Source: Bythopirellula polymerisocia (GTDB lineage: Bacteria > Planctomycetota > Planctomycetia > Pirellulales > Lacipirellulaceae). From it: 64,000 bases of DNA. The DNA lies in assembly GCF_007860015.1 (NCBI RefSeq), contig NZ_SJPS01000012.1:1-64000 (forward strand), in the 5' to 3' direction. The notes below the pieces were generated by a model. That model had not been told where the DNA came from, ran no database searches, and saw nothing but the letters and a program-made list of their open reading frames with translations. Each line of letters begins with the position of its first letter. Position 1 is the stretch's first letter. The position numbers were made by a program, and so were the translations under genes. Below, one piece after another: positions 1-64,000 of this stretch.

Positions 1-23
1 TTCTCGCGGCGCCCCAATGCCAT
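1..23 (-). CDS. Start of a divergent gene, possibly a transposase (partial)
   Basis: An ATG at 23-21 on the minus strand is preceded by an AGGAGGA ribosome binding site (complement of 30-36) at ideal spacing. Only seven complete residues (MALGRRE) fit before the window ends. Some transposases of the IS1182 type start in a similar basic way, but seven residues cannot prove a family. The call rests on the ribosome binding site, the divergent orientation and the truncated gene beside it. Confidence 0.4.
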
Positions 24-127
24 CGTTATCCTCCTCGAAACAAATCAAACCCAGTTCAATCCACCAAATCTAGCGCCAACCGGACTGCAAGGGAAGACCG
101 GGGGAAAGGGACTTTTTCAACGGGCAG
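1..127 (-). mobile_element. Probable partial insertion sequence, right end
   Basis: The first ~127 bases look like the end of an insertion element that continues off the left edge. A minus-strand reading frame with a strong ribosome binding site begins here, and the sequence GGGACTTTTTCAACGGGCAG (108-127) resembles the terminal inverted repeats of many transposons, which often contain ACTTTTTCAAC. The ROK kinase reading frame follows directly without a start codon, as expected if the element landed in its 5' end. The other end of the element is outside the window, so this is inference. The boundary is approximate. Confidence 0.42.
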
Positions 128-154
128 TTAGGGGGAACCAACATCAAGCTGGGG

Positions 155-1096
155 TTGATTGACGATGTGGGCCGAACCTTTGCTTTTCACTCTGTCCCTA
201 CGGATGTGGATCGGGGCCCTGAGCATGCTGTCGAGCGAATTGCCGGCGGCGTCGTCAATTTGCTTGAATCTGCAAGAATGCGTATTGAAGACGTCGCACG
301 AATCGGTCTGGCAACTCCGGGTCCTATGGACATTGGGGCAGGATTATTACTGACGCCGGGGAATCTTCCCGGCTGGTGGGATTTTCCCATTCGCGAGCAA
401 GTCGCTGCCGCCTGCGGGTTGCCGGTGCGATTTGCGAACGATGCCAACGCCGCCGCCTACGGGGAGTATTGGCAGGGTGCTGGAGCAAGAACCCACAGTA
501 TGGTACTTCTTACCCTTGGGACAGGTATTGGCGGGGGAGTAGTAATCCAAGATTCCCTGGTTGAAGGGTCTCATAGCTGCGGAGCGGAATGTGGTTTTAT
601 CCTAATCGATCCTCGCCCCGACGCGCGCCGCGATTCCCTTAACAATACAGGAACTTTGGAGGCATATTGTGGCTCCTACGGTGTTGTAGGTAGAGTAGTC
701 GATGCCTTGGCAGAAGGGCGAGATAGTAATCTCACCGAGGTACTCAAGACGGCCGGTGCACTTACCCCGCTAGCCATTGCCCGGGCTGCCGAAGCTGGCG
801 ATGCACTGGCTATCGAGATTGTCCTGGATACTGCCAAGTACCTTGCTCTGGGGATCGTGACCTTGATCCACATTGTCGACCCTGAGAGAGTGGTGCTGGG
901 GGGAGCGATGAATTTTGGCGGTGCGGGCCACCCTTTGGGAGAAAGATTTCTGCAACAGGTCCGTGATGAGGTGCGTCCTCGCTTGCTCCCTCCCCTGCGA
1001 AAAGTCCTGCATATCGAGTTTGCTAAGCTAGGAGGCAATGCAGGCTATGTCGGCGCTGCCGGCTTGGCACGACTCGAACATCTCCAGACGGTTTAA
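155..1096 (+). CDS. ROK-family sugar kinase, probably 5'-truncated
   Basis: This protein belongs to the ROK family (glucokinase-like sugar kinases, ATP + hexose to hexose 6-phosphate, cytoplasmic). Visible family motifs are NDAN with catalytic Asp96, and the glycine-rich LGTGIGGG at 121-128. The phosphate-binding segment GGTNIK is encoded upstream of the first usable start (TTG at 155), at 131-148, with no ATG or GTG before the in-frame stop at 71-73. The Asp that normally opens the DxGGT motif reads Gln. The zinc site is also gone: Phe148 replaces the usual His, and the CxCGxxGC cluster is replaced around residues 158-167. The family call is secure; activity is doubtful. The frame is otherwise open to the stop, so I list it as CDS rather than pseudogene. 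Confidence 0.75.
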   Translation: MIDDVGRTFAFHSVPTDVDRGPEHAVERIAGGVVNLLESARMRIEDVARIGLATPGPMDIGAGLLLTPGNLPGWWDFPIREQVAAACGLPVRFANDANAAAYGEYWQGAGARTHSMVLLTLGTGIGGGVVIQDSLVEGSHSCGAECGFILIDPRPDARRDSLNNTGTLEAYCGSYGVVGRVVDALAEGRDSNLTEVLKTAGALTPLAIARAAEAGDALAIEIVLDTAKYLALGIVTLIHIVDPERVVLGGAMNFGGAGHPLGERFLQQVRDEVRPRLLPPLRKVLHIEFAKLGGNAGYVGAAGLARLEHLQTV

Positions 1097-1163
1097 TCTC
1101 TAGCTCTACTAAGCCGCCAGTGGTAAATAGTTATCCAGATTCCTTCCCCATCCGATTCCTCCT

Positions 1164-2981
1164 ATGACATCGCCTCAATATATCCGCAATTTTTCCATCG
1201 TGGCTCATATCGACCATGGCAAGAGTACGCTTGCAGACCGACTGATGGAAATTACAGGAACGGTAAGCTTCCGAGAGATGAAGGAGCAATTGCTCGACGA
1301 CATGGCACTGGAACGCCAACGCGGCATAACTATCAAGTCCCATGCCGTGACGATGCACTACCAACATCAGGGACACAATTATGAACTGAACCTGATCGAT
1401 ACACCTGGGCACGTCGATTTTCAATACGAAGTATCACGGTCATTGACTTGTTGCGAAGGGGCTGTGCTTCTGGTAGATGCCTTCCAGGGAGTCGAGGCTC
1501 AAACGGTCGCCAATGCGTATGCGGCCATGGAGCACGACCTAACAATTGTTCCCGTGATGAACAAGGTGGACCTCACTCACGCCCGCCCCGATGAAGTCCG
1601 TGAGGAAATGGAACACACTTTGGCGATTCATGCCGAGGAGGTGTTAGGTTGCAGTGCCAAGACTGGAATGGGGTGTAAGGAAGTTCTCGACGCGATTATC
1701 GAGCGTGTCCCTCCGCCGACAGGCGATCCCAAAGCAGCGTTGCAGGCGATGATATTTGATGCTGTCTACGACGAGTTTCGGGGAGCGATCACCTACATCC
1801 GCGTGATGAATGGCACTGTGACGAAGGGGCAAAAAATCAAGTTTCTGCAACAAGGAACTGTGCATGAAGTGATGGAGTTGGGCCATTTCTGTCCGCAGCG
1901 CAAGCCGTCCAAAACACTCGCAGCTGGGCAGGTGGGTTATCTCATCTGCAATATCAAGACGCTCGACAAAGTACATATTGGCGACACAGTAAGCACAGCT
2001 TCTGGGGTTCCGGCTTCCAAACTCCCCGGCTATCGACAACCAAAGCGGATGGTGTTTTGTGGCCTCTATCCGTCCGACGGGCAGGATTTCAAGCAACTCC
2101 GCGAGGCGCTCGACAAACTGGTAATTAACGACCCCAGCTTTGAGTTTACTCCCGAGACAAGTGATGCGTTGGGTTTCGGGTTTCGCTGTGGCTTCCTCGG
2201 CTTGCTGCACATGGAGATCATTCAGCAACGGCTTGAACAAGAGGCCGACATCGATCTGGTGCAGACCGCTCCCAACGTCACCTATGAAATCGTTACCACC
2301 TCGGGCGAGACACTGGAGGTGCACACTCCGCAGGACGTTCCGGACCAAGGGGATATCGAAGAATTTCGTCAGCCTATCGTGCGAGTTAGTTTTGTGTTGC
2401 CGACGGACTATATTGGCGGCATCATGAAACTCTGCACCGATCGCCGAGGGACTTATGTGCGGACCGAGTATCTCTCGCCAACTCGAGCGATGTTGGTCTA
2501 CGATCTGGCTCTGGCTGATGTGATTTACGACATGCACGACAAACTCAAGAGCACCACCCGCGGCTATGGCACGATGGACTACGAACTCTTGGGTTATGAG
2601 GCAGGCGAACTCGTGCGGATGGACATTTTGGTGAAGAACGAACGAATCGATGCGCTGTCGATTGTTTGCGATCGCCGCGACGCCGACGTTCGCGGTCGGG
2701 CGGTGATCAAAAAGCTCAAAGAAGAAATCCCACGCCACATGTTCGAAGTCCCACTGCAAGCGGCCATCGGCACCCGCGTTATCGCCCGTGAAAACATCTC
2801 AGCGATGCGCAAGAACGTCACCGCCAAGTGCTACGGCGGTGACATCTCCCGTAAACGCAAGCTGTGGGAGAAGCAAAAGGAAGGCAAGAAGCGAATGAAA
2901 TCCATCGGCTCGGTCGACATTCCGCAGAAGGCGTTCCTGGCTGTATTGGAAACGGGCGAGGAAGAGGGGAAGAAAAAGTAG
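1164..2981 (+). CDS. lepA: Elongation factor 4 (LepA), ribosome back-translocase GTPase
   Basis: LepA is a translational GTPase that binds the ribosome and can promote back-translocation under stress. The 605 residues match the usual length. All G motifs are visible in the first 160 residues: AHIDHGKSTL (G1), QRGITIK (G2), DTPGH (G3), NKVD (G4) and SAKTG (G5). The middle holds the family segment GFGFRCGFLGLLHMEI, and the C-terminal LepA domain is rich in Lys/Arg (DISRKRKLWEKQKEGKKR) for rRNA contact. The ATG start gives the canonical N-terminus. No good ribosome binding site is visible. The ROK gene ends 67 bases upstream. Confidence 0.97.
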   Translation: MTSPQYIRNFSIVAHIDHGKSTLADRLMEITGTVSFREMKEQLLDDMALERQRGITIKSHAVTMHYQHQGHNYELNLIDTPGHVDFQYEVSRSLTCCEGAVLLVDAFQGVEAQTVANAYAAMEHDLTIVPVMNKVDLTHARPDEVREEMEHTLAIHAEEVLGCSAKTGMGCKEVLDAIIERVPPPTGDPKAALQAMIFDAVYDEFRGAITYIRVMNGTVTKGQKIKFLQQGTVHEVMELGHFCPQRKPSKTLAAGQVGYLICNIKTLDKVHIGDTVSTASGVPASKLPGYRQPKRMVFCGLYPSDGQDFKQLREALDKLVINDPSFEFTPETSDALGFGFRCGFLGLLHMEIIQQRLEQEADIDLVQTAPNVTYEIVTTSGETLEVHTPQDVPDQGDIEEFRQPIVRVSFVLPTDYIGGIMKLCTDRRGTYVRTEYLSPTRAMLVYDLALADVIYDMHDKLKSTTRGYGTMDYELLGYEAGELVRMDILVKNERIDALSIVCDRRDADVRGRAVIKKLKEEIPRHMFEVPLQAAIGTRVIARENISAMRKNVTAKCYGGDISRKRKLWEKQKEGKKRMKSIGSVDIPQKAFLAVLETGEEEGKKK

Positions 2982-3009
2982 GATCGAAATCAGAAAGGGC
3001 AGCATAAAT

Positions 3010-3546
3010 ATGGCTTACTTTCTCACCACCGATCGACTTGGCTTTCGAGTCATGGCTCCAGCTGATCTGGATTTCCTAGCCGAGATGCTCTCAGACAGCG
3101 AGACGATGCGATTCTATCCCAATCTGCTCGATCGTAAGGGTGCCGTAGAATGGCTAGAGAAGGGACTCTCGCGACAGCATCGCGACGGTTATTCCTTCTG
3201 GTTAGTCGAAGATCAAGGTACTGGTATTCCAATCGGCCAAGTTGGTCTTCTCAATCAAGAAGTCGAAGGCAAGATTGAAGCGGAGATCGGCTACATGCTC
3301 CATCGCCAGTATTGGCGACAGGGATTTGCCAGCGAAGCGGCGTCGGCAGTCCGTGATTATGCTTTCCACGCATTGGGAAAGAAGCGAGTCATTTCACTCG
3401 TGCGCCCGATCAACATTCCTTCCCAACGAGTTGCGCTATCTTACGGAGCGAAGCCGGAGAAATTGGTTGTCTGGCGTGAGCTTGAGCATCTTGTCTTCGC
3501 GCTAAATTACTCCAAAGTTTCAGAAGGCAAGCCTCGAGTGAAATAA
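3010..3546 (+). CDS. GNAT acetyltransferase, RimJ-like
   Basis: The 178-residue protein has the Acetyltransf_3 (RimJ/RimL-like) layout: TDRLGFRVMAPADLDFL at the N-terminus, a beta-bulge segment IGQVGLLNQ, and the acetyl-CoA pyrophosphate loop around RQGFASEAA (residues ~103-111). It should transfer an acetyl group from acetyl-CoA to an amine of a small molecule or a protein N-terminus; the substrate cannot be told. The ATG lies 28 bases after lepA, so the two may be co-transcribed. Confidence 0.85.
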   Translation: MAYFLTTDRLGFRVMAPADLDFLAEMLSDSETMRFYPNLLDRKGAVEWLEKGLSRQHRDGYSFWLVEDQGTGIPIGQVGLLNQEVEGKIEAEIGYMLHRQYWRQGFASEAASAVRDYAFHALGKKRVISLVRPINIPSQRVALSYGAKPEKLVVWRELEHLVFALNYSKVSEGKPRVK

Positions 3547-3593
3547 TGAAAACTTCGAAACCTAAACCGGATTGAGTCTTGGACAGCACCAAT

Positions 3594-5000
3594 CTAATTA
3601 CTCAAAGTTGGCCCACCAAAGTTTTTCAAATCTAGCCTGACGGACTGTTCACCACCTGGGGCTTTGTCTTCGTCTGTAACTGCAGCGGATGATCCAACGC
3701 AAACTAGACTGTCGGAGGTGCGAAACAGCAATCGATTTCCGCAAAGCACCGGGCTTGCAAATCCGCCACTTCCGAGGTCGTTTTCGGAGATCAACTCGTA
3801 TTCGGGTCCTGCCTTCAATACAAAAGTCATCCCACGCTCATTCGTTACAAGCAGTTTGTCGCCCACCAGGATCGGCGACGCGGAAAAATCTCCGTCTAAT
3901 CGTTTCTGCCACAATTGTTCGCCGTTGCTCGCTGTGTAGCACGAGGCAATTCCCTGATCGTTGACCACATACAAGCGACCCTCGCCGAACAGAGGAGAAG
4001 GCACGTAAGTGACTCCCTTCGTCTTTTTCCATACGACGTGAGTATCCGTAACCTCTCCTTCACCATCAGCTCGGATCGCTAGAAGTTGTTTCTCCGGGTA
4101 GCCGCCGCTTGTGAAAACCAAGTCCTCTCCAACTGCAACAGTGTTAGCGGTGACCTCTGCAGGGCCGACACAATGCCAGAGAAGTTTTCCCGTGCTGGGA
4201 TCATAGCTGCTCATCTTTTGGTGACCAGACAAAAGAAGTTGGGGCTTACCGGCAATATTAGCTACAAACGGAGTGCCGTAGCTCCCATGTATTCCTGGTC
4301 GCTCACGCGGCGTGCGCCAGAGAAGCTTTCCCGTTGTGCGGTCCATCGCAGCGACGAAACTGGCATGAGCATTGTCGCCGTTGACAATGACTGCGGACTT
4401 GTAGATCACAGGCGACGGACCATAACCATGCTCCGCTTCAAATTCACCGGCTGTTTTTTGCCATACGATTTGCCCAGCGAAGTCGAGAGCAGTGACCCAT
4501 AAATTGCCTCCGTTGATGAACGCTACGAAGATGTGTTCACCGTCACAGGTCGGCGTTGCCGAGGCAAAACTATTCTTGCCATGGCTTCGCATGAAATTGC
4601 CTTTGTGGATAACCGTTTGCCATCGCTGCTCGCCAGTATTTCGATCAAAACAGAGTACCAACTGCTCTTGAGCACCTTCATCAGCAGTTGTGAGAAAGAT
4701 ATTCTCGCCACAAACAATCGGGCTCGAATGCCCCTTACCTGGAACAGCCACTTTCCAAGCGATGTTTTCTGTGGCGGACCAAGTGGTCGCAATGTCGCCT
4801 TCTAGAACGTGCCCGTCGCTATGGGGTCCGCGCCACCATGGCCAGTCCTGTGCTGCGGCAACGACTTCCTCGCCCTGCACCGGCTCGGCTGCCGTCACAG
4901 TGAGTGCCGCAATTTCTTGCGGGGACGGTGCGCCGCCACACCCTAAGAAGGAAACGAAAACTAAAAATGTGAGAAGCAAGTGAATCCGTTTCATGGGCAT
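3594..5000 (-). CDS. PQQ-like beta-propeller lipoprotein
   Basis: The N-terminus is a lipoprotein signal: MPMKRIH, a hydrophobic stretch, then the lipobox FLGC. The mature part has repeated blades with W-x-W-K/Q and G-K-L-L-W motifs (for example TTGKLLWRTP and STGKLLWHCV), typical of BamB/PQQ-enzyme-like propellers. Length 468 residues. The opening WPWWRGPHSDG is common in planctomycete secreted propeller proteins. No PQQ-dehydrogenase catalytic residues can be assigned, so it is probably a periplasmic binding or scaffold protein rather than an enzyme. It is tail-to-tail with the GNAT gene. Confidence 0.85.
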   Translation of the reverse strand: MPMKRIHLLLTFLVFVSFLGCGGAPSPQEIAALTVTAAEPVQGEEVVAAAQDWPWWRGPHSDGHVLEGDIATTWSATENIAWKVAVPGKGHSSPIVCGENIFLTTADEGAQEQLVLCFDRNTGEQRWQTVIHKGNFMRSHGKNSFASATPTCDGEHIFVAFINGGNLWVTALDFAGQIVWQKTAGEFEAEHGYGPSPVIYKSAVIVNGDNAHASFVAAMDRTTGKLLWRTPRERPGIHGSYGTPFVANIAGKPQLLLSGHQKMSSYDPSTGKLLWHCVGPAEVTANTVAVGEDLVFTSGGYPEKQLLAIRADGEGEVTDTHVVWKKTKGVTYVPSPLFGEGRLYVVNDQGIASCYTASNGEQLWQKRLDGDFSASPILVGDKLLVTNERGMTFVLKAGPEYELISENDLGSGGFASPVLCGNRLLFRTSDSLVCVGSSAAVTDEDKAPGGEQSVRLDLKNFGGPTLSN

Positions 5001-5302
5001 TTCTTCGATGAGTGCTGGGTCATTTTGTGAATGGGATGTTAGAAAAAATATGATGCGAACAAAGCGTCATGGATTCAGTAGGACCAGTATTTCGTTCTCA
5101 AGTAACGCCACTGAAATAGATCGATTCTAGATAAGTGTTTTGACAGCCTCGGCGAAGGACTATTTACTTGACGTTCAAAAAACCTTACTAAGGAATATCT
5201 ACTGGGCGCTTTAGCGATCATGCGAGACAAAGGCAGTATATCACTCTTGTGGCAGCGATTCGGCAAACTTAGCAGCCCGATTCACATAAGTTTCAGATCT
5301 TT
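5001..5302. other. Intergenic stretch without visible gene
   Basis: This A/T-richer gap lies upstream of the minus-strand propeller gene and downstream of the minus-strand TfoX-like gene. I see no RNA gene, no convincing small reading frame with a ribosome binding site, and no strong repeat. It probably holds the promoter of the propeller gene, but no box stands out. Confidence 0.5.
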
Positions 5303-5572
5303 TTAGAACTTGATACCTGCCGGTTCGATCAACGTCCAGTCTTTCATGACCTTGCCGGTAATTTCCATGGGCTTCACATGCGGCTTGGATTGTTTCTCAT
5401 CGTGATTCTCTTTGTCGAGTCGGACAACTAGCGAGCCCGTCCAGGGGCCAACATACATGTTGCCGTTGATCATGAAACAGACGCCGCCGAAGATTCTCTT
5501 TTCGGAAAAACCCTTGTGGCGTTTCAGCATGGGTAGAATTCGAGCGACTATTGTTTTGTCATCTTCTGTCAT
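5303..5572 (-). CDS. TfoX/Sxy N-terminal domain protein
   Basis: The 89-residue protein matches the stand-alone TfoX N-terminal domain: KRIFGGVCFMINGNMYVG near residues 24-41, then a V-R-L-D strand, and a final KPMEITGKVMKDWTLIEP segment. In gammaproteobacteria TfoX regulates competence, but stand-alone N-terminal domains are widespread and their function is mostly unknown. Nothing nearby points to competence. Confidence 0.85.
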   Translation of the reverse strand: MTEDDKTIVARILPMLKRHKGFSEKRIFGGVCFMINGNMYVGPWTGSLVVRLDKENHDEKQSKPHVKPMEITGKVMKDWTLIEPAGIKF

Positions 5573-5672
5573 GGCGCTCTATCCGTTTCTTGAGCAGACC
5601 AACAGAATATGAGGTTTTGCCACCTTCGATGCGAAATTTACTTCGCGGTTTGAGAACACACTTAAGCAAGAG

Positions 5673-5754
5673 TGGGGATGACAGGAGTTGAACCTGCACT
5701 CCCGAAGGAACTGGAACCTAAATCCAGCGCGTCTGCCAATTTCGCCACATCCCC
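5673..5754 (-). tRNA. tRNA-Leu (anticodon UAG)
   Basis: A complete class II tRNA folds on the minus strand. The acceptor stem is GGGGATG with CATCCCC and discriminator A. The anticodon stem-loop is CTGGA-TTTAGGT-TTCCAG-like, with UAG in the loop, reading CUA leucine codons. A long variable arm (CTTCGGGAG) follows, and the T-arm is GCAGG-TTCAACT-CCTGT. It is 82 nt. CCA is not encoded. It stands alone between the TfoX-like gene and the DUF971 gene. Confidence 0.95.
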
Positions 5755-5777
5755 TCTTACGTCGAGTTGAGCACCAA

Positions 5778-5783
5778 AGTATA
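5778..5783 (-). promoter_or_regulatory. Possible -10 box of the tRNA-Leu gene
   Basis: TATACT on the minus strand lies 23 bases before the tRNA 5' end. No clear -35 hexamer is found at 16-18 bases upstream, so the call is weak and rests on position and the -10 match alone. Confidence 0.25.
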
Positions 5784-5858
5784 GTCGGCTCCTGGTCAGT
5801 CGGCTAGCCGTTTTGAAGTGCTGCCACCCGCAGAAAATTAGCAACCACGAGCCAATTC

Positions 5859-6164
5859 ATGAGCAATGTTCCCCTTGATCTCCAGGCCCTCCGGGAACTA
5901 GGCCGGCTGCATGTCGTGTGGAACGATGGCGAGACAGATTTCCCGTTCGTATTTTTACGCCGCCAATGCCAATGTGCCCAATGTGTGAATGAATGGACAG
6001 GGGAGCAGATTCTCGATCCTGCTTCGGTCTCTGACGATATTTCGGTTGAGAGTATGGATCTCGTTGGGAGCTATGCGGTTCGCATCCATTGGTCGGATGG
6101 GCACAATTCAGGCCTGTTTACCTGGGATCGATTGCGAGAGTTGAGCCGGTTGCTTGAGAGCTAA
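5859..6164 (+). CDS. DUF971 (GBBH-like N-terminal) domain protein
   Basis: The 101-residue protein matches the DUF971 / gamma-butyrobetaine-hydroxylase-like N-terminal fold. It has an opening L-x-V-x-W-x-D-G (LHVVWNDGETDFPF), a Cys cluster RRQCQCAQCVNEWTG, and a closing WSDGHNSGLFTWDRLREL. The cysteines probably bind zinc or an Fe-S unit. Stand-alone members occur near Fe-S and Mrp/ApbC genes in other bacteria, but no such neighbour is seen here. Function unknown. Confidence 0.88.
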   Translation: MSNVPLDLQALRELGRLHVVWNDGETDFPFVFLRRQCQCAQCVNEWTGEQILDPASVSDDISVESMDLVGSYAVRIHWSDGHNSGLFTWDRLRELSRLLES

Positions 6165-6175
6165 TTCCTCAACCA

Positions 6176-7735
6176 CTACAAAGTTGCATCGCTTAAATTC
6201 CCCGGCGAACCGTTCATCAGAACTTCGAGCGAGTGGACCACGCCGCGGGTCTCCACTTCGAAGTGAATCGCATGAGCTTCGGCCGAAAGCTTGGTTTGCA
6301 CCCGCTGCAATAGTTCGTTGCGGTCCGCAAACGCTTCCCCTTCGAACGAATGGATACGGTCGTTTAGTTGGAATCCCGCGCGAGCCGAAGGGGAATGGGG
6401 CACCACACGAGTAACATAAACCGTGTGCGGTTCTGCGGGGTCGTCGCGCCACGAAAGTCCCAGGTGAATTGGATTGCCGGACAGCGGAACCGAGAAATCC
6501 AAGTGTTCTTCAATTCCTGCGCGCTTAATAGTCAATTGCAGCGGCGAATCACTTTCCAAGGCAAGAGTTTCCAGCAAAGCTACATCGTTGAGCCGCTGGC
6601 CATTGACTGCGAGAATCTTATCGCCGTGTTCTAAATTGCTGCTCGAATCGTGTACTTCCTTTATCTCCACCAAGCCATCCGAAGAATTTTGCCAACTAAA
6701 ATTCAGCCGAGATGCCAAGGGGGGTAACGGTTTTTCAAGTCGAGTCTGATTGTAAGGGCTATCTAACCGCGATTCGCTACGAAACTCCGGCAATCGATCC
6801 GAGTCGGCCAGTTCTACTACTTGTTCGAGCATATAACTGGCGACTATTTGAATGCCGGGGATATTGATCTTCTCGACATCATCCGACGGACGATGGTAGT
6901 CGTCATGCAGTCCGGTGTGAACGTACAGCGAAGGAATCTGTTTTTGGAAGAAGGTCCAGTGGTCACTGTTGTTCTTATATTCCCAATTGAAATCAAGCCA
7001 TGCCTCGTCCAGGCTCGGGGTACTCATAAGCTTTCGGAATCCACTCCCGCTGCGCGTGCCACCCACTTCGATTCTTCCCGACTCCAATCGGCCTATCATA
7101 TCAACATTGATCGCTAGTTTCACGCTACTGAGCGGCACCGTCGGTTGCCGTACCCAGTGAGAAGAGCCGAGCAGGCCTTTTTCTTCACCATCCCAGAAGG
7201 CGAACAGAATCGACCGCCGGGGGCGATGTTCCGTGCGGGTGAGGGCGTCAATCAATTCCAGCACGGCAGAGACCCCACTGGCGTTGTCGTCGGCTCCGTT
7301 ATGCACGTAGCCAAATGGCCCGAAACTATTGCGTCGGTTGCCATATCCGACATGATCGTAATGCGCTCCAATGACAATCGTCTCGTGCTGGAGTTCAGCA
7401 TCGGAGCCGCGCAAGAGGGCAAGGATATTCTGGGAATTGCCCCGAAAATGTTGCTGGAAAGTGCCATTCGAACCGGCGGGTTCGAGTCCCGATTGCTTTA
7501 CCAGTTCCAGGATATAGCTGGCGGCAGCGTGACCTCCGCGCGATCCCGCCTCGCGGCCTTCGAGCATATCTGCTGCCAGATACTCGACGTGACTCTGAAT
7601 CTCGGTGGTAGTGATCGATGCACGGGCAATATCAAACCAGGCGTTTTCCGCCGCGTTAGAGGAGGGTAAAGCCAACAAAACAAGCAGCATCAATAAACTA
7701 CAAGTTTGTCGCAGGTTCTGGCGAGTTTTGGTCAT
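6176..7735 (-). CDS. Secreted M28 zinc aminopeptidase with C-terminal PDZ domain
   Basis: The 519-residue protein starts with a basic-hydrophobic signal sequence (residues ~8-28). A PA-like-free M28 catalytic domain follows with all metal ligands: His in GAHYDHVG, Asp in GADDNASG, the Glu pair in DGEEKGLLGS, Asp in NVDMIGR and His in DDYHRPSDD. The last ~170 residues hold PDZ features: DKILAVNGQRL is followed by a second copy, RAGFQLNDRIHSFEGEAF. It should cleave N-terminal residues from peptides outside the cytoplasmic membrane, with the PDZ part binding substrate tails. It ends 12 bases from the convergent DUF971 gene. Confidence 0.92.
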   Translation of the reverse strand: MTKTRQNLRQTCSLLMLLVLLALPSSNAAENAWFDIARASITTTEIQSHVEYLAADMLEGREAGSRGGHAAASYILELVKQSGLEPAGSNGTFQQHFRGNSQNILALLRGSDAELQHETIVIGAHYDHVGYGNRRNSFGPFGYVHNGADDNASGVSAVLELIDALTRTEHRPRRSILFAFWDGEEKGLLGSSHWVRQPTVPLSSVKLAINVDMIGRLESGRIEVGGTRSGSGFRKLMSTPSLDEAWLDFNWEYKNNSDHWTFFQKQIPSLYVHTGLHDDYHRPSDDVEKINIPGIQIVASYMLEQVVELADSDRLPEFRSESRLDSPYNQTRLEKPLPPLASRLNFSWQNSSDGLVEIKEVHDSSSNLEHGDKILAVNGQRLNDVALLETLALESDSPLQLTIKRAGIEEHLDFSVPLSGNPIHLGLSWRDDPAEPHTVYVTRVVPHSPSARAGFQLNDRIHSFEGEAFADRNELLQRVQTKLSAEAHAIHFEVETRGVVHSLEVLMNGSPGNLSDATL

Positions 7736-7829
7736 TGAGCGTTCCAGAGATGCAGTCTGAAGGTGGGAGAGCCAACCGGGATTCTCAGTCAGCTCTGGGC
7801 CTTGCTTGAGTATCGTCCACCCCCTCTAC

Positions 7830-7841
7830 GAGACTAGTCTC
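7830..7841. promoter_or_regulatory. 12-bp perfect palindrome upstream of the M28 peptidase gene
   Basis: GAGACTAGTCTC is a perfect palindrome about 95 bases upstream of the peptidase start, in the gap after mnmE. It could be an operator, but no known regulator is implied and short palindromes occur by chance. Confidence 0.2.
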
Positions 7842-7913
7842 CGATTGTCCAAAGTCGGTTGGTAACGATGGGGAGTCCCATTCATTGGGAACTCAGATCA
7901 TGGGCTCACAAAT

Positions 7914-9323
7914 CTATTTACCGATGCAGAATTGACTAAAGATACGGTCGAGCACATCATCAGTGTAGACGGTGCCCACCACCCGGCCCAGGTTATCCAG
8001 CGCAGTCCGTAGGTCGGCCGCCACCAGTTCCTCTCCTCCGTGGGCAGAGAGCGTCTCCAAGGCTCTGCGAAGAGAATCCCGAGCACTTCTGAGGCTCTCG
8101 CTACAACGAGCGGCAGTAGTTGCGACACTCCCAGCGGCGAGTTTTTCAGAGCCCCCCAGAGTTGCTGCTATTGCCGTTCGCAATTCATTGACTCCCGCTC
8201 CAGTGAGACTGCTGCAAAATAGTACGCGGGGATGTGAGGGTATCGCAGTCTGGTTATGTTGCAGGAGATCACACTTGGTTAGTGCCAAGCAATTCCAGTG
8301 TGTCGACTGAGACTCTTCGATGAAATTGTCCACCAGGTCACGGATTCTTTCTTCCGTTGCGTCGAGACAAAGTACACAACAATCCGCCTGCTTTCTTTGG
8401 GTGGCCGTCATCTCCTGAGCGAAGCTGCCGATTGATTCCACTTCACTATTAGCCTCTGACCCGGCCGTGTCGATGAGTTCGCACTTCAAGCCCCCCATGT
8501 CGACCGAGGCGGACAAAAAGTCGCGTGTCGTACCGGCTTGCTCGGATACTAGGGCACGCACTTTCTCTCGGCTTGCACCACACTCATTGAGCAGGGCGTT
8601 AAACAAACTGCTTTTTCCTGCGTTCGGCTTACCCACTAGGACAACACGAGGCAAAGTAAGAGGTTGGTTGCGGGTGGTTAACTGATCGACTACTGCTTCG
8701 ACCATTTCAACGGCAGCGGTTAGTTGCTTGCTGAGTTCCCCAGCAGAAATGAACTCAATGTCTTCCTCAACGAAATCAAGCCCTGCTTCCAGGTGAGCCA
8801 GCAGCACGAGTAGCGTTTCGCGGAGTTCAGTAAGTGGCTGAGAAAGTCCTCCAGCAAGCTGGACCAACGCAGTCTGCAAAGAATCATCACTCGAAGCATC
8901 GATGATTCCTAGCACCGCTTCAGCCTGGGTTAGATCCAATCGCCCGGCGAGACAAGCGCGCAAGGTGAATTCCCCCGGCTCGGCGATTCTTGCCCCGTGC
9001 AGACACAACGATTCGAGAGAAGCTTCTAACAAAGGAGAAGAGCCAAATGTGTGTAACTCGGCACAAGGCTGCCGAGTGTAGCTTCGTTCGCTCGGCCAGA
9101 GAAACACTTCGCAATACACAACGGTGGCAGTATTCAGCTGCAAGATGCCTGCGACCAGTTGTGCAGTATTCAGGGATTTTAGTCTAAATGCAGGCTCGGA
9201 CGGTTCAAAACAACCTGCCAGGCAATCGAGCATCCTCGGGCCGCTGAGACGAATCATCCCCCGGGCTGCACCGCCCCGGGCCGTCCCAATCGCAGCTATC
9301 GTGTCGGTAATATCAGGAACCAT
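7914..9323 (-). CDS. mnmE: tRNA uridine-5-carboxymethylaminomethyl modification GTPase MnmE
   Basis: With MnmG, MnmE makes cmnm5U34 in tRNAs. The protein has the N-terminal tetrahydrofolate-binding domain (DTIAAIGTARGGAARGMIRLSGP), a helical domain, the inserted G domain (GKPNAGKSSLFNALL, DTAG, TKCD) and the essential C-terminal Cys motif, here CIGK. I chose the ATG at 9323 (469 residues, MVPDITDTIAAIG) because it gives the conserved N-terminus; the frame is open a further 22 codons upstream without family similarity. yidC lies just upstream on the same strand. Confidence 0.95.
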   Translation of the reverse strand: MVPDITDTIAAIGTARGGAARGMIRLSGPRMLDCLAGCFEPSEPAFRLKSLNTAQLVAGILQLNTATVVYCEVFLWPSERSYTRQPCAELHTFGSSPLLEASLESLCLHGARIAEPGEFTLRACLAGRLDLTQAEAVLGIIDASSDDSLQTALVQLAGGLSQPLTELRETLLVLLAHLEAGLDFVEEDIEFISAGELSKQLTAAVEMVEAVVDQLTTRNQPLTLPRVVLVGKPNAGKSSLFNALLNECGASREKVRALVSEQAGTTRDFLSASVDMGGLKCELIDTAGSEANSEVESIGSFAQEMTATQRKQADCCVLCLDATEERIRDLVDNFIEESQSTHWNCLALTKCDLLQHNQTAIPSHPRVLFCSSLTGAGVNELRTAIAATLGGSEKLAAGSVATTAARCSESLRSARDSLRRALETLSAHGGEELVAADLRTALDNLGRVVGTVYTDDVLDRIFSQFCIGK

Positions 9324-9443
9324 AGAAGAGCGGAAAATTAGATGACGAGATACCCAGTGTCGAAAGTGTGACCAACGTCCAAATTCCAATCGGCTATTGA
9401 GTTATGCGATTCTTCTCTCGTGACTCATTATTCGACCTGCTTT

Positions 9444-9471
9444 GGTCAGTGGTCATTGGACTTTGGTCATT
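9444..9471. repeat. Short GGTCA-rich tandem-like repeat between yidC and mnmE
   Basis: Three GGTCA units (at 9444, 9451 and 9465) with degenerate TTGG linkers sit in the ~150-base gap between yidC and mnmE. Similar words occur in other gaps of the window, for example TAATGACCA near 21630. They look like low-complexity intergenic filler, not a defined element. Confidence 0.35.
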
Positions 9472-9477
9472 CTCCAA

Positions 9478-11793
9478 CTACCGTTTCTTCTTGGGCCGCC
9501 TTATCTGCTTGTCAGACGCTGCACCATTCTTGGTACTGCTAAAGCTAGTTCGCGTGTTAACGGGTGACGGGGCGACATTGAGGCCAGTCGGAACTGGTGC
9601 AGGAATTAGTTTTCTTTCGGCAATACCCCATGCACTCGATGCGATAAAGTAAATGCACAATCCGGCTGCAACCTTGTAAAACAATAACCCCATGAAGACC
9701 ATCATGTACTTCATCATCTTTTGCTGTAAGGCCGCCTGCTCGTTGGCTGGTTCAGGCATGACGAGTTTTTGTTGCAATATGAAGAGCCCGCAGGTGACCA
9801 ATGGCAAGACATTCAAATAGGGCCCCAGACCAAAGAAACCTTCGCCACTACTGATGAAACTCGGCATGATGCTGGACCAATTCCACAACATATCTGGGGC
9901 AGCCAGATTCGAGCACCAGCGGATCGCGTCACCAAACAGAGGCGCCTGCCGCAACTCCACGTCCACGGCCAGCGATCGGTACAAACCGATAAAGACTGGC
10001 AACTGGATGAACATCGGGAGACAGCCGGCGAGCGGATTGATCTTATGCTTGCGATATAATTCTTGCATCGCTTGCGATTGTTTGGGCGAGTCGTTCTTGT
10101 ATTTCTCTTTGAGTTTGTCGAGTTCCGGCTTGAGTTGTTGCATCTTGGCCATGCTCTGCATCTGCTTGCGGCTGATGGGAAACATACCGCTACGAACCAA
10201 GACGGTGAGCATCACAATCGCTATGCCATAGTTACCCACAATTCCATAGAAGAAGTGCAGTATTGCCAGCATTCCTTTGGCAACAGTGCTGAACCAACCG
10301 AAGTAAACTAAGTCGGTCAGGGAATATTGGGGGCTGTTGACGGCCAGATAATTTGCCAACAGTGCTGGGCGCTTTGGACCGGCAAAGATTGTATAGGACT
10401 GTTCCAAAGATTGCCCAGGCTGAATGATATTTGGCTTACTGATTAGCCTGCAGGTGACATTGGCAAAAGTACCGTCATTCGAGCGAGCCTTAGGAGGCGG
10501 GCTAAGCAGTACAGGCCTCACGACGTCCAACCAAACTTCATCCGGCGATTGCTTAATTGGTAACAAGACGGACGAAAAGTACTGGGCATCGACTCCCATG
10601 AAGGCCATCGAACCTCCTTCAAAGTCTTTTCCATCCCCGGACGCTATCTTACTTGGAGACTGTTCGGTCGTGTCTCCCCCAAAGTAGCGGCCCACCACGT
10701 CTCGCAAGCCTGCCGATCCCCAGTTGCGACCAAACTTACGTGCATACCACCAACCTTCGATCGGCAATCCATTGGGGCCGTCGAGGCGATAGGCCACCTC
10801 GGTTGCCTGTTCCCCTAAATTGCGAATTGCAATCTCGAGAGTGAGCGAGTAGGCGGGATAATTGATATCGTACTGCTTGTCAGCAGGGACAGGCACTAGG
10901 CGATATTTCTTTACCACCTCCAGTCGCTGCTGGGGCAAAAGCTGACGAAAAGTGATGCTCTGCTGGTCACTCTCGACGATTTCCCAATTGCTGTCGAGCA
11001 GATGGAGACCGGCAATTTCAGCCTCCCCCTCAGCAAGCTTGCTCAAGCCGATTTTTTCCATCGTGAATTGGAAAGAGGGGGGCGAGGGAAAATCCTCTGG
11101 CAGTTTGCCGGTCCGCATGAGTTCGTTTTCGCTCTCAGGGCGAATGACTTCCAGGGGACGCCACCTGAGTGTGGCTTCGACCTTCGTCGGCTGCTCGTCA
11201 CCGCGTGCCACGTTCAGCTGAACCTTTGATTTTGGTTTGCGGCGAGCGAGAGCCTTTTGTAGGTCCTCGATCGACTCCAGCTTGGTTGCACCCTCTTTGC
11301 CATTGACGGATATGAGTCGGTCTCCCACCTCAATTCCCGCCTTCGCAGCGGGTGTACCTGCTCCCACGACCTGGACCAGAAGGCCTCCCCGCGGATCTGT
11401 TATCAATTCCAACTGCCCTAAGTAACCACTTCGATCTTGGAGATCACGAAAGCGAGAACTCGACAATTCTACTCTCTGAATCGCGGCACCATGATTCGTA
11501 AACGTACAGAGCAAGCGGAAGGGAGACTTTGAGTCGATTGAACCAAGCGTTAAGTAACTCAGTGGCGATTCTTTGGACTCAGGAAAGTCTGCTGGCACGG
11601 CCTGGGCATCTGGGGCCACTGGCACTTCTGGAAGTCCAACTGGAGCCTTGTCAGCGGCGACTTGCTCAGCAACGGGGTCCTTGGGCTTGTCACTAAGTTT
11701 CTTTGCATTGCGCTGTGGAGCAAGGAACATACTGTTCAGCACAAGGACGGCAAACGAGAGTGCCAGAAACAAAACTATTCGGCGTTGATCCAC
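9478..11793 (-). CDS. yidC: Membrane protein insertase YidC with embedded PDZ domain
   Basis: YidC inserts and folds inner-membrane proteins, alone or with SecYEG. The 771-residue protein has an N-terminal membrane anchor (residues ~5-24) and a linker. Its large periplasmic domain contains a PDZ domain at about residues 137-197 (GGLLVQVVGAGTPAAKAG, GDRLISVNG). The C-terminal 60K_IMP domain holds LTVLVRSGMFPISRKQM with the conserved hydrophilic-groove Arg, the coiled cytoplasmic loop, and NPLAGCLPMFIQLPVFIGLY. It ends with a basic tail (RPKKKR) suited to ribosome contact. The PDZ insertion makes it much longer than the ~550-residue E. coli protein. mnmE follows downstream, as in many bacteria. 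Confidence 0.95.
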   Translation of the reverse strand: MDQRRIVLFLALSFAVLVLNSMFLAPQRNAKKLSDKPKDPVAEQVAADKAPVGLPEVPVAPDAQAVPADFPESKESPLSYLTLGSIDSKSPFRLLCTFTNHGAAIQRVELSSSRFRDLQDRSGYLGQLELITDPRGGLLVQVVGAGTPAAKAGIEVGDRLISVNGKEGATKLESIEDLQKALARRKPKSKVQLNVARGDEQPTKVEATLRWRPLEVIRPESENELMRTGKLPEDFPSPPSFQFTMEKIGLSKLAEGEAEIAGLHLLDSNWEIVESDQQSITFRQLLPQQRLEVVKKYRLVPVPADKQYDINYPAYSLTLEIAIRNLGEQATEVAYRLDGPNGLPIEGWWYARKFGRNWGSAGLRDVVGRYFGGDTTEQSPSKIASGDGKDFEGGSMAFMGVDAQYFSSVLLPIKQSPDEVWLDVVRPVLLSPPPKARSNDGTFANVTCRLISKPNIIQPGQSLEQSYTIFAGPKRPALLANYLAVNSPQYSLTDLVYFGWFSTVAKGMLAILHFFYGIVGNYGIAIVMLTVLVRSGMFPISRKQMQSMAKMQQLKPELDKLKEKYKNDSPKQSQAMQELYRKHKINPLAGCLPMFIQLPVFIGLYRSLAVDVELRQAPLFGDAIRWCSNLAAPDMLWNWSSIMPSFISSGEGFFGLGPYLNVLPLVTCGLFILQQKLVMPEPANEQAALQQKMMKYMMVFMGLLFYKVAAGLCIYFIASSAWGIAERKLIPAPVPTGLNVAPSPVNTRTSFSSTKNGAASDKQIRRPKKKR

Positions 11794-11950
11794 TTACAAA
11801 AATCCTTAATTAGGCGGCTTATGTGCCGTCGCGAAAGTTCGCAAGAATGCTTGGCTGGCAATCACTGACTGCACTTGGCAAATCGCGCATGTGGCGTTAG
11901 TCCCCAGCAGGAAGACGAGCCTACGAAAACGTGCGAGACCAAATGCCTCG

Positions 11951-12703
11951 CTAGCGACCTTCCTTGATGCGGTCTCCCAGAAAGTTATCCAAATCGGGAG
12001 TCTGATAAATCTTCTCAGCGGTCTTGGCGTTGTCGTATTCCACGCGATGGAATGTCAACTTGTCGTCTTCTTGAACAATATAACAGGAACGCGGATCGCC
12101 GTCGCGCGGTTGCCCCACAGAGCCCACATTGACCATAAATTTCTGTTCGCGGAATTCAAACACATGATTGGTCTGCTCAGGCGTGATAAACTCCAAGCTC
12201 TCCAGAAACACCCCTGGCACGTGCGTATGTCCCTGGAAACACGCTTTGTTGATCAACCCGAAGAGCTTCTCCATCTTCTTCTGGTTGTAAATGTCTTCGG
12301 GGAACACATATTCATTAACTGGATTACGCGGAGAACCATGAACATATAACCAGGGATCATCTCGATGGACACGAGGGAGGGTACCCAAAAAATCCCACCG
12401 GCGATCGATCTGATCTCGCGGCCCGGTTGCGTTTTCTAACTGGCTGCGGGTCCAGAATATCGCACGTTCGGCACCGCTGTTGAAACCCTCGGGATCAAAC
12501 ATGGCCCCTTGGTCATGATTTCCCAGAAGGCAAATAGCAGACTTCTCGATTACTTTATCGAGACACTCACACGGATTCGGACCATAGCCGATGATATCAC
12601 CGAGGCAAAAAACCTCTGTAATACCCTGACTGGCAATGTGAGCGAGCACTGCCTCGAGTGCTTCGAGATTACCATGGATATCGCTGATTACCGCACGTTT
12701 CAC
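11951..12703 (-). CDS. Calcineurin-like metallophosphoesterase
   Basis: The 250-residue cytoplasmic protein has all metal-site motifs: SDIHGN (residues 7-12), [14 protein letters not shown], a mid-protein YVHGSP, GHTH and [14 protein letters not shown]. The last two and the overall length match the YfcE/DUF2036-type subfamily that hydrolyses phosphodiesters or dinucleoside polyphosphates in vitro. The substrate is unknown. It lies upstream of yidC on the same strand, separated by ~160 bases. Confidence 0.9.
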
Positions 12704-13031
12704 CGGAGAGACGACCTCACATCAACTAGCTTGAACATAAATCGCTGGACTAGCGAGAGAGTATCCCCCTCACGGACGCAGGCCAAGTTGGTCAGGCGTC
12801 GCGGTGCTATTGCCAAACTGTCAGTCTAAGTACCGCTATCGGGAGGGTCAAGGACGCATTCAAAGTGGTTTGATCACCGTTCCCCCCTAAATCGGTGCTA
12901 TTCCAAAGGAGGTGCCAAGCTTTTCTCCCAAGGTGGGGTCGTACGGGGTGTCGCCCTTGGAAGGTGGGAAGAATGCTGCTAATTTCAGAGGCTTAAGCCA
13001 CGAAAATCTGCCCGACATGTGAATCGACCTT
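12704..13031. other. Divergent intergenic region between metallophosphoesterase and tsaB
   Basis: This 328-base stretch separates two genes that read away from each other, so it should hold both promoters. I see no consensus pair of hexamers and no RNA fold. The word GGTGCTATT occurs twice (near 12790 and 12893), which I regard as chance. Confidence 0.4.
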
Positions 13032-13718
13032 GTGAGAATTCTTGCTTTTGAAACCAGTTTGCGGCAAGGTTCCATCGCTGCGCTAGAGAGTTCCCAATCC
13101 TCGACGCAGCTTGTCGCGGAAAGACAGCTTCCCAGTGACCAGCGTTCTGCTCAGTCATTGCTACCTGCTCTCTCCCAATTATGTAGTGAGTGCGGCTGGA
13201 AACCAGCGGAGGTCGAGTTGGTTTGCGTGACGACTGGCCCCGGCTCATTTACGGGATTGCGGATTGGCATAACTGCCGCCAAGGCACTTGCCTACGCAGT
13301 CGGCGCTAAACTGGTCGGCGTCCACTCGCTTGCCGCTCTGGCTGCAGGAGTCCCACAGCCCTCTGGGAACCTATGGACAATCCTCGATGCCCAACGACAA
13401 GAGTTGTTTGTGGCTTCTTTTGAGGAAAAAGCCATTACCCAATATCCAGAGACTCGAATTCTAAGCACCAATGATTGGCTTGCGGTTTTGAAACCTGGAG
13501 ACTCGGTCGTGGGTCCACCACTTGATCATCTATGCGGCAAGTTACCTAGCGGAGTCGATGCCGTCGACGAAAATCTATGGCAACCGCAAGCGCGGATCGT
13601 TGGGCAATTGGGTTACGAATTTTTTTGCAGAGGTCACACAGTCGACCCAATGCAACTAGTCCCGAACTACTTCCGCAAAAGCGCCGCTGAAGAGAAAGCG
13701 GACGCAGCGGAAGCGTAA
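13032..13718 (+). CDS. tsaB: tRNA threonylcarbamoyladenosine biosynthesis protein TsaB
   Basis: TsaB is the inactive ASKHA partner that binds TsaD and TsaE in the t6A37 synthesis complex. The 228 residues open with MRILAFETS, then carry the family block TTGPGSFTGLRIGITAAKALAYAVGAKLVGVHSLAALA at about 71-110, and a C-terminal PNYFRKSAAEEK tail. The start is GTG at 13032, which gives the conserved N-terminus. Its partner tsaE is also in the window at 23.1 kb; tsaD is not. Confidence 0.95.
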   Translation: MRILAFETSLRQGSIAALESSQSSTQLVAERQLPSDQRSAQSLLPALSQLCSECGWKPAEVELVCVTTGPGSFTGLRIGITAAKALAYAVGAKLVGVHSLAALAAGVPQPSGNLWTILDAQRQELFVASFEEKAITQYPETRILSTNDWLAVLKPGDSVVGPPLDHLCGKLPSGVDAVDENLWQPQARIVGQLGYEFFCRGHTVDPMQLVPNYFRKSAAEEKADAAEA

Positions 13719-13722
13719 TCTC

Positions 13723-13760
13723 AAGAAAGAAAAATGCGTCGCCGAACATTTCAGCGACGC
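13723..13760 (-). terminator. Intrinsic terminator of the aldehyde dehydrogenase gene
   Basis: GCGTCGC (13736-13742) pairs with GCGACGC (13754-13760), and GAA/TTC extend the stem inside past one mismatch. Read on the minus strand, the hairpin is followed by ATTTTTCTTTCTT, a good U-rich tract. It lies 43 bases beyond the ALDH stop. It may also stop tsaB transcripts coming the other way, though without a U-tract on that side. Confidence 0.72.
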
Positions 13761-13802
13761 CATATGATGGAATTTGGAATGCATGAATTGGTTGTTTCAA
13801 AC

Positions 13803-15287
13803 CTAATTCATTGCCACCGTCACAGTCTTCAACTCGGTGTAAGCAGCCAAGCCAGCCTCGCCAAGCTCACGGCCCAGGCCGCTTTCCTTAAAGCCACCGA
13901 ACGGGGCTGCGGGGTCGAAGACGTCGTAGCAGTTCACCCACACAGTTCCTGCTCGAAGCTTGTTGGCAAAGCGGTGCGCTTTGGCAATGTCATGGGTCCA
14001 GACCGCGGCGGCCAGCCCGAAATTGGTAGCATTAGCACGGCGGGCAATCTCGTCTACGTCGCTAAATTTCAAGACACTCAACACAGGGCCAAAGATTTCT
14101 TCCTTGGCGATCCGCATATCGTCTTCCACGTTTGTGAACAACGTAGGTTCAATAAAATAGCCCTTGTCACCGTGTCGTTTGCCACCGTTAACCAACTTGG
14201 CACCGTCCTCTTTGCCATACTCGACGTATTGCAATATCTTGTCGAATTGGGCCTGATCAACTTGCGGTCCTTGTTCGGTTTCTGGATCGAACGGGTCGCC
14301 GACGCGGCGAGACTTATTCATTTCCTGCAGGCGGTCGACAAATTCATCGTGGACATTGTCTTGGACGAACAATCGGCTGCCTGCACAGCAGCATTGGCCC
14401 TGGTTGAAGTACAAGGCAAAGTGGGCTCCGTTAATAGCGGCATCCAGGTCGGCATCGGCAAAGACCACGTTGGGGCTCTTGCCACCTAGCTCGAACGTCA
14501 CTCGCTTCATCGTTTCCAGGGCAGTACGCTGGATGATCTTGGCAGTCGTCCCCTCACCCGTGAAAGCGATCTTGTCAACTCCCGGATGTGCTACAAGCGC
14601 AGCACCTGCCGTTGGACCATAGCCAGGGACAACGTTGATAACCCCATCAGGGATGCCGGCCTTTTGTGCCAGCCGCGCCATTCGCAGGCAAGTGAGCGGT
14701 GTCTGCTCAGCAGGCTTCATCACGATCGTGCAGCCCGTAGCCAAAGCAGGCCCCCATTTCCAGGCGGCCATCAGAGCGGGGAAATTCCAAGGGATGATCT
14801 GCCCCACGACGCCAACCGGTTCGCGTCGCGTGTAGCAGAAGTACTCGCCGTTGATCGGGATTGTGGAACCCTGAATCTTGTCGGCCCATCCAGCGTAGTA
14901 GCGGATCGTGTCAATCACCAACGGAATGTCCGCCGCACGCGAATCGCTAATCGGCTTGCCATTGTCCAGCGTCTCCAAGGCAGCCAATTCATCTGCTTCC
15001 TCTTCCAAGAGGTCGGCTAACTTATACATGAGCCTCCCCCGAGCGCGGGCGTCCATCTGCGACCATTCCCCCCCATCAAACTGGGCGCGGGCCGCATCGA
15101 CCGCGAGATCGATATCAGCCTTATCCCCCTCGGCAACTTGGGCAATCACTTCCTCGGTGGCAGGGTGGATTGTATCGAACGTTTTCCCACTAGCAGCCGG
15201 AAGCCATTTTCCCCCGATAAAGCACTGGGTTTGATGAATCTTGGGATGAGCGACTTTCTTCGCCGGCTTTTCTGTGGCAGTAGCCAT
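13803..15287 (-). CDS. NAD(P)-dependent aldehyde dehydrogenase
   Basis: This 494-residue class 1/2-type ALDH oxidises an aldehyde to the acid. Visible parts are [23 protein letters not shown] for cofactor binding, catalytic Glu in FELGGKSP, catalytic Cys in [12 protein letters not shown], and the closing [18 protein letters not shown]. It resembles the ALDH2/betaine-aldehyde group, but the substrate cannot be fixed from sequence. I chose ATG 15287 ([11 protein letters not shown]) because GGAGG lies about ten bases upstream; an in-frame Met 17 codons earlier lacks such a site. Confidence 0.93.
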
Positions 15288-15576
15288 ATCAGGTTTACCT
15301 CCTGCAAGAACAAGTGATTTGACAAGCAACCGGCTCAAGACCCGAACACGGCCTACCCCGGCACTATGGTAATTGTAACCATCGAGGGCCGGGGCCGCCT
15401 AGCAGGGATTTTCCGCAACGAAACGGGTGAGTCGCGACGCGCCAGTCGGGTTCTGCTCGAAAGAGCGAATCGAGCATGCAGTACTCGGTGTAGAACTCAG
15501 GACTTCACCTTACTCTTGCCCGCAAGCGTGAAATCGCTTGTTGGCAATTTTCAAGGTTGCCCTTTACCAGTGACAA

Positions 15577-16659
15577 TTAGCTCATGGCCGACGAAAGCGC
15601 CGGACTTGATGCGCCGTTTTGCTGCGTCGCGTTCTTGCGGAAGACGAAGCCGTGATCCACTTCAATGAAGCCCAGGCTTTCGTATAACGCGAGGGCCGCT
15701 TCATTGGTTGCCATAGTTTGGGCTTCAATAGTCGCTACGCCTCGTCGGCGCAAGAGCCGAAAGGCCTCGCCAAGCAAATAGCTCGCACAGCCTTGCCGAC
15801 GCCAGCCTAGATCGACTTGTAGATCGAACATGCCCGCGGTACAGATACCCCAGCAGGCGGAGAGGGGTTGGACATCCCAGAATGAGGCCGAAGCGATGAC
15901 CTTACTCGATGTCTTATCATAAAGCCGAAAGCGATCTCGTTGCTGCGAACCCCAGACACAAGCTTCCCACCAATTGCAGCTAAGTGGATCGACCGTTTCT
16001 TCAAATCGGATCTGGCGACCCAGTTGTCGCACCTTACGAGAGACCGGCGGACGGAAGCGAACCAGATCACACTGCAAAATACAAATCTGCCCACATTCGG
16101 AGTAGCCTCGTCGCAGGCATCCCTCGCGCAACAAGCGATTCGACTCCAGCACGCCAGGGATTTCACTGCCACCGTACAGACCAAGGTAAAATGAATTGAG
16201 CGGTTTGACTCCGCCGGCATAAATGACCGTGGCGCCTGCAGAGCGAAGATACTTCTCACTCGCCTCAAGGAGAGCATCGACCAAGGACTCGTCTTCATAG
16301 CCCGCGCGAATCATCAAAAGATGTGTGGTACCCATGCTCTGGTCGAGACCGGTCCCTTCGTCGTTGGGGCCGAAACCAGCATGCACGAAACCTACAGGTA
16401 GTCCGTCCTTCGTGGCGACGATCAAACCCTGGCGATCAAAATGGGCCTTCGAGAAAACGGCGAACTCCAAGATGGGAGCCGAGATCGGTTGCAGGATACC
16501 TCGCTGAGGAGGCTGGCTGCGCCAGATCTCCGCCAAAAGCGGAGGGTCCGTATTGCGAAACGGCCGAAGTTGATACACGGTTGAACCGGCGTGTTTAGGA
16601 AGGCGGGGGGTGTTTGGCGGGAGACTTCTACCAATGCTGATTATGGCAGGCCTGCGCAA
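15577..16659 (-). CDS. Tandem GNAT acetyltransferase
   Basis: At 360 residues the protein is twice the length of one GNAT domain. Residues ~28-170 form a first, degenerate GNAT-like half (YQLRPFRNTDPPLLAEIW, LPVGFVHAGF). The second half (~215-345) holds the working acetyl-CoA loop LGWRRQGCASYLLGEAFRLLRRRG followed by NEAALALYESLGF. This two-domain plan resembles mycothiol synthase, but the substrate is unknown here. Either half could be the catalytic one; the second has the better Q/R-x-x-G-x-A loop. Confidence 0.82.
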   Translation of the reverse strand: MRRPAIISIGRSLPPNTPRLPKHAGSTVYQLRPFRNTDPPLLAEIWRSQPPQRGILQPISAPILEFAVFSKAHFDRQGLIVATKDGLPVGFVHAGFGPNDEGTGLDQSMGTTHLLMIRAGYEDESLVDALLEASEKYLRSAGATVIYAGGVKPLNSFYLGLYGGSEIPGVLESNRLLREGCLRRGYSECGQICILQCDLVRFRPPVSRKVRQLGRQIRFEETVDPLSCNWWEACVWGSQQRDRFRLYDKTSSKVIASASFWDVQPLSACWGICTAGMFDLQVDLGWRRQGCASYLLGEAFRLLRRRGVATIEAQTMATNEAALALYESLGFIEVDHGFVFRKNATQQNGASSPALSSAMS

Positions 16660-16719
16660 ATCGGCAAGTCTATTGTGGTAGAACTTGCCGACAACTTGGA
16701 TATTTTTTTCTCCCTCCCA

Positions 16720-17664
16720 CTACGCTGCTTTTTGCTGACGGTGCGTTTTTCGGATGCGTCGCCGGTCCGAAGGGTCGCCCTTCCACCGCCGATGGACCCA
16801 CCAATACTGCTCTGGATGCCGACGAACCATGGATTCTAAGTTTTGTGTGTACCAATCAGTCAGCAGGGGCACGGTTGTCCATTGGAAATCAGCAGCAGCC
16901 GGATCTGAAATGGCCGCAATTTCCATGCGAAACTCAAGCGGGTTCTTCCCACGCAGGGCAGCACTGACCGCCGTGGGGGCAGCACTCCCCAGCGAGAAGA
17001 CCGCAACGGCCTTGTGGGTTGATGCCGGTTTGCCAAAGAAATCGACCCAACAGCCTCCTTTGCCGGCGAATTGGTCCCCCAGCAGGACCAGTGTCCCCCC
17101 CCGCTGGAGGAGTTCAGTGATCTGAGGGCCACTTCCCTGTTTTGGAAGCATGTACTGTCCCTTCGCTCCGCGAAAGCGATTGACATAGTCGTCGAGATAC
17201 CTGTTATCTAGTGGCCTGGCAATCGTATGGGTCTCAAAGCCATGCAGAGCCAGCAGATAGCCACCCAATTCAAAATTCCCCAGATGGCCAGATATGATCA
17301 CCATCGGTCGGTCGGAGACGAGATGGCGGACTATGTCCCGCATGCGGGAAATTGATGAGTGTTGCCGCCAGTTGGTTCGATGGAGTTTGCGTGGTGCATG
17401 GGCAATCTCGCAGATCATCAAGAACAAATGTTTCCACATAGCCAGGGCGATGCGATCGCGCTCCGCTTGCGAGACTTCAGGGAACGCAATGCGCAGATTT
17501 TCCTCGACTACGCTTCGACGCAGCTTCAAGACATGCCAGCAGAACGAACCCATATGATCCGAGAGGATTTTAAGCGCGCTCAGGGGCAAGGCCTGCACGC
17601 CGCAGATGAGCAGCCTTACCAAGAGATACAGGGCAAAATCGATAGTCTGCTTTTTGCGCACCAA
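16720..17664 (-). CDS. LpxL/HtrB-type lysophospholipid/lipid A acyltransferase
   Basis: The 314-residue membrane-associated protein has the H-x4-E catalytic motif in SGHLGNFELGG (residues ~125-135). It also has the family segment GDQFAGKGGCWVDFFGKP and the C-terminal HPEQYWWVHRRWKG. It has an N-terminal hydrophobic segment. It should add a secondary acyl chain to lipid A or a related lipid, consistent with a diderm envelope. It overlaps nothing and is followed by the tandem GNAT gene on the same strand. Confidence 0.9.
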   Translation of the reverse strand: MVRKKQTIDFALYLLVRLLICGVQALPLSALKILSDHMGSFCWHVLKLRRSVVEENLRIAFPEVSQAERDRIALAMWKHLFLMICEIAHAPRKLHRTNWRQHSSISRMRDIVRHLVSDRPMVIISGHLGNFELGGYLLALHGFETHTIARPLDNRYLDDYVNRFRGAKGQYMLPKQGSGPQITELLQRGGTLVLLGDQFAGKGGCWVDFFGKPASTHKAVAVFSLGSAAPTAVSAALRGKNPLEFRMEIAAISDPAAADFQWTTVPLLTDWYTQNLESMVRRHPEQYWWVHRRWKGDPSDRRRIRKTHRQQKAA

Positions 17665-17744
17665 CGTGACTCCTTCCTTGGATGCCAGAGGGAGTCTATT
17701 GTGACCAAAAGTGTCTGATCGATGAAGGCTGATTTGCTTAGCTA

Positions 17745-18797
17745 TTAAAGAGGCAGCTTAACCGTCTTGCCTGACTTAGCCGCCTTATAGATTGCCACTA
17801 CGATTTCTACTGAACGTCGCCCTTCATGTCCATCAATAGCAGGAGCGCGGTCGTTGTTGATAGCACTCACAAAGTCCCGGAACTGGGCGGTGTGACCGTG
17901 ATGGCCAATGGCTGAAGGGTCGGCTGCCCCCCCGCCGGTGCTACGGCTTTCTTGCATTGCTTTTAGAATTGCGGCGTCGGCACGCGTTTTCTTGGTGAAA
18001 TCCCACACTTTGAGGTCTTCTTCTTCCAGCACCGCTGTTCCCTGATCGCCATGCAACTCGATCCGCTTCAAGTATCCAGGATAGACCGCTGTACTCGCCT
18101 CGATGACCCCCAACGCCCCGTTTTCAAATCGCAAAGTGGCCGTGGCCACGTCTTCGACTTCGATCCGCTTATGGGCCAACGTAGCCGTTTGGGCTTGGAT
18201 CTCTGCCACGGGACCCATCAACCAGGTCAGCAAATCGACTGTGTGAACGGCCTGATTCATCAACGCCCCGCCGCCGTCCAGTTTCCATGTCCCGCGCCAA
18301 GCACCACTGTCGTAATACTCCTGAGTGCGAAACCACTTCACATAGGCGTCGCCAAGAGTCAGCCGGCCAAATCTCCCTTCGTCCACCGCGCGTTTCATTT
18401 TGACGGACGAGTCATGAAATCTCGACGGAAAAAAAGTTGACAGTTTGACGCCAGATTTCTCGCATTCGTTGATGATCCTGTCACAGCGTTGGAGTGTGAT
18501 TTCCAATGGCTTCTCGACAATGACATGTTTACCCGCCTTCGCCGCTGCAACTGCCGGTTCCATATGAGCCCCGCTCGGCGTAGCTACACTAACGGCATCG
18601 ACAGCGGGATCAGCCAGCATCTTCTCCATGCTGCTGTACGAGGTGCAACCTACTTCCTCGGCAAATGCATCGGCTCTCTCAGCTATGCGGTCGCAACAGG
18701 CGACTAGCTTGGCGCCTCGGACTTCACCGATTGCGCGGGCATGAAATTGACTAATCATGCCGGTACCGACAATGGCAATACCAAGTGACATGGGCAA
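17745..18797 (-). CDS. Gfo/Idh/MocA-family oxidoreductase
   Basis: The N-terminal Rossmann domain starts with IAIVGTGMISQFHARAI, and the sugar-dehydrogenase EKP motif is present (HVIVEKPLEITLQRCD, near residue 95). The C-terminal domain contains GGGALMNQAVHTVDLLTWLMG, which carries the usual His. Length 350. It oxidises or reduces a sugar or inositol-like substrate with NAD(P); such genes are abundant in Planctomycetes. A slightly later start at MSLGIAIVGTG is equally possible. Confidence 0.9.
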   Translation of the reverse strand: MPMSLGIAIVGTGMISQFHARAIGEVRGAKLVACCDRIAERADAFAEEVGCTSYSSMEKMLADPAVDAVSVATPSGAHMEPAVAAAKAGKHVIVEKPLEITLQRCDRIINECEKSGVKLSTFFPSRFHDSSVKMKRAVDEGRFGRLTLGDAYVKWFRTQEYYDSGAWRGTWKLDGGGALMNQAVHTVDLLTWLMGPVAEIQAQTATLAHKRIEVEDVATATLRFENGALGVIEASTAVYPGYLKRIELHGDQGTAVLEEEDLKVWDFTKKTRADAAILKAMQESRSTGGGAADPSAIGHHGHTAQFRDFVSAINNDRAPAIDGHEGRRSVEIVVAIYKAAKSGKTVKLPL

Positions 18798-18937
18798 GGC
18801 TCCTAAGCGAATAGAATTTTGAGACGACCACGGGCAGACAAAGTCCCAACGAGGCGGATAACATAGCAGATCAAAGTAATTTCATCGAGTCTTGTTGTTT
18901 TTCGGAATTCGCGAAGTTTTTTTCAGAGTATTTAAGA

Positions 18938-19402
18938 GTGTCCTACGAACCCAAACTTCATGTCGTCCTCCATCAACCGGAGATCCCTTACAACACGGGG
19001 AGCGTTGGACGAACCTGTGTGGCTGTAGGCGCAAAACTCTGGCTGGTGCGACCGCTGGGGTTTCGAATCGATGACTACTATTTGAGACGCGCCGGGCTCG
19101 ACTATTGGCAGCATCTTGAGTGGGAGGTCGTCGACGATTGGTTACAGCTTGTCGGCCAGATTCCAGAATCTCGACATTGGTATTTCAGCAAAAAGGCTAC
19201 TCAAAGCTACACCCAGGTGCGTTTCCTCTGCGGGGATGCGTTGGTCTTTGGCTCTGAGTCCCAAGGGCTCCCCGCCGACTGGATCAGTGCCAAGGCAGAT
19301 CGCTGCTTGAGGATCCCCACCCGACCCGAGGTCCGCAGCCTCAATCTCTCTAACGCCGCCGCCGTGGCCAGCTACGAGGCCCTTCGCCAGTGGGAAACTT
19401 AA
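18938..19402 (+). CDS. trmL: tRNA (cytidine(34)-2'-O)-methyltransferase TrmL
   Basis: This is a 154-residue SPOUT methyltransferase that methylates the ribose of the wobble base in tRNA-Leu isoacceptors. The family markers are HQPEIPYNTGSVGRTC at the N-terminus, LVFGSESQGLP in the middle, and the knot RIPTRPEVRSLNLSNAAAVASYEALRQ at the end. The start is GTG at 18938. It is divergent from the Gfo/Idh/MocA gene. A Leu tRNA, the expected class of substrate, is in the same window but not adjacent. Confidence 0.95.
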   Translation: MSYEPKLHVVLHQPEIPYNTGSVGRTCVAVGAKLWLVRPLGFRIDDYYLRRAGLDYWQHLEWEVVDDWLQLVGQIPESRHWYFSKKATQSYTQVRFLCGDALVFGSESQGLPADWISAKADRCLRIPTRPEVRSLNLSNAAAVASYEALRQWET

Positions 19403-19699
19403 GACTCGGGAGAAACATATTTCCCTAGTATCTGAACTTGGAATACTAGATCGTCCCTGTGAATCTTCCAGTCTTGAGAAGTTTTGGCTGGTTCGAGAGG
19501 AATTTCTGCTCTTTTTGGCTCTTGTTTTTGCCTGATCGGTTTCAAAACCGGCGGATTTTATGCGAAACTAAGGGAATGCCGAAGATATAGGGAAGTCATA
19601 CGCTATTGAGACTTTTGGAAAGTGTTCTGCCAGGTACGAATTGACGACCGACGGCGAATAAGTCACCATGATGTCGGCTCTTTTAAGGTTTAATCTGCA

Positions 19700-20578
19700 A
19701 TGACACTGGTTAGTGGTTTCGAAAAAATTGTCCGAACGAGCGAGCCTCTGGCTCACCGTACTTGGCTCAAGATAGGTGGTCCTGCTGCCTTTTTTGCTGA
19801 ACCGAAGTCGGTCGACCAATTGGCCGCTCTTGTCCGGCGCTGCAGAGAAGAAGATGTCCCGATCCGCATCCTAGGGGGTGGTTCCAACCTCTTGGTCCGG
19901 GACGACGGCGTTGCTGGCATGGTTCTCAGCTTGGCTAGTGGGGATTTTGCAGAGCTGAGTATTCGCGGAAACCAACTCACCGCCGGTGGTGGAGCAAAGT
20001 TGGCCCACGCGATCAGTGAATCAGTTCGATCTGGACTGGCTGGCTTAGAGCCACTCGTTGGAATCCCCGGATCGATTGGGGGGGCCTTGCATGGGAATTC
20101 CGGCAGCCGCGCGGGTGACATCGGCCAGTGGGCCTGTCGGGCGACCGTGATGACCCGCGCTGGAGAACTTTTTCAGCGAGATCGCGAGGACTTGGTATTC
20201 GCATATCGCCAAAGCAGCTTGGACGAACTGGTGATCCTGAGTGCAGATTTTCTTCTTGAGGAGGACGATCCTGAGCAACTCACCAAGCGCATGCAAAAGC
20301 AGTGGATCGTCAAAAAGGCCGGTCAGCCTTTGTCACATCAGAATGTGGCCTCAATATTTAAGAACCCACGGGGGATGAGTGCCGGCATGCTCATCGACCA
20401 GGCAGGGCTCAAAGGAACTCGCATCGGTGGCGTCGAAGTGAGCCAGCGCCACGCAAACTTCATCGTTGCGGGCGAGGGTGCGACCAGCCAGGACGTGTTA
20501 CGGCTAATCGACACGATCCGCAGCCGAGTCGCGGAACGGCTCGGCGTGGAACTGGAGACCGAGCTTGAAATCTGGTGA
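19700..20578 (+). CDS. murB: UDP-N-acetylenolpyruvoylglucosamine reductase MurB
   Basis: MurB is a flavoprotein that reduces UDP-GlcNAc-enolpyruvate to UDP-MurNAc in peptidoglycan synthesis. The 292-residue protein is a type II-like MurB. FAD-binding parts are THRTWLKIGGPAAFF-like at the start (LAHRTWLKIGGP), ILGGGSNLLVRD and GIPGSIGGALHGNSGS. The catalytic end has SIFKNPRGMSAGMLIDQAGLKG and a C-terminal VSQRHANFIV. It supports a peptidoglycan-making cell. The FtsQ-like gene follows directly, with its ribosome binding site just after the murB stop. Confidence 0.95.
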   Translation: MTLVSGFEKIVRTSEPLAHRTWLKIGGPAAFFAEPKSVDQLAALVRRCREEDVPIRILGGGSNLLVRDDGVAGMVLSLASGDFAELSIRGNQLTAGGGAKLAHAISESVRSGLAGLEPLVGIPGSIGGALHGNSGSRAGDIGQWACRATVMTRAGELFQRDREDLVFAYRQSSLDELVILSADFLLEEDDPEQLTKRMQKQWIVKKAGQPLSHQNVASIFKNPRGMSAGMLIDQAGLKGTRIGGVEVSQRHANFIVAGEGATSQDVLRLIDTIRSRVAERLGVELETELEIW

Positions 20579-20616
20579 TTTCTGCTATCAGCGACCGAGC
20601 GCAAGGAGGTGTTCGA

Positions 20617-21609
20617 GTGGCCACAATTAAGAAAAAGAAAAAATCCGCCAAATCGTCCCCGGATTCGGATGCTCGTTCACATTTGGGCCGGGCTTTTTCG
20701 CTCTTGAAGCCACGCATGCGGGTCGTTCTTGCGCTGGTGGTCGTAGGACTTCTGGGCTGGGGGATGAACGAAGTTTGGCAGCATGTGGCCCCTTCGATCA
20801 TCCATCGTCCACCTTACCTGCTTAGCGCCCAGCGTATCACGGTGACTTCTCCACCCGAATGGATTTCTGCAGATGTCCGTGCCGAAGTGGTCCGCAACAC
20901 GGGACTCGATGGGCGGCTATCCACCCTCGACGATTCGTTCATGAGCGTAGTCGAAGATGCCTTTCTCTTGCATCCCTGGATCGCTTCCGTCGAGAAGATT
21001 TCGAAACTCTATCCTGACGGGGCTCATGTCGAAGTTACCTACCGCAAGCCGATTGCCGTAGTGGAAATGTCGAGTCCCCAGGGGATGTTGCTCGTTCCCG
21101 TCGATCACCAGGCGGTACATCTTCCGAACGAGGATGTTCCTGAGGTGTATAAACGATATTTGCCCCGTATCCAGAACGTAGTGGAACGACCTCCGGTCGG
21201 ACAGCGCTGGGACGATCCGCGCGTGACGGGTGCTGCAGACTTAGCAGTTCGTTTATCAGATGTCTGGGAGCAACTTGCACTGGTAGATATACTCCCTTCT
21301 ACCCGACCAGAGATACTCGACGAACATCGCTACTACGTCTACGATCTAATGACCCGCGGCGGAACAAGAGTCGTGTGGGGAGCTGCGCCAGCTCAAGCGC
21401 CACCAGGGGAAGATGATTTCAGCGCAAAGCTCGAAAGGCTTCGGGCCTGCGTAGCTGATGTCGGCCCTCTCGACTCAGTTCGCAGTCCGGCGGTTGTCGA
21501 TGTGCGGAACCAACTCTCGGTGACCCCACGCACGGTCAAGAAAAAAGTCGAGCCGAGGACTGTAAAGAAGGAATCACCGGCTACCGAAGAAACATCGGTA
21601 GTAAAATGA
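20617..21609 (+). CDS. FtsQ/DivIB-like cell-division protein
   Basis: The 330-residue protein has a basic cytoplasmic tail (residues 1-32, KKKKKSAKSS), one membrane segment (~33-50) and a periplasmic part. The periplasmic part has a POTRA-like beginning (ITVTSPPEWISADVRAEVV) and the FtsQ-type segment HPWIASVEKISKLYPDGAHVEVTYRKPIAVVEM, then VPVDHQAVHL. Start GTG 20617 has AAGGAGG seven bases upstream; the frame opens 14 codons earlier at a GTG overlapping murB. The murB-ftsQ order matches the classical dcw cluster, but csrA rather than ftsA/ftsZ comes next. The C-terminal 40 residues are low-complexity with repeated RTVKKKVEP/RTVKKE. Confidence 0.78.
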   Translation: MATIKKKKKSAKSSPDSDARSHLGRAFSLLKPRMRVVLALVVVGLLGWGMNEVWQHVAPSIIHRPPYLLSAQRITVTSPPEWISADVRAEVVRNTGLDGRLSTLDDSFMSVVEDAFLLHPWIASVEKISKLYPDGAHVEVTYRKPIAVVEMSSPQGMLLVPVDHQAVHLPNEDVPEVYKRYLPRIQNVVERPPVGQRWDDPRVTGAADLAVRLSDVWEQLALVDILPSTRPEILDEHRYYVYDLMTRGGTRVVWGAAPAQAPPGEDDFSAKLERLRACVADVGPLDSVRSPAVVDVRNQLSVTPRTVKKKVEPRTVKKESPATEETSVVK

Positions 21610-21685
21610 CCGATTACCAAATCCTAATGACCAGATCACACAGATCTACGTCGGGAAATTGGTCACAGGGAATTGAAAATTGGAT

Positions 21686-21901
21686 TCAGCTCTTGCTCTC
21701 ACGAGCCAATTGCTGAGCACTCTCAATTGCCAGTTGTTCAGCTTCGCGGAGCTGAATGGCGAGTTCTTCGCGCACCACCGGCAGTTCCTTGGGGGCTTCG
21801 ATGCCGATGCGCACACCGCCGCTCCCGACCTTGATGACGGTGACAGCAATCTCGTCGCCGATCAGAATCCGTTCGCCAATTTTTCGGGAAACGACCAACA
21901 C
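21686..21901 (-). CDS. csrA: Carbon storage regulator CsrA
   Basis: CsrA is a small RNA-binding dimer that binds GGA in hairpin loops and represses or activates translation. The frame gives MLVVSRKIGERILIGDEIAVTVIKVGSGGVRIGIEAPKELPVVREEL-type sequence with the conserved I14-x-V strands and VVREE helix start. I chose GTG 21901, which gives the canonical 71-residue protein, over the GTG seven codons upstream; a GGGA site precedes it. It is convergent with the FtsQ-like gene. Confidence 0.95.
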   Translation of the reverse strand: MLVVSRKIGERILIGDEIAVTVIKVGSGGVRIGIEAPKELPVVREELAIQLREAEQLAIESAQQLARESKS

Positions 21902-22131
21902 GCGCGTTGAAATCCCTTTCACTTGCTATTCATTGGCTTTGCAAATGAGAGTTTTTCGCCAAGAATAGGAGGTTGCAAAAACTAATTAGGCGTTTCGCTC
22001 GCCACGCTATGCGTTACGGTAGTCTTGGAGTGTGGCGTTTGCAAGCAGTTTGGAGCCATATTCCAGTTGGAAATTGGCTCAATCATGTTGGTTTGGGTAG
22101 TTTGCGTGCTTTGTAAGCAGGTTATCTGTCT

Positions 22132-23070
22132 ATGTCGCTCGAATCGGAATTGATCGCTTGGCTCAAGGGCAACTTGCCTCAAGCTCACCAATTCGAGGTT
22201 GGTCTAGGAGATGACGCCGCAGTTTTGGAACTAGATGGCAGGGCCGTGGTCACCACCGATATGCTCACGGATGGCGTTGATTTTCTTCTGGAGGAAGTCG
22301 AACCCCAATTGATTGGGCACAAGGCGCTAGGTGTTAATTTGAGCGACTTGGCGGCAATGGCAGCAGAGCCGATCGCAGCGTTTGTGTCGTTGGCATTGCC
22401 GCGCGCCGGAACGGAGAATCTCTCTCCATTAGAATTGGCGATTGAACTTTATCAAGGGATGTTGCCGCTAGCGGAGTTGCATGGTGTTACCATTGCGGGT
22501 GGCGATACGAACACCTGGGATGGCAGCTTGGCTATTAGTATTACCGCGATCGGTGAGACAACCTCGCGAGGTCCGCTTCGTCGTTCTGGTGCTAGGGCCG
22601 GTGATAAGGTGCTCGTAACTGGCCACTTGGGAGGCAGCATCCTCGGCCGTCATCTTCAAGTGGAACCTCGCATAAGGGAAGCATTACAGCTTCATGAGCA
22701 GTACAAATTGCACGCTGGGATAGATATCTCTGACGGTCTTGCTTTGGACGCTTCACGTCTGGCAACAGCCAGTGACTGTGGCATCGTACTAGAGATGGAA
22801 AGTATCCCGATTTCAGGTGCTGCCTATGATTTGAGCAATACCACTGGAAAAACCCCTCTTGAACATGCCCTGGGAGATGGGGAAGATTTTGAACTCCTGC
22901 TGGCTGTCCCGCCAGAGGAGGCGAAAAATCTTATCGCTGCTCAGCCTATTGATGTTTCAATCACTTGCATCGGGGAATTCATTGATAGTTCCGGATTGTG
23001 GAAAGAAGAGATTGATGGGAGCCTTTCGCCTCTTACTCCCACCGGTTACCAACACGAGGCAGACAGGTGA
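22132..23070 (+). CDS. thiL: Thiamine-monophosphate kinase ThiL
   Basis: ThiL phosphorylates thiamine monophosphate to thiamine pyrophosphate with ATP. The 312-residue protein has VGLGDDAAVLELDG at residues ~24, VVTTDMLTDGVDF, the LGVNLSDLAAMAAEP block, GGDTN and GISDGLALDA (here AGIDISDGLALDASR). Length and order match the PurM-like family. Its stop overlaps the tsaE start by four bases (GTGA), so the two are translationally coupled. Confidence 0.95.
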   Translation: MSLESELIAWLKGNLPQAHQFEVGLGDDAAVLELDGRAVVTTDMLTDGVDFLLEEVEPQLIGHKALGVNLSDLAAMAAEPIAAFVSLALPRAGTENLSPLELAIELYQGMLPLAELHGVTIAGGDTNTWDGSLAISITAIGETTSRGPLRRSGARAGDKVLVTGHLGGSILGRHLQVEPRIREALQLHEQYKLHAGIDISDGLALDASRLATASDCGIVLEMESIPISGAAYDLSNTTGKTPLEHALGDGEDFELLLAVPPEEAKNLIAAQPIDVSITCIGEFIDSSGLWKEEIDGSLSPLTPTGYQHEADR

Positions 23071-23558
23071 CAGAGTTTCGCTTTCTCGCACAGGATGAAT
23101 CGGATACCGATAGACTGGGCAAGCATCTTGCAGAGGTGTTGCCACCAGGCTGCGTTATCGCGCTGAACGGTACACTGGGTGCCGGCAAGACTCGCTTAGT
23201 CCAAGCAGTAGCAGCCGGTATGGGTATTCCCCGCGAAGCGGTTACCAGCCCCACCTTCGTGCTGGTCAACGAATACGTCGGCGGACGCTTACCCATCTAC
23301 CACTTTGATACCTACCGACTTTGCGACGAGGATGAATTCATCGAACTTGGTCCGGAGGAGTATTTTTCTGGTAGAGGCATCACGTTTGTCGAGTGGGCCG
23401 AACGGTTTGAGACTTGTTTGCCTGCGGAGAGAGTCACAGTTCACATTGAAGTGTTAGGCGCGAGCGAACGAGAATTTGCTGTCTCAGCGAATTCAGCGTC
23501 GCTCAATTCAATTGTTGACGAACTTGGAGAAAAGTTGGTAGCTAAAGGCACAAGGTGA
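23067..23558 (+). CDS. tsaE: tRNA t6A synthesis ATPase TsaE
   Basis: TsaE is the P-loop ATPase of the bacterial t6A complex with TsaB and TsaD. The 163-residue protein has Walker A LNGTLGAGKTRLVQ (residues ~33-46), the family SPTFVLVNEY and YHFDTYRL segments, and ITFVEWAERF. Start is GTG overlapping thiL. The trailing ~25 residues after VLGASERE are variable in the family. Confidence 0.95.
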   Translation: MTEFRFLAQDESDTDRLGKHLAEVLPPGCVIALNGTLGAGKTRLVQAVAAGMGIPREAVTSPTFVLVNEYVGGRLPIYHFDTYRLCDEDEFIELGPEEYFSGRGITFVEWAERFETCLPAERVTVHIEVLGASEREFAVSANSASLNSIVDELGEKLVAKGTR

Positions 23559-23565
23559 TTTGTGA

Positions 23566-24912
23566 TTACAAAATGTACTTACTCTGATCCTCGTCTTGCA
23601 CGATCTTATCCAGCCGCTCGCGGACGTAGCCAGCATTAATCTCCACGCGGCCCATTTTCATCTCGGGGGCCTCGAAGCTTAGTTCTTCAAGGAGACGTTC
23701 CATGATCGTGTGCAGCCGGCGGGCCCCGATGTTCTGCGTCGTTTGATTCACCTGATAGGCATAGCTCGCCAGTGCCTCGATCGCGTCGTCGAGAAATACT
23801 ATCTCGACACCTTCGGTCTGCATCAACGCGACATATTGTTTAGTGAGAGCGTTGCGTGGTTCCGACAGGATGCGCACAAAGTCATCTTTCGAGAGGGCTT
23901 CCAGTTCCACGCGAATCGGGAAACGCCCCTGCAACTCTGGCATCAGTTCACTTGGCTTCGCGGTGTGGAAAGCACCGGCAGCGACAAACAGCACATGGTC
24001 GGTCCGCACATAGCCGTAACGAGTATGTACAGTGGTCCCCTCGACGATGGGAAGCAGATCCCGTTGAACGCCTTGGCGCGATACGTCGGCACCGCGGCCC
24101 CCTTCGCTCGCCACCACTTTGTCTATCTCGTCGACGAAGATAATACCAGTGTTTTCAGCTAATTCCACTGCCTGAGCGTTGACTTTGTCCTGATTAATGA
24201 GGGCTTCACATTCCTGATCGAAGAGTACCTTGCGGGCCTCGGCGACTGTCATTTCGCGTCGCACGACATTCTTGGGCAAAATCTTCTCCAGCATTCCTTG
24301 CATGTCGAAATCCATCGTGTCCCCGCCGGGTCCTCCCATGCCGGGGATCATCATCGCTTGAGCCTTTTGCTCGATTGTGATCTCAACGTTACGATTCTCA
24401 AGCTCGCCACCGACTAACATGGCACGCATCTTCTCGCGGCTTCGTTCATAACGCTCAGGTGAGTCCTGGCTTTCGACACCCACATCAAAGGACGAGGGAG
24501 CAGGAACCAGCAACTCCAGCAATCGGTCAGTCACGCGCCGCTCGGCTTCTTCCTGCACGTTGGCTAGTTCGCGCTCGCGCACCAGCCCGATGGCATTTTC
24601 AACCAGCTCGCGGACCATGCTCTCCACGTCACGGCCATAGTAGCCCACCTCGGTGTACTTGCTGGCTTCTACTTTGATGAAAGGTGCACCTGTGAGGTTA
24701 GCCAGTCGCCGTGCGATTTCCGTTTTGCCTACGCCAGTGGGGCCGATCATCAGGATGTTTTTTGGCGCAACCTCTTTACGCATGTCATCGTCGAGTTGCT
24801 GGCGGCGCCAGCGATTCCGGATTGCGACAGCGACGGCCCGTTTGGCATCGGCCTGGCCAACGATATGACGATCGAGGTGTTCTACAATTTCGCGGGGAGT
24901 GAGATTCTTCAC
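23566..24912 (-). CDS. hslU: ATP-dependent protease ATPase subunit HslU
   Basis: HslU is the AAA+ unfoldase that feeds proteins to the HslV peptidase. The 448 residues contain the N-terminal [20 protein letters not shown], Walker [10 protein letters not shown], Walker [10 protein letters not shown], the intermediate I-domain between residues ~110 and 240, the sensor region [21 protein letters not shown], and the C-terminal tail ending SKYIL that docks into HslV. The start is GTG overlapping the hslV stop (GTGA). Confidence 0.96.
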
Positions 24913-25442
24913 TTGATCTCTTCAATAACGATGTTCTGGTTGGAATATACGCAGATCTCGCCGGCAATTTCGAGGCTCTGCCTGACGATCTCTGCAGCGG
25001 AGAGCGAAGTTTGCTTTACTAAAGCCCGCGCCGCAGCCAAGGCATAATTGCCGCCCGATCCGATGCCGATGATGCCGTCGCTCGGTTGAATGACGTCCCC
25101 CGTGCCTGAGACGAGCAGCGAGTGCTCGGCGTTCACCACAGCTACTAAGGCTTCGAGCCGACGCAGGGCGCGATCCATCCGCCAATCTTTGGCCAACTCG
25201 GTACACGCGCGGGGCAGATTTGCCGGGTGGTCTTTCAATTTTGCCTCAAGTCGCTCCATCAACGCAAAGGCATCAGCCGCCGCACCGGCAAAACCGACCA
25301 ACACCTTATCGTCCATAAGGCGGCGAATCTTGATGGCGTCGGACTTCACCACTGTCTGTCCCATGGTCACCTGGCCGTCGCCGCCGATGGCAACCTGACC
25401 GTTGTGTCGAACTGTGAGAATAGTAGTGGAGCGGGTCTTCAT
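24909..25442 (-). CDS. hslV: ATP-dependent protease peptidase subunit HslV
   Basis: HslV is the proteasome-like threonine peptidase of the HslUV complex. The 177-residue protein has a five-residue propeptide MKTRS before the catalytic Thr6 ([21 protein letters not shown]), then [22 protein letters not shown] and the [16 protein letters not shown] block. It is the first gene of the hslVU pair, with a four-base overlap. Confidence 0.96.
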
Positions 25443-25547
25443 AATATGTCAGTCGCGGCGGGCTGCATTGAGGGCTAGTGGTGAGACGGCCCATTTTCGC
25501 TCAGAAGAGTGTCCGTGACTAGGGGGCACATGCAGTCAAGCAAGGAG

Positions 25548-25727
25548 CTAACGAGGTGGTAGCTTTTTAGGCTTGCAGAGCCATTTTTTCTGATTCGACG
25601 CGCGACAGCATTTCGTGCAGACATATTTGGGGTCTGCAACGATATGTACTAGGAGTTCGAAGTGCTCGCGGATCTGATCCTTCGACCAATCGCAAAGTTC
25701 TTTGGTAGGCTCAGACTTCTCGCTCAT
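25548..25727 (-). CDS. Small Cys-rich protein, zinc-ribbon-like, unknown function
   Basis: Starting at ATG 25727 the frame encodes 59 residues (MSEKSEPTKELCDW...). The second half holds VCTKCCRASNQKKWLC, a Cys-x2-Cys-Cys...Cys arrangement that could bind zinc, followed by a basic KPKK tail. An acidic-helical first half (KDQIREHFELLVHIV) looks like real protein. The frame is open 19 codons further up, to an ATG at 25784. No ribosome binding site is strong. It is probably a conserved small protein, but I do not recognise it. Confidence 0.5.
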   Translation of the reverse strand: MSEKSEPTKELCDWSKDQIREHFELLVHIVADPKYVCTKCCRASNQKKWLCKPKKLPPR

Positions 25728-25846
25728 CGATTGCATTCGTTGAAGTAGCAGGGGAGGGCGTCTGGTGACTATTGTAGTCAGCATCTATCATAAAGTCTTC
25801 CTATTCACCCTCAGTACTCCACACTCAACCCAATACTCCCTCCGCC

Positions 25847-26419
25847 ATGGCACGCAGTCCCGAATTGATGAACCCAACCGACACAGGCCTGCTGGTGGTC
25901 GACGTCCAGGATCGCCTTCTTGCCGTGCAGCCTGATGAGAAGCGGATTGTGTGGAATATCCGTCGCTTGTTGGACGGCGCAAGAATCCTCGGAGTCCGCG
26001 CAGCTGCGACAGAGCAATACCCTGAAAAGCTGGGCCCCACTTCGTCGATTCTTGCAGAACGAATCGATGATCCCGCAGTGAGCAAACTCGCATTTAGTTG
26101 TGCAGATTGCAGCACGATCTTCGAACCCTGGCGCGCTGCTGGCATCCACCGTGTGCTTGTGTGTGGCATTGAAACCCACGTCTGCGTGCAGCAAACCGTA
26201 CTCGACTTGCTCTCAACAGGGATGCAAGTCCTAGTTGCTTCCGATGCCGTCGGATCGAGATATGCGACTGATCACGAGATCGCTTTACGACGCATGGAAA
26301 CTTCGGGAGCCATCATCACGACGACTGAGGCGGCACTTTTTGAATGGTGTCGCGTCGCAGGGACAGCAGAGTTCAAATCGATTAGTGCGCTGGCGAAGGA
26401 GGAGTTGGGGGTGAGATGA
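25847..26419 (+). CDS. Isochorismatase-family (cysteine) hydrolase
   Basis: The 190-residue protein has the isochorismatase-like triad: Asp in LLVVDVQDRL, Lys in SKLAFSC and Cys in VLVCGIETHVCVQQT. Members of this stand-alone subgroup (YcaC/nicotinamidase-like) hydrolyse amides or related bonds, but the substrate is not predictable. The protein lies alone between the small Cys-rich gene and the convergent PhoX-like gene. Confidence 0.9.
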   Translation: MARSPELMNPTDTGLLVVDVQDRLLAVQPDEKRIVWNIRRLLDGARILGVRAAATEQYPEKLGPTSSILAERIDDPAVSKLAFSCADCSTIFEPWRAAGIHRVLVCGIETHVCVQQTVLDLLSTGMQVLVASDAVGSRYATDHEIALRRMETSGAIITTTEAALFEWCRVAGTAEFKSISALAKEELGVR

Positions 26420-26509
26420 TTTGGAATATTTTACTCCAATGATTAAGATTTGATGACTCGCTAGAATAGGTATTTCACAATAGACATGAAAACTATCCCG
26501 AGACAAGGT

Positions 26510-27889
26510 TCATCCCGCCAAAGTCTTCTCGTTCCACGGACCCGTGATGGCTACGGTCATGCCACTGTGTTGAAGATTCACAAAAAGCGTACTGCCATCT
26601 GGCGAGAAAGTGATCCCGGCAAATTCGGTTTGAAGATGGTTACTGGCAAAAGTGTAGAGCTTTCCCTTGGGTGTGACGCCGATGATGCGAATCTCCATCC
26701 CTGGATGATCTTCGCAGACCATGAGGTCTCCCCAAGGCGCAACCGTGAGATTGTCTGCTGACTCTAATAACGCAGAATCGTTGGGCTCGATAAACAATTC
26801 GAGCGAGTCCTCCTCGGCACCAGGAATGAGTCGCCAGATCTGGCCCGTTCTTTTCTTTCCGCCGCTGGTGCAGGCGATAAAAAACTGTCCTTCGCTGAAC
26901 CAGATTCCTTCCCCACGGGCAAAGCGAGCCGCACCTTCCGAAAAACCACGCAATCGTAAATCGTCTTCGGGGGCAGTAACATCCGCTATATCCATCCACT
27001 CGACGGGGTGTTGCTTCCCAACTTCAACCGACGGTAGCTCCCAATTGCGAGTGTCCATTGACGACACATCGCGAAAACGGAGAGCCTGCAACTTTCCTCC
27101 AGCGACTAGCTTCCCTGGTTCATTGGGAATGAAGCGATAAAACAGTCCGTCCTCGCGATCTTCCGTAAGATAGACGATCCCCGTCTCCGGATCGACCGCC
27201 ACAGCTTCATGATTGAATCGACCCATCCCGACCAATGGGACAGCGGTCGCGAGCGAAGCTTCGGCCGTGGCCGGCACTTCAAAACAATAACCGTGATCCT
27301 GCTCAATGAGGCTTTCTCCATCCGTCTTCTCGCCCGGGCGAATTACCGTTTCTTCGCAAGTGATCCAGCTATTCCAAGGAGTCGGACCTCCTGCGCAGTT
27401 GCGATCCGTCCCTGCCAAACTGAGGAATTCACGGACCACTTTCTGTTCACGAGTATCGTATACAATAGTTGTGGTGCCCCCTCGATGTGGCAGCTTGTCC
27501 CCTCCACGGTCGTAGAGCTTCTCTCGATCGACCTTATCAAATAATTCATTGAATTTGCCAAATGCGCCGGGCCCCTCATATGGCATTAGTTCGTGATTGC
27601 GGACTAGAATTGTCAATCCATCGGGGCCAGCGAAAGTCGCCATGCCATCAGGTTTCCCGGGGGTGATGAATCCATCGCTCATAGGCTGGCCACTGGTGGA
27701 AATCACTTGGTAATGAAAGCCAGAAGGCAGATCCAGAACACCAATGGGATCCTCTACTAAAGGACCATACGGCGCGAAGCGGTTCGCCTCCAGAGCCCAG
27801 ACCGGTTCTTGTATCGTGTGGCGCAAAGCGCAGAATCCCGCGGCAAATGCAGAGGAACGGACGAGAAAATCGCGGCGTGACGAGCCCAT
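26510..27889 (-). CDS. PhoX-like secreted phosphatase (DUF839), Tat exported
   Basis: A twin-arginine signal is clear: SSRRDFLVRSSAFAAGFCA at residues 3-21. The mature protein has the PhoX/DUF839 core: LVRNHEL, GGTTTIVYD, NCAGGPTPWNSWITCEET (residues ~140-158), GRFNHEAVAVDPETGIVYLTEDREDGLFYRF, and EGIWFSEGQFFIACTSGGK. Such proteins are Ca/Fe-dependent alkaline phosphatases. Length 459 is shorter than typical PhoX (~600), so the phosphatase role is probable rather than certain. It folds with metal cofactor before export. Confidence 0.85.
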   Translation of the reverse strand: MGSSRRDFLVRSSAFAAGFCALRHTIQEPVWALEANRFAPYGPLVEDPIGVLDLPSGFHYQVISTSGQPMSDGFITPGKPDGMATFAGPDGLTILVRNHELMPYEGPGAFGKFNELFDKVDREKLYDRGGDKLPHRGGTTTIVYDTREQKVVREFLSLAGTDRNCAGGPTPWNSWITCEETVIRPGEKTDGESLIEQDHGYCFEVPATAEASLATAVPLVGMGRFNHEAVAVDPETGIVYLTEDREDGLFYRFIPNEPGKLVAGGKLQALRFRDVSSMDTRNWELPSVEVGKQHPVEWMDIADVTAPEDDLRLRGFSEGAARFARGEGIWFSEGQFFIACTSGGKKRTGQIWRLIPGAEEDSLELFIEPNDSALLESADNLTVAPWGDLMVCEDHPGMEIRIIGVTPKGKLYTFASNHLQTEFAGITFSPDGSTLFVNLQHSGMTVAITGPWNEKTLAG

Positions 27890-27970
27890 GGGGAAACCCT
27901 TAAAATGGCTGCAAGAACGGACCTATAACAACCATTACGATACGCCGATGTTCAGCGGAATTCAAGGCGC

Positions 27971-28915
27971 TCAACTAATGCTTCGATTAAGACTCCGATA
28001 GTAATCAATCGACAACTCAAGTCCCTCGTCAAAGGAAATTTGAGACTCAAATTTCAACAGTTTCTGAGCTAGCGTGGTGTCTGCCAGGCTCTCCCTGACA
28101 TCTCCGGGTCGAGGATCAGCAAAGATTGGTTCGATCGCAGTTCCCAGAACCCGATTGATTGCAGCTACTAGATCCAGCAGCGTAAACTGTTTTCCCGTAG
28201 CGACGTTAATTGATTTCCCAACGGCCGCTTGTGACTCGGCAGCCAGCAGATTGCCACGAACAATATCCGCTACATAGGTGAAATCTCTAGATTGCAACCC
28301 GTCACCGTAAATTGTGGGCCGCTTTCCCTGAAGCATCAACGAAACGAAAATTGGAATTACCGCCGAGTATTCGCTCGTAGGATCCTGGCGGGGGCCGAAT
28401 ACATTGAAGTAACGAATCGTAACCGTTTCCAACCCGAATGTTTCGGTAAAGGCCTGGCAATAATACTCGGCTGCCAGTTTGGCCGCCGCATATGGAGACA
28501 ACGGTGCGGGCAAATCCTGCTCAGTCTTGGCAGGCTGTGGTGTGTTACCATAGGCGCTGCTCGAACCGGCATACACTAACCTTCGGACACCGCTCTTGCG
28601 GGCTGCGTCGAGAAGGGTGACCGTGCCCGTCACGCAGGCCGCATTGGTATCCAGCGGTGCTGTGACACTTCGCGGCACGGATGCCAATGCCGCCTGATGG
28701 AATATTAAATCCATTCCCTCGACCGCTGCCGCAGTTGCACGCGGGTCGGCAACATCTCCTTCGATAAGTTCGACGGCGTCACCAAGATGCGTCAGATTCT
28801 CGCGTTTTCCTGCGCAAAGATTATCGAGCACACGCACCTTGTCACCTCGCTCAACAAGAGCCGAGGTGATGTGCGAACCTATAAATCCTGCACCGCCAGT
28901 GACTAGAACTTTCAA
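27971..28915 (-). CDS. NAD-dependent sugar epimerase (GalE/WbpP-like)
   Basis: This is an extended SDR with MKVLVTGGAGFIGSHITSALVERGDKVRVLDN at the N-terminus. The catalytic S-x-Y-x3-K is spread over YAGSSSAYG and SPYAAAKLAAE. The C-terminal substrate part has RDFTYVADIVRGN and a closing LDLVAAINRVLG. Length 314. It most likely epimerises UDP-hexoses or UDP-HexNAc (WbpP-like) for the neighbouring glycan cluster. Confidence 0.88.
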   Translation of the reverse strand: MKVLVTGGAGFIGSHITSALVERGDKVRVLDNLCAGKRENLTHLGDAVELIEGDVADPRATAAAVEGMDLIFHQAALASVPRSVTAPLDTNAACVTGTVTLLDAARKSGVRRLVYAGSSSAYGNTPQPAKTEQDLPAPLSPYAAAKLAAEYYCQAFTETFGLETVTIRYFNVFGPRQDPTSEYSAVIPIFVSLMLQGKRPTIYGDGLQSRDFTYVADIVRGNLLAAESQAAVGKSINVATGKQFTLLDLVAAINRVLGTAIEPIFADPRPGDVRESLADTTLAQKLLKFESQISFDEGLELSIDYYRSLNRSIS

Positions 28916-29023
28916 AGACTTTACTCCCTTGTGAGCCGGATACTCTGCTTGCTAGGTCGCAAAAATAGAGGATTTCACTTGCCAAGGCAATCGCATGATG
29001 GCAGAGTCGTTGGTGATCGAATT

Positions 29024-29923
29024 TCACGACCGCGATTTGTTTGGTTTTGCCTGTTGTTTCTGGGCGTACATATTGCGGTCCGCGGTTTCCAGCATATCAT
29101 CCATAGGCACGGTGAGGTCATTCGCTAGCGCAATGCCAATCGAAACGGACACTGAGAATTCGCGCCCTTCAACAAGGAGAGGTTCCTCTGCAGTGGCTCT
29201 CAGGCGGTCCACCACAGGAATTGCCTCTTCGATAGATTGCACTCCGGCAAGCAGGACGACAAATTCATCTCCACCATATCGTACAACCAGATCGTCGTCA
29301 CGAAGTGACTCTTGCCAGCGCTCCGCCAAGATTGCCAGAATCCGATCCCCATTTGCATGACCATGCTTGTCATTGATTTGTTTGAAATCGTTCAAATCGA
29401 GAAACAATAACGCGTGAGGACATGGTTCACCGGGATTTCTGTAACCCCACTGCTGACGCCAATCTTCCATAACCCTGCGGTCAGGTAAGCCTGTTACCAC
29501 ATCGGAGTAACTGGCTAAATGATTGGTTTGCGTGTTCGGCTGGATCAACAACAGATGCCAGAGATTCTGGTTACTCTCAAGGGAACTAAGATAGACCGTT
29601 GCTTGGGTGACGGGTTGTCCATTCCTATGCAGATTGATTTGATACGAATTGGAGCTCGTAGACTTTCTTGGGCTGGTTCCATTCAATTCCTGCATTGCGC
29701 TCTTGAGGTCTGGTATTAACGAGAAAAGCTGGTCATTCGAAATCGGATCGATCGGAGAGCCAATCCACTGCCTAATCAGGTCATTTGTCGCTAGTACGCG
29801 ATCCTCAGCGAAGTCGATTATGCAGGCCCCAGTGCAAATTCCCCGAATGGGCAGTGGAAACTGTGGGATGCTCATCTTTAAGTCACTCGTGAAATGTATG
29901 GTTTTAGGGAGCTGGTTTTCCAT
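29024..29923 (-). CDS. Diguanylate cyclase with PAS-like sensor domain
   Basis: The 299-residue protein makes c-di-GMP from two GTP. The C-terminal GGDEF domain carries DVVTGLPDRR, LDLNDFKQINDKHGH, the intact signature GGDEF (residues 217-221), and the inhibitory I-site RDDD at 208-211, five residues before it as in feedback-controlled cyclases. Residues ~25-130 look like a PAS-type sensor (GACIIDFAEDRVLATNDLIRQWIG). No membrane segment is evident. A second possible start is Met17 (29875). It is divergent from the sugar transferase that has a GGDEF-like domain. Confidence 0.92.
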   Translation of the reverse strand: MENQLPKTIHFTSDLKMSIPQFPLPIRGICTGACIIDFAEDRVLATNDLIRQWIGSPIDPISNDQLFSLIPDLKSAMQELNGTSPRKSTSSNSYQINLHRNGQPVTQATVYLSSLESNQNLWHLLLIQPNTQTNHLASYSDVVTGLPDRRVMEDWRQQWGYRNPGEPCPHALLFLDLNDFKQINDKHGHANGDRILAILAERWQESLRDDDLVVRYGGDEFVVLLAGVQSIEEAIPVVDRLRATAEEPLLVEGREFSVSVSIGIALANDLTVPMDDMLETADRNMYAQKQQAKPNKSRS

Positions 29924-29945
29924 AAGCCTTGTTCTATCAAGGCTT
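29924..29945 (-). promoter_or_regulatory. Hairpin abutting the diguanylate cyclase start codon
   Basis: AAGCCTTG (29924-29931) and CAAGGCTT (29938-29945) form a perfect 8-bp stem with a 6-base loop, directly next to the ATG at 29923-29921. On the mRNA the 3' arm contains the only ribosome-binding-like bases (AAGG), so folding would hide them. The loop has no GGA, so it is not a CsrA site by the usual rule. If translation starts at Met17 instead, the hairpin lies 48 bases upstream. Confidence 0.55.
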
Positions 29946-30372
29946 TAAGTATTCTTGGAATTGCAGTAGCTTTTTGTCTTCCGGACCACTGTCGGGCCTT
30001 AATGGGGTTGAGTAGGGCAATTTCCCAAAAAAGCAATCGAAAATGGCTCGATTTCATAATAAACATTTGAGACTGTTTCCGGTGCGATCTAAAAAAAGGG
30101 GGGATCCTATTCGATTCCTCCGCAAGTTGCAATTATAATCGCTACGAAGAACCAGATCATCAGGACCGTTGATATTGCGTAATTGTCGCCTCAGCAGAGG
30201 CGCGTGCTCGACAGCAGGGGAGTTTCTAGCAGGTCGAGTTGAGTGGACGATTTATTATTTTCCACCTCACGTATGGTTTTCTGAATCCGCTTGGAGGCGA
30301 TTGAGCTGCGCTTGCTGATTGAATTGAAGGACGTACCTAGATTGAACTACATCATTGAAAAGTCAGGCAACC
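29946..30372. other. Divergent regulatory region of cyclase and sugar transferase
   Basis: The ~430 bases beyond the cyclase hairpin separate the divergently read cyclase and sugar-transferase genes, and must carry promoters for both. A TATAAT at 30134-30139 in the + direction is the best -10 match, but its -35 region (30111-30116) is poor. Otherwise I see no repeats or RNA folds. Confidence 0.4.
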
Positions 30373-31464
30373 ATGAAATCAGGACTACTGAACGTACGCA
30401 AACTCCACGCTCACATTTTTCGCAACCCAGAGGCTAAGTCCGCTTCGTTGCTACTTAGCGAACGGGACCTTCGCTTTGCCGCAGAGTGTGAGCGAATGCG
30501 GGTCGACCGTAATGGCTCAGTTCTTTCGATTCTTTTTATTAAGCTCGCCGAGAACCACAATTTGCCCCAAGACATGGCTCTCCTGGAGCGGATTCTGGAG
30601 GGTAGGCTGAGAGTGACAGACACACCTGGAATTCTCGAGGATGGGCGGGTGGTCGTACTACTTCCTGATACATCCTCAGATGGAGCTTGGAAAGTTGCTG
30701 CCGATATCAGTGAAGTTTATCCCCTAGGACCCACAAGACCTGAATGTGAAGTCATCATCTATCCGGATAAAGGGCATCGTCGAGAGAAACTGATTGACGG
30801 TGAAGAAGTGGCACCGAACGGTGAGCGAGATAAGTCGACAGTTTGCCCACCATTGTTTGCCACTCCAATTCCCCGCTGGAAACGCTCCTTAGATATATTA
30901 GGGGGACTTGTAGGACTAATAGCCTCGGCACCACTTATTACTGTCGCTGCGATTGCTATCAGATGCACTTCCCGCGGCAGTATATTCTATGGGCAGGAAC
31001 GCGAGGGTTGGGCAGGCAAGCGATTCAAGATGTATAAGCTTCGCACTATGGTCAACGGTGCCGATGAAATGAAGGAGTACCTCCGTCACCTCAGCCATCA
31101 AGATGGACCTGCCTTCAAGATGAAATCCGATCCACGCACCACTCCGGTGGGGCGTTTACTGCGTTGGACCAGCATCGACGAGCTGCCGCAACTGTGGAAT
31201 GTGCTCAAAGGCGACATGTCACTCGTTGGACCGCGACCACTGCCAACATCCGAGTCTCAGAGCTGTACCGATTGGCAACGACGGAGGCTATCTGTACTGC
31301 CTGGCATGACGTGCACTTGGCAAGTTTTCGCCCGGGGAGATGTCTCCTTCGACGAGTGGATCCGGATGGACCTGCAATACAGCCGGCAAGTTTCGCTGTG
31401 GGGAGATATCAAACTGCTAATGCTAACACTTCCTTCCTTGGTGCTGCGAAAAGGAATGCGTTAG
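30373..31464 (+). CDS. Initiating polyprenyl-phosphate sugar-phosphate transferase with degenerate GGDEF domain
   Basis: The C-terminal half is a bacterial sugar transferase (WbaP/EpsL type) that starts polysaccharide repeat synthesis by loading a sugar phosphate onto undecaprenyl phosphate. One membrane helix (residues ~174-196) is followed by [34 protein letters not shown] and the PGMTCTWQV segment. The N-terminal ~130 residues align with a GGDEF domain whose active-site signature has decayed to EDGRV (89-93). The I-site RVTD (80-83) is kept at exactly the c-di-GMP-binding spacing, and VVLLPDT is retained. I used ATG 30373 rather than the TTG six codons earlier. The domain call is by my own alignment. 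Confidence 0.87.
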
Positions 31465-31509
31465 CGTCCAACTCGTCGGCAATTGCCCGTCGAAACTGCC
31501 ATATTCATT

Positions 31510-32478
31510 TCAAAACTCGGTGCCGAACTTGCGTCGAACATACCCCGCGTAATACCGCAAGCTCGACGAACTGAACGGCGTTGGTATCCAATAAGGCAAA
31601 CTGGACCGTTGCCTACACGTTACAAAGTCTCGGTTCGCTGCGAGAATGTTGAACGGAAAAATCCACGGCTTCTTCGTACCCATGTAGTGGCTGATCTTTC
31701 TCTCCGACCATAACTGGCCGTGCAGTTCACGTCGCGAAACTTCGACCAGCGTAGCGTCTATCGGGAAATTCCAAACGGGATCGACCACAGTCCAATTTCC
31801 AACCAAGAGCAAATTGTACAGGTCCTGATCGGAATAGCGCACCTTGATGCCTTGGTACTTTCCGGCTGCAGTCAATAGGTCCATACACCGTATCCGCTCG
31901 ATGTCCATGACCATCACTCCTGAATTAAGGTAAGGTTGATCGTCCCCTTGGTTGAGGTACTCCCGGATCGGAGAGTTCTGGCACAAAACGGTAGGTACCA
32001 GCCAGTCTTGGACAGCGCCAATTGGTCTTCCCTGCAAGTTTTGTTGGTACAGATCCCGTAAGTCGGAAAGAACGATCGTGTCGGCATCGAGAAACACGGC
32101 CCGCGGAGTCTCGACAAACTCGGGAACCAAGAACTTTAAATAGGCCACATCGCCTATGGTGCCGATCGGCAATGTCTTGCCCTTAAGTCGCCGTAGTTCT
32201 TCAATCGCATTGATCAAACGGACAGAAATTGCTCCGCAAGTTCGCTCCAAGAGACGCCTAACACGATCCTGGTCATGGCCGGAGTAGAGGACGCAAACGC
32301 TTGCAAGCCCCTTCGATTTTTCCAGCGCAGAATACAGCGATATCAACATTGCATAAGCGTTGCGTTGATCGACGGCATACACGAGCGTAGTAGCCGGTGG
32401 CGAGGGTTGATGATTCTCGTCCAAAACCGTTCCCCTGGTCCGCTTGTCAATCGGTTTTAGGTTAAAGATGGTCGCCAC
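31510..32478 (-). CDS. Family 8 glycosyltransferase
   Basis: The 322-residue protein has the GT8 signature parts: TTLVYAVDQRNAYAMLISLYSAL at the start, the metal-binding DAD in FLDADTIVLSDL (the DxD motif), LNSGVMVMDI, YSDQDLYNLLL and a C-terminal HYMGTKKPW with the conserved His. It would add a hexose from a nucleotide sugar to a growing glycan. It is in reverse orientation to its neighbours and tail-to-tail with the sugar transferase. Confidence 0.9.
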   Translation of the reverse strand: MATIFNLKPIDKRTRGTVLDENHQPSPPATTLVYAVDQRNAYAMLISLYSALEKSKGLASVCVLYSGHDQDRVRRLLERTCGAISVRLINAIEELRRLKGKTLPIGTIGDVAYLKFLVPEFVETPRAVFLDADTIVLSDLRDLYQQNLQGRPIGAVQDWLVPTVLCQNSPIREYLNQGDDQPYLNSGVMVMDIERIRCMDLLTAAGKYQGIKVRYSDQDLYNLLLVGNWTVVDPVWNFPIDATLVEVSRRELHGQLWSERKISHYMGTKKPWIFPFNILAANRDFVTCRQRSSLPYWIPTPFSSSSLRYYAGYVRRKFGTEF

Positions 32479-33015
32479 TAAACTGAGACCAACGAAATCA
32501 TCGGGGGTGACCGATGCCCGCGTTCCACCAGATATTAATCCAAGTTCCTCAGACTGCTAACTCTCTGCTGAGAATATAGATCGACAAACGCGTCCTGATC
32601 GTTGGTCAACAACTAACGCCCTTTTTGATGACTGTGCTGCCGGGGTAGCCAACTGCGAACCTCTTGCTTGCAAAACAACGCTCCCTTGGTCGGCCCCCTG
32701 GCAAGGCAGTAGTCAATCAGATTCCGCGGAGAGTAGCATGCGCAGCGAATAGCACTCCGGCAAAATACCCAGCCAAGTCACATTACGGCTTCGCATTCCG
32801 CATATTCGGTACAATCCCTAGAGTAATCCAGCGATTCCAGGGTGTCAAATTATCGAAGGTTTCATTCGTTGAAAAAAAGCTCGGTCCAGTTAAGATGAAG
32901 GATGACGAGGCAATAGCGCCCGACATCGTCCGTCATCCTACCCTCTATTTGTCTCACGTTGCCTCACTCACCCGTTCGTACTCTCCTGTGCTTCTAACAC
33001 TGGGGAACCGCCAAT
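32479..33015. other. Divergent intergenic region before the Wzz-like gene
   Basis: This 537-base gap lies between the divergent GT8 and Wzz-like genes. A TACAAT at 32810-32815 is the best -10 candidate for the Wzz-like gene but lacks a matching -35. An open frame from 32664 runs into the Wzz-like gene in another register and looks non-coding. No RNA gene or repeat is seen. Confidence 0.4.
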
Positions 33016-34569
33016 ATGCCAGCATCATCAGGAACCCTCCGCGAGCATCTGTCTGTATTCTATCGACATCGCCGCAAGATGGCCGTGTTCTTTCTGGGCA
33101 CAATGATACTCGTCACACTCGGCATAATTCTATGCCCGCGGACTTACGAATCGCAGGCCATGCTGCACGTGCTCATCGGGCGCGAGAATGTTTCAATTGA
33201 CCCAACCGCGGCGACGAGTCCCACCATTACGATGATGGAATCCCGAGAAAATGAAATCAATACGGTTAAGGATCTTCTGCAAAGCAGAACGGTTCTCGAC
33301 GAAGTCGTTTCGGAGCTAGGTGCCCAGAACATTTTGAATCCCGAACAATACTCCGACACTGACAAGACGGGCAACACGGGCGGATTCTCACTGATAGGTG
33401 CGATTTACGATCTGATGTTAGCCGTCAATTTGGCGGACCCCATCGGCGAAAACGAAAGGGCGGCTCTTCAACTCGCCAACGACGTCAAAGTACGTTCCGA
33501 ACCCGAATCCAATGTCATTCAAGTAGCCTTTCGCTCTGAGACGCCTGAATTCTCCCAACGTCTTGGTGAGGTATTCCTCGCAGCCTATAGTGAGCAACAC
33601 AGTCGGGCACATCGGACGCAGGGGTCGCAAGGGTTCTTTATTGAACAATCACATGAACGTGCCGCTGCTCTGGCTTCCGCCGAACAGAAATTGCGTGACC
33701 TGAAAAACAAATTCGGAATTGTCACCATCGGGGCACGTCAGCTAACGCTCAGTAAACAACTGGAACAGGTCGAAACTGACTTACTATCGACGGCTTCTGC
33801 GATCGCGGGCTCAAAGGCCAAGATACAAGCCTTGCGTCAGTCCTTAGCGGAAATACCTGAGCGACTGGTCACTGAGGAAACAACCGAATCCAGCCAAGCC
33901 GCCGACACTATGCGAAACACGCTATATGACCTGCAAATTAGGGAGCAAGAGCTTTCTGCAAAACACACCGATCAACATCCTTTGGTGATGGCTATTCGCC
34001 ATCAAGCTGCCGAAGCGAAGAGGTTGCTCAACGAAGAAGAAAAACGTCGAGTTCAGCCAACCAGCAGCCTAAATCCCGCCAACCAGCAACAGAAACTGGC
34101 CTTATTCGCCGAATTGGCATTAATCTCGGGACTTGAAGCCCGCTACACCTCTGTCAAAGAACAACGCGAAGAATTGCTCTCTGACCTTGAGAAACTTAAC
34201 CAACAGGAAATTGAAGTTGCTGAACTCGAACGCGAGGTATCGCTGTTGCGAAACGAATACATGACTTACATGCATAACACGGAACTTGCTCGGATCAATT
34301 TGGCTTTGGAGGCTCAAAGCATTTCGAACGTCAACGTGGTCCAACCCCCCACTTTCGTGGAAAAACCGGTCAGTCCGCGCAAGTCGCTGATTATGGTGCT
34401 TGGATTCCTGATTGCCGTCTCCGGGGCGATTGGTTTAGCTCTGCTTTGTGAGAATCTACAGGCTGACGTTATTCGATCACCTGCGGATATGGAAACTGTG
34501 TTCGGTGCTCCCGTGATGGAGTCAATTCCCTCCGTCCAGTTGCGAAACGCTGGGGTCTCCGCGAAATAG
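33016..34569 (+). CDS. Wzz/GumC-like polysaccharide co-polymerase (chain-length protein)
   Basis: The 517-residue inner-membrane protein has a membrane helix at ~20-40 and a second near ~450-470. Between lies a long periplasmic coiled-coil region (residues ~190-420, heptad-like E/K/L rich) ending in a GNVR-like EYMTYMHNTELARINLALEAQSISNVNVVQPP segment and the proline-rich VEKPVSPRK. It controls polymer length in the Wzx/Wzy pathway. It lacks a fused kinase domain, and the next gene supplies a kinase-like protein. The final ~30 residues are a short cytoplasmic tail. Confidence 0.9.
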   Translation: MPASSGTLREHLSVFYRHRRKMAVFFLGTMILVTLGIILCPRTYESQAMLHVLIGRENVSIDPTAATSPTITMMESRENEINTVKDLLQSRTVLDEVVSELGAQNILNPEQYSDTDKTGNTGGFSLIGAIYDLMLAVNLADPIGENERAALQLANDVKVRSEPESNVIQVAFRSETPEFSQRLGEVFLAAYSEQHSRAHRTQGSQGFFIEQSHERAAALASAEQKLRDLKNKFGIVTIGARQLTLSKQLEQVETDLLSTASAIAGSKAKIQALRQSLAEIPERLVTEETTESSQAADTMRNTLYDLQIREQELSAKHTDQHPLVMAIRHQAAEAKRLLNEEEKRRVQPTSSLNPANQQQKLALFAELALISGLEARYTSVKEQREELLSDLEKLNQQEIEVAELEREVSLLRNEYMTYMHNTELARINLALEAQSISNVNVVQPPTFVEKPVSPRKSLIMVLGFLIAVSGAIGLALLCENLQADVIRSPADMETVFGAPVMESIPSVQLRNAGVSAK

Positions 34570-34593
34570 AATTGCGAGTCACACAAGCTCTTC

Positions 34594-35253
34594 ATGTCGC
34601 AGCCCACTGCCCCACAAACGTCGTTTGACCTGACCCGCGAAATCCAACGCTGGTCGGTACTTGCTCAAGGTTTCGAGCGTCTTGCCACGCGCTTCCTGGG
34701 CTTGACCACGCGCCAAGGTGCTCCGATTCGGAGGGTGGGGATTACCAGCGTGGCACGCCAGACTGGTACCAGTACCATTGCGATTCAGTTGGCGGCTGCC
34801 CTTTGTCGGTTTCCTGAGCAATCTGCGATCCTGGTGGACGCCAACCGCGAGCACTCCTGGTACGACAGGCAGTTTACCGTTAACAACAGCCCAGGATTGC
34901 TCAATGCACTGTCCGGAGACCTGGAGATCGCCGACTGCGTTCAAAACACAACGACTGCAAACCTTTCGGTGGTAACCTTGGGAAAACCGGTGTGGGCCGA
35001 TGTCGACTATGGCAAGCAATCGCTGGCAGATGCATTCCTTGGCCTTAGTGAGATTGCGGATCGGGTTTTCGTGGACCTACCGGTCGTTAGCGACACAAGC
35101 CATTTCCGGGCAATTTCGCAACAATTGGACGGTGTGATTCTGGTGCTGACTCCTGGCTTGGCTCGGTTGGAACTCGCCGCTCGAGTAAGACACCTGTTGA
35201 CGCAAATGGAAGTCGAACTGTTGGCCGTCGTACCTAACCAGTGGAAGTCGTAA
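34594..35253 (+). CDS. BY-kinase-like/MinD-fold protein with degenerate Walker A
   Basis: The 219-residue protein aligns with the cytoplasmic kinase domains of CpsD/CapB-type partners of Wzz proteins. The P-loop position reads TSVARQTGTST (residues 51-61): aligned to the usual TSxxPGEGKST, the invariant Lys is Thr59. Walker A' is ILVDAN (79-84), and a switch-like VFVDLPVVSDTSHF follows. There is no Tyr-rich C-terminal tail. It is therefore probably a non-catalytic or weakly nucleotide-binding partner. It lies 24 bases after the Wzz-like gene and leads into the polymerase gene. Confidence 0.82.
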   Translation: MSQPTAPQTSFDLTREIQRWSVLAQGFERLATRFLGLTTRQGAPIRRVGITSVARQTGTSTIAIQLAAALCRFPEQSAILVDANREHSWYDRQFTVNNSPGLLNALSGDLEIADCVQNTTTANLSVVTLGKPVWADVDYGKQSLADAFLGLSEIADRVFVDLPVVSDTSHFRAISQQLDGVILVLTPGLARLELAARVRHLLTQMEVELLAVVPNQWKS

Positions 35254-35258
35254 TCAGC

Positions 35259-36623
35259 ATGGCCAGCTTCGATCACACTGCAGCAAACGGACGTCCACTG
35301 GCTCCAGACTGGAATCTGGAAGCAACTGCCGACGTTGTGCCAGGGCAAAGGTTTTACCTCGTGTTTCTGCTGTGCTTGGCCCTGTCTTCCATTCCGGTCA
35401 AAAACCTGGCTTACGTCGTCCCGCCAGTATTTCTTTTCCTCGAGCTGATCGTCGGGGAACGATCAGCTTGGCGCGCTGTGCTGTTGATGGCATTATTCGC
35501 GGTTTTGTCAGGAGCCTCGATGATATTCGACGCGTTCCGTGGCCAGGCAATCAACGTGCCGGGATTACTCTTCGCGCTGCTCACTTACCTGCCTATGTTC
35601 CTGTTCCTCGCTTCGCGCCATGACCGCGAAATCGACTCTTCGCTGTTCACTAAGTTCATCGATGTGACGGCTTGGTTTGTAATCGTGCAGTCGCTGGTGG
35701 GCGTGGTACAGTTTGTACTCAGCCGCAACGGCGACGCAGTAACTGGCACGTTTGGGCTACTTGACTTCCACCTAAATACTATTTCGATCACCCAGGTTTA
35801 CTTCACATTCACTTTGTTCGGAATGATTCTGTTCATGATGCTCGACGCCCGGCGACTGCTCCCGCGGGTTGCCATCGTGGCCGGTTTGTTGACTTGTGCC
35901 ATAGCACAGTCGGGACATCAAACCGTGTTTTTTGCTGCCAGTCTGGCGCTTTGCTGCATGATCCAGTTTCGCCGACTCGGTACGGCCTTGGGTGGCATTG
36001 CAATGGTCGGCTGTCTGACGTTCATCGTAGTACAGCTCTACCCCGACACATTGGAACTCACGCAGGAATGGTACAAAAAAGTAGTTCAAGATCCTCGTTC
36101 CGCGAAACGCATGGTGCTTGCCGACAGTGCCGAGTATTTGTCCGATCCCAAGAATGCACTGCTGGGCGTGGGTTTGGGGCAGTATTCCAGTCGGGCAGCA
36201 TTGATCTCCTCAAATACGTACCTTAATCGCGAGTTGCCGGGGCCGCTCTCCGGCCAGTCCGATTATTTTGTCGACTCAATGATTCCCGCCATGCGCCGGT
36301 TCGACGAAGTCGGTGAGGGCAGCGCCATACCCAAGCCCTACTTCTCTGCTCTTTCGGCGGTAATGGAATTGGGACTCCCATTGACGCTCATCTGCCTGGG
36401 AGTCATGGGTGTTCATCTGCGCAGAAATCTGCGCTGGATGCTTTCCTCCAACCCCAAGATAGCCCGCGTCGGATTGGTGAGCTGCACTGGACTGCTGTTC
36501 TTTTTGCTGTGTTGCGTCATCGAGAACTACATCGAATTCCCTCAGGCGATCTTCCTGCCGTTCTTGCTGTATTTGGTCGTGCAAGCGCGTGCGACGCAGC
36601 TTTCCACTCCATCACCGGTCTGA
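35259..36623 (+). CDS. O-antigen polymerase/ligase-like membrane protein (Wzy-like)
   Basis: The 454-residue protein has about ten to twelve hydrophobic segments (for example FYLVFLLCLALSSIPVKNL and VGLVSCTGLLFFLLCCVIEN). A large periplasmic loop at ~270-370 holds GVGLGQYSSRA, typical of the Wzy_C/O-antigen ligase superfamily. It should polymerise repeat units at the periplasmic face. ATG 35259 follows the kinase-like stop by six bases; a GTG overlapping the previous gene is possible. Confidence 0.85.
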   Translation: MASFDHTAANGRPLAPDWNLEATADVVPGQRFYLVFLLCLALSSIPVKNLAYVVPPVFLFLELIVGERSAWRAVLLMALFAVLSGASMIFDAFRGQAINVPGLLFALLTYLPMFLFLASRHDREIDSSLFTKFIDVTAWFVIVQSLVGVVQFVLSRNGDAVTGTFGLLDFHLNTISITQVYFTFTLFGMILFMMLDARRLLPRVAIVAGLLTCAIAQSGHQTVFFAASLALCCMIQFRRLGTALGGIAMVGCLTFIVVQLYPDTLELTQEWYKKVVQDPRSAKRMVLADSAEYLSDPKNALLGVGLGQYSSRAALISSNTYLNRELPGPLSGQSDYFVDSMIPAMRRFDEVGEGSAIPKPYFSALSAVMELGLPLTLICLGVMGVHLRRNLRWMLSSNPKIARVGLVSCTGLLFFLLCCVIENYIEFPQAIFLPFLLYLVVQARATQLSTPSPV

Positions 36624-36661
36624 GTGGCACAGGCCACCCTGCCGTGGGAATCGTTCTTCGC

Positions 36662-37864
36662 ATGAACACTTCGCCAGCCAACTCGCGGGTACCATCCAAG
36701 GTGCTGCTCTGCCACAACTACTACAAGTTGTCAGGCGGGGAAGACCGGGTTTTTGAGGACGAAGCCCGATTGCTTGAGCGCCACGGACATCAGGTGACTC
36801 GCTATACGGTGACAAATGACGCGATCGATTCGATGAGCCGCTGGTCGGCTGCGGTGCGTACGATTTGGAATCGTAAAACCTACTCCGAGCTCCGCAGGTT
36901 GATGCGTAAAGAACGCCCCGCCTTGGTGCACTTCACCAACACATTTCCGCTGATTTCCCCGGCTGCCTACTATGCGGCTCGCAAAGAACGCGTGCCGGTC
37001 GTCCAAACGCTGCAAAACTACCGACTGATCTGCCCTGGTTCTCTGCTGATGCGCGACGGCAATATTTGCGAAGATTGCGTTACAAAGCGCATTAAATGGC
37101 CTGCTGTGCTGCACGGCTGCTATCGTGGCAATCGGTTGGCAACGGCCTGTACTACCACCATGCTAGCCACACATGGCGCACTGGGCACTTGGCGGAACAT
37201 GGTATCGCGCTACGTGGTGGCGACCGAATTCGGACGGCAGAAATTCATCGACGCCGGCTTCGATGCCCAGCAAATCGCCGTGAAACCCAATTTCGTCGAT
37301 CCCGTTCCTCCCTGTGGAAATGGGGAGGGGGGGCATTTTGTGTTTGTCGGTCGTCTCTCTCCCGAGAAAGGCATCGACACCCTGCTCGAAGCGTGGACGC
37401 AATTCAATGGAAAACTCATAATTCTAGGTGACGGTCCATTGGCCGACAAAGTGGCTCGATTTGCTTCGCAGCATGAACGTGTCCAATGGATGCGCCACCA
37501 ACCTGCGAAGATTGTCCAGCAGGTTGTCGCCGATGCCATCGCCCTGCTCGTCCCGTCAACCTGGTACGAGGGTCTGCCGAAAACGATCGTGGAAGCTTTT
37601 TCGGTTGGAACCCCGATCATCGGATCCGACCTGGGAGCCATGTCTGAAGTCATCACTCCCGGCGAAACGGGGTTGCTATTTCCGGTCGGAAAACCGGACA
37701 AACTCCTGGAATCTTTGCATTGGATGAGCGAGTCACCGGAGCATGCTCACGCGATGCGCGCCAATGTTCGCCGCCACTTTGAGCAGTTTTACACTGCCGA
37801 ACGCAATTACGATTTGTTGCGAGATATCTATTGTCAGGCGATCAACGACACTAGCTTCGAGTGA
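36662..37864 (+). CDS. Family 4 glycosyltransferase
   Basis: The 400-residue protein is a GT-B enzyme: VLLCHNYYKLSGGEDRVFEDEARLL at the N-terminus, a Cys-containing middle (LICPGSLLMRDGNICEDCV), and the nucleotide-sugar site FVFVGRLSPEKGIDTLLEAW with VPSTWYEGLPKTIVEAFSVGTPIIGSDLG (the E-x7-E motif region). I chose ATG 36662 because the family N-terminus starts there; the frame opens earlier inside the polymerase gene. Same operon as the Wzz-like gene. Confidence 0.93.
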   Translation: MNTSPANSRVPSKVLLCHNYYKLSGGEDRVFEDEARLLERHGHQVTRYTVTNDAIDSMSRWSAAVRTIWNRKTYSELRRLMRKERPALVHFTNTFPLISPAAYYAARKERVPVVQTLQNYRLICPGSLLMRDGNICEDCVTKRIKWPAVLHGCYRGNRLATACTTTMLATHGALGTWRNMVSRYVVATEFGRQKFIDAGFDAQQIAVKPNFVDPVPPCGNGEGGHFVFVGRLSPEKGIDTLLEAWTQFNGKLIILGDGPLADKVARFASQHERVQWMRHQPAKIVQQVVADAIALLVPSTWYEGLPKTIVEAFSVGTPIIGSDLGAMSEVITPGETGLLFPVGKPDKLLESLHWMSESPEHAHAMRANVRRHFEQFYTAERNYDLLRDIYCQAINDTSFE

Positions 37865-37895
37865 CTTAATCATTCAGCGCTGCCAAGGTTCAATT

Positions 37896-39170
37896 CTATT
37901 CGTAGATGCGAGTTTCAGGGATAGGAACGACGAACTTGCCGCCCCACTGGCGAACGTAAGAAAGCTGCTCCATTATCTCTTTACGCAAGTTCCACGGCAG
38001 AATCAGCACATAGTCGGGTCTCGTCTCGGCGATGCACTCCGGTGTGTGTACCGGGATTCTTGACCCCGGCAGAAACGTGTTCTGTTTTACCGGATTGCGG
38101 TCGACTGTGTAGAGTATCGAGTCGGAGCGAATTCCGCAGTAATTCAACAGTGTGTTGCCTTTGCCCGGCGCGCCGTAACCGACGACTGTCTTGCCGGCCC
38201 GTTTCGCGTGCATCAAGAAATCTAGCAGTTTCCACTTGGTTTCGACCACTCGCTCGGCGAAGGCTGAGTAGGTGGCCAACGTGTTGTAGCCCTTTGCAAT
38301 TTCCATCTCGAGCAACTCTGGGACCGACTTCAGGACCGGTTTACTCGTGTCTTCGTTGTGCCGCGCGTAGATTCTTAGCGACCCGCCGTGGGTCGTGAGT
38401 TGATCGACATCGAAGATCGTCAGTCCGTGGTGCTGAAAGATATTCTGGATGGCCAACAACGAAAAGTAGCAATAATGCTCCTGGTAAATTGTATCGAATT
38501 GATTCCCTTCGATAAGGCACATTAGGTGTGGAAATTCAAAGGTAATTACTCCGTCGTCTTTGAGAAAAATCTTGAGCCCCGCTACGAAGTCGTTCAGGTC
38601 AGGCACGTGGGCTAGCACATTGTTTCCCAGTAGCAAGTCGGGACGGATTCCCTGCTCGAGCAACTTTCGTGCAGTCGCGGATCCGAAGAATTCGGTTACG
38701 GATTCCACGCCCTTCGCGCGAGCTGCCTCGGCTACATTGGCGGCCGGTTCCACGCCGAGGGCAGGAATGCCTTTCTGCACAAAATACTGCAACAAGTAGC
38801 CATCGTTGCTGGCCACTTCAACGACCTTGCTTTGTGGGCCAAGTTGCAGTCGGTCGGTCATCAGCTCCACATACTCCCTGCAATGCTTCAGCCACGAGTC
38901 GGAGTACGAAGAAAAATATGCATAGTCGCTCTTGAAAATGTCCTCACCCATCACATGTGCATGCACTTGTACTAGCCAACAGGCTTGGCAAATCCGCATT
39001 TGCAGCGGGTAGAACACCTCGGGATCACTCGCCTGTTCAGGTGTGATTCGGTTTTGACACAAGGGCGAAAGCCCCAGGTCGACGACCGTATGTTCCAGCG
39101 GCTGGGCGCAGAAGCGGCAACGCTCCGCGGGCATACTGTTCGTCAGTCGTGCGTCGGACGAAGAACTCAT
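37896..39170 (-). CDS. SAM-dependent NDP-hexose C-methyltransferase
   Basis: The 424-residue protein has the three-part layout of the TylCIII/NovU family. It starts with an N-terminal zinc site (CRFC and CQAC, residues ~18-65). A SAM domain with VVEVASNDGYLLQYF follows, containing the NNVLAHVPDLNDF segment. The C-terminal half has THGGSLRIYARH and VVGYGAPGKGNTLLNYCG. It should transfer a methyl group to a carbon of a keto-deoxysugar nucleotide, making a branched sugar. It overlaps the dioxygenase gene by four bases. Confidence 0.92.
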   Translation of the reverse strand: MSSSSDARLTNSMPAERCRFCAQPLEHTVVDLGLSPLCQNRITPEQASDPEVFYPLQMRICQACWLVQVHAHVMGEDIFKSDYAYFSSYSDSWLKHCREYVELMTDRLQLGPQSKVVEVASNDGYLLQYFVQKGIPALGVEPAANVAEAARAKGVESVTEFFGSATARKLLEQGIRPDLLLGNNVLAHVPDLNDFVAGLKIFLKDDGVITFEFPHLMCLIEGNQFDTIYQEHYCYFSLLAIQNIFQHHGLTIFDVDQLTTHGGSLRIYARHNEDTSKPVLKSVPELLEMEIAKGYNTLATYSAFAERVVETKWKLLDFLMHAKRAGKTVVGYGAPGKGNTLLNYCGIRSDSILYTVDRNPVKQNTFLPGSRIPVHTPECIAETRPDYVLILPWNLRKEIMEQLSYVRQWGGKFVVPIPETRIYE

Positions 39171-40036
39171 TGGGCGACAACTACTTCCTCGGGAATCGGC
39201 GAAAGATCAGCGACTTGCATGTACTCACCTAGCGTGGTCCCCACGGCCCGATTATCCACGTTTGGTGCCCCGTTGCCAGAAACCACGTCGTCTAAGTTCA
39301 CTGTGCGGAAATCGACACTGAAACGTGAATGGCCCGAGGTATTGGGGCTGGTCGAGTGAAGGTGGGAGGCCGAAAACAAAATCAAACCGCCCTCTTCGCA
39401 CTGAATGACGATGTCGGAACTGTGGTCGATTTCCTGGGTGATCTCAGGGAGATTGCGGGTGTCTTTCTTTACATGCTGAACTGCTTCGCCGCGAGCGTTG
39501 GCCAACCAATCGTTGTGATTGTATCGGTTTGATATGTTCTCTACCCCGCGATTGAAATATCCGGGGTGGAGTATCATCGTATTGTCCGGTTGAACTCCTT
39601 TCATGGGGAACCACCAGTTAAGTTGCGATTGGTGCCCCGCGAACCAAGTGTCGCGGTGAGGCGGCACCGCCAAGGCGATGCCGGTGCGCAGGTAGTCACC
39701 ATGGGTCATGGTGCGCATTCGAGGCACGTCGAAGTACGTCTTTTGGGAATCGGCACCAAAGTCTTCAAGCATGTCCCGCATGAAATCCTTAACGTTGGGG
39801 TCGTGCATGAACTGGGGTTTCAGCTTGCCCAAAATTTCCGCGAACTTTTCGGGAGGCATGTGATGCTGGGCTTCGCATGGGTCGTGGGGAGCAAACGCTT
39901 CGACGGCCAACTGGTGGGCAAAATCTATGAGCTTGCGGGTTGAAGGACGCGGCGAGAATACATAAATGTCCCCCTTGAATATATTGGCACGTCGCCGAGG
40001 CTCCGGATGTTTCGAATCAAAATAAAGTGTCGTCAT
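39167..40036 (-). CDS. PhyH-like Fe(II)/2-oxoglutarate dioxygenase
   Basis: The 289-residue protein has the HxD iron motif in VPPHRDTWF (near residue ~127), a late His in FSASHLHSTSPNTSGHSRFSVDFR with the 2OG-binding Arg, and a double-stranded beta-helix length. It is probably a hydroxylase acting on a sugar or lipid part of the cluster product; the substrate is unknown. It is translationally coupled to the methyltransferase (ATGA overlap). Confidence 0.8.
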   Translation of the reverse strand: MTTLYFDSKHPEPRRRANIFKGDIYVFSPRPSTRKLIDFAHQLAVEAFAPHDPCEAQHHMPPEKFAEILGKLKPQFMHDPNVKDFMRDMLEDFGADSQKTYFDVPRMRTMTHGDYLRTGIALAVPPHRDTWFAGHQSQLNWWFPMKGVQPDNTMILHPGYFNRGVENISNRYNHNDWLANARGEAVQHVKKDTRNLPEITQEIDHSSDIVIQCEEGGLILFSASHLHSTSPNTSGHSRFSVDFRTVNLDDVVSGNGAPNVDNRAVGTTLGEYMQVADLSPIPEEVVVAQ

Positions 40037-40063
40037 AGCACAATCTCAAAATCTGAAAACCAT

Positions 40064-41254
40064 TTACCTAGTCGGTGTTGGAGTAGAAACAATTTCTTCG
40101 CTGAGTCGGCTTAAAACAGCGGAAACTCGCACTACGTCCTCGCGAGTCATTCTCAAATTGCTCGGCAGATTAAAACCATAGGGACTCTCGTCGTAAGCCA
40201 CTCGATTCGCCTGCTGAGCCTCGTGTCCGCTGGGGGTGTCACAATATGGTGGAAGGGAACTCAGTGGATAGTAGAGCGGACGAATGTCGATATTGCAGTC
40301 TTCCAGTTCCCGCATGACACGCAGCTTATCGAGTTGCCTACCACGCTCGATGGAGACGGCAGGCAGCCAATACGAATTAATTAGACCCTCCCGTTCGGTG
40401 TGTATCTGATACAACGGAATCTCCGCTAACTCTTGACAATACCACTCGTGTATTTGGCGTTTGCAGGTCACTAGTTCCTCGGCCCGCTCGACCTGAGCTA
40501 ACGCCAAAGCCGCTTGCATGCTACTCATCTTGAACTTATTGCCGAGTTCGAAATGGTAGTAGTAGCGATCAAAATCCTCATAAAACCGCGTCCCATCCAA
40601 GCGACGCCCGTGGTCCCGCAGGGTCAAAGCTCGCTCGTAAAGATCGAGGCGGTCGGTGACGAATAAGCCTCCCTCGCCTGAGGTGACTGTTTTGGAACCA
40701 TGCAGGCTAAAAATGCCGATGTCGCCGAAGGTACCCGCCTTGCGGCCTTGCCAACTTGACCCGAAGGCTTGGGCGGCGTCCTCAACGACGGCAATTCCAC
40801 AACGGTCCGCAATCTCGCGAATCCGCTTGTAATCTGGCATATCGCCGTACAGATCGACGACAACCACGGCTCGGGTGCGGGAGGTGATTTTCGCTTCCAA
40901 GGACTCGGCTGAAAGGCACCAATGGTCGGGGTCGACATCGGCAAACACAGATCTAGCACCGACATAACTCACGGGTGCCGCGCTGCCAATCCAGGTCAGC
41001 TCAGGCACAATTACTTCGTCCCCCGGTCCAATGCCCAACACCATCATCGCCAGATGAATGGCCGAAGTTCCAGTCGGCGTAGGCACCACATGTTGCACCC
41101 CCAGATACTCCGCAACCGCCGCTTCCAGTCGCTGGTGATATTTCCCGGCATCGGAGTACCAGCAATTCGTCACTGCATCGGTGACGTAGGCGATTTCTCG
41201 CTCGGTAATAGAAGGGCCAGCACAGTGAATGCGTGGTTGGTTGGAGTCTACCAT
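40064..41254 (-). CDS. DegT/DnrJ/EryC1/StrS-family aminotransferase
   Basis: This PLP enzyme transaminates a keto sugar nucleotide to an amino sugar, or acts as a dehydratase in some relatives. Landmarks are PTPTGTSAIHLAMMVLGIGPGDEVIVPELTW, VVVVDLYGDMPD, VVEDAAQAFGS and the Schiff-base Lys in SLHGSKTVTSGEGG. I used ATG 41254 (396 residues, MVDSNQPRIHCAGPSI); the longer frame adds 14 basic residues without family match. Confidence 0.93.
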   Translation of the reverse strand: MVDSNQPRIHCAGPSITEREIAYVTDAVTNCWYSDAGKYHQRLEAAVAEYLGVQHVVPTPTGTSAIHLAMMVLGIGPGDEVIVPELTWIGSAAPVSYVGARSVFADVDPDHWCLSAESLEAKITSRTRAVVVVDLYGDMPDYKRIREIADRCGIAVVEDAAQAFGSSWQGRKAGTFGDIGIFSLHGSKTVTSGEGGLFVTDRLDLYERALTLRDHGRRLDGTRFYEDFDRYYYHFELGNKFKMSSMQAALALAQVERAEELVTCKRQIHEWYCQELAEIPLYQIHTEREGLINSYWLPAVSIERGRQLDKLRVMRELEDCNIDIRPLYYPLSSLPPYCDTPSGHEAQQANRVAYDESPYGFNLPSNLRMTREDVVRVSAVLSRLSEEIVSTPTPTR

Positions 41255-41303
41255 CGATTTTCTTCTAGCTATACGAACCTCAGAACACGTTCCCAAAAAG
41301 TGC

Positions 41304-42092
41304 TTATCGAATTCGCTTGAGCCAGCCCCCTGGGGCGTAGGTAATCGGTTCAGTCAGAGGAGACTCATTAAACTCAAATCCGGGGGTTTCGAGGACAAAA
41401 TCGGGATTCTGTTCGGCAAAACAACGAGCGGCCTCTTGCGGATTATTGGTGCGCCAATCTTCGTTCGGACGATCGTCCTCAAATCGTGCTAAACCGGCCA
41501 ACTCTTGCATTAGTCCGTCCGCCGCTACTATGTACGAGCCAACCGTCACCAGCGGCGAATAATTCTTCAATTCCTGTGCGACGTGATCCCGAGTATGGTT
41601 GCCATCTAGCATCACAAACACAGTTTCATTCGGACGAATCATCGACTTCACTTGTTCAACAGTTTCCGGTGCATTCGAATCATCTTCGATCAACTCGATG
41701 CGGTCGAACAATTCGTGACTTTCCAGAGCGGTGCGATTATGCGGGCGAATCTCGATGTCGATGCCGATGACACGCCCCTTGCCAAACATTTTGCACAGAC
41801 TGGCGTAGTAGATGAGCGACCCGCCATGGGCAATGCCCGTCTCGACGATGACGTCGGGTTGAAGACGGTACAGCACTTCCTGGGTGCGGACCATATCCTC
41901 GGGCAATTGGATTACCGGACGTCCCATCCAGGTAAACGTGTAGACATGTTTATTCTGCCAGCCGCATTTCAGCCAAGCGTCTGATAGTGCTCGAAACGTC
42001 TCTGGAGAGGCAATCGGGCACTGGATCACGCCTTTTGGCGAGGAAATGAGTGCCTGCCCTGACTCCCAGTCAATTTCAAGTTTATCCACCAT
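41304..42092 (-). CDS. CmcI-family (cephalosporin-hydroxylase-like) methyltransferase-fold protein
   Basis: The 262-residue protein matches the CmcI family: KHVYTFTWMGRPVIQLPEDMVRTQE, VIVETGIAHGGSL (SAM-like site), GIDIEIRPHN, VMLDGNHTRDHV and the closing LETPGFEFNESPLTEPITYAPGGWLKR. In other bacteria such genes sit in O-antigen clusters and probably methylate or modify sugars. The old antibiotic name should not be read as a beta-lactam pathway. Confidence 0.88.
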   Translation of the reverse strand: MVDKLEIDWESGQALISSPKGVIQCPIASPETFRALSDAWLKCGWQNKHVYTFTWMGRPVIQLPEDMVRTQEVLYRLQPDVIVETGIAHGGSLIYYASLCKMFGKGRVIGIDIEIRPHNRTALESHELFDRIELIEDDSNAPETVEQVKSMIRPNETVFVMLDGNHTRDHVAQELKNYSPLVTVGSYIVAADGLMQELAGLARFEDDRPNEDWRTNNPQEAARCFAEQNPDFVLETPGFEFNESPLTEPITYAPGGWLKRIR

Positions 42093-42137
42093 AGCTATCT
42101 TCTAATCTGAAGTGTAGGGATTCCCAACACGCTATCG

Positions 42138-42995
42138 CTATCGAGGATGCGAATTCGACAGCGAATCATGCTTCCCGTAGGGATTCTTCCAGTGGAGAAA
42201 CTTCTGTGGATCGTCCTGTCCTCGGTCCCATACCTCCCAAGGTGTTTCTCCTCGAGAGTACATTTCGTCGAACCGTTGCTTGTCCTTATGGGTATCCATA
42301 CAGCCCCAGAAGCCGTCGTATTTGAAGGCGTTCAGACGCGAATCAGTGATCAATTTCGAGAAGCACTCATGCACCAAATCGTCGCCGTCTTCCAAGTAGT
42401 CGAAAATCTCGTTACGGAACAGAAAGTAGCCGCCGTCGATCCACGTATCGGATGTGCTGATGGGTTCGATGCCGCGAACTTGCCCTTGCTCGCCGATAAG
42501 CACCGTGTGGAACGTCTGGTTTGGCTGCACAGCCAGAAATGTACCGATGGAATCGCGTTCGGCGGCAAAGTCGACAAGGTCGGGCAGGTGAAAATCGGTG
42601 AGCCCATCGGAGTAGTTGGCGAAGAACATCTCCTCGCCTTCAAGATGCTTCTTGACCCGCAGAAGCCGTTGCCCGACATTCGCTTTAGTACCAGTATCAA
42701 CGAAGGTAATATTCCAGTCCTGAATGTCGTTGTCGAGCAATTTGATGTCGCGACCACCATCCGACAGCACAAAGTCATTCGATAGACACTCATCGTAGTT
42801 CAGAAAATACTCCTTGATGGCATCCGCTTTCCAACCCAAACAGAGTATGAAATCCTTATGGCCAAAATGGGCGTAGTACCGCATCACATGCCACAATATG
42901 GGCCTATACCCCAGCCTGACCATGGGTTTGGGGATCGACTCAGAGTAGTCACGCAGTCGCGTGCCGAAGCCGCCACAAAAAAGTACGACTTTCAT
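42138..42995 (-). CDS. rfbF: Glucose-1-phosphate cytidylyltransferase
   Basis: RfbF joins glucose 1-phosphate and CTP to make CDP-glucose, the root of CDP-linked 3,6-dideoxy and branched sugars. The 285-residue protein shows LFCGGFGTRLRDYSESIPKPMVRLGYRPILWHVMRYYAHFGHKDFILCLGW, FANYSDGLTD, TWIDGGYFLFRNEIF and WGCMDTHKDKQRFDEMY, which together are diagnostic. It overlaps the upstream SDR gene by four bases. Confidence 0.95.
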   Translation of the reverse strand: MKVVLFCGGFGTRLRDYSESIPKPMVRLGYRPILWHVMRYYAHFGHKDFILCLGWKADAIKEYFLNYDECLSNDFVLSDGGRDIKLLDNDIQDWNITFVDTGTKANVGQRLLRVKKHLEGEEMFFANYSDGLTDFHLPDLVDFAAERDSIGTFLAVQPNQTFHTVLIGEQGQVRGIEPISTSDTWIDGGYFLFRNEIFDYLEDGDDLVHECFSKLITDSRLNAFKYDGFWGCMDTHKDKQRFDEMYSRGETPWEVWDRGQDDPQKFLHWKNPYGKHDSLSNSHPR

Positions 42996-44068
42996 TTTGT
43001 CATCTCGCCAGAAGGTGAATATTGAAAGGCTTCCTCGGTGGCCGGTTCCGTCCAGCGCAACTCTTCGTCAATCAATCCTTGGGCTCCAAGTTGCTGAAGT
43101 CTTGCCAGTCGGCGGAAACTGGGCCCGCTCGCATCATTGGCTGTCAACGGTCGTGTTCGGTACGCTGAGAGCAATTGCTCTACACCCCGGGCAACGGTCC
43201 ATTGCGGATTGAACCCGGGCAAGCAACGTTCTGCTTTGCTGAAATCTACTCGATAGCAACGCAGATCGGGACCGGCGTTCGGAGCATACTCAATTGTAGC
43301 GTCTGGAATCGCCTGGCGAATGAAATCTGCCAATTCCGAAATCTGGTAGTTTTCGCTTGTCGACCCAATGTTGAAAGCTTCGTTGTGGACTGCTTCTTGG
43401 GGGGCCTTCAAGGCGGCAATAAACGCCCGCGAAATATCTTCGACATGTACCAACGGACGCCAAGGAGTGCCGTCGCTGAGCATCAGGATTTTCCCCGACA
43501 AGAACGCTGATGCCACCAGATCGTTGAGCACCAGATCCAACCGCAGACGCGGCGACACACCATAGGCGGTCGCGTGTCGCAAGAAGACCGGCGTAAACCA
43601 CGCGTCAGCTAAATGGCTGACGTCGCGGTCGATTAGGGCCTTGCTCTTTCCATACGCTGTCACTGGATTGAGTTGGGCGTTCTCGTCAATCAGAGCGTCT
43701 CCCGCCTTGCCGTAGATGCTGCACGACGAAGAAACGATAAACCGGCGTACTTCCGCCTGTTTGGCGAGTTTTGCAAGTCGCAGTGTTCCTTCGTGATTGA
43801 GTCGCATAGTGAGATCAGGATCGAGGTTGCCCAAGGGATCATTCGACAGTGCAGCCAGATGCACGATCGCATCAAAACCGATCAATTCGTCCACTGCCAC
43901 ATCGCGCATATCCTGTCTACGCAGCACATAACCATTCGGTGGTTGTTGAAACATGCAATCGTTAAACCACCCAACATCGAGACCTTCCACATCGCAACCG
44001 GCCTCTATCAGCCGAGTCGTGAGAATACTGCCGATATATCCCTGGGAACCCGTTACTAAGACTCGCAT
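42992..44068 (-). CDS. NAD-dependent epimerase/dehydratase (sugar SDR)
   Basis: The extended SDR has the nucleotide motif VLVTGSQGYIGSILTTRLIEAG and the catalytic Ser/Tyr/Lys in SSSCSIYG and VTAYGKSKALID. The middle has PWRPLVHVEDISRAF and NEAFNIGSTSENYQI. Length 358. Next to rfbF one expects the 4,6-dehydratase RfbG; this protein sits in that place but is a different SDR subgroup, so it may be the dehydratase, an epimerase or a reductase of the CDP-sugar path. The last 70 residues are unusual for the family. Confidence 0.88.
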   Translation of the reverse strand: MRVLVTGSQGYIGSILTTRLIEAGCDVEGLDVGWFNDCMFQQPPNGYVLRRQDMRDVAVDELIGFDAIVHLAALSNDPLGNLDPDLTMRLNHEGTLRLAKLAKQAEVRRFIVSSSCSIYGKAGDALIDENAQLNPVTAYGKSKALIDRDVSHLADAWFTPVFLRHATAYGVSPRLRLDLVLNDLVASAFLSGKILMLSDGTPWRPLVHVEDISRAFIAALKAPQEAVHNEAFNIGSTSENYQISELADFIRQAIPDATIEYAPNAGPDLRCYRVDFSKAERCLPGFNPQWTVARGVEQLLSAYRTRPLTANDASGPSFRRLARLQQLGAQGLIDEELRWTEPATEEAFQYSPSGEMTK

Positions 44069-45111
44069 TGAAGTTTTTCCGCTTTCTTGTCAGCCGTTTT
44101 CAAAGATGCAGCACAAGAGTTTTTAGCAGCCGTCGTCCCGCAGTTTGCGCTGGTTTTCTGCCGGGATTCTTTTTCGATTTCAGATAAATACGTATGATAA
44201 CCGCCACCGGTGCCTTGCTTGCGGAAAGTGGCTTTCAGCACTTTCTTCCACTTCGATACTTGGAGCAGGTATCGAAGCAAGACCTTGTAACAACGCAACC
44301 GCTCGCTCGTACCGATATCAAAACGATGCACGGCTTGCCAATGAGCCCGCAACAATCGCCAACGCATGAACGTGAAACGCGGTTTTACCCGGGGATCGAT
44401 GTAGTCCTGCAGTTCTTGCTCAGTCTTCAGCGACCCAGAAGCCTTAGGATGCACACGCAATAGGAATAACGTTTCGGGGATTTCATAGTATTTCCCCAAC
44501 AGCGCGAGTTCACCTAGAAACACTTTTTCGGAACCATAGTGCGGCTGATACACGCCTGTTTTGGCTACGACTTCCCGGCGGTGCAATGCGTAAATATCTA
44601 GACCGGTGTGCGCTAACAAAACCGACTGAAACCGTTGGTGAGGTTCCGGAGAGGATCGGTCCCAACCGTCCCCGCTCAGCAAACTTGCGTCGAGACCCTC
44701 GGCGACGTTCAGCAACTGACCTTCCGGACCGATGTGGCTGTGTCGGCAGAAACACCACAGCACCTCGGGATGGTGGTCGAGAACGTCTACCGCCTTTTCC
44801 AGAAACGTCGGCAAATGAATATCATCATCCGCCGCCCATTTGAAATACTCAGCCTGAGACAGTTCGAACACTCGGTTATAATTCCAGGCACACCCTAAAT
44901 TCTGTTTCACCCGATGGTAAGCGATTCGGCTATCCAGCTTGGCATAATGAGAGCAGATTTCCTGAGTTCCGTCGGTAGAACCGTTGTCCGAGATGATTAG
45001 CTCAAAATCACCGTATGTCTGTCCCAACAGCGACTCGATTGACTCCCCCAAGTAAGTCTCGCCGTTGTAAACCGGTAGACCGATACTGACACGAGGTTCT
45101 GAATTTGCCAT
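44056..45111 (-). CDS. Family 2 glycosyltransferase
   Basis: The 351-residue protein starts with the GT-A fold signature VSIGLPVYNGETYLGESIESLLGQTYGDFELIISDNGSTDGT, and has the DxD-type ADDDIHLPTFLEKA near residue 98. It lacks a membrane segment. It will add a hexose to the cluster glycan. The C-terminal ~60 residues are Lys/Ala/Thr rich. It overlaps the SDR gene by 13 bases, so it is in the same operon. Confidence 0.92.
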   Translation of the reverse strand: MANSEPRVSIGLPVYNGETYLGESIESLLGQTYGDFELIISDNGSTDGTQEICSHYAKLDSRIAYHRVKQNLGCAWNYNRVFELSQAEYFKWAADDDIHLPTFLEKAVDVLDHHPEVLWCFCRHSHIGPEGQLLNVAEGLDASLLSGDGWDRSSPEPHQRFQSVLLAHTGLDIYALHRREVVAKTGVYQPHYGSEKVFLGELALLGKYYEIPETLFLLRVHPKASGSLKTEQELQDYIDPRVKPRFTFMRWRLLRAHWQAVHRFDIGTSERLRCYKVLLRYLLQVSKWKKVLKATFRKQGTGGGYHTYLSEIEKESRQKTSANCGTTAAKNSCAASLKTADKKAEKLQCES

Positions 45112-45475
45112 AGCTGATGCTCAGTTCTTCGCAGAGTATTTAAGCGGGCGATGATTTGCTGAACAACGGAGCGTGTACATTGCGTTTTTTGAATAAGGCC
45201 AATCTAAGCCGCCAACACATGCCAACTCTCTTAATCGAGTTTACCGCGTCGTGGCACTGCTTCGCTTGGGTAGGCGGGATATAAAGTGCGGGCTATTTTA
45301 CGTGGTGTGCGGTATGCTCAGGTCGGCGTCTGCAGACAAGAGAACATTCATCCGCAGCGCAATCGCGTCTGACGATTCCCAGCAGCTATTACGATTAGGC
45401 TAATACTTCACGATAAATACGCTGCCCTCGAATGTCAACTTTTACGTAAGCTGATAAATTCGGGCCGACAAGTAT
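45112..45475. other. Intergenic region upstream of the GT2 gene
   Basis: This 364-base stretch lies after the flippase stop and before the minus-strand GT2 operon. It holds a possible sigma-70 promoter (45410-45438). I see nothing else: no small reading frame with a ribosome binding site and no RNA fold. Confidence 0.4.
45410..45438 (-). promoter_or_regulatory. Possible sigma-70 promoter of the GT2-SDR-rfbF operon
   Basis: On the minus strand a perfect TTGACA (45438-45433) is followed by 17 bases and TATCGT (45415-45410, four of six -10 matches). It faces the GT2 gene whose start is ~300 bases further on. The long leader and weak -10 keep confidence low. Confidence 0.35.
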
Positions 45476-46849
45476 TCATTCCTTTCTACCGTCGAACGCC
45501 GCTGAGACGAGCGCCTGGTCAGTAGATTCGTTGTCAGCAGCAATGATCGGATTATCCGCAATATCGGAAGCAACCGTCGATAATGTACTTCGTTCGACTA
45601 TCAATCGGCGGTAACACATGATCGCAAAAGCCGAGCCGACGCTGATTCCCAGCAGTCGAGACACGGCTGCACCGATCAAACCGAAACTTCCTACCAGGGG
45701 GATAGCCAGTGACAGAGTCGTCAAGATACTAGCCAGATTGGACCGGAAGAGAAGATCCGTTCGTTCAAGTACAGTTAACCCGGATATCGCTCCAATTCCT
45801 AGGGCAAAGACCATTTCGCCCATTGCCAACAGCACTAAGAGATTCTGATGCCCTGTAAACTTGCTTCCGAATGACAAACTTAGGAACTGATCTCCTGCCA
45901 CATACAGCGTCAGCGGCAGCAATCCCATTCCCAGGGCAAGAATTAATGTTGTCTTTCGCACTACGCGCTCTAGACCCAGAATCCCCTCCTCAGCATAAGC
46001 TGAGGCAGACTTCGGACTAAGCACATTTTGCACGGCAACCATCAATGGCGCCGAAAGCCCCACCAGCGCTGCACAAGCCGAGTAAACACCCGTTTGTGCC
46101 TCGCCCAAGAAAGCCGCAATCACCCACGGCAAGGATTGAACCGCAGCAATGGTCGTGCATTGACTCGCCGCCAGCCAGCGCCCCAAAGACCAGTTTTTCA
46201 AGAAATGCGGAACGAATCGTTCGTGGTCGATACAAAAAGCAACATGCTGATGCAGCCACCAGCCGAAACTCGTCAGGGTATACACACCGGTGACTACCAG
46301 AAAGCTCAGTGCAGCAGTCAAAGCATCGAAGTAAAATAACGCCGCCATCATGGAAAGCTGCAAAACCGCAATCGCCATATCCACGACTAGCGCTCGGCTC
46401 AAATGCATAAACGTGTAGTCAAATCGCCGCGCGAATTGACGCACCATGCGAAAGGGGACCGAGATAACCATCGCGGTGAATACGAGGGCAAGCTCTGAGT
46501 AACCGGCAACGTAGATCACCATGGTCACCAACAAGAGTACCGAGCTTGAGAGCGCGGCCAAACCTAGGACTTGAGCCATGGCACTACCTGCGTAGGTCGA
46601 CCGTTCGTCGTCGGGCATCTGGTGAACGAACACAGTAAAGGGCGAAGTTACCAGCGCTTCGAGCACGGCCAGAATCAAGTACCAAGCGGTCATCGCCAAT
46701 GCGAAATACCCCATTTCGGTAGGCCCACACTGTCTTCCTACTAACACGGCAGTCAGAAAGTTGGTGCCTCCAACGACCGCCTGATCCAGCATGGCCATGC
46801 CACTTGTGCGTATGTTGCGTCCATGAATCAGTAAAGTTAGTCTTCGCAT
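45476..46849 (-). CDS. Polysaccharide flippase (Wzx/MATE-like)
   Basis: The 457-residue protein has about 12-14 hydrophobic segments and the MOP-superfamily polysaccharide-flippase pattern (LVGRQCGPTEMGYFALAMTAWYLI at the N-terminus, a repeated Wzx-type helix plan). It should move lipid-linked repeat units across the inner membrane for the Wzy-like polymerase. I chose ATG 46849 (MRRLTLLIHGRN); the frame opens 18 codons earlier. Confidence 0.87.
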   Translation of the reverse strand: MRRLTLLIHGRNIRTSGMAMLDQAVVGGTNFLTAVLVGRQCGPTEMGYFALAMTAWYLILAVLEALVTSPFTVFVHQMPDDERSTYAGSAMAQVLGLAALSSSVLLLVTMVIYVAGYSELALVFTAMVISVPFRMVRQFARRFDYTFMHLSRALVVDMAIAVLQLSMMAALFYFDALTAALSFLVVTGVYTLTSFGWWLHQHVAFCIDHERFVPHFLKNWSLGRWLAASQCTTIAAVQSLPWVIAAFLGEAQTGVYSACAALVGLSAPLMVAVQNVLSPKSASAYAEEGILGLERVVRKTTLILALGMGLLPLTLYVAGDQFLSLSFGSKFTGHQNLLVLLAMGEMVFALGIGAISGLTVLERTDLLFRSNLASILTTLSLAIPLVGSFGLIGAAVSRLLGISVGSAFAIMCYRRLIVERSTLSTVASDIADNPIIAADNESTDQALVSAAFDGRKE

Positions 46850-46949
46850 GAGGTTCTCAGTACATGGGAATTGGTCAATTGACCAGGCTGGATGCCCAAG
46901 CATCCTTCATCCTATAGACTCCATTCGAGCAAACAGATGAGCCCACAAT

Positions 46950-48290
46950 TCATCTGAAGGCCACTTCGGCTAGATTTGTCGTCGATCTGCTTGGGATTTT
47001 AATCCGAATTTCATCCGGCGACCTGCCGTGCTTCTCCAATACCTGGCGATAAATCTCCGCCAATCGCTCTCCCTGTCGGTCCCACAAACAAAGCTCTGCC
47101 TGCTCCAAAGCTGCGTCGCTCATGCGACGAACAAGATCCCTATCCCGCGCGCATTCGGCAACGGCATCCGCAATTGATTTAATGACCGCTTGGGGATTGG
47201 TCACAGGAATCTTGATGCCGCATCGTTCGGTAACAATGTCATGGGCCCCCTGATGATCGAGGCATATCACCGGGAGCCCATTAGCAAACGCCTCTAATAT
47301 GACCGTGCCTGTCGTATCTCGCAAACTGCTAAACACAAACACATCGGCCCATCGGTATTGCTGAAGTGCTTCTTCGTGGGGTATGCGGCCTAACCACTCT
47401 ATGTTTTCTGAAATTCCTAAATCGAGCCCTAACTTTTGAAGATCCTGGTGAAGTTTACCGTCTCCCACCACACGCAACTTAAACGACGAATCACTGGGCA
47501 AGCGTGACAGGGCATGCAGCACCAAATCGAGCGCCTTACTAAAAGTGAGGTTACCTATCCACAGCAGCCGCAAGGGTTCGCTCGGGTCGCGCTGCTCGTG
47601 GTGCTTACCCACAATTTGCTTAATTCCATTTTCGTTTAATAGAATAGCTGGGTAACCAAGCACTTGTTCCACATACCGTTTGGCAGTGGAGTTGGCGGTC
47701 AATCGTACGGCTGCCCGCGCTGCAGCAAGCCGGACCCGCAAACTGGTTCGCAGTTGGATGGAATTGCAAATGGTGCGCAAGTTCTCTTTGATCCGCGACA
47801 ACCCCCATGGCAATGAGAACCGCCAGGGACAATTCTGCACACCTCCGATAGGGCCCCATACAAACGGAATCTCCAGCTTCCAGAGATACCCAGGTTCTCG
47901 GTAACCAATAAAGTTGACATGATGGACCAGATCAAAACCGATATCAGCGTGCAGCTTTTTTGCAAGTAGAAAGGCCTGGTAATGCCACCCTTTAAAAGCA
48001 AAGAAATTTATAAACGGCAACCACCTACTGAACTTGTGAATCGCGCACTGCAATTTGGGTTGAGGAAGGAACACAAAAGTCACGTGCGGAATCGATCCGT
48101 TCTCTTCTAAGTACTGCTCTATCACCCCTTGGCAATCGTCAGCACAACAGATGACCCACACGTCGCAGGTTCTGCCCATCTGGGTGGCCCAATTCCAGCC
48201 AACCCCCTGCTCTGAACCATAGTACGGTTCGCACGCGTAGGCAACTTGCAGCACACGGGGCCGGCGCGGTGAGGGGGAAGAAGATTTCAT
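46950..48290 (-). CDS. Family 4 glycosyltransferase (second copy)
   Basis: The 446-residue GT-B protein has VLQVAYACEPYYGSEQGVGWNWATQMGRTCDVWVI at the N-terminus, and the C-terminal donor site LLWIGNLTFSKALDLVLHALSRL with FVFSSLRDTTGTVILEAFANGLPVICLDHQGAHDIV. It probably adds one sugar of the repeat. It lies upstream of the flippase on the same strand, with 46 bases between the chosen genes' frames. Confidence 0.9.
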   Translation of the reverse strand: MKSSSPSPRRPRVLQVAYACEPYYGSEQGVGWNWATQMGRTCDVWVICCADDCQGVIEQYLEENGSIPHVTFVFLPQPKLQCAIHKFSRWLPFINFFAFKGWHYQAFLLAKKLHADIGFDLVHHVNFIGYREPGYLWKLEIPFVWGPIGGVQNCPWRFSLPWGLSRIKENLRTICNSIQLRTSLRVRLAAARAAVRLTANSTAKRYVEQVLGYPAILLNENGIKQIVGKHHEQRDPSEPLRLLWIGNLTFSKALDLVLHALSRLPSDSSFKLRVVGDGKLHQDLQKLGLDLGISENIEWLGRIPHEEALQQYRWADVFVFSSLRDTTGTVILEAFANGLPVICLDHQGAHDIVTERCGIKIPVTNPQAVIKSIADAVAECARDRDLVRRMSDAALEQAELCLWDRQGERLAEIYRQVLEKHGRSPDEIRIKIPSRSTTNLAEVAFR

Positions 48291-48586
48291 TGGGTGTCCG
48301 TCATCGACGAGCTAGTTGAAAATTGAGGTTCAAATTAACCGAAGAAACGGCGTCCAAGTCAGATAGGGCTGTGCACAGCCTCGGGGCACTGAGTGATCGT
48401 CTCTGGAACCATCGGTTGGCAGTGAATTACGCTTGCACTGGGTAACACAAAGGAGCAAACCCCAGTCTAATCAGACCCATGAGAAATGTCATGCATTTTG
48501 CCGGACGTTCAGGTCAATGCCCCCCGACACCAGCCAAAGGATAACCGGTGTATTGTCTTTGATTCCTACTAAGACAAGCGGAATAC

Positions 48587-48820
48587 TCAATGAGAAGCGT
48601 TTTCCAAGGGCTCGCCTTGGCACTCGGGCGAAGGATTGGTGCAACCTTCGCACAGGGTGTTTCCGTGGGAATCGCGCATGTTAGCCAGTCCTCCGCAACT
48701 TCCCTTAATGCGACGATTCGAGACGATCACCCCCACCGCCATCGCACTCAGCGCCACGGCGAATACTACGATCGAGATTAGAATGTAAGTGCCAGTCAAT
48801 TTACTGCTTTTTCCTTTCAA
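48587..48820 (-). CDS. nqrM: Na+-NQR maturation factor NqrM
   Basis: The 77-residue protein has one membrane helix (residues ~11-33) and the NqrM Cys pattern: RIKGSCGGLAN with Cys42, then Cys57, Cys60 and Cys67. NqrM (formerly DUF539) delivers the Fe that sits between NqrD and NqrE. The TTG start overlaps the apbE stop by four bases (TTGA), which places it as the last gene of the nqr operon. Confidence 0.9.
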   Translation of the reverse strand: MKGKSSKLTGTYILISIVVFAVALSAMAVGVIVSNRRIKGSCGGLANMRDSHGNTLCEGCTNPSPECQGEPLENASH

Positions 48821-49893
48821 GGGATTCGATGAGGGAATCCTGAACTCGCTCGCTCCTCGATTTGATCGTCCTTCCCGCGAATAAGAAACAACGCCGCCAC
48901 GTCGTGGTCCTCACACCAATCATATCCGCTTTCCTCTCCCATGACCAACAACGTCGTCGCCAGCGCGTCAGCCTCCATACAGGTGTCGGCGACCACTGAA
49001 ACGGTTGCCACCTGGTGCTGTACCGGTCGGCCCGTCGCGGGGTTGATCGTATGAGAATAGCGGATACCGTTCTGCTCGAAGAAATTGCGATAGTCTCCCG
49101 AAGTGGCCAAAGCAGAGTCTTCCAATTCCAAGACCTCGCGGACTGTACGACCTGTCTCGTCAGGCTGCTCGATGCCAATCTTCCAGGGAATATCTCCCGG
49201 CTTGTGACCTTGAGTGCGGACCTCGCCGCCGATTTCTACCATCGAGGATCCGATGCCTTCTTCGATTAGCAATTCGGTGACAGCGTCGACGGCATATCCC
49301 TTAGCCACTGCCGACAGATCAAGATAGATGCCAGGAATAACTTTGCGAAGGGCAGGGGGGGCGAGTCGAGCTTCGACATGCCGATACCCAATCCGCTTGA
49401 GCGTAGCGTTTATTTCCTCATCACTGGGCGATTTGGAGCGTCGCCCGTCGGGGCCAAACCCCCACAAATTTACCGCAGGTCCTACCGTCGGATCGAACGC
49501 ACCTCTTGAATCCTCCGCCACCTGCAATGCATACGTGACTACTTCTGCAGTCTCCTGGGAGACAGAAAACCAATCGTCCCCGTCTGACTGGTTGAACAGT
49601 GAAAGTTCTGACTCAGGGTCGTACGTGGACATCATTCGATTAATCGCGGTGAGTCGATTGTCCACAGCCTTTTGCAAAGTATTAAGATCTAAGTCCTTAC
49701 TCGGCAATACAACACTAATAGAATAGCGAGTCCCCATGGTGGGGCCAGAAAAATTCTTGACACCAGCAGCAGACGCAGCAAGCCACATGGAGATAAAGGT
49801 GGGTACACTAAGAAAAAACAATAAGACTCCACAGACTATTAAGCACCCTTTGTCATCAGGGTATATAAAAGGCTTACCCACCGAAGTCGTCAT
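48817..49893 (-). CDS. apbE: FAD:protein FMN transferase ApbE
   Basis: ApbE attaches FMN from FAD to Thr residues of NqrB and NqrC. The ~358-residue protein has an N-terminal membrane anchor (~17-40), then [70 protein letters not shown], and the metal site with [11 protein letters not shown]. The ATG at 49893 lies in the end of nqrF (20-base overlap); an earlier GTG (49917) is also possible. Confidence 0.93.
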
Positions 49894-51097
49894 AGGCAAT
49901 GTTTTCTTTCTCGACACCCAGATCGTCGAGCATCTTGAACACGGCCGCGTTCATCATCGGTGGGCCACAGATGTAATACTCGATGTCTTCCGGAGCGGGA
50001 TGGTCCTTCAGATAGTTGTCGTTCAACACCTGATGGATGAAGCCGGTGTAACCATCCCAATTGTCTTCGGGCTGCGGTTCGGAGAGGGCGATGTTGAACT
50101 TGAAGTTCGGAAACTCCTTCTCGATCTCGCGGAAGTGGTCCACATAGAATAACTCCCGTAGACTTCGACCACCGTACCAATAAGACACTTTACGATTGGT
50201 CTTGAGGTTTCGGAACAGCTCGAAGATGTGGCTCCGCAGCGGTGCCATGCCTGCCCCACCGCCAATGTAGACCATTTCGGCATCAGTGTCCTTAATAAAG
50301 AACTCGCCGTAAGGTCCAGAGATGGTCACTTCGTCTCCCGGTTTGCAACCGAAAATATACGACGACATCTTTCCTGGTGGCGTCCCATCCGGAGCGCGTG
50401 GCGGGGGACTAGCCACGCGGACATTAAGCATAATGATCCCTTTTTCGCCGGGATAGTTGGCCATCGAATATGCCCGTGTCACAGTCTCGTCAACTTTGGA
50501 CACATAGCGCCACACATTGTACTTGTCCCAATCACCGCGGAAGCGCTCGTCGATGTCGAAGTCTTTGTAAGCCACTTCATGAGGCGGGCACTCGATCTGG
50601 ATGTAGCCCCCGGCCTTGAAGTCGACATCCTCCCCTTCGGGCAATTCGAGTAGAAATTCTTTGATAAATGTGGCAACGTTGCGATTTGACTTGACTTTGC
50701 AGCGCCACTTTTTTGTGTCGAAGGCTTCGGGAGGGACTTCGACATCCATGTCCTGCTTAACGGCAACCTGACAAGAAAGTCGCATCCCTTCGCGTGCTTC
50801 AAGCTTACTTATGTGAGCTTTTTCAGTAGGCAAAATGTCGCCGCCACCCGAGTGAATATGAACTTTGCACTGGGCACAGGTTCCACCTCCACCGCAGGCA
50901 GAGGAGACAAACACACCCGCATCAGCCAGCGCACCAAGCAACTTGCCCCCCGCAGGGACAGATACCGATTTCTGCTCGTTGATCCGAATATTGACGTTTC
51001 CAGATGCGACTAGCTTCGCTTTCGCTGCCAGAATAAGCAATACCAAGGCCAACACGACCACAGTAAACATCAACATGCCGATTAAAACTTCAAACAT
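49874..51097 (-). CDS. nqrF: Na+-translocating NADH:quinone reductase subunit F
   Basis: NqrF takes electrons from NADH. The 407-residue protein has an N-terminal membrane helix, a 2Fe-2S ferredoxin domain with Cys68, Cys74, Cys77 and Cys109, and a ferredoxin-reductase domain with RAYSMANYP (FAD), GPYGEFFI, and [19 protein letters not shown] (NADH), ending in the aromatic DDFGG. It is separated from nqrE by a four-helix-bundle gene; its AAAGG ribosome binding site lies in the repeat flanking that gene. Confidence 0.96.
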
Positions 51098-51107
51098 ATA
51101 GTAGCCT

Positions 51108-51529
51108 TTAGCTATTGGCTATTAGTAATTGGCAAGACTAGGACCGCAGACTCTTGCCTAGAGCGTTTAACATCTTCTTAACTTCATTGATCGCTTGGTC
51201 AAACTCAACATAGAGGGGTTCCTGCATCTCGCTTAAATCTCGAGCTAAGAGAAGATGATAGTCAACCTCGGAGGCAGACCCACTGGCGATATCGACAAAA
51301 CGACGTAAGTCGCCTACCGTTGACCTGCCACAGCCTTCTGCGAGATTGGCGCCGATCGATGCTGATGCTCTGCGCAACTGTGAAGTCAATCCGTAGACTT
51401 CAGCTCGGGAAAAGCTCCGAGTCGTCTTGTAGATATTCAAGGTTAGTTCATGAGCCTTCTTCCAAACCTGCAGTTGTCGAAAGTCTCTCATAATTCTCTC
51501 CTAATTGCCAATAGCTAACTGCTAATAGC
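51108..51529. repeat. Inverted repeats enclosing the S23 gene in the nqr operon
   Basis: TTAGCTATTGGC (51108-51119) and its exact complement GCCAATAGCTAA (51507-51518) flank the S23 gene. Related words (GCTATTAG, CTAACTGCTAATAGC at 51515-51529) extend the repeat on both sides. The 15-base word at 51515-51529 occurs inverted at the nqrA/nqrB junction (54819-54833). Confidence 0.7.
51138..51491 (-). CDS. Four-helix-bundle (S23/Avd-like) protein, copy 1
   Basis: The 117-residue protein matches the four-helix-bundle family first seen as 23S rRNA intervening sequences: FRQLQVWKKAHELTLNIY, YGLTSQLRRASASIGANLAEGCGR, LRRFVDIASGSASEVDYHLLLARDL and INEVKKMLNALGKSL. Relatives include the Avd accessory protein of diversity-generating retroelements, but no reverse transcriptase is nearby. 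It sits inside the nqr operon between nqrE and nqrF, in the same direction and flanked by inverted repeats. It is very similar, without gaps for ~110 residues, to the copy between sucC and sucD. Function unknown; perhaps nucleic-acid binding. Confidence 0.92.
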   Translation of the reverse strand: MRDFRQLQVWKKAHELTLNIYKTTRSFSRAEVYGLTSQLRRASASIGANLAEGCGRSTVGDLRRFVDIASGSASEVDYHLLLARDLSEMQEPLYVEFDQAINEVKKMLNALGKSLRS

Positions 51530-51534
51530 TCTTC

Positions 51535-52143
51535 TCACATCCCGCCGAACGACATGAACGCCAAGGCCATCAAACCCGCGGTCATGAAGGTAATGCCCAA
51601 ACCCTTGAGTCCGTCTGGGACATCGCTGTATTTCATCTTTTCACGAATGCCAGCCAGGGCCACGATGGCTAGCGCCCAGCCCACGCCGGCACCAAAACCG
51701 AACACACAGCTTTCAGGAAAATTGTAGTCTCGCTCCTGCATGAACAGCGAGCCCGCCAAAATTGCGCAGTTCACGGTAATCAGCGGCAGAAAGATTCCTA
51801 GTGCATTGTAGAGAGGTGGGAAATAACGGTCCAATGTCATTTCCAATATCTGTACCATCGCCGCAATCGTGCCGATGTAGGTAATAAGTGAAAGGAAGGT
51901 TAGGTCGATATCACTATATTCGCTGCTGATCCAACTCAGAGCCCCCGGCTTCAGCAAATAATTCAGCAGCAGATTATTGGCAGGCACTGTTATTGTGAGA
52001 ATCACGATCACCGCGATCCCCAAACCAATCGCCGTCTTCACCGACTTCGAGACCGCGATGAAAGTACACATTCCCAAAAAGAATGCCAGGGCCATGTTCT
52101 CCACGAACACCGACTTCATGAATATCGAGAGATAATGTTCCAT
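51535..52143 (-). CDS. nqrE: Na+-translocating NADH:quinone reductase subunit E
   Basis: The 202-residue membrane subunit has six hydrophobic segments. Family parts are [58 protein letters not shown], and [25 protein letters not shown] (with the Cys that binds the NqrD/E Fe). It forms the inter-membrane electron path with NqrD. Confidence 0.96.
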
Positions 52144-52147
52144 GGTC

Positions 52148-52777
52148 TTAGGCTCCGTGTTCCACTTGTTCTGGCTTCCAGGTTCGCTGTGCCCAGATCA
52201 ACAAGCCAATGAGAAAAAATGCACTCGGCGGCAATAGCAACAGCCCATTCGGGACATACCAGCCGCCATCGTTTACTGAAGGGAGGACAGGGTATCCCCA
52301 GAGTTTGCCAGCCCCGATAAGTTCGCGACAAAAACCCACGATGAGCAACACGAGGCTGTAACCTAACCCTGCACCGATCCCGTCGGCAGCACTTAGCAGG
52401 GGAGGGCTCTTCATCGCAAACGCCTCGGCCCGACCCATCACGATACAGTTCGTAATGATAAGCCCGACAAAGACCGAGAGTTGCTTGCTGATGTCAAAGA
52501 AATATGCCTTTAAGAACTGATCCACAATGATTACCAGCGAGGCAATGATCGTCATTTGCACAATGATACGAATGCTACTGGGTATGTAATTGCGGATCAT
52601 GCTCACCGCAGCATTCGAGCAACCGGTCACGAGTACGACCGCCAAGGCCATTACCGCAGCAGTCTGCAATTTGCTCGTCACGGCGAGTGCGGAGCAAATC
52701 CCCAACACACCCACGGTGATCTGGTTCTTGTCGACCAGCGAACTCAGAATCGCTTCTTTATACTTAGCGTCAGCCAC
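52148..52777 (-). CDS. nqrD: Na+-translocating NADH:quinone reductase subunit D
   Basis: The 209-residue membrane subunit pairs with NqrE. It shows [93 protein letters not shown] (with the conserved Cys), and a final polar tail. Only a few bases separate it from nqrC and nqrE. Confidence 0.96.
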
Positions 52778-52782
52778 GAGTA

Positions 52783-53586
52783 TTATTCTCCTGTTTGTGC
52801 GGTAAGTTTTTCCAGATAGGGGCCGAATCCCTCGGGTCCCATCCAGTACTGCACAAGTTTTGTTACGCCATTACTAGTAATTGTCGCGCCTGAAAGCCCG
52901 TCAACTTCAAACTTGGCCATCGGGTCATCAGGGGGCACAGATCCCTTAATGACATGCAGGGCAATCTTGTCCCAATCTTTTTTTGAATGGAGTTGCTTGC
53001 CTGGCCAAAGGGCCGTCCATTGAGGATTCTCGATTTCACCCCCCAAACCGGGAGTTTCACCATGCTCGTAGAAAGTGATGCCTCGCACGGTATTGCCATC
53101 TGCATCAATAGATATAAACCCATAAAGCGTTGACCAGAGTCCCTTGCCATGAATCGGGAGAACCACTTCATCGAGTTTGCCAGTTTCGTCTTTAACTTGA
53201 TATGCAAAAGCATACTTGGCCCGTTGCTTAATGCCTCCTAGCGCCGAAGTGGGTTCGACAGGGGCATTCATTTGTGGATCGCGGGCCGCGTCCCGTTGAT
53301 TGTATTTCGAAGGATCGACGACATCACTGCCGACCGGTTCGCCGGAGTCCAATTCCAGTAGGACACTTTCAATCCTCTCGGCAAACATCTCTTCGATTTC
53401 TGCGGGGGAATTCTCTCCCTCCTTGTATAGCCCGGCTGCCACCAGCACATTTTTCTTTTGGTCAAGCAGCTTGTTGGACTCTTGTTTGCTGCGCAGTCCA
53501 ACAGCTGCACTAGCAACGAGCACCGAACAGACCACGCACAACACGGTGGCAACCAGCAATGTGTAGGGTACGCTATCACGCCGCAT
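52783..53586 (-). CDS. nqrC: Na+-translocating NADH:quinone reductase subunit C
   Basis: NqrC carries a covalent FMN on its periplasmic domain. The 267-residue protein has an N-terminal membrane helix, [27 protein letters not shown], and the flavinylation motif SGATIT (232-237, FMN on Thr235). Start ATG 53586 has a GGAGG site inside the end of nqrB, overlapping it by 11 bases; the upstream in-frame Met has no support. Confidence 0.95.
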
Positions 53587-54796
53587 AGCGAGCCTCCCTC
53601 CGCTTAATGTTCGCTTGGACGACAAAATAATCAATCAACGGCGCAAAGGTATTGCCAAACAAAATGGCTAGCATGATTCCTTCTGGAAAGGCCGGATTGA
53701 TCACGCGGATCAATATCGTCATTACACCGATCAAGATGCCGTAGAACCATCGACCGACGTCAGTCATGGCTGCCGATACAGGGTCAGTAGCCATGTATAC
53801 CGTGCCGAAGGCAAATCCACCGATTACGAAATGCCAAAACGGGTTCAGTGTCATCATGGCGTTTTGAGTTGCGTTGCCGCTGAAAATCCAAAAAAGCCCC
53901 GAAGTCACGAACGCCCCAGAGACGACACCCGCCATCACTCGCCAGGAACCAATCCCCACAGAGATCAATAGGACCGCCCCCAGCAGACATGCCAAAGTCG
54001 AGGATTCTCCCATCGAACCCTGGATATAACCAAAAAAGCAATCTAACCAGGAATAGCCTGTGAGTGCGGGAATGGTATCTGAAACTTGTGCCGAAGCCAT
54101 CGCACCCAAAGGGGTGGCTGCCGAGAAGCCATCAGCAGCCGTCCAAATGGTCATGCCCGTGAGTTGTGTGGGATATGCGAAATACAGAAAGGCACGACCA
54201 GTAAGGGCGGGGTTGAGAAAGTTTTTTCCGATACCACCATAGATCTCTTTGCCGATCACCACTCCAAACGAGATTCCCAGTGCCACTTGCCAGAGAGGAA
54301 TGGTTGGTGGCAGGGTCAACGGAAATAGCGCACTGGTAACCAGAAAGCCTTCATTAATTTCATGCTTGCGCACGCTAGCAAACAACCCTTCCCAGGCACC
54401 CCCTACCGCAACGGTGACGAAATACACTGGGATAAAAAAGAGTGCACCAAGCACCATGTTGTCCACGAAACTCGCCGGATCGTGCCCACGCCCCAAGGCG
54501 GTCATGACATCTTCCCGCCACCCTTCAATAGGGGTTCCCTGCCCGTTAGCAATCGCTAGGTTTGCCTGATAACCCGTATTGTCCAAGGCCATAAAGAAGC
54601 AGGGAGCCAAAGCCACAACCACCAAAGACATCATTCGCTTTAGGTTCATCCCATCACGAACATGGGATGCACCTTTGGTCGTGTCACTTGGAGTGTAAAG
54701 AAACGTATCGATCGCTTCATACATGGGGTAGAGCTTTTCCAGCTTACTACCTTTGCTGAAAGCAGGATGCAGTCGATCTAGCAGTTTCCGCAACAC
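53576..54796 (-). CDS. nqrB: Na+-translocating NADH:quinone reductase subunit B
   Basis: NqrB is the large membrane subunit and the Na+ pump core, with covalent FMN. The 406-residue protein has the N-terminal [31 protein letters not shown], about ten membrane segments, and the flavin motif DGFSAAT with Thr228. The position before AT is Ala226 rather than the usual Gly/Ser of D-x-x-S-G-A-T. The rest of the family sequence, such as [26 protein letters not shown], is intact. Confidence 0.96.
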
Positions 54797-54818
54797 AAAT
54801 GTTTCCTTAGTTTTAAAT

Positions 54819-54865
54819 GCTATTAGCAGTTAGTCGTTTTTAGTCACAGGTGGTCGAACGACTAA
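54819..54865. repeat. Gene-less copy of the S23-flanking repeat between nqrA and nqrB
   Basis: The gap between nqrA and nqrB holds GCTATTAGCAGTTAG (54819-54833), the exact inverse of the word next to S23 copy 1. It also holds a hairpin TTAGTCGTT (54830-54838) with AACGACTAA (54857-54865), whose two arms occur again as the flanks of S23 copy 2 (62079-62087 and 62564-62572). No gene lies between the arms here. This ties three operon junctions to one repeat family. Confidence 0.65.
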
Positions 54866-54875
54866 TCTCTAAGCT

Positions 54876-56249
54876 CTAACCTTCCACTTCGATTTTCGTC
54901 AGCGTATCTCGGAGCAAAGGGCCAAATTCATGCTTGCCAGGATCTACGTAAGTACACAACGCCAGATCCTCCTCGTCGAGTTCTAAGACTCCAAGTTGCT
55001 GGGCGAAATCGCTATCGCCAACAGTCAATGACTTGAGTAGCGGAGTGGCGATGATATCCAGCGGCATCACTTGCTCATACATACCGATCGGAACAATTGC
55101 TCGCGGGCTTCCTTCTGTGCCAGTATCAAACTTGAAGCGGTGAGAATTGCCGGCGACGCTGCTCCACGCAGAGGCGAACACACGACGCACAGAGAACTTG
55201 TCTGCTCCTGGCTTCATCCAGCCTAAGAAATCCCGTTCTCCTCCCTCAGCCAGCAAAGTCACCTGGTTGTGGAATCGTCCTAGGAAATCTATGGGGGGCA
55301 CACTACGCCTTCCCGAAAGCACGCTGCCCGAGATCACCCTCACTCCATGCCTGGACGGAGTAGTAAACTGCCAAGCAGTGAGTTCTTCAAGCGACGCTCC
55401 AATACGTGTCCGCACTAGTCGTGGCGAGTTTACCACAGGGCCGGCAATTGAAACGACCCGCTCGGTGAGCAATTCGCCCGTCAGGAACAAATGACCCACA
55501 GCAATCACATCCTGATAGCCGATATGCCAAACGGTCCGGCTACGGTCTACAGGCATAAGCGTGTGAATATGCGTACCCACCAAACCCGACGGATGGGGGC
55601 CATCGAATGCATGAAACTCGACAGGAGTCTTCCCTTCGCCGGGTATCTCAGACGCTGCCTTGCGGCAGACATAGGTAGGTCCATCGCTCAGTCGGCTCAA
55701 GACTTCAAGTCCGGCGACGAAATCGGCGGGTCGCTCGGCGATGACTATACTCGGATCGGGAGCTAGTGGATTTGTATCCACTGCTGTGATGAACAATGCA
55801 TTGGGAACTGAATCTATGACGGGAACCTTGCTAAATGGCCTCGTCCGCAGGGCAGTCCACATCCCCGAAGCAACAAGCTGCTCGCAGATCTGTTTGCGGT
55901 CTAGCTGGGTCAGATTCTGGTCAGGAAAGGCAGCAAACTTTTCCTGGTCTTCCCCTTCGATCTCGATCACCAATGAGAGGAATTTCCGCTTGGCTCCACG
56001 GTTGACTCCCACGACCTTACCAGCAGCAGGGGAGGTGAACTGCACGCCGGGGGTCTTCTTGTCGGTAAAAACCGCCTGCCCAAGTTTTACGTGGTCCCCT
56101 TCAGAGACGAGCATGGTGGGCTTCATACCTACGTAATCTGACGCCACGAGAGCCACATGTCGGATAACGGGACTTTCGGAGATCGCCTGCGCAGGCTCCC
56201 CTTCGATTGGCAGATCCAAACCCTTGGCGATCTGATGGACGCTGGTCAT
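54876..56249 (-). CDS. nqrA: Na+-translocating NADH:quinone reductase subunit A
   Basis: NqrA is the membrane-peripheral subunit linked to quinone binding. The 457-residue protein has KGLDLPIEGEPAQ at the start, ALVASDYVGMKPTMLVSEGDHVKLGQ, TSPAAGKVVGVNRGAKRKFLSLVIEI, WTALRTRPFSKVP and the C-terminal VIDSFTE-free LEIGVLELDEEDLAL-like block (LGVLELDEEDLALCTYVDPGKHEFGPLLRDTLTKIE). It is the first gene of the operon. Confidence 0.96.
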   Translation of the reverse strand: MTSVHQIAKGLDLPIEGEPAQAISESPVIRHVALVASDYVGMKPTMLVSEGDHVKLGQAVFTDKKTPGVQFTSPAAGKVVGVNRGAKRKFLSLVIEIEGEDQEKFAAFPDQNLTQLDRKQICEQLVASGMWTALRTRPFSKVPVIDSVPNALFITAVDTNPLAPDPSIVIAERPADFVAGLEVLSRLSDGPTYVCRKAASEIPGEGKTPVEFHAFDGPHPSGLVGTHIHTLMPVDRSRTVWHIGYQDVIAVGHLFLTGELLTERVVSIAGPVVNSPRLVRTRIGASLEELTAWQFTTPSRHGVRVISGSVLSGRRSVPPIDFLGRFHNQVTLLAEGGERDFLGWMKPGADKFSVRRVFASAWSSVAGNSHRFKFDTGTEGSPRAIVPIGMYEQVMPLDIIATPLLKSLTVGDSDFAQQLGVLELDEEDLALCTYVDPGKHEFGPLLRDTLTKIEVEG

Positions 56250-56306
56250 GAACTTGGAATTGTCCCGGGGGGCAGGGTTTTAGTGGGCGAATCCGCACAG
56301 CAGGGG

Positions 56307-56326
56307 TTTGTGAATTTTTTCACAAA
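56307..56326. promoter_or_regulatory. CRP/FNR-type operator upstream of nqrA
   Basis: TTTGTGAATTTTTTCACAAA is a perfect palindrome of 8-bp arms around TTTT. It contains TGTGA-N6-TCACA (56309-56324), the exact consensus half-sites of the CRP family, and lies 58 bases upstream of the nqrA start. The regulator is not in the window. Because the arms are A/T-rich, the structure could also act in other ways, for example as a terminator for the gene on either side. Confidence 0.55.
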
Positions 56327-56433
56327 TAGACCCGCGAGTCAATAACCTACTACTGGCAAAGGCTTTCTGCAAGACCTATCCCTCCCCACAAAGCCGCGAC
56401 CGCTGGTCGCAAACTGTCCTGGCCACACCACCA

Positions 56434-58839
56434 TCACAAAAGCTCAATCGAAAAGTCGCGTTTTTCCCAGCGCCGGGCGACCACCCAGAAAAAGGTGAAT
56501 TGTAGGGGCGAGTCGCCGTATTCACGCGTCGGGATATCGATGTAATGGACACCGATCCCTGTGTCGGTGGAGTCGCGGTCTGATTGTGTCTTCCAGCCAT
56601 CGGTTGACATCCGCAATCGGAAGGCAGCCTGCGCTTGAATCCGGAGTATTCGGTCCCGCCGCATATGTTGAATTTGGCGATTAAACTTCCAAACCTCGAA
56701 GTCGATTCTCTCGCGGCGTTTGCAGTAACGGTCTGCTACCGCCGGTATCCGGTCGAAAACCTCGCCATCATTGATAGACCGCAAGAGCTTAATGTACTCT
56801 GCATGAGCCCACATCAATGGCATAGCCGAACCGGTTGGTCTACCGAATTGCATTCGCAATTCGAGGTCGTCGGCGGTGTCCCAGATTTGCTCGGGTAGCA
56901 ACCCTGTACTATTGGCGAAGGATTCGAGGGCTCGCAAAAGTGGTTTCACATCGCGACCGGCAGTCAATTCATAATGGGCTCTCTCCCCTGTGAGCAAAGG
57001 CCAAGCGCGTCCCTGCCCCCAACCGACGAACGGTCCGCCATCGGCTCGTTGTCCATAACCATCACGATTGTAGCGTCGCCAGCAGGGGCCAATCGGCGTT
57101 TCAACTTTTAGGGTGGCGTCGACGACTTTCAATGAGTCTTCGATCAGCGGATCGTTCGGCAGGCGAATGCCGAAACGCACCAGTTCGAGAAAGCCGGCAT
57201 CCACGATCTCCTTGGCGGGAAATACAGCCTTCAAACCGGGAGCCCGATTCTTCAGAAAGAGCTTTCCGCTGTTGGGATCTTCGTTTGGCGACGACTCGTT
57301 GAGATCAATCGGATGAATGCGGATGAAATGCCTGCGAATGCCTTCTACGAGTGTTCCAGTGGTGGTAACGGTCCACTCTTCGATGTGGCTTTCTAAGAAG
57401 TCGGCGTATTCGTGAAGATAACGCGCGAGGTTCGCTTCACCGCGGTCTTCCGCAAACTTCGCTGCACACACCAGGGCGGCAATATTGGAGGCCAGCGTTG
57501 AAGGGGAGTAGCCGCTATTCTCCTCCCAACGTTCCTGCGGCGTGGCGGGACCCTTGCGAATCAAGTAGCCAGCGGCGGCGCGAACCATCGGCCAAGGATC
57601 AAATTCGCGGAGACTCTTTGCTTCATGTAGTTTCCAGGCTAGCAGAATTGGAAAGGCAACTTCATCTAGTTGAATTCCGCTCCAGTAGGGTTCCCCATTA
57701 ACCCAAAAGTTTTGGTGGAACCCGCCATCAGGACACTGGGAGCAGGCTAGGTACACTAACGCCCGAAAGGGGGTCTCCGTGTTGCCAGAGGCAAGCAGCC
57801 CCAGTGCGCTGTTGACCATGTCGCGCGTCCAAACAAGATGATACCCCCCTAAGTCGTCGTCCCCTTTGGCTTCACCCCACGGGATACTCAGCGAAGCGAT
57901 CATGGCCCCGGGATAACGTTTGTCCTCATGGGCGAGCAAGAGGCTGTGGCTAATTCGATAGAGTCGCCCTCCGTCTTGGGAAACCTCGTCGAGTTTCACA
58001 GTCGTGCGACAGGCGCGCTCCCACTGTTCTTGAAATTTTGCTACTTGGCTCTGAAAAGGGATCGCCAGTGACTGCGACAGGGAGGTAGTCGCTCCATGAA
58101 GGTGATCCGAAAAAGCCAGGCCAAGTACAAACTCTTCAGTACCCTCCTGAGTATTCTCCAAGGGAATTTCAGCAATCATGGCGACATTACCATCCGCCGC
58201 AATGTTGAATTGCCAATCGAGCAGTTTATTGCTCATCAAATCCTGCCAGCCATCCGAGACGCCGACGTATCCACACGAAGCGGCTGAAAACGCGCGCGTG
58301 CAACCCAGCGCCAGCCAACGTTGCCGATGACTCGCAACCAAGATGCGCTCGCCGTTCACCAAGGCAAGTTGCGCGGTGTTGTCCCAACCGCCGCCGTCTA
58401 GGTGCGGCGCAAGCAGTGCATAGAGGCGGAGTTTGCCACGCCATCCCTTCGACGGGATAAACCGAGTATGTACCAGCACACAGGCTGAATGGGGGGCTGA
58501 GATAATCTGTTTTTCAATGCGGTAGCGACCCTCATCGTCCTCGTTTATGATTTGGTATCCCAGCGAATCGCCACAGAGCCGTTTGATCGAGTTTTTTGTG
58601 TGCCGGCGTTCGTCGTGACAGAATGTCTCTCCATCGGTGATCATGAATTGCAAATCGCGAATTTGCGGCTGATCAATCGTAGGATAATACACCTCACTAA
58701 GAATCCCAGCAGAAACAGTCCACCAGACCGGACTGGAGGAAGAATAAGCGGTTCCCACGCCATCTTTGTCACTGCGCGTCCAGCGCGGCTGAATCCCCGG
58801 AGCGCCGAATGCCGGCCGGTTGCTGAGTAATTCGGTCAT
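56434..58839 (-). CDS. GH15 glucoamylase (glucan 1,4-alpha-glucosidase)
   Basis: The 801-residue protein has the bacterial GH15 plan. The N-terminal beta-sandwich runs from GAPGIQPRWTRSDKDGVGTAYSSSSPVWWT to about residue 270. The (alpha/alpha)6 catalytic barrel follows, with ASLSIPWG, HLVWTRDMVNSALG and DGGFHQNFWVNG. The first catalytic Glu is in ERWEENSGYSPSTLA and the second in GRAWPLLTGERAHYEL. It lacks a signal peptide, so it may act on intracellular glycogen. The C-terminal ~90 residues form an extra beta-rich tail. No maltose or glycogen genes are adjacent. Confidence 0.93.
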   Translation of the reverse strand: MTELLSNRPAFGAPGIQPRWTRSDKDGVGTAYSSSSPVWWTVSAGILSEVYYPTIDQPQIRDLQFMITDGETFCHDERRHTKNSIKRLCGDSLGYQIINEDDEGRYRIEKQIISAPHSACVLVHTRFIPSKGWRGKLRLYALLAPHLDGGGWDNTAQLALVNGERILVASHRQRWLALGCTRAFSAASCGYVGVSDGWQDLMSNKLLDWQFNIAADGNVAMIAEIPLENTQEGTEEFVLGLAFSDHLHGATTSLSQSLAIPFQSQVAKFQEQWERACRTTVKLDEVSQDGGRLYRISHSLLLAHEDKRYPGAMIASLSIPWGEAKGDDDLGGYHLVWTRDMVNSALGLLASGNTETPFRALVYLACSQCPDGGFHQNFWVNGEPYWSGIQLDEVAFPILLAWKLHEAKSLREFDPWPMVRAAAGYLIRKGPATPQERWEENSGYSPSTLASNIAALVCAAKFAEDRGEANLARYLHEYADFLESHIEEWTVTTTGTLVEGIRRHFIRIHPIDLNESSPNEDPNSGKLFLKNRAPGLKAVFPAKEIVDAGFLELVRFGIRLPNDPLIEDSLKVVDATLKVETPIGPCWRRYNRDGYGQRADGGPFVGWGQGRAWPLLTGERAHYELTAGRDVKPLLRALESFANSTGLLPEQIWDTADDLELRMQFGRPTGSAMPLMWAHAEYIKLLRSINDGEVFDRIPAVADRYCKRRERIDFEVWKFNRQIQHMRRDRILRIQAQAAFRLRMSTDGWKTQSDRDSTDTGIGVHYIDIPTREYGDSPLQFTFFWVVARRWEKRDFSIELL

Positions 58840-58860
58840 AGACTTCCCATTCCTATTTTA

Positions 58861-58899
58861 CCTCTCCCGCTTGCGGGAGAGGTCGCCGCCTCAGCGGCG
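58861..58899. repeat. REP-like double hairpin between GH15 and MarC genes
   Basis: CCTCTCCCGC-TT-GCGGGAGAGG is a perfect 10-bp hairpin (58861-58882), followed by CGCCGC-CTCA-GCGGCG (58884-58899) and GTGAGGG. This module of two adjacent GC stems ending in GTGAGGG is a widespread bacterial intergenic repeat type, close to REP/BIME sequences. It fills the 72-base gap and could also stop transcription from the GH15 gene. Confidence 0.75.
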
Positions 58900-58910
58900 G
58901 GTGAGGGTCT

Positions 58911-59528
58911 TCACACCCCATCAAACATCGGCTTGAGTTCAACAAACGCCTGGAGAATCATTTCTACAGCAAGCCCAGCGAGGATCATCCCCATCACGCG
59001 CACTACCAGACTCGAACCCGCTTTGCCGAGATACGCATAGATTCTGTTGGCTTGGAGGAGCAAGATCAAGGTGATCCCCAGCACGGCTAGCAAGAGGCAA
59101 CTCGTCGTGATTTGCTCGACAATCGAAAACTCACGATTATCAGTCAACACAACCGAGGCAAGAATAGCCCCCGGACTGGCAATCGACGGGACAGCGAGCG
59201 GGTAAACAGCAATGTCGTGACCTTCTGCACCACCAGAACTCTCTGCCGCAGCGCCGGAGCCGAACACCATTTGCAAACCAAAGAGAAAAAAGATGACCCC
59301 TCCCGCAAGCTGAAACGAAGCAAGCTGGATGCCAATCGATCCGAGGAACAGTTGCCCCAGCACAATAAAGACCAACAGAATCACGGCGGAATAAGCAATC
59401 GCACGCCGGGCGATCCTCCCACGTTCTTCCGGCGCCGCGTTGGCCGTCAGCCCAACGAAGATCGTCAGTGTGCCGATCGGGTCCACCGTGGTAAAAAACG
59501 TAAGAAAATCCGCAACGAGTTGATCCAT
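58911..59528 (-). CDS. MarC-family integral membrane protein
   Basis: The 205-residue protein has six hydrophobic segments and the MarC/UPF0056 plan: FLTFFTTVDPIGTLTIFVGLTANAAPEERGRIARRAIAYS at the start, PLAVPSIASPGAIL (the conserved Pro-rich P-x-x-x-GP-like loop), and a final helix region with MGMILAGLAVEMIL. Function is unclear; earlier links to multidrug resistance were not confirmed. It is single-gene here. Confidence 0.92.
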   Translation of the reverse strand: MDQLVADFLTFFTTVDPIGTLTIFVGLTANAAPEERGRIARRAIAYSAVILLVFIVLGQLFLGSIGIQLASFQLAGGVIFFLFGLQMVFGSGAAAESSGGAEGHDIAVYPLAVPSIASPGAILASVVLTDNREFSIVEQITTSCLLLAVLGITLILLLQANRIYAYLGKAGSSLVVRVMGMILAGLAVEMILQAFVELKPMFDGV

Positions 59529-59606
59529 GTGGCTCTAGGATGGCACCTCATGGGCTGCAATGCAATACTCATCGTAAGCCCTGGCCAGCCATACCAGCTT
59601 GGCGGT

Positions 59607-60656
59607 TCACCCGTCTTCTCCCCTGCGTCGTCGCTTGGAAGCTATCACCGACTTATAGAATTGACCTTGTCTGCGAGACTCCTGATGTCGCTCATGAAGC
59701 GATTGTGCATTGCGTTCTTGCTCGGCTAGCAATTTGAAGTAATTCTTCAATCGCCGTGAATCGAGTTCGCCAAGTTCTATAGCGGCTAGAACAGCACAGT
59801 CAGGTTCTCCCTGGTGGGTACAGTCACGAAATCTACAGGAATCAGACAGGGTCATGATTTCGTCAAAGACCTCAGCAACCCCCACCTCGCAGTCTGCCAA
59901 CTGCAACTCGCGCATGCCGGGCGTGTCGATCAAAAGTCCACCGGCGTCGAGTCGATGGATCGAGCGGGCTGTTGTGGTGTGGCGGCCTTTGGAATCGTCC
60001 TCACGAATAGGTTGCGTGGCCAAATTCTCTGCGCCCAGGCTATTAGCCAGTGTAGATTTTCCGACACCCGAGGATCCGACCAGGGCAACTGTCTGCCCCA
60101 CACCACACCAGTCTTCAAGCAGTCTGATTTGTGCTGTGTCGCGTGCATCGAGAGTTAATACGGAAATCCCACTCTTCGACCGCATTGCCTCTTGCCGCAA
60201 TGAATCAGGGTTGGCACACAAATCTGCTTTGGTCAGAACGACGACCGGAAAGACTTCTGCCTCAGCAGCCAACGCCAGGTAGCGTTCCAGTCGCGAAAGA
60301 TTAAAATCGTGGTTGCAGGAACTGACAATAAACAGCGTATCCACATTTGCGGCGATGAGTTGTGATTGGACTTTCTCCCCTGCAGCCTTTCTGGTGACTA
60401 GTGATTCGCGCTCGAGTCTTCGTATGCCGCGCAGCGTGGTCGGTTCCAGCAGTAACCAATCTCCCACGGCAATGTCACCGCACGGCGAGATCAATCCGGT
60501 TGGCAATGAGAACTCCTCATTCGCAGCCATGCAGAGAATGGTACTGCCGAAGTGGGCAGCAACACGCACTACCAGCATCTCATTCGACTCGTCGGTCGAC
60601 AACTGTCTCTCGAAACAAGGCTTCCAGCCTATTTCTTTCAATCGAGGGGAATCCAT
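59607..60656 (-). CDS. rsgA: Ribosome small-subunit biogenesis GTPase RsgA
   Basis: RsgA is the circularly permuted GTPase that helps 30S maturation. The 349-residue protein has an OB-fold N-terminus. Its G motifs come in permuted order: TKADL (G4), then GSSGVGKSTLANSL (G1), then DTPGMREL (G3). The C-terminal zinc site is CRFRDCTHQGEPDC. The start gives a longer N-terminal lead (~25 residues) than typical. It is divergent from sucC. Confidence 0.95.
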   Translation of the reverse strand: MDSPRLKEIGWKPCFERQLSTDESNEMLVVRVAAHFGSTILCMAANEEFSLPTGLISPCGDIAVGDWLLLEPTTLRGIRRLERESLVTRKAAGEKVQSQLIAANVDTLFIVSSCNHDFNLSRLERYLALAAEAEVFPVVVLTKADLCANPDSLRQEAMRSKSGISVLTLDARDTAQIRLLEDWCGVGQTVALVGSSGVGKSTLANSLGAENLATQPIREDDSKGRHTTTARSIHRLDAGGLLIDTPGMRELQLADCEVGVAEVFDEIMTLSDSCRFRDCTHQGEPDCAVLAAIELGELDSRRLKNYFKLLAEQERNAQSLHERHQESRRQGQFYKSVIASKRRRRGEDG

Positions 60657-60800
60657 ATAGCTGGGCTCTCCGGGAGGCGGTTTGACAAGGTAAGACCCAT
60701 TGCATGCAAGTGAGGTTCACGCTGCTCGCTCGTATGAGCAGTTTAAAGATTAGCCCTGAAAATGCTGCAATCCCACAAAAATGAACAATCCACGAACCCG

Positions 60801-60830
60801 TTGACCACTCTCCACCGACGGCGCTATACT
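60801..60830 (+). promoter_or_regulatory. Sigma-70-type promoter of sucC
   Basis: TTGACC (60801-60806) is followed by an 18-base spacer and TATACT (60825-60830). The start point would lie near 60837, giving a 34-base leader to the sucC ATG. Both hexamers match five of six consensus bases, and the spacing is normal. Confidence 0.6.
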
Positions 60831-60870
60831 CGCCGAACAAGCTCATGTCTCCGTTTGGAAGCAAAACACG

Positions 60871-62055
60871 ATGAAAATTCACGAATATCAAGCCAAAGAA
60901 CTTCTACGCCGGGCCAAAATCGCTGTCCCCGAGAGCATTGTAGCTCGGACCCCTGCTGAAGCGGCGGCAGCCTTCAAAAAGCTCAATGGAAAAATTGCCG
61001 TCGTCAAAGCCCAAATCCATGCCGGCGGGCGAGGCAAGGGGACAATCAAGTCCATTCCCGAGCAACGCGGTGTGCAACTGGTCAAGTCGGCTGACGAAGC
61101 CGAAAAGGTTGCCAAGAACATCCTCGGCAACGAGTTAGTCACCATTCAAACAGGTCCCGCGGGTAAGGTGGTTAACCAGGTACTCGTCGAGTCAGGGTGC
61201 GATATTGCCCGAGAGTTGTACTTGGGCATCGTGATCGATCGCGCTGTGGGCTTACCTGTGCTGATGGCCTCCAGCGAAGGGGGAATGAACATCGAGGAGG
61301 TTGCCGCCAGGACTCCTGAATTGATTTTCAAGGAGCACTTCGATCCCGACGCTGGCTTGCAGGCATATCAAGTTCGCAAGTTGTGCCACAAACTCGGTAT
61401 CAAGGGTGCAAGTGTTCGTAGCGCTGATTCGTTCATGCGCTCCCTGAGCAAGTTGTTTGTCCAGCTTGATTGCAGCCTTGTGGAGATTAATCCATTGGTA
61501 GTAACAGGTGCGGGCGACCTTATTGCACTCGATGCGAAGATCACCTTCGACGACAACGCCATGTTCCGGCACCCGGATCTCGCCGAGCTACGCGACATTG
61601 CTGAAGAAGATCCCGCCGAAGTCCGAGCCGGCCAAGCGGGGCTGAGCTACGTGCAACTTGAGGGCAACATTGGCTGTCTGGTCAACGGGGCAGGGCTAGC
61701 GATGAGCACAATGGATCTCATCAAGCTACATGGCGGCGAGCCAGCCAATTTTCTCGATGTGGGTGGTGGCGCCCAAGTCGACCAGGTAACCGAGGCCTTC
61801 CGAATCCTGCTCGCAGATAAGAATGTAAAGGCCGTGCTTGTCAACATCTTTGGCGGCATCATGCGTTGCACGACGATCGCCAACGCGGTACTCGAAGCCT
61901 ACAAGCAAGTCGGCTTCAACGTGCCACTCGTCGTGCGACTCGAAGGGACCGAGGTCGCCGAAGGCCGCAAAATTCTCTCGGAGAGTGACGTAGACATTAT
62001 CTCGGCGATGGATCTTACAGATGCGGCCAACAAGGTCGTCGCTGCCGCGGGATAA
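60871..62055 (+). CDS. sucC: Succinyl-CoA synthetase beta subunit (ADP/GDP-forming)
   Basis: SucC carries the nucleotide-binding ATP-grasp domain of the TCA enzyme. The 394-residue protein shows [87 protein letters not shown] and the C-terminal [20 protein letters not shown]. It is followed by the S23 copy-2 gene rather than directly by sucD, although the two subunits are usually adjacent. Confidence 0.97.
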
Positions 62056-62060
62056 GCAAG

Positions 62061-62572
62061 GTTGTAAGTAGTAGGTCGTTAGTCGTTAGTTAAAGAATTC
62101 GATATGAGAAACTTTCGACAACTAGAAGTTTGGAAGAAGGCATACGAACTGACTCTCGAAGTATATCGCTTAACTTCTGATTTTCCGACGACCGAACGGT
62201 ACGGGTTGAGTTCCCAGATGCAACGTGCTGCTGTCTCAATCGGAGCGAACCTTGCTGAAGGGTGTGGTAGAGAGACGGACGCAGACTTTAGAAGATTTGT
62301 GCAAATGTCAGCAAGCTCGGCATGTGAAGTTGAATACCATTTACTGCTCTCAAAAGATCTAGGATTGATTTCCGAGGAAGTGCAAGCAAGACTTGATACA
62401 AACATTAATGAAGTCAAACGAATGCTTGTCGGGCTAACACGCTACCTTGAAAAGGAATCTTCGAATACCTCTCGAACACCGTGAAGAATTCTACGCAGCT
62501 AGCAATCATTCAGTAACTGTTCTCTAATAAGCGCTTACAACTAACTACTTACTACTAATGACCAACGACTAA
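62061..62572. repeat. Inverted repeats enclosing the S23 gene between sucC and sucD
   Basis: GTTGTAAG (62061-62068) recurs inverted as CTTACAAC (62534-62541). TTAGTCGTT (62079-62087) recurs inverted as AACGACTAA (62564-62572), ending six bases before sucD. The surrounding text is rich in GTTAGT/TAGTA words. The second pair is the same as the arms at the nqrA/nqrB junction. The two pairs are not nested, so this is a family of short words, not one clean hairpin. Confidence 0.6.
62104..62484 (+). CDS. Four-helix-bundle (S23/Avd-like) protein, copy 2
   Basis: The 126-residue protein is closely related to copy 1 (51138-51491): FRQLEVWKKAYELTLEVY, YGLSSQMQRAAVSIGANLAEGCGR, FRRFVQMSASSACEVEYHLLLSKDL and INEVKRMLVGLTRYLEK. 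It sits between sucC and sucD in the same direction, and pushes the two genes 522 bases apart. Flanking inverted repeats share words with the nqr-operon sites. The ATG is the only sensible start. A short extra tail (KESSNTSRTP) distinguishes it from copy 1. Confidence 0.92.
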   Translation: MRNFRQLEVWKKAYELTLEVYRLTSDFPTTERYGLSSQMQRAAVSIGANLAEGCGRETDADFRRFVQMSASSACEVEYHLLLSKDLGLISEEVQARLDTNINEVKRMLVGLTRYLEKESSNTSRTP

Positions 62573-62577
62573 ATCTT

Positions 62578-63453
62578 ATGAGCATTTTGATCAACAAGAG
62601 TACCCGCGTTGTCTGCCAAGGCATTACTGGCAAGGTGGGCGAATTCCACTCGAAGAACTGTCTAGAATACGGCACCAAGCTGGTCTGCGGTGTGACGCCC
62701 GGTAAGGGGGGCCAAGAAGCGCTTGGGTTGCCGGTTTACGACACGATGCTTGAAGCCGTCGAGGAGCAAGGTGTCGATGCCACGATGATCTTTGTCCCGC
62801 CCGCATTCACCGCTGACGCCATTCTGGAAGCCGTCGATGCCGGAGTGAAGGTCGTGATCGCTATCACGGAGGGCGTACCTGTGGTCGATATGGTGCGAGT
62901 ATATGACGTGATTAAGGATCGTGACGACGTTCGACTCGTTGGTCCAAACTGCCCTGGTGTGATCACGCCCGAAGAGTGCAAGATCGGTATCATGCCTGGC
63001 TACATCCACAAAAAGGGTTGTGTTGGCGTGATGAGCCGTAGTGGCACGCTTACATACGAAGCAGTGTGGCAACTTTCGGAACTTGGGCTGGGTCAGTCCA
63101 CTTGTGTTGGACTGGGAGGCGATCCGATCGTAGGCACGTCATTCATCGATCTGTTGAAACTGTATCAGGCTGACGGCGAAACCGAAGCGATCATCATGAT
63201 GGGTGAAATTGGCGGCACCGCCGAGGAAGAGGCCGCTGCATTCGTAAAAGAGCACGTCACGAAACCCGTGGCAGCATTCATCGCGGGTCGCACGGCTCCT
63301 CCCGGCAAACGTATGGGTCACGCGGGAGCAATTATCTCTGGCGGCAAAGGAACCGCGGAAGAAAAAATCGCCGCCCTCGAAGATGCCGGCATCGAAGTGG
63401 CCCAAAGCCCCGCTGACATGGGGGCCGCCGTAAAGCGAGCAATGGCGCGTTAA
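62578..63453 (+). CDS. sucD: Succinyl-CoA synthetase alpha subunit
   Basis: SucD binds CoA and carries the phospho-His. The 291-residue protein has [91 protein letters not shown], and the active-site His in [12 protein letters not shown] near residue 247. The C-terminal [16 protein letters not shown] is typical. No ribosome binding site is visible, so it may rely on readthrough from upstream. Confidence 0.97.
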
Positions 63454-63462
63454 TCGAAAATA

Positions 63463-63514
63463 GTCGCCTTTCGCTCCGCGAAAGTAGCGCAGCTTTCGCG
63501 GAGCGAAAGGCGAC
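63463..63514. repeat. Perfect 22-bp inverted repeat after sucD
   Basis: The arms at 63463-63484 and 63493-63514 are exact 22-base inverse copies around an 8-base loop. Each arm also contains a smaller hairpin CTTTCG-CTCCG-CGAAAG. It starts ten bases after the sucD stop and ends ten bases before polX. It lacks a T-tract, so it looks more like a REP-type repeat than a simple terminator, though it could stop or stabilise the suc transcript. Confidence 0.75.
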
Positions 63515-63524
63515 ATAATGTTTT

Positions 63525-64000
63525 ATGACCAATCAAGAAATCGCCGCCGCATTTGAGCAGGTTGCCGACCTCTTGGAATTTCAAGCGGCCAACCCGTTTC
63601 GAGTGCGAGCCTATCGCAATGGAGCCCGCAAGATCATCGATCTTGGCGAGAGGGTATCCGAAATTATTGCTGACGAATCTCGTCGATTGACCGATCTGGA
63701 TGGTATTGGCAATGACCTGGCCGAGAAGATCGAACAACTGGTCACCACGGGTCGTCTGACACAACTTGAAGAACTTCAATCCCAAGTCCCCGCCACGGTA
63801 TTGGCCATGCTCCGTGTGCCGGGTCTGGGGCCAAAGAAGGCGGCGGTGCTTTTCAAGGAATTGGGAGTCGAATCACTCGACCAGCTTCGCGATGCCTGTG
63901 AAAAGCAACAGGTTCGTGATCTAAAGGGATTCGCAGCGAAGACCGAAGAAGCAATCCTCAAAGGCCTCGCCATCGCCGAGCAGGGGGACAAGCGGACCAA
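63525..64000 (+). CDS. polX: DNA polymerase/3'-5' exonuclease PolX, N-terminal part (runs off window)
   Basis: The first 158 residues are visible. They form the helix-hairpin-helix region of family X polymerases: NQEIAAAFEQVADLLEFQAANPFRVRAYRNGARKI, DLDGIGNDLAEKIEQLV and VPGLGPKKAAVLFKELG. The polymerase and PHP exonuclease domains would be to the right. PolX fills short gaps in base-excision repair. The ATG at 63525 follows the 22-bp repeat. Confidence 0.88.
   Translation, partial: MTNQEIAAAFEQVADLLEFQAANPFRVRAYRNGARKIIDLGERVSEIIADESRRLTDLDGIGNDLAEKIEQLVTTGRLTQLEELQSQVPATVLAMLRVPGLGPKKAAVLFKELGVESLDQLRDACEKQQVRDLKGFAAKTEEAILKGLAIAEQGDKRT

Follow-up and report, generated by a model that had tools for sequence, protein, structure and literature searches.

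Can the first step of an exopolysaccharide pathway be switched directly by c-di-GMP? Direct control by this molecule is well described for polysaccharide systems of the synthase type, and the post-translational control of Wzx/Wzy-type pathways is described as incompletely understood (PMC12802240). The question is raised by a sugar transferase gene of Bythopirellula polymerisocia, which lies in a 64,000-nucleotide stretch of contig NZ_SJPS01000012.1 (assembly GCF_007860015.1). The whole stretch was analysed and is called the window here. A preliminary description, made from the sequence alone, had proposed that the N-terminal domain of this transferase is a degenerate GGDEF domain that keeps the c-di-GMP inhibitory site (I-site).

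The transferase and its GGDEF-like domain

The gene and its parts are as follows.

30373 to 31464, plus strand: initiating sugar transferase of 363 amino acids (open reading frame translation; PF02397)
30445 to 30783, plus strand: degenerate GGDEF domain, residues 25 to 137 (profile search against the PDB, hhalign, AlphaFold2 and Foldseek)
30637 to 30651, plus strand: E89-D-G-R-V93 at the position of the GGDEF motif, catalytic signature lost (column entropies 2.0 to 3.3 bits)
30880 to 31440, plus strand: Bac_transf (PF02397) catalytic domain, residues 170 to 356, with the D269-E270 dyad (E 9.3e-60)

The gene product is best read as a monotopic phosphoglycosyl transferase with which synthesis of an exopolysaccharide begins. 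Translation may begin at ATG 30373 or at an alternative TTG at 30355. The protein carries the Asp-Glu dyad of the PF02397 monotopic phosphoglycosyl transferases. The dyad pattern was matched in 53 of 54 relatives, the remaining one being a gene split over two frames, and D269 and E270 were invariant across 24 aligned rows. At positions 9364-11342 of L293 (the same gene as L132), the GGDEF-like part and the catalytic part lie in separate open frames, which could reflect a genuine break, a programmed shift or an assembly error. A full-length AlphaFold2 model (pTM 0.59) was not used for the arrangement of the two domains because its linker had a pLDDT below 50.

As a single sequence, the N-terminal domain matched no Pfam or NCBIfam family and, therefore, its assignment to the GGDEF domains rests on profiles. 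A profile made from an alignment of 32 N-terminal domains was run by hmmsearch against the PDB sequences and returned 38 sequences at an E-value limit of 10, most of them diguanylate cyclases. The scores were E 8.4e-13 for 3ign, 2.2e-9 for 5euh and about 5e-7 to 1e-6 for WspR chains, with weaker matches to PleD (0.01) and PelD (about 0.55). Also in this list were the ammonium-transporter chains 8qj3 and 8qpf (about 2.5e-6), 1rku and the designed repeat proteins 7udk (3.5e-6, although no individual stretch passed). A 12-row profile, restricted to the closest relatives, was weaker (E 3.5e-5 for 3ign). When the 32-domain alignment was compared by hhalign with aligned GGDEF domains of the planctomycete class (85 sequences), a probability of 97.7% and an E value of 2.1e-12 were obtained, and the register placed RxxD over RxxD and EDGRV over GGEEF with zero shift. 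With E values up to 1 admitted, PF00990 was matched by 6 of the 32 members (best E 0.0021) and PF17853 by 7 of the 32 (best E 3.4e-5). Membership of PF17853 (GGDEF_2) was considered and set aside: this profile had 19 matches in 39 class genomes, of which 14 coincided with PF00990 places and one was the GGDEF-transferase fusion family's own transferase.

The predicted structure agrees with the profiles. An AlphaFold2 model of the N-terminal domain, made with three input sequences, reached a pLDDT of 78 and a pTM of 0.74 in the best of five models, with two models at about 61. All 50 of the Foldseek matches listed for this model were GGDEF structures (TM 0.59-0.73 on the query), and the c-di-GMP complexes 3ign, 5euh and PleD were among them. 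Homology to the GGDEF superfamily is thus detectable by profile as well as by fold. The alignment with GGDEF domains given in the preliminary description was borne out by both profile methods, and the different fold that it had named as evidence to the contrary was not what the model gave.

An active diguanylate cyclase has a GG(D/E)EF motif, a metal-binding Asp and a substrate loop. In the window protein, the motif position reads E89-D-G-R-V93, as described before, the metal-binding Asp position is K57, and the substrate loop is shorter by about nine to ten residues than in GGDEF domains. The motif positions vary in relatives, with entropies of 2.8-3.3 bits at K57 and E89-R92 across 54 sequences. 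From its sequence, the N-terminal domain is well supported as a diguanylate cyclase domain that has lost catalysis.

Conservation of the I-site

Two elements of the I-site are found in the N-terminal domain.

30610 to 30621, plus strand: R80-V-T-D83, the RxxD motif of the primary I-site (54 of 54 relatives; 26 of 27 in a set selected by catalytic domain)
30490 to 30510, plus strand: E40-x-x-R43-x-x-R46, helix of the secondary I-site (E40 in 54 of 54 relatives, R43 in 50 of 54, R46 in 53 of 54)

Five residues (TPGIL) lie between D83 and E89, so the translation agrees with the spacing claimed earlier. R80-VTD83 is the sole RxxD in residues 1-163, and the chance of an R and a D at that fixed place, estimated from the region's own composition, is about 0.006.

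With the N-terminal domain as query, 38 of 297 class genomes matched at E 0.01; a Mariniblastus bin (L040) was among the relatives aligning over the domain. The 32-domain profile matched 329 of 392 genomes of the phylum at 1e-5. The fusion family stands apart at about 65 bits and above, and the matches of up to 59 bits probably belong to other GGDEF proteins; two of these low scorers were fetched, one with the GGDEF motif (L153) and one without (L152). Removal of the window copies and duplicate loci left 54 distinct N-terminal domains with a median pairwise identity of 27%. R80, D83, G86 and E40 were invariant among them. The lowest entropies among 120 domain positions were found at D83, E40, G86, R80, L97 and R46, and R43 came seventh.

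Selection by the N-terminal domain was considered as an artefactual source of this conservation and was rejected on a limited control set picked by the C-terminal domain. This set held 29 proteins besides the window's, 27 of them in the high-scoring group; the other two (L182 and L183) had no such N-terminal domain. The RxxD was kept in 26 of the 27: a pattern detected it in 24, and in two more (L176 and L181), which lack the G that follows, it was recognized by eye. The overlap with the 54 amounted to 23 of the 27, three more high-scoring places were left out, and the RxxD was present in three of the four new members. The conservation in homologues that the preliminary description had wanted checked was thus found in both sets. 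L178, a class member with the fusion, has lost the RxxD altogether and could serve as a natural experiment on what follows when the ligand site is lost.

In WspR, the residues that bind c-di-GMP are R242 and, from the neighbouring domain, R198 (PMC2270323). Alignment to WspR chain 9t28 placed, by residue counting, R80 over the arginine of RSSD (R242) and R46 over R198, which lies 44 residues before the RSSD arginine in that chain. The window protein has, therefore, both the RxxD five residues before the GGDEF position and the second arginine, two features looked for in I-site receptors of c-di-GMP such as PelD, PopA and BcsE.

The same positions were compared in 83 GGDEF-motif domains from 39 class genomes, a non-random sample of the higher-ranking entries in the PF00990 list, with one of 84 dropped. 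The RxxD was present in 64 of the 83. The residues of the secondary site were more frequent in these 64 than in the 19 domains lacking RxxD, with p values that ignore relatedness: R at the R43 position in 39/64 vs 3/19 (p 6e-4), R at the R46 position in 47/64 vs 5/19 (p 3e-4), E at the E40 position in 34/64 vs 3/19 (p 0.004) and the full E/R/R triad in 29/64 vs 3/19 (p 0.03). A smaller first sample of 29 GGDEF-motif domains had given a cleaner separation of the triad than the larger one (15/22 vs 0/7). Published values are RxxD in 57% of domains and the second arginine in 64% of those (PMC4215984). Judged by alignment, the two-sided part of the I-site is more uniform in the degenerate domain than among the cyclases sampled.

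A third basic residue belongs to some I-sites, and two positions of the window protein bear on it.

30703 to 30705, plus strand: D111, at the place of SiaD R201, 31 residues past the RxxD arginine (54-row alignment)
30604 to 30606, plus strand: R78, two residues before the RxxD arginine, family-specific (47 of 54 relatives; R in 1 of 67 RxxD-bearing GGDEF-motif domains)

The I-site of SiaD also uses R201, 31 residues past R170 of its RxxD, and the R201A change abolishes inhibition by c-di-GMP (PMC8457831). PelD additionally requires R402, 35 residues past its RxxD arginine (PMC2170427). Arginine at 31 residues past the RxxD arginine was found in 55 of the 67 RxxD-bearing GGDEF-motif domains. 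The residue of PleD that matches SiaD R201 is presumably R390. The window protein has D111 at this place, aligned with a lysine in WspR chain 9t28, and does not have the third basic residue. Among the 54 relatives, residue 111 is D in 20 and E in 8 (acidic in 28), and K in 6 and R in 5 (basic in 11). That position 111 is acidic in 28 of 54 while SiaD R201A loses inhibition counts against a receptor. Consequently, the earlier claim that the I-site is kept holds for the RxxD and for the second arginine, R46, and does not hold for the third basic residue.

R78 could possibly substitute for the missing residue. R or K was found at position 111 in all seven relatives without R78 vs 4 of the 47 with it (Fisher p 1.9e-6). 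A quickly built tree of the catalytic domains (54 rows with the window's, without the split gene) has four changes of R78 and seven of residue 111. Among three independent pairs on supported branches, the two moved in opposite directions in a mean of 2.8 and in the same direction in none. The association is non-significant when phylogeny is taken into account (three to four independent pairs, median p 0.25). The pattern is suggestive of one basic residue being exchanged for another, and a plain R78-D111 salt bridge is a possible explanation of many of the rows as well. The exchange offers a sharp, testable point on how far an I-site can be rebuilt.

Salt bridges could also account for the conserved site as a whole, if the N-terminal domain were a structural or dimerization relic in which R80, D83, E40, R43 and R46 form an internal network that binds no ligand. 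E40, R43, R46 and D45 are conserved along with R80 and D83, a pattern expected of an ionic network, and the residue at 111, where it is acidic (28 of 54), could be a partner for R78. We consider this reading unlikely, since the GGDEF-motif domains lacking RxxD mostly have other residues there (R43 is kept in 3, R46 in 5 and E40 in 3 of the 19), so that the fold does not need R43, R46 or E40. A relic would also leave the adjacent cyclase unexplained.

The adjacent cyclase and the surrounding genes

The genes on either side of the transferase that bear on its function are the following.

29024 to 29923, minus strand: diguanylate cyclase with intact GGDEF and RxxD (RDDD), divergent neighbour of the transferase (PF00990, E 1.5e-38)
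33016 to 34569, plus strand: polysaccharide chain-length determinant, GNVR/Wzz-like (family scan)
34594 to 35253, plus strand: tyrosine-autokinase-like partner of the chain-length protein (match below curated cut-offs)
35241 to 36623, plus strand: hydrophobic protein, polymerase-like as judged from its sequence and position, with no family match

Twelve other genomes of the same family or genus were searched, and the transferase N-terminal domain was matched in 10 of them (all except G236 and G221). All 10, and thus 11 of 11 genomes with the window's, have a divergent GGDEF-motif gene no more than about 0.8 kb from the transferase. The RxxD was seen by eye in the alignment of all 11 neighbouring cyclases, the window's included. 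The neighbours of 7 of the 10 relatives align with the window cyclase over at least half its length at 33-43% identity. The other three are linked to it by the GGDEF profile only, and the neighbours may, therefore, not all share a common descent. Five window genes on the cyclase side were also looked for: three that we take to be hslU, hslV and an isochorismatase-like open reading frame at 25847, together with a PhoX gene and an epimerase-like open reading frame at 27971. None of the five was found in the ten relatives' stretches of about 8-9 kb, and therefore the pair was kept while the rest changed.

This pairing is limited to one bacterial family, and a neighbouring cyclase as a rule for the phylum was rejected. 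Elsewhere in the class, a GGDEF gene was found in 2 of 8 stretches (11-20 kb), at about 3 and 8 kb from the transferase, and in the other classes of the phylum none was found near the transferase in 20 stretches.

Glycosyltransferases also lie on the transferase side of the locus, and the genes there would make up a usual Wzx/Wzy-type cluster. In the window, a family 8 glycosyltransferase (31510-32478) follows the transferase. A homologue of the window's glycosyltransferase at 46950-48290 adjoins the transferase in all 10 relatives. An Rfam scan of 29000-38000 gave zero matches up to E 0.1, and no sigma-70-like promoter was found in the divergent gap.

The window genome (6.1 Mb) holds nine GGDEF matches, eight of them over the cut-off, and five HD_5 (HD-GYP-type) matches. 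Its single PilZ match spans half of that profile, and no EAL domain scored above the cut-off. PilZ-type receptors of c-di-GMP thus look scarce in this genome.

These surroundings bear on the identity of the ligand. The altered I-site might bind another nucleotide or cyclic dinucleotide, such as cGAMP, c-di-AMP or a nucleotide sugar, and its third residue is indeed unlike that of most RxxD-bearing domains, so that specificity may have shifted. The neighbouring enzyme has a plain GGDEF signature, however, and the other GGDEF and HD_5 matches in the genome mean that turnover of c-di-GMP is to be expected, which makes a different ligand distinctly improbable. We give very little weight to a third explanation, that a partner protein, for instance the neighbouring cyclase, docks on the N-terminal domain through a GGDEF-GGDEF contact and exerts control without free c-di-GMP: the conserved gene pair and the known protein control of an initiating transferase in EpsW-EpsZ (PMC12802240) would fit it, but the RxxD is kept in members from 20 genomes of other classes with no GGDEF gene found nearby, which points to a more general reason for keeping the site.

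A candidate receptor fused to the initiating enzyme

We regard it as likely, on the sequence evidence above, that the N-terminal domain of the transferase is a candidate c-di-GMP receptor fused to the initiating enzyme, with a local cyclase next door. The proposed mechanism is as follows. The degenerate GGDEF domain would keep its I-site as a receptor, and an intercalated dimer of c-di-GMP would bind R80 and D83, while R78 would stand in for the third basic residue, which is missing. The ligand would then cross-link to R46 and R43 of a second protomer, which would change the oligomeric state or the orientation of the catalytic domain. The altered state would thereby govern how the first sugar phosphate is passed on to the lipid carrier. 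In the bacterial family of the window, the divergent neighbouring cyclase would supply the signal locally, and elsewhere the cell's pool would do so. By analogy with PelD and BcsE, activation of the transferase seems somewhat more likely than inhibition.

Control through oligomers is plausible because dimer formation is the proposed route of control in EpsZ-EpsW (PMC12802240). The same source describes small monotopic transferases as functional monomers, which sits poorly with dimer control. We lean slightly towards the wider interpretation that a transferase family found across the phylum is gated directly by c-di-GMP, its third basic I-site residue having moved from position 111 to 78 and a dedicated cyclase gene having been paired with it in one family.

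Several known systems share parts of this arrangement. PelD, of the Pel polysaccharide system of Pseudomonas aeruginosa, likewise binds c-di-GMP by way of an RxxD-containing degenerate GGDEF domain and so controls the synthesis of its polysaccharide (PMC2170427, PMC8461298), but it is a separate membrane protein with a GAF domain and needs R402, whereas the window's domain is fused to the initiating enzyme. BcsE, in cellulose secretion, also binds c-di-GMP at the I-site of a degenerate GGDEF-like domain and is tied to polysaccharide export (PMC8461298); unlike the window protein, it is an accessory protein of the cellulose synthase complex and has no transferase fusion. The I-site of WspR and PleD is similar in combining RxxD with an arginine from a neighbouring domain (PMC2270323), but those proteins are active cyclases under feedback inhibition. 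EpsZ-EpsW of Myxococcus xanthus provides a precedent in that an initiating monotopic phosphoglycosyl transferase is controlled there directly, at the post-translational level (PMC12802240), although the regulator there is a separate phosphorylated receiver protein, the transferase is of the large type, and c-di-GMP is not involved. In BcsA-PilZ, Alg44 and PgaCD, c-di-GMP acts directly on the machinery of polysaccharide synthesis (PMC12564702), but it does so at PilZ or interface sites and on polymerizing synthases rather than on the lipid-linked initiating step.

Passages from two reviews (PMC8461298, PMC12564702) name PelD, BcsE, BcsA, Alg44 and PgaCD and do not name a GGDEF-transferase fusion. 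No such fusion appeared in titles or abstracts among the literature matches listed, though a network analysis of monotopic transferases may have catalogued it, and no paper on c-di-GMP control of polysaccharides in Planctomycetes was among the matches listed. The cyclase pairing in 11 of 11 genomes of the bacterial family and the presence of D111 together with R78 are new here. These data suggest that c-di-GMP switches polysaccharide initiation directly in planctomycetes. If this is true, one protein joins a signal receptor to the step that commits the lipid carrier and the sugar nucleotide, and the first committed step of a Wzx/Wzy-type pathway is a direct target of c-di-GMP.

The same GGDEF-like/transferase fusion, at about 39% identity, was also seen in a Myxococcales genome bin (L035). 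It may mean that the fusion is not limited to Planctomycetota, or the contig may be misbinned.
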